Origin: a virus
Length of the DNA stretch: 25,523 nt
Virus record (IMG/VR): IMGVR_UViG_3300025889_000862
Span: 1-25,523 of that record
Strand: one strand, 5' to 3'
The notes beneath the pieces are model-generated. The model worked only from the letters and a program-made list of their open reading frames with translations. It ran no database searches and was not told where the DNA came from. Of the stretch, positions 1-25,523 are shown in pieces; the stretch's first letter is position 1; every line of letters begins with the position of its first letter. The translations under genes and the position numbers were made by a program.

Positions 1-624
1 GTCGGCATCTGGCAAATAGACTGCTCTGCGGTAGTGCTGAATCATGTCAGCTGTGACAGCACCGCCGCCGCCATATCCATGATCATAATGCAGGACAATG
101 GAGCCATCTGTTTTTTTCTCGCTCAATTGCCGATTGAATGAGAAAACTATCCAGCCAGAAAAGCCTCCGCAAAAAATCTTATGCTTCGTCCTGGCATAGA
201 GCGTTGCAGATAGCCGGTCGATTAGGTTTGTTTCATGCCGATTTACTATAGCTTGCTCGTGATTGCCCATTCCGATTAGCATCAAATTTTCAGCATACGG
301 CTCAAAGAAGTCTGCTGCTGTAGTCACCAATGAATCCAGATAGTCATCATTCTGATGTTCTGGTCTGATTGAATTTTTATTCGACCGCTTATCATATTTC
401 CCCTGCATAGCACAGAAGAAGTCGCCACATGAAATAACTCCGGCCCTTTTATCCTTGGCCTCATCTAGGTGCTTTTTAATTAGCTCATGATTCGATTTCG
501 GATTATCCCAATGCTGATCTGAGGTTAGCAAAAACCACTGCTCCCAGTCCTTCCTTGCTACCGCCTGAATTCGTACCTGAAAAACATTTCTGCCAGATTG
601 AAGCACTTTCCAAGAGCGTGACAT
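1..624 (-). CDS. Calcineurin-like metallophosphoesterase, C-terminus cut by window edge
   Basis: The first 208 residues are visible and the C-terminus lies beyond the left edge. The metallophosphoesterase motif series is clear in order: SDQHWD (D36, H38), CGDFF (D68), GMGNHE (N121-H122-E123) and HYDHGYGG (H179 to G186). These match the metal-binding DxH, GD, GNHE and histidine motifs of the calcineurin-like fold, which uses two metal ions to hydrolyse phosphoesters. The final GxH motif is off the window. The ATG at 624 has AAGG seven bases upstream, and the previous gene stops 12 bases before it. It is last in the visible late operon, after the lysis and protease genes. The substrate (nucleic acid, nucleotide or protein phosphate) cannot be told from sequence. 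Confidence 0.88.
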   Translation of the reverse strand, partial: MSRSWKVLQSGRNVFQVRIQAVARKDWEQWFLLTSDQHWDNPKSNHELIKKHLDEAKDKRAGVISCGDFFCAMQGKYDKRSNKNSIRPEHQNDDYLDSLVTTAADFFEPYAENLMLIGMGNHEQAIVNRHETNLIDRLSATLYARTKHKIFCGGFSGWIVFSFNRQLSEKKTDGSIVLHYDHGYGGGGAVTADMIQHYRRAVYLPDAD

Positions 625-636
625 TTTTGCGCCTTA

Positions 637-1212
637 TCAGTTAGATAGTCGTACACATCTGCGAATTTGTTCCTTACTGACAGGTGAAAAATATAGCGGC
701 CAGGGCAGCACATTAGGCTGCATGATCCCCTCTGAATCGTGGCTGGCCTCGAGCAAATGCCCAATTTCATGCGCCATGATTTTGATAGCCCATTTGTAGC
801 TATTGCCGTCTGGCGTCAATGGTCTGGTTACGGCACCAAAAGCAAAAGGGTGAGAAAATTTTGGCGCACAAACAGATTGAGCGCGGCCATAGCCCCACCT
901 GTCTCCGTTAATAATGACCGGCGGCATCATTGCAAAAGTTATTCTGCCAGCAGTAAATGGAAATCGATTCCTGACGTATCGCTCCATGAACCCAAATCTG
1001 CTGTACTTATCTTCGAGGCTAGAAGCATATTTAGCAGACGGATCTGAACGTAGCAGCACCATGCGCTCTAGGCGTAGATTAATTCCAATTCTTAAATATT
1101 CCTGCTGAACTTTTCTGTAGACCATCATCGCTTCTGGTTTACTAAGCGACTGTGGCCCCCTGGCTAAGATTAAAATGATTGGAAGTGTGATAGAAAAAAA
1201 GGCGCTAATCAT
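637..1212 (-). CDS. Membrane-anchored or secreted zinc metalloprotease, metzincin type
   Basis: 191 residues from the chosen ATG. Residues 3-17 are strongly hydrophobic, suggesting a signal anchor or signal peptide that places the enzyme in the inner membrane or periplasm. The zinc site is HEIGHLLEASHD (H148, E149, H152, H158), followed by a likely Met-turn GIM with M164. Metzincins normally have glycine at the eighth motif position; here it is glutamate (E155), an oddity. An in-frame TTG at 1239 would add nine residues. The ATG at 1212 is preferred because it overlaps the previous stop (ATGATTAG) and has AAAAGG just upstream. The start lies in the loop of a terminator-like hairpin. The location after spanin and holin-like genes suggests a role in lysis or envelope degradation, but the substrate is unknown. 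Confidence 0.8.
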   Translation of the reverse strand: MISAFFSITLPIILILARGPQSLSKPEAMMVYRKVQQEYLRIGINLRLERMVLLRSDPSAKYASSLEDKYSRFGFMERYVRNRFPFTAGRITFAMMPPVIINGDRWGYGRAQSVCAPKFSHPFAFGAVTRPLTPDGNSYKWAIKIMAHEIGHLLEASHDSEGIMQPNVLPWPLYFSPVSKEQIRRCVRLSN

Positions 1213-1222
1213 AACGCCTTTT
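1194..1222 (-). terminator. Terminator-like hairpin overlapping the protease start codon
   Basis: On the minus strand AAAAGGCG (1222-1215) pairs perfectly with CGCCTTTT (1204-1197) around a 10-base loop, followed by more T (seven in total, 1200-1194). The loop contains the stop of the upstream gene and the ATG of the metalloprotease, and the 5' arm contains its AAAAGG ribosome-binding sequence. It could act as a weak intrinsic terminator, as a translational block, or both. Only four of the eight pairs are G-C, so termination strength is uncertain. Confidence 0.5.
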
Positions 1223-1513
1223 CGGTCTAAATGATTCAAGCTCGGGGCGAAAATTCTTAGCCCAGAATCTACACAGACGATAGAAGAACCAAGCCTCTTT
1301 CATCAGAATCCAGCTTCTATACCCCCAAGCAACACGGAGGCAATTTCTCAAAAATTCTCTATCAACTTCCTTCAGCGTCTTTGTTGCTGTCCCGGCAATA
1401 ATGTCATCATACCAAGCATCGTGCACTACTGCATTTCGATAGAAGGGGTGCCGGTCTGAAAGTTTTAATGGCCCCCAACCTATGCCCACCTCTGAGTCAT
1501 AATCTAGCGGCAT
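1205..1513 (-). CDS. Small phage protein resembling DUF1353
   Basis: 102 residues. The spacing of a His-Asp pair (H31-D32 in NAVVHDAWYDD) and a later Asp in KEVDREFL (D51), followed by an aromatic-rich helix (AWFFYRL), recalls the phage family DUF1353, which typically shows HD followed by an (E/V)DxxF(L/F) segment. No biochemical role is firmly established for that family. The gene lies between a holin-like gene (15-base gap) and the metalloprotease (8-base overlap), so it travels with the lysis block. The family call is from memory of the pattern and could be wrong; the ORF itself is solid. Confidence 0.6.
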   Translation of the reverse strand: MPLDYDSEVGIGWGPLKLSDRHPFYRNAVVHDAWYDDIIAGTATKTLKEVDREFLRNCLRVAWGYRSWILMKEAWFFYRLCRFWAKNFRPELESFRPKRRYD

Positions 1514-1528
1514 GGTCAGGAGCCTGAA

Positions 1529-1723
1529 TTACTGCACTTTTCGTAAAGCGGCCCGAACAATCCCAATTAATCCGAAAATTCCAGATGCAGTAAACAACTG
1601 CCTCGGATCTGCCGGAATTACAGGAAGTACGTCCTGGATAACCAGAGCAGCACCACCAAGAATAGCAGCCACAGAACGAAAAAGTCCTGGAGCCTTTTCA
1701 AGTAACGGTCGTAGTTTAGCCAT
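1529..1723 (-). CDS. Small two-span membrane protein, holin candidate
   Basis: 64 residues from the chosen ATG. Two hydrophobic stretches, about residues 14-36 and 43-60, are joined by a short PADPR turn, and the protein ends in a short basic tail (RAALRKVQ). This is the size and layout of a class II holin, which makes the inner-membrane lesion that starts lysis. An ATG at 1732 would add three residues, but AAGGA directly abuts it. The same AAGGA sits nine bases from the ATG at 1723, which is therefore preferred. It follows the spanin-like pair and the hydrolase-like gene. Holin function is inferred from topology and context only. Confidence 0.6.
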   Translation of the reverse strand: MAKLRPLLEKAPGLFRSVAAILGGAALVIQDVLPVIPADPRQLFTASGIFGLIGIVRAALRKVQ

Positions 1724-1742
1724 ATCTCTCATTCCTTTTTAT

Positions 1743-2789
1743 TTATGTTTGGAAATATCCAACTCTAAACGCGAAGTGAATAGGGCCAAAATACTTCTTA
1801 CCCTGTCTTACCCAACACCACTCAGAGCCAGATATCTGTGCTGCTTTCTCGGCAATTTCATAGCCGTATAAATTGATCGCTCCTGGAAGTCCTGAGTAAA
1901 ATCTATATAGGTCTGGAGGATATGGGGCAAAGTATTTGAGCTTGCCGATGACCTTGTTATCAAAAGTTACGATAGAAACTTCTGGTGTTTTCTGCTTCAG
2001 CATCAGTAGCGGGCGATTATCCCGAACTGAATCGCCGGGGTTATCTTCTGCGTGGGATTTCATCAGCAGCGGTTTCTTTACCGGCACAATTGCGGCTGCA
2101 TCGAATACTGGAGTTGGTGGAATGCCCTTCGGGGCCATTAATCGAAGTAGGCTTTTTAAATACTTTGCATCTGGGAATGCAGTCCTTTGTTGTGGCTTTA
2201 AAGTATTATGCGCTTCTGCGCCATTGCATCGCTCGCCCCATGCGAAACGGATAGCAGCATACTGGCTGGCATTGTTCCACTTTTCAGCATCCATGTTAAA
2301 AAGAGCCTCGCCGTCAGTGCTGCATAATTGGCCGGCCTTTCCTGGCTGCTGCCCGTGAACTTCCACTATACCGCCATCCGGTATAATCGGGCTTTTCATC
2401 GGCGTCTGTACAGAGATGCAGCTAGGAGCAAGCTGCTGCACCAAGGAAGTACGCTTTTTAATTTCAACTACAGAAGATTCTTTGTACTCACAAGAATGGG
2501 ATAAATAAAATTTGACCTGTGGATATTTCTTTGCAAGTGATTCCCACTTCGGCAGCAGGGCCCTTAGCTTATCCATCGGCACAATTTTATGCCCATAGTC
2601 CCAGTGCAATTGTGCACGTACACTATTAACCTTGCCAGACTCGAGCAGTTTTACTGTATTTGGAATCGCCAATGGCCCGAACGTATCATCAGCAAATAAG
2701 CCGATGGCGATACCCTGCGGAAGCGCCTTTAGCGTTTCACCAACCTTCCACTTCTTTGAAGCCAGCCCTAATAAATCTAATCCAATCAT
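1743..2789 (-). CDS. Unknown lysis-region protein, possible TIM-barrel glycoside hydrolase
   Basis: 348 residues, not matched to a named family. The first 220 residues alternate strand-like and helix-like segments: GIAIGLFADD, VRAQLHWD, VKFYLSHSCEY, CISVQTP, IVEVHGQ and AAIRFAWGERC. This is what a TIM barrel looks like. E101 (in SHSCEYKE) and E186 (in FAWGERC) lie at strand ends, as acid/base and nucleophile glutamates do in clan-A glycoside hydrolases. A basic linker leads to a second region from about residue 228. The start abuts the lipoprotein stop (TAA-A-ATG). It lies where an endolysin would be expected between spanin and holin genes, and no recognisable endolysin is elsewhere in the window. 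Enzyme activity is inference. Confidence 0.55.
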   Translation of the reverse strand: MIGLDLLGLASKKWKVGETLKALPQGIAIGLFADDTFGPLAIPNTVKLLESGKVNSVRAQLHWDYGHKIVPMDKLRALLPKWESLAKKYPQVKFYLSHSCEYKESSVVEIKKRTSLVQQLAPSCISVQTPMKSPIIPDGGIVEVHGQQPGKAGQLCSTDGEALFNMDAEKWNNASQYAAIRFAWGERCNGAEAHNTLKPQQRTAFPDAKYLKSLLRLMAPKGIPPTPVFDAAAIVPVKKPLLMKSHAEDNPGDSVRDNRPLLMLKQKTPEVSIVTFDNKVIGKLKYFAPYPPDLYRFYSGLPGAINLYGYEIAEKAAQISGSEWCWVRQGKKYFGPIHFAFRVGYFQT

Positions 2790-2790
2790 T

Positions 2791-2919
2791 TTAGCCTACC
2801 GGAATCACATCTACATTAAATACCTTGCCTGGTTTTTTCACCGTGCAGGAAATAAGCAAAACCGCGACTCCAGCCGCAAGAATAAATCTCAACAATCTGG
2901 AGCCGGTTAAAACCTTCAT
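2791..2919 (-). CDS. Small outer-membrane lipoprotein, o-spanin (Rz1-like) candidate
   Basis: A 42-residue ORF: a basic N-terminus (MKVLTGSRLLR), a hydrophobic stretch, then the lipobox L22-I23-S24-C25. Cleavage before C25 would leave an 18-residue lipoprotein (CTVKKPGKVFNVDVIPVG). Rz1-type o-spanins are short lipoproteins that pair with an inner-membrane i-spanin to fuse the two membranes at the end of lysis. The ATG overlaps the stop of the upstream TM-plus-coiled-coil gene as TAATG, and the downstream start is one base after its stop. Serine at -1 is allowed in lipoboxes. The mature part is not notably proline-rich, unlike lambda Rz1, so the spanin role rests on the signal and the pairing. 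Confidence 0.72.
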   Translation of the reverse strand: MKVLTGSRLLRFILAAGVAVLLISCTVKKPGKVFNVDVIPVG

Positions 2920-3185
2920 TATCTTCGAGCATCCTTTGCGAGCATTCTTTCCAGCTTCTCATCAATGGACTGAAGCCTTCGATCTACTTCCATCCACTTT
3001 AAAGGAAATTCTGATTCTAATTTAATTATTCTTCGTTCTGAATTGTAGGCTGCTGCCTCTTGAGTTCCGATCTTGCTCTCTATGGTGTCAATCCAGCGCT
3101 TTGATGTGAAAGTGAAAAAGGCAAAAAGCACTCCGGTAAATACCAAGATAGCCGATGCCAGGTTGATACTTCCTTTGAGCGTCAT
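2919..3185 (-). CDS. Inner-membrane coiled-coil protein, i-spanin (Rz-like) candidate
   Basis: 88 residues. A single hydrophobic segment at about residues 7-27 (LASAILVFTGVLFAFF) is followed by a highly charged helical stretch from about 32 to the end, rich in E, K and R with heptad-like hydrophobics (ESEFPLKWMEVDRRL, IDEKLERML). An N-terminal membrane anchor with a periplasmic coiled coil is the layout of i-spanins. The lipoprotein gene starts within its stop codon, and the upstream virion gene ends two bases before its ATG. An AGGTG lies five bases before the ATG. Sequence identity to a known spanin was not established; the paired topology supports the call. Confidence 0.68.
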   Translation of the reverse strand: MTLKGSINLASAILVFTGVLFAFFTFTSKRWIDTIESKIGTQEAAAYNSERRIIKLESEFPLKWMEVDRRLQSIDEKLERMLAKDARR

Positions 3186-3187
3186 TC

Positions 3188-6100
3188 CTACACCTGTACA
3201 TTATCCTTAGAATCTAGCCTAGCTAATATTTGAGGAACGTAATCAGTAGTTTCCTTATAGACGTTTTTCATCTTCAGGCGCTTGCTGATTATGTCCCAGT
3301 TCTTCGTTCCAAATCGCTTAATCCAAGCACGGACAGCACCAGGGCCAGCATTATAGGCAGCAAGGGCTAGTTTTATGTCCTGGCCAAACATGTCGAACAT
3401 TTTAGATAAATAGTGCTTTCCAAATAGCTCTGATGTGGCTGGATCTTTTAAATCGTAATCTTCAATGCCAAGCTCTTTTGCGATTTCTTTAGCTGTATCT
3501 GGCATGATCTGAGCAAGGCCAGTAGCGCCCTTTGGACTTACCGCCCCAGGCTTGCCCCTAGATTCTTGATGAATCAGGGCTGGAAAAACTCGCTCAACTT
3601 CTGGATGTACATTCATATCTGTTACCGTGAAATCTCCCGTTAGATCCGCTGCATAGGGGCTTTTAGCGATGTCTTTTGGTGCATAGCCAACAGGCTGAAA
3701 CATCGCTGCTTTCCCAAGCATAGCCCTGCCAGCACTAGCAGTAGGATTATAAAGCGGTTGATTATTGGCTGTTTCATCTACTTTTTTTTTTGATTCCGAA
3801 TCGCTCGGCAAATCCCAACTATCTTCAAACGAAAAGTTATCTTTGTTATTTGCTTGCTGCGCTTGGAGCATCGCTTGCCTAAATTCGGGCGATCTTAAAA
3901 ATGCCTCTTGCTTGCCTGTGCTGAGAAGATAAGAAATCGGTCGGCCTATCCTGCTAGAATAGGAGGCCAGGGCAGTAGCTATTGCCATCAACTGTGCCTT
4001 CGGGCCACCAACGCCAGAAGCCTCTCCAACTGCTTGACCGAGGCTGGAGGCACCACCAACACCAGCAGCACCAGAGGTATAAAGCGACCGATTCATATTG
4101 CCAAGCAAGTCCTGTCCCATTGCGCCAGGCAATTTATTTGCCCAAGATTCTTGCAGACCAATAAGGTTGCGAACCTCAAGGCCAGCCTTCTTTATCTGCC
4201 CCTGCAATTTTCCAGGAATTAATCCAAGCTGCGCCATGTCATCAACTCTGGATTGAATCGCCATGCGAATATCATCAGCCAGGGCAGTCTTTGCATCGTC
4301 CCAACCAAGAACGCCTGGCTTGTAGTTTCTGTTTAATGCTCGCAATTCGCCAAGCAAATAAGAAAGCTGAGCGTTTTTGTTTTCAGGACTCTTTAAATCA
4401 GCCCTGATTCTATTTAGAATCGGCATTCCTGCATTTTCGATTGAGTTATTTACTTTTTCATCAGCCCCGCCCCTCTTGATAGCGGCGCTCAAGGAGCTAC
4501 CAATAATTGTAATTGGTTTTTTAGTTGCCTTATCGCCTTTGGCAACGATTTGTTCAACAAGCCGCAATCTTGGCTCAATTGAATCTTGGGCCTTTTGCAC
4601 AAAGCCAGACATCACAGCCTCATCACCTTGCATCAAGCTTACAGGGCTGATGCCATGCTCTCTCTCAATGATTTTTAGGCCATCAGTGAATCGCTGCTTG
4701 GCTTCTAGTACATCTGGAGCTTTTAATGATTTGGCAACACGCCGATAATCAACAGCACTGATTCCAATCATGCGCTTAAAGGTATCTGAAGCAGGGCCAG
4801 CCAGCTTTCCTGCGCCCTTCATTGCAGCATCAGCTACAGCAGAGAAAAGGGCTGCACCGGTTAAATCACTTGATTTTAATTCCTCGCCAGTTCCAACCTT
4901 AGAAGCACCAACCATTCCAGCTGCGGTGGCTGCTCTGGTTGCAATTCCAGTTGCGCCCTTAGCATTATAGGCCCCGCTGATTGCCTTTAGAATTTTTGGA
5001 GCATTCTGGGCTGCTTTGATTGGAGCAAATAGTTTATTAACTGGACTGAAAATTGCCCCAGTGAGCGTTCCAGCACCGGCAGCAATCGGGCTGTCTTTTG
5101 CCTCTTGCTCCATCTGGCCTTTTACAGCAGCCATTTCATCTGTGATTCTCTGCCCGAAATCTCTATTATCACCTACACCGAATAAATCTGCTGCTTCACC
5201 AGCAAGCGCCCTAGCACCGGCAGCTGCCCTTTGTGGAATTCCAAATAGACCAGTATTTAGTGCACTCTTGGTATAAACATCTGCCGATTTTAGGCCGCTG
5301 CTCAGAGCATCTAAAATGCCGCCGCCTTCAGCATTGCCTACTACTGCGCTGCCACTTGGGGCAGCACTGCCAGCAGCAGCCTCCTGCTCAACAGCCGCAC
5401 CGAGGTTAGACTCTGATGCTGTTTTTCCAGCCCCAGAGAAATCAAATTGCGAATAGGGGGTAATCTTTGCATTAGGAACTAATCTGCCCCCTTTTTTAAT
5501 CCAAAGAGGATTTGCCCTTTCATACTTAGACCAGAGCTTATCGGCCTGGGAAACAGAGCCACCACTATCCTGAACCATCTGCACAAAATCAGCATAGTCT
5601 CTGTTGCGCTCTCCGATTTGTCGAAGCCGCCGAGCCATTTCCTGATTAGTTGCAGTATCTTTATCAAGACCTGGGCCGCCCATTAGATAGGCTTTTGCCT
5701 CCATATCAGACTGTGAGCCTGAGCCAACTACGCGATTCATGCCCATTACAACGCCCTTCTTGGATTCTAGCATCTGGCCTAATGCAGCCCTTTGATTATC
5801 AAACCCAAGCAAGTCGCCAAGACCTAAATCAATGCTGGATTCTGCCAAGGCTTGCCCAAATCTTGCGCCGCGCCCAGGCTTGAGTCCTTCACCTAAAACT
5901 TGATCAACTGTATCTGCTAAATCAATCTGCTGTGCTGCCTTTGCTCTGATGTCTTCTAGCTTTTTAAATCCAGCTGCATTCGATTTCTTTTCATCTTCTA
6001 TCAAACCTCTTGCCCCTATTGCAGCCTGATTTGCACTCACTTCTGGATCTTGCATCAGCTCTCTAGTTAGCCGCTTCTGTTTTTCAACTAATGGCTCGAT

Positions 6101-6751
6101 TCCAAATTCATTCAGAACTGGCCCCTGCTGTACATCTGGCTCAGAAAGTCTTTCTTCTTGAGGCAGCACATTGCCCTCAGAGCCAGGAATAGCACCGGCT
6201 GCATTATTAGCCCCGCCCAATTGCTGCAATAGCGGCATAATGGCTGCTGCTTTTCTAGGATTCTTTACTAATTCCTCGAGTAGTTTCTGCTTCAAGGCCG
6301 ATTGGCTTCTGGCATCTTCAAGTGCCAAGGCTTGATTCAAATTAGACTGGGCTGCTGCTCTATCCTGGGCTGCTTTGTACTGCTCTTGCAGGGTAAAAAT
6401 GCCGCCAGCATTTCTTGCTGATCTAAATAGATTCGGGGGCAAGTATCCTGTATCTGGACTGTTCACGCCAAGCATGGCCTCACCAGTTTCTCTCTGGAAT
6501 CTATCAGTTAATTTATTCTGATAATTCTCGCCTATGCTGCTTAGGATTCCAGACAGCAGCCCAGAGCCAAGACCATACAGGGCCAGATCTCTGTTCTTAT
6601 ACCGGCCAGGAGTCTTTATTGCAGCCTCCTGCATATATTGGGTCAGTACTTCAGGAGTCGTCTGTAGCTGAAAATACGGATTCTCTGCCGCTATTTCATT
6701 CTGCGACTGCTGACTGACTAATCTAGCTGCTAATTCCTGAAGTGGGTCCAT
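3188..6751 (-). CDS. Internal virion/ejection protein with C-terminal lytic transglycosylase
   Basis: 1187 residues. The C-terminal 139 residues are a GH23/SLT-type transglycosylase: catalytic E1063 in LIHQESRG, then GATGLAQIMP (about 1076-1084), AAYNAGPG (about 1131-1138) and DYVPQIL. This domain cleaves peptidoglycan so DNA can pass during ejection. The remainder is Ala/Gly/Gln-rich and helical. A stretch around residues 480-650 is rich in small and hydrophobic residues, which could help membrane passage. The protein resembles T7 gp16 in role, although gp16 carries the enzyme at its N-terminus. An A10 run sits at codons 987-990. The ATG has AGGA nine bases upstream, in the end of the previous gene. 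Confidence 0.88.
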   Translation of the reverse strand: MDPLQELAARLVSQQSQNEIAAENPYFQLQTTPEVLTQYMQEAAIKTPGRYKNRDLALYGLGSGLLSGILSSIGENYQNKLTDRFQRETGEAMLGVNSPDTGYLPPNLFRSARNAGGIFTLQEQYKAAQDRAAAQSNLNQALALEDARSQSALKQKLLEELVKNPRKAAAIMPLLQQLGGANNAAGAIPGSEGNVLPQEERLSEPDVQQGPVLNEFGIEPLVEKQKRLTRELMQDPEVSANQAAIGARGLIEDEKKSNAAGFKKLEDIRAKAAQQIDLADTVDQVLGEGLKPGRGARFGQALAESSIDLGLGDLLGFDNQRAALGQMLESKKGVVMGMNRVVGSGSQSDMEAKAYLMGGPGLDKDTATNQEMARRLRQIGERNRDYADFVQMVQDSGGSVSQADKLWSKYERANPLWIKKGGRLVPNAKITPYSQFDFSGAGKTASESNLGAAVEQEAAAGSAAPSGSAVVGNAEGGGILDALSSGLKSADVYTKSALNTGLFGIPQRAAAGARALAGEAADLFGVGDNRDFGQRITDEMAAVKGQMEQEAKDSPIAAGAGTLTGAIFSPVNKLFAPIKAAQNAPKILKAISGAYNAKGATGIATRAATAAGMVGASKVGTGEELKSSDLTGAALFSAVADAAMKGAGKLAGPASDTFKRMIGISAVDYRRVAKSLKAPDVLEAKQRFTDGLKIIEREHGISPVSLMQGDEAVMSGFVQKAQDSIEPRLRLVEQIVAKGDKATKKPITIIGSSLSAAIKRGGADEKVNNSIENAGMPILNRIRADLKSPENKNAQLSYLLGELRALNRNYKPGVLGWDDAKTALADDIRMAIQSRVDDMAQLGLIPGKLQGQIKKAGLEVRNLIGLQESWANKLPGAMGQDLLGNMNRSLYTSGAAGVGGASSLGQAVGEASGVGGPKAQLMAIATALASYSSRIGRPISYLLSTGKQEAFLRSPEFRQAMLQAQQANNKDNFSFEDSWDLPSDSESKKKVDETANNQPLYNPTASAGRAMLGKAAMFQPVGYAPKDIAKSPYAADLTGDFTVTDMNVHPEVERVFPALIHQESRGKPGAVSPKGATGLAQIMPDTAKEIAKELGIEDYDLKDPATSELFGKHYLSKMFDMFGQDIKLALAAYNAGPGAVRAWIKRFGTKNWDIISKRLKMKNVYKETTDYVPQILARLDSKDNVQV
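3782..3791 (-). other. A10 homopolymer, possible slippage site inside the internal virion gene
   Basis: The coding strand has ten consecutive A, read TCA AAA AAA AAA G (Ser987-Lys990). One inserted A gives KKK-S-R-stop and one deleted A gives KKK-stop, so either slip ends the protein within two residues of the run (990 or 992 aa) and removes the transglycosylase. No assay evidence is available. Confidence 0.6.
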
Positions 6752-6754
6752 TTT

Positions 6755-7390
6755 TTACAGTCCTGGGGGTGCTGAACTACTAAAAGCTGAATCTGCTGGC
6801 GGTGCAGCCGGGCCACCGCGCCGCCCCATTTGCTCTATGGCTGCATTGATCTGCCTTCGCTTCAGTTTCAGTTCTTCTTGCGAAAGTCCAAATTCCTTAT
6901 TTGCCATATTAGCGCCAAAGTATCTGTCAAATTCTTGGCCACCAAGTACGGTTGCATTCGCCCTGGCATTGTTCTTAATGTCATCATAGCGCCGAGTCAA
7001 TTCACTCATTGCAGCCTTATAGGTCGGGTCTGCTTCACTTAGATTGATTCCGCGCCCGTAGAGCGTTTGTTCAAGCTGCCCTCTTTCCTTTGAGTAATCT
7101 GCATCGGTGTTTCTAGTCAGATTGCCGTACAGTGCGTCCTCAATTCTGGTTCTCTCATCAGTAAAATCACCAGTATCAAGCACCATAGAATTCGGATCTG
7201 AGCCAGCACCAATATCTGTATTAGTAGAGCCGTCAGGATTTACATTGCCGCCGCCCTTCTTGGCTTGCAACGCAGCAAAGGCCGCTTGCAGCTGCTTTGG
7301 GTTATATCTTTTATTCAGCGTCCTTGGATCTGCTTTATGCAGTGCTGATAGCATTGCAGCAGGATTTCTCTGCCCATCAAATTGGCCCAT
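6755..7390 (-). CDS. Putative internal virion or tail-associated protein, unknown
   Basis: 211 residues with no family recognised. An N-terminal helical part (PKQLQAAFAALQAKKGG) is followed by a polar linker, then a helical stretch rich in Y/R/E/Q (ERGQLEQTLYGRGINL, AAMSELTRRYDD). The tail is Pro/Ala/Ser-rich and disordered (GGPAAPPADSAFSSSAPPGL). It is placed between the nozzle gene, whose stop its ATG overlaps as TAATG, and the transglycosylase-bearing internal protein, three bases downstream. GGAGG lies nine bases before the ATG. The position is where T7-like phages place the smaller ejection proteins, so an internal virion role is a reasonable inference only. Confidence 0.65.
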   Translation of the reverse strand: MGQFDGQRNPAAMLSALHKADPRTLNKRYNPKQLQAAFAALQAKKGGGNVNPDGSTNTDIGAGSDPNSMVLDTGDFTDERTRIEDALYGNLTRNTDADYSKERGQLEQTLYGRGINLSEADPTYKAAMSELTRRYDDIKNNARANATVLGGQEFDRYFGANMANKEFGLSQEELKLKRRQINAAIEQMGRRGGPAAPPADSAFSSSAPPGL

Positions 7391-8874
7391 TAGTATATGC
7401 CTCCTTCCTCAAAAAATGCATCAAATCCTTGAATTGTAGCTATGCCATCGCTGGCAGCGCCCTCACGATCAAAAACAAAGGACAATCTTTTCCCGATTCC
7501 TGGCGGAGCGACTTCAAGCACTACCGGCGTTTGAGTTGAATTTGCCAGCGCAGGACTAACAGCAGTTACTTCAGAAGGACTGCTCGGATCTTCCAAGTCC
7601 TTACTGATGCTGGCTGTAATTGTGAAAGTTTTATCAGAGGCAGACAGGGTATTCACAGAGCCAAGAACTCTGATTAGCTTAGATTCCTTTACCAAGCTCT
7701 TGCCGAAATCGAAAAATGGAGTTTTCCAAACATAGCTGACAGCAGAGGAAGGACTTCCAGCCAAATCATAGCGGTATAAATCAGCCCCCCTGGATAGCAT
7801 CAACTGATCTTGAAATACTGCGATTTGCTCTAAGCCATCTGCATCATCTAGGAATGTCAGTCTGCTCCAAGCACCACGCTCATAATTTAGTACATAGACA
7901 TAATAGGTGCTTTGGTCAATTACGAATAAAAATGGGCGCTGATCACTGATGACCGGCCAGCCAGCACCGTTATACAATTCATCTTTGATTTTCCGAGACA
8001 GCGAATAATAGGAATCAGACCGCTGCTGATTCTGAATGACTGAGGAAATTGGAATCAGGCCCCGTTGCGTTCTGATGTAAACGTCATTGGAAACTTTCAC
8101 AAAAGATTGCGTATTTACTGGGGCTGGAATTTTACCCCTTGCGAGTAAGCCCCAAGTGGATGATCCTGGATAATCGCCCTGATAGATTAATATCTCTCCG
8201 CGGCTGCTTATAATCACCAGCAGATCTTCATTAGATAGTCCTTGGTTTACTGTCCAAGTAAACATTTGAAGAATGTAGCCACCGCTTTCAAAGAATGAGC
8301 CAACATCTACCTGAGTCCAAGTGCCACCAGCATCGCCAGCAAAGCCCAGTGGCCCGTACCAAAAGTAGGTTGCATTTTCTTCCATGAGATAGAGTCTGCC
8401 CTTATAGCCTAGCGGCATCTTTAAATTCTGGTAGACCATGCCAGAGCCGGTGCCGGTAAAATCAGAAACAGAAGCAGCTGTTCCGTTCCAAACTCTAGGA
8501 GTATCTGCGCCGTTAACAAGCACGACCTTGTTATTGAACTGGCAAGCAATCCAGGCATTAGAACTGACAGCAGTTGCATTTGTTCTGTCTGTTTTCGATC
8601 CGGTAGGTGAAGAAATACTATAGAGCTTTTGTCCGGCAGCGATTAAGCAGCCGCGATTGCCGACATCATAGGTATAAATCATTCCGATATTTCCAGCTGA
8701 ATAGGTTTCTACCCCCTGGATTCCAGATCCTTGCGTGATGCCGTAATCGTATATGAAATAATTATCCAGCTGTCTAGCTTCTGTTGCCTTTATCTCTGTA
8801 GGTGGAGCAATGAGATTCAGCCCATCAATAGGCGGTGGCACAAAAACATTTCTGGCATTTCTCGGTTTGCTCAT
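7390..8874 (-). CDS. Tail nozzle / DNA-stabilization protein, P22 gp10 or T7 gp12 type
   Basis: 494 residues, rich in beta strands throughout. It opens with a segment typical of this class (PPPIDGLNLIAPPTEIKATE), then repeated short blades such as GYKGRLYLMEENATYFWYG, VSNDVYIRTQRGLIPI and FLFVIDQSTYYVYVLNYE with G-A-W-S-R. These repeats fit the beta-propeller of podoviral tail nozzles, which plug the portal channel after packaging and form the tail tip. The length suits P22 gp10 (about 470 aa) better than T7 gp12 (about 790 aa). It is placed after the adaptor and a Gly/Ala-rich protein. The stop of the upstream gene lies one base before its ATG. Confidence 0.75.
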   Translation of the reverse strand: MSKPRNARNVFVPPPIDGLNLIAPPTEIKATEARQLDNYFIYDYGITQGSGIQGVETYSAGNIGMIYTYDVGNRGCLIAAGQKLYSISSPTGSKTDRTNATAVSSNAWIACQFNNKVVLVNGADTPRVWNGTAASVSDFTGTGSGMVYQNLKMPLGYKGRLYLMEENATYFWYGPLGFAGDAGGTWTQVDVGSFFESGGYILQMFTWTVNQGLSNEDLLVIISSRGEILIYQGDYPGSSTWGLLARGKIPAPVNTQSFVKVSNDVYIRTQRGLIPISSVIQNQQRSDSYYSLSRKIKDELYNGAGWPVISDQRPFLFVIDQSTYYVYVLNYERGAWSRLTFLDDADGLEQIAVFQDQLMLSRGADLYRYDLAGSPSSAVSYVWKTPFFDFGKSLVKESKLIRVLGSVNTLSASDKTFTITASISKDLEDPSSPSEVTAVSPALANSTQTPVVLEVAPPGIGKRLSFVFDREGAASDGIATIQGFDAFFEEGGIY

Positions 8875-8875
8875 A

Positions 8876-9994
8876 TTACTTTACCGCCAGCAGTCCTCCA
8901 GGCTTCTTTGCTTGGTCAATCTTGCCCCAATCAATATCAATCGTGCCGTGATGCTCTCGTACTGCACCGGCATCAAGAGCTTCTTTAGCAAGCCGCCGCC
9001 GTTCTTCTTCATTGAATTTGCCGAACCAGTCATTGCCGTACTTTTCGCCGAAAGCTGAATAGCCCCAGATGTCTTCAGGGTTCAGGTCCGCTTCATTTCT
9101 GCTTTGGGCAAATTTTACATTACCGCCATTGGCCTGTGCTTCTGCCACTAGCTGCTCTTTGCTTCTACCTCCTGATAGCTGTGGCTGCCTCGAGGCATAA
9201 TCAGCCCATCCAGCCACATCGCCGAGCTTGCTAAGGCGCTTGCCCTCAGTTTTCCACATATCTTTGTCGCCCATCTTATTTATCAGAGCTGCAATTGCAG
9301 GAACGCCAATTGTGGCTGCAACGCCCCAAGGCCCAAGCGCATACCCGAGCTGATTAGCGCCAAGAACACCGCCCAAACCGCCAAGTCCTGCTGTAAATGG
9401 ATCGCCCTTCTTAATGCCTTGATAAGCGCCATAGGCCCCAAGGCCAAGGCCAGCAGCGCCAGCCAGGTTTCCGGCCGTAGATCCTACAGTAAATAGGCCA
9501 CCAGGAGCGCCTTCAGCAGCATCTCCTACGTTCATTGCAGTTTCTCTGCCTAGAACCGAATTAAGGGCAGCACCAGATTCGGTCAATGGCCCCTGTAATG
9601 CTGTACTAACAGCAGGGGCCGCACTTCCGGCAGCCTGGGCAGCAGCAGAAGCACCGCTGGCAATACTATTTGCAGCCTCAGCACCGCCCTGACCTAAGCC
9701 GAGCAGCCCGAGACCTTCCTTAGCCCCTATGCTTGCTATTGTAGGGGCAGCGGCAGCTATGCCAATTGGCAGTAAAGACTCTCCAAGGCTAGGTGGAGTT
9801 ACCGGCTTTTCAACTAGCCCTTCTTCTTGGTATCTTTCTAAAGTCGATTTCGGATTCTGATAATACTTATCCGTGTACGGATCATAGATGAATCCAGGCT
9901 GTTCGCCGTACTTTTCATAATTAGCGCCAACGAACGGGTACTTTCTTCGCGAATCAGCGCCACGACCAGGATTATAACCAGCTATGCTTGGCAT
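8876..9994 (-). CDS. Gly/Ala-rich internal virion (ejection) protein
   Basis: 372 residues from the ATG that overlaps the adaptor stop as TAATG, with GGGA six bases upstream. An in-frame TTG at 10006 would add four residues but is less likely. A soluble aromatic N-terminus (about 1-60) leads to a very Gly/Ala/Leu-rich central region (about 75-240: IGIAAAAPTIASIGAK, LAGAAGLGLGAYGAYQ, GLGGLGGVLGANQ) that is hydrophobic enough to insert into membranes. A charged C-terminus follows (NEEERRRLAKEALDAG). This composition is typical of podoviral ejection proteins that form a conduit through the envelope. No enzymatic motif was seen. Confidence 0.68.
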   Translation of the reverse strand: MPSIAGYNPGRGADSRRKYPFVGANYEKYGEQPGFIYDPYTDKYYQNPKSTLERYQEEGLVEKPVTPPSLGESLLPIGIAAAAPTIASIGAKEGLGLLGLGQGGAEAANSIASGASAAAQAAGSAAPAVSTALQGPLTESGAALNSVLGRETAMNVGDAAEGAPGGLFTVGSTAGNLAGAAGLGLGAYGAYQGIKKGDPFTAGLGGLGGVLGANQLGYALGPWGVAATIGVPAIAALINKMGDKDMWKTEGKRLSKLGDVAGWADYASRQPQLSGGRSKEQLVAEAQANGGNVKFAQSRNEADLNPEDIWGYSAFGEKYGNDWFGKFNEEERRRLAKEALDAGAVREHHGTIDIDWGKIDQAKKPGGLLAVK

Positions 9995-10881
9995 TATATG
10001 TCCCAACTCCCATAAGGCACTCTATATCTGGGCCTAGCGCCCTTGCCGGTAAAGCTCCCGACATAGGGGCCAGTCCATCTTGATTTTGCCATGTTTAACA
10101 TTCTAGCGTAACCAGCATTCAGATCCTCGTACTCAAGGCCCTTGGCTTGCTTAATTCTCCACTTCAAGCCAGCAATCACCAGATCATCATCAAAGATGCA
10201 CAAGTCTGAATCAGCTAGAATTGTTTCGTAGGGCGAATCATAATAGGCCCAATGCGCAGTGCCGTCTGTAATATCTGAGGCAGTGGAGCTTGTGGGATTG
10301 CTTGCTGCTGAGGTGCCGGTAGTAATACAGCGATAATTGTATCCGTTCACGTTCACATAATCAGTGCCAGAGGTATAAGAAGTCGATGCCGCCCAGTCTT
10401 TCGGTTTGAATAAATTAGATGAAACGTATTCCATGTATAGAGGCAACCCGCTTGCTGATGGAATTGGATGGATATGAAACTGCCCCGATTCATCAGAGCT
10501 TGGATTGCTATCAGAGCCAAAGATTCTGTAAATATATTCAGTGGTAGATCCGCCAGGGCCATAAAGATAATAGGCCATGTCCTCATCAGATACGGGGCCA
10601 ATTAGCAAATCTTCTGTATCCGTATTTATCTGCGTTCCCATTAGTGCAGAATAATAATCCTTGGGCAATTGATACCGGTACCGCCCTGATGTAATGGAAA
10701 TAGAATAAGTTTTTTTCTGCTGCGGGAACACTCTCTGATTTCTAAGCGCACGGCACTCTGCATAAAGCAAATGCTTCAGCTGAAGTACTGCGGAATCAGT
10801 AGAGGCAGCCATCGCAGTAGGGGCTGGATGCCCTATCTCATAACATGCTGCTTGAACTAGCTCTAAAACTGTTTTGCTCAT
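9994..10881 (-). CDS. Head-tail adaptor (T7 gp11 / P22 gp4-like) with inserted binding domain
   Basis: 295 residues. The helical N-terminus (LELVQAACYEIGHPAP, LLYAECRALRNQRVFPQQ), the strand pair around RYRYQLPKDYYSAL, and the late helix LVIAGLKWRIKQAKGLEY match podoviral adaptors that ring the portal and carry the nozzle. Inserted at about 163-214 is a compact module with the W-x4-Y-x2-G ... Y-x-C-x-T-x-GTS ... W pattern (W163, Y182, C185, W211). It is widespread in phage tail and head proteins and resembles carbohydrate-binding folds. Gene order supports the adaptor call: small virion gene before, ejection and nozzle genes after. The ATG is one base after the previous stop. Confidence 0.75.
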   Translation of the reverse strand: MSKTVLELVQAACYEIGHPAPTAMAASTDSAVLQLKHLLYAECRALRNQRVFPQQKKTYSISITSGRYRYQLPKDYYSALMGTQINTDTEDLLIGPVSDEDMAYYLYGPGGSTTEYIYRIFGSDSNPSSDESGQFHIHPIPSASGLPLYMEYVSSNLFKPKDWAASTSYTSGTDYVNVNGYNYRCITTGTSAASNPTSSTASDITDGTAHWAYYDSPYETILADSDLCIFDDDLVIAGLKWRIKQAKGLEYEDLNAGYARMLNMAKSRWTGPYVGSFTGKGARPRYRVPYGSWDI

Positions 10882-10882
10882 A

Positions 10883-11272
10883 CTATGGCTTGTACATAAT
10901 ATAGAAAAGATTCAAATAAATGTTGTTCGTTGCCACGTCGACGGTTAGCGAAGTATTAACCGATGTCTCAAAATAGCCGCTATCAACTATAGGAAGATAA
11001 AGGGCGTCGGCGTTTGTATTTGGCGGAATCAGTGCCTGAAAAAGGTCTGCTGCCGTTCCGTCTTCAAAAAGAACATAGGCCAGCGCCGCAGCAGCGGATT
11101 GGATAAACATGCCCATCACACGGAACTTGTGAGAAGTACTAGGCAGAATGCTGGCGTTTAGAAGCACCGTATCATTGGCAACACCTACGACTTGGGTTAG
11201 GCAGTAAACTTTACAAGCCTCGCCATTAACCTCGTATTTCCTTGGGGGGTCGATTGGGATTTGTGGGGCCAT
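10883..11272 (-). CDS. Small beta-rich virion protein, attachment or decoration type
   Basis: 129 residues, beta-strand rich, with no membrane segment. The pattern HKFRVMGMFIQSAAAALAYV, FEDGTAADL, a P-x-V-x-S-G turn and a closing NIYLNLFYIMY strand resembles the single beta-sandwich modules common in phage head- and tail-bound accessory proteins. No signal peptide is present, unlike the gene upstream. GGA lies six bases before the ATG, and a 57-base gap separates it from the preceding gene. It ends one base before the adaptor gene. A virion role is inferred from fold type and position. Confidence 0.62.
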   Translation of the reverse strand: MAPQIPIDPPRKYEVNGEACKVYCLTQVVGVANDTVLLNASILPSTSHKFRVMGMFIQSAAAALAYVLFEDGTAADLFQALIPPNTNADALYLPIVDSGYFETSVNTSLTVDVATNNIYLNLFYIMYKP

Positions 11273-11329
11273 TCATATCCGTTACGTTTTATGTTCCGAC
11301 TTCGGCCTTATCGCCATGTGGTGCTCCGA

Positions 11330-12676
11330 TTACTTATAGGTAATATTAATAAGCTGCTCGCTGGCTGCGGTCGAAGTGTTGTCTGCGTCGGTTATGCCGG
11401 TGACAATGCAATAGCCGATTCCTGTACCAAAGTTCATGCCGACTGGAAATTGAATTGTTTGACAGCCGCCAGTAGTTCCGCCCGGTATCGCAACTCGCAG
11501 GACTGGAGTATCGGTTCCACAGGTCGGAGCTGACGCCTTATTGTAGAGCTTTAAGTATCTAGCCGCTGCGTTGATATTACACGCATTAACTGAATAGACC
11601 GTTCCAGCAGTCGCTTTGAGGTTTGTCGAGTTGTTTGAAGCGGCAGAAATAATACTCGTTGATAACGCGCCACCGCTGGCTCCAGCCATCGGCTGAACGT
11701 AGATGCCGCCGTTGTTGTTGCTGATTAATGCCGAATAGTCTCCGTCAGTTGATGTATTGTTGTCTGTAGCAATAGCATCGGCCCTTTTTGATAGTATAGC
11801 TACTCCAGCATCGGCGTTTGCGCTTGCGGTGTCCTCCTGCTTTAGTAGTGATGACGCTGCATTTTTTTGAGTCCAGAAGTTAATATCGGCAATCGTGGCT
11901 CCATAGGTGTTAACTGCCATTGGAGTATAATCTCCGACTGCGTTGGATAGGTTTGTCTGGGTAGTTACATCTATCGCGACACCTAAATTTTGCACACCCG
12001 CATCACCTGATGTGTGTGCATTATCTTCGCTCCTCGGTAGTCCCGCGGTTGGCGAAATTAGCAGATAGCCCTGCGGGTCTGTTGCAATCGGAGTATAGTC
12101 ACCTTCTGCGGCAAGCGTATTTCTATTTGCGTTGGCCACGGCCAAACTCATCACGCCATACGCCGTACTCGCATGAACCGCATCCTCCTGCTGGAACAAA
12201 TTACTCCCATCGCCGCCAGATTTAGGAACAACAACAACGCCACCCGCGCTATCTAGCTGCGGAGACATCACCCGCCCGAAATAGAACAGGTCGGCCACGT
12301 TTGGCGTATTGCGTAGCGGTGGCGAAATTGTAAACGAGTTAGTAGAGGTCGAAGTAACGTAACCCATGCCAGCACGAGCAGTTGAGCTAGGCCCAAACAT
12401 TACCCAATCGCCAACTTTTACAGAATGGGCAGTTGCGTTAATTGTGGTCGTAGTACTACCAGCCTCAGCATTATCATTGCCGCCATTAACAAACCCGCTA
12501 AACGGAGCCTGTTCCATCTGCTGTCCAAATCTATCCGTGGAAAGTGCAGTCGAAGTGCCAGCTACAGTCGCCAGTGCCTTGTTTGCCTCATTGTTGATTG
12601 CGGGATTCTGCCCCATGGCAAAAACCGGAAACAAAACTAGCGCCAGGAGGCTTGCAATTTTACTTTTAATGTTCAT
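11330..12676 (-). CDS. Exported repeat-containing fibre/adhesin-like protein
   Basis: 448 residues. The N-terminus is a Sec signal peptide: K4 and K6, hydrophobic core ASLLALVLFPVFA, and a predicted cut AMG|Q23. A small beta domain follows (about 80-120), then three repeats that begin with an Glu-Asp (164, 217, 281) and carry a GDYTP or GDYS motif (192, 248, 312). The C-terminal domain (about 345-448) has the RYLKLYNKASAPTCGT ... TPVLRVAIPGG ... GIGYCIVTG pattern of beta-sandwich tips seen in many phage head-fibre or decoration proteins. Upstream lies an intrinsic terminator, and the ATG has no visible Shine-Dalgarno but a T-rich leader. Whether the protein ends in the virion, periplasm or cell surface is not decidable here. 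Confidence 0.72.
   Translation of the reverse strand: MNIKSKIASLLALVLFPVFAMGQNPAINNEANKALATVAGTSTALSTDRFGQQMEQAPFSGFVNGGNDNAEAGSTTTTINATAHSVKVGDWVMFGPSSTARAGMGYVTSTSTNSFTISPPLRNTPNVADLFYFGRVMSPQLDSAGGVVVVPKSGGDGSNLFQQEDAVHASTAYGVMSLAVANANRNTLAAEGDYTPIATDPQGYLLISPTAGLPRSEDNAHTSGDAGVQNLGVAIDVTTQTNLSNAVGDYTPMAVNTYGATIADINFWTQKNAASSLLKQEDTASANADAGVAILSKRADAIATDNNTSTDGDYSALISNNNGGIYVQPMAGASGGALSTSIISAASNNSTNLKATAGTVYSVNACNINAAARYLKLYNKASAPTCGTDTPVLRVAIPGGTTGGCQTIQFPVGMNFGTGIGYCIVTGITDADNTSTAASEQLINITYK
11693..12187 (-). repeat. Three protein-level repeats in the exported fibre-like gene
   Basis: Three units of 53-64 residues, each starting with Glu-Asp, followed by a G-V-x-x-L segment and a GDY-(T/S)-(P/A) motif, then a short Gly-containing turn. 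They are diverged at DNA level, so they are old rather than recently amplified. Similar units occur in other phage accessory structural proteins as far as I recall. Confidence 0.65.
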
Positions 12677-12690
12677 ATCAATCTAACAAA

Positions 12691-12726
12691 ATAAAAAAGG
12701 AGCGCGGGTTAGGGTTCCCGCGCCCC
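12691..12726 (-). terminator. Intrinsic terminator between the two exported fibre-like genes
   Basis: On the minus strand a 10-bp stem (GGGGCGCGGG pairing with CCCGCGCTCC, one G-U pair) closes an 8-base loop and is followed by TTTTTTATTTTG. This is a textbook rho-independent terminator 44 bases after the upstream stop codon. Only about 16 bases separate its T run from the next ATG. Confidence 0.85.
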
Positions 12727-12770
12727 AGGGTCAAGTGTGTCCGTCAGTATGGAGAACATTGTCATTTTGT

Positions 12771-13991
12771 TTACGAGCAAATAATCGCGTTTGAGGCTGT
12801 GGCGTAACAAACGTGAACCACAATGCCAGTAACTAAAGTGCAAGCTGCATCTGCCGCGCCGCCGTTACAGGTGCCGCCTGATACCGCATAGACTTTAGGA
12901 ACGCCCGCTGTAGTGCTTAACAGGAAGTGAACATCGCCAGCAGTAAGAGATGGGAACTTCCAGCCCACTGTGCCGTTAGCGCCAGTGATCTGGTGGAACA
13001 TCTTAGAAGCGCTTAAAGCTGCGGCATCTGCTACCGTGGTGCCAGCTCCTGCTACGGCTTCGACGTTGGTCGAAACATTGAGCACGTTTGTGGGAAGCTG
13101 TAGAGCACTGGTCGTAATCACAGCAGCGTTCACTCCAGCCACCGTGAAAATATGGCCGTCTCCAGTCCCAGCGTTATAAGTAATATCAGATCCGCCGCTG
13201 ACCTCCTCTCCTGGCAAGGTGATAGATGCGCCTCTAGTGCCGCCATCAGCGCCACCGCCAGCGAGGATTAGGCTGCTATCGTCGTCGCCGTCGGAAGTGG
13301 AGGCCCTAATCGTAAGCTGCTGTACTGCTGTTGTTCCACCGTCACCGAAAGTTAAAGAAAGGGCGGTATCCGATGCGGCTGCAAATGTGAGCAGCCGATT
13401 GGAATCCTGTGCCCCATAAACTATTAGCGAATCGACAGGAAGTATCTGCACATCTGCGCCGCTTGCGCTGCCAGAGCTTAAGTTTAGATTTCCAGTTGAA
13501 GTTGCCTCATTGCCGTATAGTTGAATATATGCGCCGCGTGATGCACTGACTGAGCCGCCAGCAGTTAGCTGGAGAACTGAATCGTCGTCAGCATCTGAAG
13601 TAGACGCAGATACCGTTAGGATTTGCGCCGCCGTAGTACCAGCATCGCCGAACTTCATAGCCAAAGCCGTATCGCTTGCAGCGGTGAAGCTAATCAATCG
13701 GCTAGCATCATCCTCAAGCTGCAAGATAAGCTCATCAGAAGCGCTGGAGTTGATTACGGTGTTGTCGGAGGCATCAACTTTAATCAGGTTAATGTCAGCT
13801 GAATTAGCTGCGTTTCTGCCCTTAATGTAAGCGTTGTTCGTCGCAACAGAGCCAGCTGGCAGCAGAGTAGAAATATAATCAGCAAGTTCTGAGCGCATAC
13901 CCAGACCAACTAAATCATTTGCAACTGTTTGCCCGTGTGCAGCAGTGCTAAGTCCTAAAACTAATCCGATTGTCAATAGGAGTTTTTTCAT
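12771..13991 (-). CDS. Exported repeat-containing fibre/adhesin-like protein
   Basis: 406 residues. It starts with a clean Sec signal peptide: KK, core LLLTIGLVLGLSTA, predicted cut AHG|Q21. The mature part is low in Lys/Arg and rich in Ser, Ala, Asp and Gly. Two long repeats cover about 98-182 and 199-282, each with the series LxFxAASDTAL, FGD-GGTTA, STSD-DDDS and a Gly-rich end. The acidic DDDS loops could bind calcium. The C-terminal part (about 325-406) has four cysteines, plausible disulphides in an oxidising compartment. AAGGA lies nine bases before the ATG. An intrinsic terminator follows the stop. It is likely a surface or virion appendage protein; receptor or function unknown. Confidence 0.7.
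   Translation of the reverse strand: MKKLLLTIGLVLGLSTAAHGQTVANDLVGLGMRSELADYISTLLPAGSVATNNAYIKGRNAANSADINLIKVDASDNTVINSSASDELILQLEDDASRLISFTAASDTALAMKFGDAGTTAAQILTVSASTSDADDDSVLQLTAGGSVSASRGAYIQLYGNEATSTGNLNLSSGSASGADVQILPVDSLIVYGAQDSNRLLTFAAASDTALSLTFGDGGTTAVQQLTIRASTSDGDDDSSLILAGGGADGGTRGASITLPGEEVSGGSDITYNAGTGDGHIFTVAGVNAAVITTSALQLPTNVLNVSTNVEAVAGAGTTVADAAALSASKMFHQITGANGTVGWKFPSLTAGDVHFLLSTTAGVPKVYAVSGGTCNGGAADAACTLVTGIVVHVCYATASNAIICS
13146..13397 (-). repeat. Second copy of the 85-residue repeat in the exported protein
   Basis: Residues 199-282. It shares AASDTAL, GTTA and STSDGDDDS with the first copy at residues 98-182 (13446-13700), with a period of 101 residues. Confidence 0.68.
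13446..13700 (-). repeat. First copy of the 85-residue repeat in the exported protein
   Basis: Residues 98-182, containing AASDTALAMKFGDAGTT and STSDADDDS. The paired copy is at 13146-13397. Confidence 0.68.
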
Positions 13992-14015
13992 CTTTAGCTT
14001 TCCTTCCTTCTATCC

Positions 14016-14372
14016 TTAAACAGCCTCATCACCAATTGATTGAACCGGCAGTGGCTCAACTTCTACCTTTACTTCTACTGCCACCGGCTCTGGCTCAACT
14101 GGCTTAGAGATAAAAACCTTTTTTCCTGGTTCTGCTTTTGCTTCTGCAAATAGAGCATCCTTGTCGGCCTCTAATAGAGCATCGAACTCAGCTACCTCTT
14201 TCGGGTTCTGCTTTCTAATGTCCTCATCAATATGGCCTTCCTGAATCAGCTTCGGCCTTAGTTGACCGGCACCGTCTACGACTACATCTTCAGACTCGAA
14301 TTTATAAAATTCTTTAATCTGAAGTAGCCCGTTGGCGCACTTTTCAGCTTGAATATAAAATTGCTTCTGCAT
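14016..14372 (-). CDS. Unknown small acidic protein
   Basis: 118 residues with no family recognised. The N-terminus (MQKQFYIQAEKCANGLLQIK) looks like a short beta-helix domain. The middle is helical and charged, with NPKEVAEFDALLEADKDALF, and the C-terminus is a Pro/Glu/Val stretch (PVEPEPVAVEVKVEVEPLP) that is probably extended or disordered. Its ATG overlaps the stop of the AT-hook-like gene as TAATG, so the two are likely translated together. A 24-base gap separates it from the exported fibre gene downstream. A role in head completion is possible from position only. Confidence 0.6.
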   Translation of the reverse strand: MQKQFYIQAEKCANGLLQIKEFYKFESEDVVVDGAGQLRPKLIQEGHIDEDIRKQNPKEVAEFDALLEADKDALFAEAKAEPGKKVFISKPVEPEPVAVEVKVEVEPLPVQSIGDEAV

Positions 14373-15172
14373 TATTCGTCTTCCTCAATTTCATCTAGCA
14401 TTGCTTCGATGTCAGCATGTTGCTCGGCTGTAGCTTTCTTAGGTCTGCCCCTGCCTCGCTTCTCTGAAGTTTTTGCAGTTCCATTTACCCGTTCAGAAAG
14501 TGCTTCAAGTTTTGCAAATGCATCTTCAAGCGACCGCTGTAGCTGTGCATTAGTTTGCTTCAGCTGAACGATTTCATCAGTGGTTTCTTTGATATGCTCC
14601 ATTGGAGCCTCGCGATTAACAAAAGCGATTGCTTTGCGATAAAGCTCAACAAACCGCTTTGGAAATCTGCCTTCGATTCTATCAGCAGGAGCCGAGGCAA
14701 GCTGATGAACAGTCCAGAAACCTTCGCTATTTAGTGTTTTAATTTCTCCGCTGCTGGCTTCATTCCATCGCTCAAATGGCAAGCCCTGATTTCCAAGGCC
14801 AGCCTTCCAGCGCAGATAAGCCTCTTTGTAAAGGCCACCAACGCATTCTCCGAGCTTATTGAATTTCAATAGCTGTGGAGGCAAAAATCTAACTCTTTCT
14901 ACGATTCTATTCTTCTTATCTTTTGTCCACTCAATCATCTCAATCGGATCTGTCATCAGCATATCTGCTGCTTCAGATTTGATTTTGTTTTCTTCATCGT
15001 GGATATAAAACCGAAAAGCAACGCCCTTATCATATCCAGCTAGTTCAAAGCTGGTAACAGATGCGCCCTGACCTTGATTGATTGTCTTTGCAACGATTCC
15101 CTGCCGAGCCAGATCTTCCCTCGCTTGAGCTGGCAGTGGAAATTGATCTAAGAAATTTAACGGACTTGTCAT
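14372..15172 (-). CDS. Phage protein with coiled coil and AT-hook-like C-terminal motif
   Basis: 266 residues. A mixed alpha/beta N-terminal domain (about 1-125) is followed by a segment in the style of GFWTVHQLASAPADRI (about 151-166). That segment resembles the 'TvEqLA' helix pair found in a phage protein family encoded near capsid genes. A coiled coil at about 195-230 (VQLKQTNAQLQRSLED) leads to KRGRGRPKK (238-246), an AT-hook-type minor-groove motif, and an acidic tail ending EIEEDE. The tail may offset or mask the basic motif. The gene begins a new segment after the capsid-cassette terminator, with GGGGA two bases before the ATG. DNA binding is inferred from the motif alone. Confidence 0.62.
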   Translation of the reverse strand: MTSPLNFLDQFPLPAQAREDLARQGIVAKTINQGQGASVTSFELAGYDKGVAFRFYIHDEENKIKSEAADMLMTDPIEMIEWTKDKKNRIVERVRFLPPQLLKFNKLGECVGGLYKEAYLRWKAGLGNQGLPFERWNEASSGEIKTLNSEGFWTVHQLASAPADRIEGRFPKRFVELYRKAIAFVNREAPMEHIKETTDEIVQLKQTNAQLQRSLEDAFAKLEALSERVNGTAKTSEKRGRGRPKKATAEQHADIEAMLDEIEEDE

Positions 15173-15186
15173 TTTCCCCTATCTCC

Positions 15187-15212
15187 AAAAAAGGGGGCCA
15201 TTGCTGGCCCCC
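15187..15212 (-). terminator. Intrinsic terminator after the capsid/decoration genes
   Basis: On the minus strand a perfect 8-bp stem GGGGGCCA/TGGCCCCC closes a GCAA tetraloop (GNRA type) and is followed by TTTTTT. It begins seven bases after the stop of the decoration-like gene. This is a very strong rho-independent terminator that would cap high-level capsid transcription. Confidence 0.9.
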
Positions 15213-15218
15213 ATCCTA

Positions 15219-15710
15219 TTAGTCATGAGCCATGATCACGCCAGCGGTAAGGATACCAGAGGCAACAATCGTAACTCTTGTGCTTGTTACACCAGCATCA
15301 ATAGTTTTTACACCATCCAAAACGAATGATGAGCTATTAGTGCCAGGAATTCCGGCATTGGCCGTGGTGTAAAGAATATCGGTAGCAGCAAAGCTGTTTT
15401 CGATAATTGCTTCAAATTCACCGTAGCCAACAAAGAACCAGCCGTAATAGTTATCAGTACCATCGCGGCAAGCGATTCCTATATTTTTCCAGTTTGTGCC
15501 CGGAGTACCGCAGAGGGCAGTAGTCATCGGTGTGCAATCATAAGTTGAATCGGTGGAGATAATGCTCCAGCGACCAGCTGTATGTGCGCCGTTGTACTGT
15601 CCGTAGCGATATTGTCTTCCGAGAACGTCTACATAAAGCGATCCGACCTTGCACAGAGGTGTTGAACTCTGTGAAAGTAAATCGAATGCCATTGCCTGTT
15701 GTCCAGCCAT
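15219..15710 (-). CDS. Probable capsid decoration protein
   Basis: 163 residues, beta-rich, no membrane segment. It lies directly after the major capsid gene with a strong AGGAG nine bases before the ATG, and before a strong terminator, so it probably shares the high expression of the capsid. Features include an N-terminal LYVDVLGRQYRYGQYN strand pair, GWFFVGYGEFEAII, and a C-terminal section VLDGVKTIDAG ... TRVTIVASG, reminiscent of small head-decoration proteins. It has four cysteines (positions about 19, 59, 67 and 82). The decoration role is inferred from position, size and composition; direct family identity was not established. Confidence 0.68.
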   Translation of the reverse strand: MAGQQAMAFDLLSQSSTPLCKVGSLYVDVLGRQYRYGQYNGAHTAGRWSIISTDSTYDCTPMTTALCGTPGTNWKNIGIACRDGTDNYYGWFFVGYGEFEAIIENSFAATDILYTTANAGIPGTNSSSFVLDGVKTIDAGVTSTRVTIVASGILTAGVIMAHD

Positions 15711-15729
15711 GTTTTTATTCTCCTATTCT

Positions 15730-16734
15730 TTAGTCAAAACCTACCCAGCAGCGTTTTGCAAAAGCGCCGATGGTGCAAGTTGCCATAGTGAACATGAGCC
15801 GTGATACAGCAGCCTGATCATTTGCATTTACAGGCTCAAGCATGTCGAACTCAGCTTTCTTATGGAATACAATGTTGAATCCACCTTCTTCTACGTTCAA
15901 CAGATACGTTCTAGTAGCTGTCTGTGTGCTGAAGCCGGAGTAGTTAATACCTCCAGATAGGTACATTGGGATTCCGCGATAGTAGATCTTATTATGACCT
16001 ACTCTTGCAGTGTCTTTTTCATGCGTAATCATCTGAAGCGCACGAGTTGAAGAACTCAAAAAGCCCCAGTGAGTCTGGCCCAAAAGACCAAGCTGCACAG
16101 TCGGCATTGAATTAATCATCGTGGCATCAATTCCTTGATCCAGGAATCGAGTTACGTTACCAGCATCAACAGATCCATCAGACCATGAAGATGCAGTATT
16201 GAAGGCTTGGTTTCTAAACCAAACAGCATCAGAGCTTGCTCGGTTAATGCCGCCAACGGTTCCAGTAGTAGGAGTTGTTGAAACGTGCGATGCCAAGCCA
16301 GCCATCTGCAAGCCGCCAGAGCCGGTACCGGCAGATAGAACGCCTTCATGGAATTTGTTCATCTGGGTTGACTCAAGCACTTTAAATTTGCTTGAAATGA
16401 TTGGGATATACTGCTCTGGGCCATCATTCTGATACTGTTCAGCCAGGGTGAATACAACCGAACCAAGCAGGTAAAACCAGCTAAATTCAGCAGCATCTAG
16501 GATATTCTGGTCTGTTAATGCAACAGCCCCAGATGGTCCTACCCAGTCTACGGTATCGTTCTGATCCGAGAGTGCTTCTTCTACCACGGAGCGACCACCA
16601 GAGACGCGACGAACGCCTCCGTGTTCTTCCATGTGCTTAATGACCGGCAAGTTGTCGCGAACGGCATCTTTTGCCTTTTTGCTTCTACGTCTGCCAGTCG
16701 CGGTGACTAATTGTCCTAAACCTACGTCTGCCAT
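15730..16734 (-). CDS. Major capsid protein, HK97-fold type
   Basis: 334 residues. The order scaffold, capsid, decoration is classical. Internal features fit HK97-fold capsid proteins of podovirus/siphovirus type: a basic N-terminal arm (GRRRSKKAKDAVRDN), a long spine-like helix region (IISSKFKVLESTQMNKFHEG), a central turn GTVGGINRASSDAVWFRNQA followed by the P/A-domain-like part, and a C-terminal beta sheet (RTYLLNVEEGGFNIVFH). The GGINR-x-W-x-R-N pattern is frequent in this class. The scaffold stop is seven bases upstream, and AGGA lies ten bases before the ATG. No protease gene or cleavable delta domain was seen, so maturation likely relies on a separate scaffold, as in P22. Confidence 0.85.
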   Translation of the reverse strand: MADVGLGQLVTATGRRRSKKAKDAVRDNLPVIKHMEEHGGVRRVSGGRSVVEEALSDQNDTVDWVGPSGAVALTDQNILDAAEFSWFYLLGSVVFTLAEQYQNDGPEQYIPIISSKFKVLESTQMNKFHEGVLSAGTGSGGLQMAGLASHVSTTPTTGTVGGINRASSDAVWFRNQAFNTASSWSDGSVDAGNVTRFLDQGIDATMINSMPTVQLGLLGQTHWGFLSSSTRALQMITHEKDTARVGHNKIYYRGIPMYLSGGINYSGFSTQTATRTYLLNVEEGGFNIVFHKKAEFDMLEPVNANDQAAVSRLMFTMATCTIGAFAKRCWVGFD

Positions 16735-16741
16735 GTATTAT

Positions 16742-17911
16742 TTATCCTCGTAATAATTCCTCCAGGGCTATTCGAGCAGATTGCTCTGGAGTTTCGTTTG
16801 CTGATACAGCAATTTCAGATTTTGTCGCTGGCATTGCTTGACTTGTTCTGCCACGCACTGAAACAGGCTGGATCACTCTATTTTGTGATTGATTATTACC
16901 GGCAACGAGTCTGGTTTGATTAAGTCCGTTGGAATTTCCTTCAGAATAGGGCTTACCGGTTAAATCTGCCCAGGCTTTTTTTAGTGCCTGTGCTGCGGTA
17001 ATGCCAGGAATAGTTCCAAGGTACGCAGAAACCAGTGGTTCTGTGCGCCTGAGAAAATCGCCATCATGTAGTTCAGGGTATTTGTACTGACCTACGGCGT
17101 TCTTCTCATTCACTACTGTTTCAAATTCTGAAACAGTTTTAGCTACTGCCTCCTGCTCTTGCTGTTGTTTGGCTGTAGCTTTTTCGGATTCTATGGCATT
17201 TAGTCTCTTTTGCAAAGCCAGAAACTCAGGGTGCCCTGAAATATTTGCCAGCTGGCCCTGACTTGGCGCTCCATCATCATCAGCAAGAGTTTCTAAGTTA
17301 ATCTCTAAATCATTCGCAAGTGCTTTAAATGCCGCAACTTTTGTTTTTGGATCTGTAAGTTTTTGCTGCGCTGCGCAAAGTGCAGCAAGGCCAGCAGAGA
17401 GAGTGAACCCCCGTTCTGCAAACACACCGGCAAAGGGCTGCACGGCTTCTTTTATCGCCCTGGTTTCTTGTAATTCTCTCGATAGTTCTTGCTGCGTTCT
17501 TGTAAAGTGCGCTTGATGCTCTTTGAACATCCTAGCAACAGCTGGCTTAAGCTGCTTGGGTAGCTTGTTAAAAAGCTCCTTTTCCTTGGCGCTTAATCGC
17601 TGCGGTGGTTCAAAATCAGCTGAATCTGGCTGCTGTTGCTGCGCTTGGGCTTCAGTTCTAACTACCTTTACTTGCTTTTCATCAGACTGGCCCTCGGTGG
17701 CTGGGGCGTCTTCTGATTGCGCACTTTTATCCCCATCAATCGCGTTTTTCTTGAGTTCTTCAAGCGCTGCCCTAGCTGACTGTTCAGGCGTTTCATCTTT
17801 GGCTGGCTCCTCTTTGGCTAAATTTTTAGCATCTTCAACAATGGCATCAACTTCAGATGCTTCATCTTCTATTGTACCTTCATTTTCTAATACGGACTCT
17901 TGATTTTCCAT
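16742..17911 (-). CDS. Scaffolding protein with duplicated ETPEQSAR motif
   Basis: 389 residues, strongly acidic N-terminus and Gln/Ala/Glu/Lys-rich helix throughout, immediately before the major capsid gene: this is a procapsid scaffold by composition and order. A long charged coiled coil spans about 100-160 and about 230-260 (QKRLNAIESEKATAKQQQEQ). The motif ETPEQSAR-x-ALEEL occurs at residues 40-53 and again at 373-386, at the very C-terminus. C-terminal helices of scaffolds are the usual capsid-binding element, so a second N-terminal copy is unusual. The start overlaps the preceding gene by 25 bases, with AGAGGA two bases before the ATG. Confidence 0.78.
   Translation of the reverse strand: MENQESVLENEGTIEDEASEVDAIVEDAKNLAKEEPAKDETPEQSARAALEELKKNAIDGDKSAQSEDAPATEGQSDEKQVKVVRTEAQAQQQQPDSADFEPPQRLSAKEKELFNKLPKQLKPAVARMFKEHQAHFTRTQQELSRELQETRAIKEAVQPFAGVFAERGFTLSAGLAALCAAQQKLTDPKTKVAAFKALANDLEINLETLADDDGAPSQGQLANISGHPEFLALQKRLNAIESEKATAKQQQEQEAVAKTVSEFETVVNEKNAVGQYKYPELHDGDFLRRTEPLVSAYLGTIPGITAAQALKKAWADLTGKPYSEGNSNGLNQTRLVAGNNQSQNRVIQPVSVRGRTSQAMPATKSEIAVSANETPEQSARIALEELLRG
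16754..16795 (-). repeat. C-terminal copy of the scaffold ETPEQSAR motif
   Basis: Residues 373-386, ETPEQSARIALEEL. It matches residues 40-53 at 13 of 14 positions, though 11 of 14 codons differ. Confidence 0.85.
17753..17794 (-). repeat. N-terminal copy of the scaffold ETPEQSAR motif
   Basis: Residues 40-53, ETPEQSARAALEEL. The paired copy is at 16754-16795. Confidence 0.85.
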
Positions 17912-18327
17912 TTTCCTCTCCAGTTTCTTCGTTCACGTTCATGCACAGCTTTTTCTTCTTCAGAGAATTGAACCCGATCATATTTAATGTCGTAGTAACT
18001 TTTCTCTATATCTTCTTTAATTTCCTTATCAATTTCCTCCTGGCTCTTGCCCTTGGCCCGCTCTGCATCTTTGAGATGCTCGCCACCAGTTTCTCTAAAC
18101 CCATGTTCTTTTAAATGCCTCCTGTAGGCAGATTTACTCGTAAAAACTTTGCCCTCTGCTGTTGCATGGCTAACAGTAGGCTCAATTTCATCTGTAAATA
18201 CTGCTGGCGCATCTGCATTCAGCTTTCTTGGCTTCTCGCACGGAATGAGCTTCTTTGATTCATCATCGAATCGAAATCTGCCCCGTTCTCCAGTCCCAAA
18301 GCTAAGAGTTTTCTTCTTGGGTGCCAT
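17887..18327 (-). CDS. Unknown small basic phage protein
   Basis: 146 residues. The N-terminus (MAPKKKTLSFGTGERGRFRF) is basic. The centre reads VFTSKSAYRRHLKEHGFRETG, a pattern I recognise from small phage proteins encoded near scaffold genes; it resembles half a zinc finger but lacks the cysteine pair. The C-terminal half is a charged helix (KDAERAKGKSQEEIDKEI) ending in basic residues (ERERRNWRGKWKIK). It overlaps genes on both sides (26 and 25 bases), which suggests coupled translation in the run-up to the scaffold. No Shine-Dalgarno is evident at its ATG. Function unknown. Confidence 0.65.
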   Translation of the reverse strand: MAPKKKTLSFGTGERGRFRFDDESKKLIPCEKPRKLNADAPAVFTDEIEPTVSHATAEGKVFTSKSAYRRHLKEHGFRETGGEHLKDAERAKGKSQEEIDKEIKEDIEKSYYDIKYDRVQFSEEEKAVHERERRNWRGKWKIKSPY

Positions 18328-18721
18328 TTTTTACGAACTTTGCCATCAGTTTTTCAAATGACTTCGCCGGTGCCGCTGACTTGCCATCAGCGCCAAGCAG
18401 TCTGGTTTTTTCTACCGTCTTTTCAAACCCAACCATTGCAAGCGCATCATCTGGATTTGGATTATTATGCGGCTGCACTACATTGAATGTCATTTCGTAT
18501 GCCGTTTGGGCAAAATGCACTAGCGTTTTCATCGGCAGTGCGCAGATCAGAGAATTTCCTTCAATCTGGATTTCTACTGCTGGCACTTCCATCTTGATTG
18601 GTGTAGCTCCGTCATCTGGAGTTACTTTGACTTGCATCGTTTTGTGCATGTTATAAAGAACGGCTGCTAAGATAGCGACCGGCGATATGTGTACCTGTTG
18701 CGTTCCTGGTGCTTGTTGCAT
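18302..18721 (-). CDS. Unknown small protein
   Basis: 139 residues from the ATG at 18721. An in-frame TTG at 18730 would add three residues and has AGGG four bases upstream, so the start is uncertain. The fold looks alpha/beta, with alternating strands IKMEVPAVEIQIEGNSLICAL and helix LVHFAQTAYEMTFNVV. A flexible Pro/Asn-rich turn (QPHNNPNPDDA) precedes a basic C-terminus (SFEKLMAKFVKNGTQ). No family recognised, no membrane segment. It overlaps the following gene by 26 bases. Placed between portal-proximal accessory genes and the scaffold. Confidence 0.58.
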   Translation of the reverse strand: MQQAPGTQQVHISPVAILAAVLYNMHKTMQVKVTPDDGATPIKMEVPAVEIQIEGNSLICALPMKTLVHFAQTAYEMTFNVVQPHNNPNPDDALAMVGFEKTVEKTRLLGADGKSAAPAKSFEKLMAKFVKNGTQEENS

Positions 18722-18722
18722 A

Positions 18723-18980
18723 TTAATCAAATAGCCCTAAAAGTATTTTAATTAAAAAGTTATCTTCTTCTTCACGCATCCGTTTTAACTTCATTCGAGC
18801 GCGATGAAGAAATTCAAGCCTGTGCAAATCAGCATCTACCGGCACAGCTTGGACGGTCTTTTCTTCTTTCTTAACCTGATAAACCTTTTTCCTTTTCCGC
18901 TTAGGGGCGACAGGAGCAGTTTCGGTTTGCCACCTATCTGCCCTGGCCCCATAGAACGGTTTTAAGAACAGAAGCAGCAC
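18723..18980 (-). CDS. Small, very basic unknown protein
   Basis: 85 residues with a GTG start that overlaps the preceding stop as TAGTG. The N-terminus MLLLFLKPFYG is short and hydrophobic. The centre is strikingly basic (VAPKRKRKKVYQVKKEEK), and a second charged helix follows (LHRARMKLKRMREEEDN), ending in a hydrophobic LIKILLGLFD. The alternation could suit an RNA- or DNA-binding peptide or a peripheral membrane protein; nothing more specific can be argued. The overlapping gene arrangement and lack of other good frames support that it is real. Confidence 0.55.
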   Translation of the reverse strand: MLLLFLKPFYGARADRWQTETAPVAPKRKRKKVYQVKKEEKTVQAVPVDADLHRLEFLHRARMKLKRMREEEDNFLIKILLGLFD

Positions 18981-19195
18981 TATTTTTTCTCGGCTTCTTT
19001 TACTACTGGTGCTGGAACTTCTAGTGCCTTAACTCTTGCATTCAGCTGATTTATCACTTCGCTTAGTTGCTTTAATGCTGGCTGTACATCAGCAGCAGTA
19101 AGAGCTTTTGGCATCAGGTTCAGGTGAACCGCAGCGACAAATAGAAGAACTAGCAAAAGTACTAGCCTTTCAAATGACGGTAATGGTATGTGCAT
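18980..19195 (-). CDS. Small single-span membrane protein with coiled-coil tail
   Basis: 71 residues from the ATG at 19195, which has AGGAG eight bases upstream. An ATG at 19201 adds two residues but leaves only two bases of spacing. Residues about 9-27 (ERLVLLLVLLFVAAVHLNL) form one membrane span. The remainder is an amphipathic helix with heptad spacing (VQPALKQLSEVINQLNARV) and a Pro/Lys-rich end. The layout is like a short i-spanin or a phage membrane anchor, yet it lies among head genes, far from the lysis block. It is adjacent to two signal-peptide-bearing genes, so an envelope role linked to them is possible but unproven. Confidence 0.62.
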   Translation of the reverse strand: MHIPLPSFERLVLLLVLLFVAAVHLNLMPKALTAADVQPALKQLSEVINQLNARVKALEVPAPVVKEAEKK

Positions 19196-19216
19196 ATACA
19201 TTTCTCCTATAAAAAA

Positions 19217-19960
19217 TCATGGCCCTTTCATCATGCCGTTACTGATGATGCTGGCATCACCGCCGTCAGCATTGATTCCAAAAGCCACACCGTACCAAGT
19301 GCGACTGGCTGAGAGTGACCAGTTAATTACGCCATCGCCGCCCATATCCTGAGTCGATACCAGCGCCCTAGTCGCGTTAGTGCCTGAGCCCTGACTTGCA
19401 TTAACTCTGCTTGTTTCGCCAGAACCCACTGTTGCGGTGCTAGCGCCAGCAGCTAAATCGACGGTATAGAATCCTATGCCAGCAGCTCCGCTTGATAGTG
19501 TTGCAGATACACTTGGAGTGGTTGATGAGCCGTTGTTGGTTGCCACGGTTCCATTACTGACTGTGCCAGTAAATCCAATAACAGAGAGCCTTGCCGCCAC
19601 ACCGAATCCAGAGGCAGACTCCCAAATACATTCAAGCCGCTTAGTGCCTTTATCGGGCTTGTAAATTACAAAGACGTTTAAAAACGGACCAAAGCCCTCA
19701 TTGGCGATCTCGGTCATATCGACACCCGCATAAGTGCAGGTGATGTTAAAATCTAGCCCGAGCGATTCGCCCCAGTGGACTCCTACAAAAAGTACATCTG
19801 TATGTGGGCTAACGGCGATATTGCCAGCCATCGTGAGGTTAACGCCGTCATCGAGCATTGTCGGAGATGTGCTCGTGGAATAGCGGTAGAACGTGCCGCC
19901 ATAGGCCGTGTTAGCTACTAGCAGCAGCAGTGCTAGGATGCAGTTTGATAGTATGTGCAC
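19217..19960 (-). CDS. Exported beta-sandwich protein, adhesin or decoration type
   Basis: 247 residues with a GTG start, inside the 3' end of the preceding exported gene (28-base overlap). The N-terminus carries a Sec-type signal (core ILALLLLVANTA) with a likely cut near NTAYG|G22. The mature part is strand-rich and Ser/Thr/Gly-heavy: LNVFVIYKPDKGTKRLECIW, ARLSVIGFTGTVSNG, then GVINWSLSASRTWYGVAFGI at the end. This resembles a beta-sandwich (lectin/pentraxin-like) module that I recall from phage and bacterial surface proteins. Only GGA six bases from the GTG suggests a ribosome site. Receptor binding or decoration is inferred; the fold call is tentative. Confidence 0.65.
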   Translation of the reverse strand: MHILSNCILALLLLVANTAYGGTFYRYSTSTSPTMLDDGVNLTMAGNIAVSPHTDVLFVGVHWGESLGLDFNITCTYAGVDMTEIANEGFGPFLNVFVIYKPDKGTKRLECIWESASGFGVAARLSVIGFTGTVSNGTVATNNGSSTTPSVSATLSSGAAGIGFYTVDLAAGASTATVGSGETSRVNASQGSGTNATRALVSTQDMGGDGVINWSLSASRTWYGVAFGINADGGDASIISNGMMKGP

Positions 19961-21162
19961 GTTACGTCCAATGCTCCAGTTGTGGGTGCGCCAGAAGTTA
20001 TTCGCAAATCATCGCCATCGCCGCCTACTACGATAATGCCTGAGCCATCGCCAACAACTAAGCCACCGCCAGGGGCCACGCCAGGATGCGAAAGTGCGAC
20101 AAGTGAGGTGGTTGGAGTAGTAGTTGAGCCAAGTCCGATTCGCACGGCTGTGTTAACCGTCGTTGCGTTTGAAACGGTCGCGTGACAGCTAGTGACGACG
20201 ATCTTAGTCCCAGTGCTGATTGTGACCAGTGCCGTATCGGTCTGAGCCGAAGTATACTGCGCTCTAATAACCGTGGTAGCGGGTGAGCCAGCAATGACGA
20301 AGGGTAGGCCTTCGCGATTAGCATAGAGCCTAGTAACGTCTGCATCAGCTACGGCGGTTGGCAGTGAGCCATGAGCCTTAGTTCTAGCGCCTAGAATTAT
20401 CGGGTTATTTGTTGTCGTGTCGGCTGTGTCATGGGCCAGCTCGCCCTGAACCGTCCAACCAGTATTGCCAGCATTTGCGGCAGACCCCTGCGCGACCATC
20501 GCATGGCCTGAGCCGTTCATTAACAAAGAAATAGCACTCGTAGGAGCGCCCACAGTATCGACACCGCCGATGATAACAGGCTGCGATCCATAGGTAGCTG
20601 CATCAGCAGCACCGACCACTGGAAGAACTGGATTGATTACAGAGACAGCGGAAGTAAAACCTGTAGCAACGGCTTTAACCGATATTTCTGCCACTTGTGG
20701 ATAGGTTGCGCCCTGGGCTGTGGCTCCGTTCTGATACACGAAGTAGACATAGCGACCGCCCAAAGGCAAGAGCTTTCCCGCTGTCGGATTGCCGTCTGTT
20801 AATACGTTATAAACAGCATAGTAGTTAGTTAGGCCAGAGCCATCGCCTGGATCGTTATAAGCAGTGTTTGCACCATCGCGGCTCCACATTGCATAAAGCA
20901 CGCCAGAGGTTGCGCCAGGACTGTTATCCACTACGGAAACCAGAATGTTTCCATAGCCGTTTAAATCGTAGTACGAGCCGCGAGAGCCAGTTGGCGAGAA
21001 TACTTTATAGGCATTAGCTCCAAGAGCTGCGCCCCCAGTAGAGGCGAAGTCGGCCAGCGTTTTCGCTGGAATATTTGCAATAGTGCCGCCGCCAGAGGAG
21101 GGCTGCGCTGTTGCTACTGAAGCACAGAATAAAAGTGCAGCTAGAAAAATTCGCTTTATCAT
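19933..21162 (-). CDS. Exported beta-rich phage protein, head-fibre/decoration type
   Basis: 409 residues. It opens with a Sec signal peptide: K3-R4, core IFLAALLFCASVA, predicted cut ATA|Q20. The mature protein is almost without lysine and is rich in Ala, Gly, Thr and Val. A segment GELAHDTADTTTNNPIILGA followed by YANREGLPFVIAG (about 235-285) is a pattern I know from phage accessory head proteins (HDaaD-NP-k-GA). The C-terminal half alternates beta strands and includes an acidic GGDGDDLRI loop. The ATG overlaps the previous stop as ATGA, with GAGG four bases upstream. Signal peptides are not expected on proteins assembled on a cytoplasmic capsid, so localisation is the open question. Confidence 0.68.
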   Translation of the reverse strand: MIKRIFLAALLFCASVATAQPSSGGGTIANIPAKTLADFASTGGAALGANAYKVFSPTGSRGSYYDLNGYGNILVSVVDNSPGATSGVLYAMWSRDGANTAYNDPGDGSGLTNYYAVYNVLTDGNPTAGKLLPLGGRYVYFVYQNGATAQGATYPQVAEISVKAVATGFTSAVSVINPVLPVVGAADAATYGSQPVIIGGVDTVGAPTSAISLLMNGSGHAMVAQGSAANAGNTGWTVQGELAHDTADTTTNNPIILGARTKAHGSLPTAVADADVTRLYANREGLPFVIAGSPATTVIRAQYTSAQTDTALVTISTGTKIVVTSCHATVSNATTVNTAVRIGLGSTTTPTTSLVALSHPGVAPGGGLVVGDGSGIIVVGGDGDDLRITSGAPTTGALDVTCTYYQTAS

Positions 21163-21578
21163 GTTGCCTCGTAAACATCCAAGCTCAAGCTGCCACCACT
21201 TGCTTGATAGCCTCTAATTTCTTGAGCCGTTTCAAACTTAAATACAGAGCCAGGAAGGAGTGGTATGCACTGCTCTGGAACCGCAGCTGCGCCGATTTCT
21301 ATCCAGAAAGTCTCTGCGTTATTGTTGATAATGAAGCTGCCAGAGGCTCTATTGGCATTAGCCGCTATTAGTGATGTGCTGCTCGCTGTTGCTACTGTTG
21401 GCCTCGTGTGGGCATAAGCAACTAGCCCACCGCCAGAGACAGGCACTTCGGTCCAAGGCTCGCCATCAGTGCCAGCCAGAATAACATGCTGCACATTTTC
21501 ATCAGATGCAGTCTTCGTGGTACGAACTTTATATTCGCCCAGTACGAAGTTCCAAACCTTTTGAAATGTGCTAGGCAT
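21159..21578 (-). CDS. Small virion-type beta protein next to the portal
   Basis: 139 residues, no signal peptide. The C-terminal half (about 60-139) follows a pattern common in phage accessory proteins: SLIAANANRASGSFIINNNA, FWIEIGAAA, and a final PGSVFKFETAQEIRGY. Such domains are often fused to tail or head appendages. The N-terminal part (FQKVWNFVLGEYKVRTTKT) may bind a partner. It begins one base after the portal stop with AGGA four bases from the ATG, and ends in a four-base overlap with the exported gene, so it probably serves the portal-proximal part of the head. Role inferred. Confidence 0.62.
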   Translation of the reverse strand: MPSTFQKVWNFVLGEYKVRTTKTASDENVQHVILAGTDGEPWTEVPVSGGGLVAYAHTRPTVATASSTSLIAANANRASGSFIINNNAETFWIEIGAAAVPEQCIPLLPGSVFKFETAQEIRGYQASGGSLSLDVYEAT

Positions 21579-21579
21579 A

Positions 21580-24021
21580 TTATCCTAACGGTAGCAGTCC
21601 TGACGGTGCCTGACCTGGGGCTTCTTCAACTTCTAGCTTTGTGACTGTGCCATCTTCACGAATTATTGTAGCTGTCTTTTTTCCTGGCTTTGGCATTTCA
21701 ATATTAAAATTCATTGGCGGCATGGCCGGTGCTGCTACTTGAATTATCTTTGGCTCTGGCGCCTGTGGTGGATTAGATGATTCGATTTGCATCCGAACGC
21801 CTTCAAGGTCAGCCTCTTGCTTTAATCTCATTTCCTCGAGCATCGCTTCCTGGGCATTGATCTGTGCCTTAAATTGTTCAATGGCTATGCGCTGGTTTTC
21901 CTGCATCAGAAGCGCCTCGTCAAGAGCAGATTTCATCTGAAGTTCATACTCAGACAGTCGGTTTTCGCTCTGTGCCTTAAATGTCTCAATCTGGGCATGA
22001 ACGCCCTTGATATCCAGCTCTCTTGCAGCCAGGGCAGCATCAACTTGCTGCTTCTGCGCTTGGAGCTGGTTCTTCTGCCCTGCAACTTCTACCTTAAGCA
22101 TTTCCACATTCGGTTCAGGTGGTGGCGGTGGTGCTTTCCTTCTCTTTTCCAAATCAGATACGGCACGTTTTATCATGTTCTCTGCTTGGCTAGATCCGCC
22201 CATGCTTTCAAGTACAGCAAGCAGCATGGAAAGGGCAGTCTGCATAAATTCATAATTTTCAATTGAACCGATAGTCGCCAGCCCTTGAATCACTGTATCT
22301 GCAATCATCTTCTGCCGGGCCATCTCCCTTGCTTCATCTCTGAAGGAAGTAGAATCGGTTTCAAAATCAATTGATACCAATCTGGTTTCATCGTCCTTCA
22401 GCCTAGCCAGTGCTTCTGGGAATAGCTCATAGTGGCTTGGCTTGGCTGGTGTACCTTGAGGATTTTCTTCTGATGGCGGCTCTGCTGGTGTACCCCTTTC
22501 AAAGAATTCAAAGCCTACAATCTTGGCAATCTTGTCTGCGCTAAAAACTTTCAGCGCCATATCAAGCATTCCCTGGGCTAAATCCCTGGCCAGGTCTACC
22601 ATTTGCTTTTTATTGTACTTGAATCGGTCATGGGCTGAATCAGCTGCAATGTTCTGCCCGGTAGCAGTTTCTTCGGGGTTTAAAATGCCACGAAGGATTT
22701 CTGGAACGCCAATCCACTCGTAGAAATTATTCTTGAAGTGATTCTCCAGCTCGATGGCTTCTGCAATTGCATCAACTAATTCTTTAACCGGCAAATAGTG
22801 GATACATTCCTCAATGCCGCCCTTATCCAGAATGTCAGCAAGCTCAGATACAATGATAAATTCTGCGCTTTTCAGATTATTCAATGCAGCTACAACTTCA
22901 GCACTAAGGCCATAGACTAAGGCTCTGCGCTTAACAGCATCGACTAAAGTAAAGACACGTTCATATAATTTATTCAGCTGGTTTGCTGTAGATTCTAGGT
23001 AAACAAATACTGGAGTTGGATATAGGCTCTTGCGCCTTCTGTTCTGCAAGGCAAATTTCGGGCATGGGAAAAAGTTTTGCAGCTGATATGGATCATCTTC
23101 AACTGCCAGGAAATCATCTTTGTAGCTCTCACAAACCCAGTAAATCTTCTTTGATTTCTTGCAGTAGATTTCATACCCGTGCAGCTGAAGTCCTGGGCTA
23201 TCTACATCTGTTTCCTTGCCATCATCATCAGAATCAGCGTTAGAATTACCAAAATAGCCTGATTTAACATATGGCAAGCTCTTGGTACCATCTGGGTTGA
23301 ATCTGGCTTCTGCTTCTTCTTTATCTAGGCAAAATTTAAATCCAATCTCAGTAATTTCATCGAAGGTCTTTGCTTCAGGGCTGTGGATAACTTCATCAAA
23401 CGGGGCAGGGGCAGCAAAGACTCGCTGGCTTCTCTCATCAACAGCCTCTTGCTCATAGAAGAATTGGCCTTCAGCCTCCAGGACTTCACCGCCATAAACT
23501 GAGCCGTCTTCCAGCATAAATTGGTTTTCAATCTTGGTCAGCGGAACTCTTTGGCTAGCATTTGTAGCTGTATAAATGATTTGCGCAGTGGCTTTGGCTG
23601 CGTGCATAAAGTCATTGCGAGCAGCAACCATGGTGTCATCAAAATTGCCATTGTCGATAAGGTACTGCCCAAGCCGTTCAGCAATTAGGCCCATAGTTAA
23701 AGCCAGCGGGTTCTCTATTCCGTATCTGCGCCGAGCAATTACTTTCGGAGTTCTGGAATAATAGGCTGGCTCAACTGTGGTACTTGCTACCCAATAAATC
23801 GGATAGCTGGCGTGACCGGCACCAGTAGTATCATCAGTAGATCGCTTAGAATCCAACTCATAAGCAGCATAGGCAGCCTTGCTATCTTTCCAATGTAGAT
23901 CGGCAGCCTTCTTTGCAGCAGTTACCCATTTAAGCCAATAATTTACTTTGCTTCTACCAGCAGGGGTATTTTCATCGTCCGTAGCTGCTGCTGCATCGAC
24001 TTTCTTATCTTCGGGTAACAT
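21580..24021 (-). CDS. Portal protein with long C-terminal coiled coil
   Basis: 813 residues, directly after the terminase with a 17-base overlap, as expected for the portal. The body (about 1-600) contains typical portal segments: an early helical clip-like region (RSKVNYWLKWVTAAKKAADL), a stem region with NQLNKLYERVFTLVDAVKRR, and the wing/crown helix IEYLENHF-type stretch around EAIELENHFKNNFYEW with GVPEILRG. A Pro run (KAPPPPPEP, about 629-637) then leads to a roughly 110-residue coiled coil (641-750) with heptads such as LQAQKQQVDAALAARELDI, and a Pro/Lys-rich tail. P22-like portals have a C-terminal helical barrel; the length fits a podovirus. The portal forms the dodecameric DNA entry vertex. 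Confidence 0.87.
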   Translation of the reverse strand: MLPEDKKVDAAAATDDENTPAGRSKVNYWLKWVTAAKKAADLHWKDSKAAYAAYELDSKRSTDDTTGAGHASYPIYWVASTTVEPAYYSRTPKVIARRRYGIENPLALTMGLIAERLGQYLIDNGNFDDTMVAARNDFMHAAKATAQIIYTATNASQRVPLTKIENQFMLEDGSVYGGEVLEAEGQFFYEQEAVDERSQRVFAAPAPFDEVIHSPEAKTFDEITEIGFKFCLDKEEAEARFNPDGTKSLPYVKSGYFGNSNADSDDDGKETDVDSPGLQLHGYEIYCKKSKKIYWVCESYKDDFLAVEDDPYQLQNFFPCPKFALQNRRRKSLYPTPVFVYLESTANQLNKLYERVFTLVDAVKRRALVYGLSAEVVAALNNLKSAEFIIVSELADILDKGGIEECIHYLPVKELVDAIAEAIELENHFKNNFYEWIGVPEILRGILNPEETATGQNIAADSAHDRFKYNKKQMVDLARDLAQGMLDMALKVFSADKIAKIVGFEFFERGTPAEPPSEENPQGTPAKPSHYELFPEALARLKDDETRLVSIDFETDSTSFRDEAREMARQKMIADTVIQGLATIGSIENYEFMQTALSMLLAVLESMGGSSQAENMIKRAVSDLEKRRKAPPPPPEPNVEMLKVEVAGQKNQLQAQKQQVDAALAARELDIKGVHAQIETFKAQSENRLSEYELQMKSALDEALLMQENQRIAIEQFKAQINAQEAMLEEMRLKQEADLEGVRMQIESSNPPQAPEPKIIQVAAPAMPPMNFNIEMPKPGKKTATIIREDGTVTKLEVEEAPGQAPSGLLPLG

Positions 24022-25523
24022 ATGGGATTGTGCTGTTATGTTGGTTTAATTGAGAAACAATGGAATTGACTGTGTGGCGCTTATTCTTATCTCTGTAATC
24101 TGGCTCTGTGATTTTTTCAGCATCTCTAACCAGCGGCCTAACTGTATGGGCTAATCGTGCAGCATCGCAAACGTGCGTTGCCTCGCCGTCCTCCTGCGCA
24201 TCTTCTGAATTTGTCTCATGATAGCCGAGTGCTGGCAAGTAAGTTCTTAAGTATGTGCAAGATTGTTGGATGTACAGCATCGGAATTCCTTCGATGCCCT
24301 GAAGTCTGGATCTGATTTCCTTCCAGCCGAATATTCTTGCGGTATTTCCAAGAGTTAGTGGCGCTCCGTTCTCTCTGAAGTCATCAGCCATTGTCCACTT
24401 GGTGCCGTTCTTCTTATGCCCCCTATCTGCAAAAGGATAATTATCTGAGAAGGTTAGCCCACAGGTGGTTTCTTGCGTTCGCTTTACGATTCCTTGCGCG
24501 ATTAGTTCATTGGCAAGGTGGATTCCTTTTGATGGATCTTCTTCATCACAGCCGTACCATTCCCGGTAACATATTAAAGATTCTCTTGGAAACCAGCGCT
24601 GATTGCCATTCTCATCTGTAAATTCTTGCCCATCGCTGACGCACCACCACAGGGCGGCGAAAGGCTCTGCGCTGCCCCAGTCAAAGGTGCGAAATTTAAA
24701 CCAGTGGTTTGGCGGAATGAAATTTGGCACAGCATGAAGGTCGTCATTATACTCTTTGAAAAAATCACCAGCAGGGGCAGACCAATCGCCCTCGATTAGT
24801 GCCTTGGCTCTTGCTTCACCTAGTGGAAGTAATCGTCGCTTCTGCGCAATCGGATCTGCGCTTGGATTATCTGAAACTTTGCTTGGAATAAATTGGCGAA
24901 TAAAGCCGCCCTCATTATCTGGTGCTTGCCAAATATCAAAGGGGTTTCTGTTCTCAATCCACTTTCTTCTGAAATAGCTAAGGCTAGGCCCTTCTGGGTT
25001 GGTGGTGTAGAACATTCTGGGAAATAGCTCCCGGCGCTCTTGCTCAGAGAAATGTGCATAAAGTTTTTCTAGCTGCTTTGGCAATGCATCCTTCATCTGC
25101 TTTGGCATACGGCACCAAGCCCTGAGTCCGTCAATGTGGTGCTTTGGTATCTGCCCTGCCTCATCAAGCCAGATAACGTGCTTTTCTCGCCCGATGTGCT
25201 TCTCTAAGTCCTTATTCAGCAGCAAGCCATGCAGCTGAATGATTGAGCCATTCCAGAATTTGATTTCGTTCTCTGTGATTGTAACCAGCTTGTCTTGTTT
25301 CCATTGACGCAGCATGACATGGAATGAAGTCGGGCCTTCCATGTGATTGGAAATTACATCGCCGTAATACTTTCGGAAGATGTAGCACTGAAGGTGCGGA
25401 ATAGCAGAGCACCAAGCAATTAAAAAGAATCTGCCAGCAAAGCTCTTGCCTCCTTCAGATGCACCACCAAAAAGTAGTTCAGTTGATTTGGAATAAAAGG
25501 CCAGTGCTTGCCTAGGATATAGG
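24005..25523 (-). CDS. Terminase large subunit (N-terminus outside the window)
   Basis: The frame is open to the right edge, giving 505 visible C-terminal residues. The visible part starts at LYPRQALAFYSK, just before the Walker A motif GGASEGGKS (fragment residues 19-27). Walker B is HVIWLDEAG (D120, E121), followed by the coupling motif MFYTTNPEG. The C-terminal half shows RNase H-like nuclease acidic residues in FRTFDWGSAEP, TFSDNYPFAD and THVCDAARLA. This enzyme powers DNA into the procapsid and cuts the concatemer. The internal ATG at 25342 is downstream of Walker A, so it is not the true start. No small subunit is in the window; it probably lies to the right. Confidence 0.93.
   Translation of the reverse strand, partial: LYPRQALAFYSKSTELLFGGASEGGKSFAGRFFLIAWCSAIPHLQCYIFRKYYGDVISNHMEGPTSFHVMLRQWKQDKLVTITENEIKFWNGSIIQLHGLLLNKDLEKHIGREKHVIWLDEAGQIPKHHIDGLRAWCRMPKQMKDALPKQLEKLYAHFSEQERRELFPRMFYTTNPEGPSLSYFRRKWIENRNPFDIWQAPDNEGGFIRQFIPSKVSDNPSADPIAQKRRLLPLGEARAKALIEGDWSAPAGDFFKEYNDDLHAVPNFIPPNHWFKFRTFDWGSAEPFAALWWCVSDGQEFTDENGNQRWFPRESLICYREWYGCDEEDPSKGIHLANELIAQGIVKRTQETTCGLTFSDNYPFADRGHKKNGTKWTMADDFRENGAPLTLGNTARIFGWKEIRSRLQGIEGIPMLYIQQSCTYLRTYLPALGYHETNSEDAQEDGEATHVCDAARLAHTVRPLVRDAEKITEPDYRDKNKRHTVNSIVSQLNQHNSTIPYVTRR

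Follow-up and report, generated by a model that had tools for sequence, protein, structure and literature searches.

A ten-A run before the transglycosylase domain of a phage ejection-type protein, probably a tolerated source of slippage rather than a selected switch

Slippage in described systems and probable slippage at the phage locus

Bacterial RNA polymerases are documented to slip on runs of at least nine A, with truncated proteins among the products (PMC1088944, PMC5009743), and the literature thus agrees with the first-pass annotation of the DNA studied here, which had referred to slippage of this kind. In E. coli and Buchnera, transcriptional insertions increase exponentially as the run becomes longer (PMC5574713), and in an E. 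coli cell-free system three AAA codons are already enough for ribosomes to slide (PMC4363877). The closest described system is T. thermophilus dnaX, where an A9 run lies seven-eighths of the way through the gene and about half of the product is short by slippage (PMC1088944, PMC5009743). In Shigella flexneri, slippage within the coding DNA of spa33 and mxiA leads to truncated products (PMC5009743), as was proposed for the phage gene described here, and spa13 is listed with an A10 run (PMC6260861), the same run length as in our case. For the protein itself, T7 gp16 offers a counterpart, being likewise a large internal podovirus protein that carries a lytic transglycosylase domain. T7 can do without this domain under ordinary conditions (PMC1796659, PMC8954989), and infection by T4, T7, PRD1, and phi6 does not depend on their virion murein hydrolases (PMC1796659).

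The run that we analyzed lies in a stretch of 25,523 nucleotides of viral DNA, hereafter the window (IMG/VR virus record IMGVR_UViG_3300025889_000862, positions 1 to 25,523), which carries a structural gene set on its minus strand. Family searches with Pfam and PHROG supported a large terminase subunit, a portal, a tail protein, a tail-tube-type protein, and a protein with an SLT domain, and the gene order matches that of syntenic relatives. A search of the window for PHROG 5880 gave no match, an empty answer that shows little. The features relevant to the run are the following.

3188..6751, minus strand: putative internal virion (ejection-type) protein of 1187 aa with a C-terminal SLT transglycosylase domain (open reading frame list, Pfam/PHROG, location behind the tail-tube-type gene, shared with relatives)
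5432..6751, minus strand, boundary approximate: N-terminal part with homology to gene A, a distinct upstream gene in relatives (phmmer, residues 198-428 against gene A of L176, E=3e-10)
3626..3850, minus strand: predicted disordered linker with the A10 run, residues ~968-1042 (AlphaFold2 model, pLDDT <50)
3782..3791, minus strand: A10 run, S987-K988-K989-K990 (TCA AAA AAA AAA), read from the sequence
3778..3780, minus strand: TAG directly behind the run after loss of one A, for a 990-aa product ending KKK, read from the sequence
3774..3776, minus strand: TGA after gain of one A or a -1 ribosomal shift, for a 992-aa product ending KKKSR, read from the sequence
3299..3592, minus strand: predicted SLT transglycosylase domain, residues 1054-1151 (PF01464, 98.7 bits against a cut-off of 21.3; pLDDT ~95-97 over most of it)

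Ten T on the plus strand at 3782-3791 correspond to ten A on the coding strand, from the third base of S987 through K990 (codons TCA AAA AAA AAA GTA within the open reading frame 6751..3188). The run sits at 83% of the gene length and is the only homopolymer of at least eight bases in the window. Past the run, TAG follows after 0 codons and TGA after 2 codons in the two slipped frames, and both slipped products, of 990 and 992 aa, end before the SLT domain. The ten-A run at Ser987-Lys990, the stops in both slipped frames, and the loss of the peptidoglycan-cleaving domain by either slip had all been described in the first-pass annotation. Each was borne out, the PF01464 match lying past both stops; the run, its frames, and its place relative to the domain are direct observations.

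Like T. thermophilus dnaX, the window gene thus combines a sense-strand run of at least nine A late in the gene with nearby stops in both frames and a C-terminal truncation. However, the tau and gamma products of dnaX have known roles and about half of the product is short, whereas in the window we infer slippage, and the homologues are without the run. The Shigella type III secretion genes, too, differ in being bacterial and backed by published evidence, whereas the window gene is a phage virion gene described from its sequence alone. In contrast to T7 gp16, whose enzyme domain is N-terminal, the SLT domain of the window protein is C-terminal, so that a late truncation would remove only the enzyme.

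The ejection-type gene and its relatives

The 1187-aa product carries a predicted SLT transglycosylase (peptidoglycan-cleaving) domain, as its match to PF01464 lies above the curated cut-off (E=2.1e-28), and the Glu-Ser of the SLT motif is invariant across 21 aligned proteins. We modeled residues 781-1187 with AlphaFold2 on the basis of 21 sequences, and the overall confidence was modest (pLDDT 66, pTM 0.41). In the model, the linker before the domain had a pLDDT below 50 at model residues 188-222 and 224-262 and was devoid of secondary structure at 191-245, with K988-990 in its middle at a pLDDT below 40. According to this model, a cut at residue 990 would take away the enzyme and leave the upstream domains. 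Two syntenic proteins, of 699 and 711 aa (L184:13795-15894 and L185:14307-16442), have no SLT domain. PF01464 found no match in the whole records of L184 and L185 (35 and 38 kb, which may be fragments), while the same search did match in L176, L092, and L179. The SLT domain therefore seems to come and go in this phage group, judging from these records. The existence of SLT-less relatives and the position of the run in a disordered linker make an SLT-less form of the window protein plausible.

In all 29 relatives with the SLT domain towards the C-terminal side, and also in L176, the equivalent protein is encoded by two adjacent genes, A (333-511 aa in the relatives) and B (579-1082 aa), which in most cases share 1 or 4 bases or lie within a few bases of each other; the pair in L176 encodes 457 and 731 aa. 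Against the window protein, profile searching with the full set of gene A and gene B proteins proved too weak, and the matches came from single-sequence phmmer: in addition to the gene A match listed above, the open reading frame beyond residue 440 matched gene B of L157 (E=2.5e-6). The codon-position GC pattern along the open reading frame gave no sign of a break in frame. Considering the separate genes in the relatives, the phmmer matches, and the unbroken GC pattern, the window gene is best interpreted as an A-B fusion. Alternatively, the single open reading frame may come from an assembly indel at the A/B junction.

Syntenic relatives were gathered by scans with alignments of the SLT and tail proteins. 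We compared 33 distinct homologues, all from loci with a gene for a tail-tube-type protein, and skipped two further homologues to which the motif pattern did not fit. Over the 90 codons preceding the SLT motif, the longest A run of these homologues was 3-5, and it was 8 anywhere in the open reading frame. Whether homologues keep the A run had been put forward as a check, and the answer was negative: none of the 33 had an A run longer than five before the SLT domain and none had KKK in the linker there, all of them being ~23-34% identical to the window protein over the run region. L176, the nearest relative by its neighboring genes, is ~27% identical in this part. Single-protein scans detected no closer relative, whether viral contigs were queried with the full-length protein and its C-terminal part or genome contigs with the full-length protein and 73 residues encoded by the gene at 8876-10006. 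A length-tolerant pattern retrieved no second copy of the A10 site from IMG/VR, and a near-identical contig (L001) stops at window position 8711, short of the run. Residues 1-989 had no match in the phage collection, and the whole-protein matches in this collection covered the SLT domain only. The top match, MT837616, is a short SLT protein of the secreted type and occurs in an unrelated setting.

Because these 33 homologues have neither an A run longer than five before the SLT domain nor KKK in the linker, the A10 run does not look ancestral. A recent lineage-specific use may be compatible with the data, the comparison having reached only homologues that are ~23-34% identical.

Chance expectation and avoidance of A runs

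We also asked how unusual the arrangement is. Stops in both shifted frames occur within 60 codons for 99.4% of the positions in the gene and within 2 codons for 2.8%. The stops in both frames, to which the annotation had drawn attention, are thus present, but they carry little weight as evidence, and nearly any slip upstream of the SLT domain would remove the domain. A 45-aa hydrophobic open reading frame in another frame (MKQPIINRFIILLLVLAGLCLG..., window 3640-3777, minus strand) has its ATG right behind the TAG that is reached after the loss of one A. It was rejected as a reason for the arrangement, as the window genes hold 28 out-of-frame open reading frames of at least 40 aa, 7 of which are hydrophobic.

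Under the codon usage of the window, in which AAA makes up 47% of the lysine codons, a KKK tripeptide consists of AAA codons only with P ~0.10. Synonymous redraws yielded a run of at least ten A in 2.5% of cases for the gene and in 11% for all window genes. In the coding DNA of related phages, long A runs were far rarer than expected: 1 run of at least nine A was observed versus 21.75 expected (Poisson P ~8e-9; ~20-fold avoidance) and 0 of at least ten versus 5.1 expected, in 1,429 distinct genes (1.60 Mb of coding DNA) of related loci. Likewise, none of the 83 KKK tripeptides in 1,506 genes was all-AAA, versus 13.6 expected; in both counts, some loci are not syntenic with the window and entered solely through their SLT domain. 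This avoidance, a direct observation as is the lack of conservation, agrees with the published selection against A/T runs, which is evident from nine bases in many bacteria (PMC1088944). It suggests that such runs carry a cost, either in expression, in replication, or in both. The A10 run of the window is a real exception to the avoidance in its group, tested post hoc on a run that a reader had picked. The violation of a rule that the relatives obey so strictly (0/83 for KKK) could hint at selection for the run.

Explanations for the A10 run

We consider it the best explanation, with a probability of about 0.62, that the A10 run is a slippage-prone, lineage-specific site which is tolerated rather than selected as a switch and gives rise to a leaky SLT-less by-product. 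The run would have arisen in the lineage of the window, inside the disordered linker of the ejection-type virion protein. By analogy with other bacteria, RNA polymerase would slip on it, and ribosomes sliding on AAA AAA AAA would add to this slippage. The slips would probably produce a minor, unregulated share of a 990-992-residue protein without the SLT domain. The run could persist here where truncation costs little, the upstream domains being left intact and virion peptidoglycan hydrolases being often dispensable. Slippage at the run, its level, and its low cost are inferred. Even if merely tolerated, the run would provide a natural test of the slippage load that a virion gene can bear, and the site stands out as a test case for slippage tolerance because the phage group otherwise shuns such runs about twentyfold.

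Programmed transcriptional slippage of the T. thermophilus dnaX type would instead set the ratio of forms with and without the SLT domain, so that only some of the virion copies carry the enzyme. The anatomy is the same as in T. thermophilus dnaX, with the A10 run 83% of the way through the gene, in a linker that immediately precedes a whole domain; moreover, the run breaks the strong avoidance rule of the relatives, and SLT-less relatives do exist (L184, L185). Nevertheless, we regard programming as unlikely: the A run or KKK is kept in 0/33 homologues, the stops are uninformative, and no stimulating structure was found by folding against shuffled sequences. RNA structure was no better than in the shuffles either downstream (z 0.96 and -0.26) or upstream of the run (z -0.08). 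We rejected a 4-bp hairpin (CCGA/TCGG) just upstream of the run as a slippage stimulator, as it folds no better than the shuffles and is far weaker than the stimulator in a Roseiflexus IS element, a 6-bp GC stem (PMC5009743). The same three points leave the claim that the phage sets its enzyme dose by slippage unsupported. In its strictest form, namely that a podovirus uses transcriptional slippage on the A10 run to set how many peptidoglycan-cutting ejection proteins each virion receives, at a fixed ratio of full-length to SLT-less protein, the claim appears distinctly unlikely. Were slippage to yield enzyme-less ejection protein in a set proportion, this would be a rare example among phages of virion make-up being tuned by the polymerase slipping.

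The slips of the polymerase, the ribosome, and the replication machinery would lead to a nearly identical short protein. With replication slippage, a hypermutable run would throw off SLT-less variants, either as phase variation or as mutational load. An A10 run is prone to this, run avoidance alone cannot separate the two causes (PMC1088944), and the SLT-less relatives suggest that such variants could live. However, the length-tolerant pattern found no second copy of the site in IMG/VR and L001 ends at 8711, so that no polymorphism was seen, and we hold this account to be quite improbable.

A programmed -1 shift of the ribosome at A_AAA_AAA on the model of E. coli dnaX, assisted by stimulators and leading to the 992-residue product, is very improbable. 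The two sites share a slippery A stretch, a stop soon after the -1 shift, and a shorter product. E. coli dnaX uses A_AAA_AAG with stimulating signals, whereas none were found at the run in the window: inspection at the usual upstream spacing revealed no Shine-Dalgarno-like hexamer, and there was no stem-loop better than the shuffles. The window heptamer is in the right phase (TCA AAA AAA), TGA is reached two codons on, and ribosomes are able to slide on AAA repeats (PMC4363877), but the site is not conserved in the 33 homologues, and unstimulated sliding is already part of the tolerated, leaky run that we favor.

The assembled run length is hardly likely to be wrong, although homopolymers are a common place of indel errors and a single contig covers the site, because ten A keep the frame open into an intact SLT domain, so that a change of 1 or 2 bases would break the gene. 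The errors that would escape notice are limited to one of 3 bases or an overlooked A-to-G difference.

Two minor observations concern the rest of the window. The protein encoded at 7390-8874 matches PHROG 5107, which is labeled amidase. In annotated phages, the homologous proteins go by the names tail tubular B or phage stabilization protein (P22 gp10-like), and the amidase label is therefore probably wrong. IMG/VR contig 3300006917_000161 (23133 bases; L001, L175) is 99.99% identical to the window over the 8164 bases compared (window 8711-16874); it should pass the end of the window and could extend the genome upstream.
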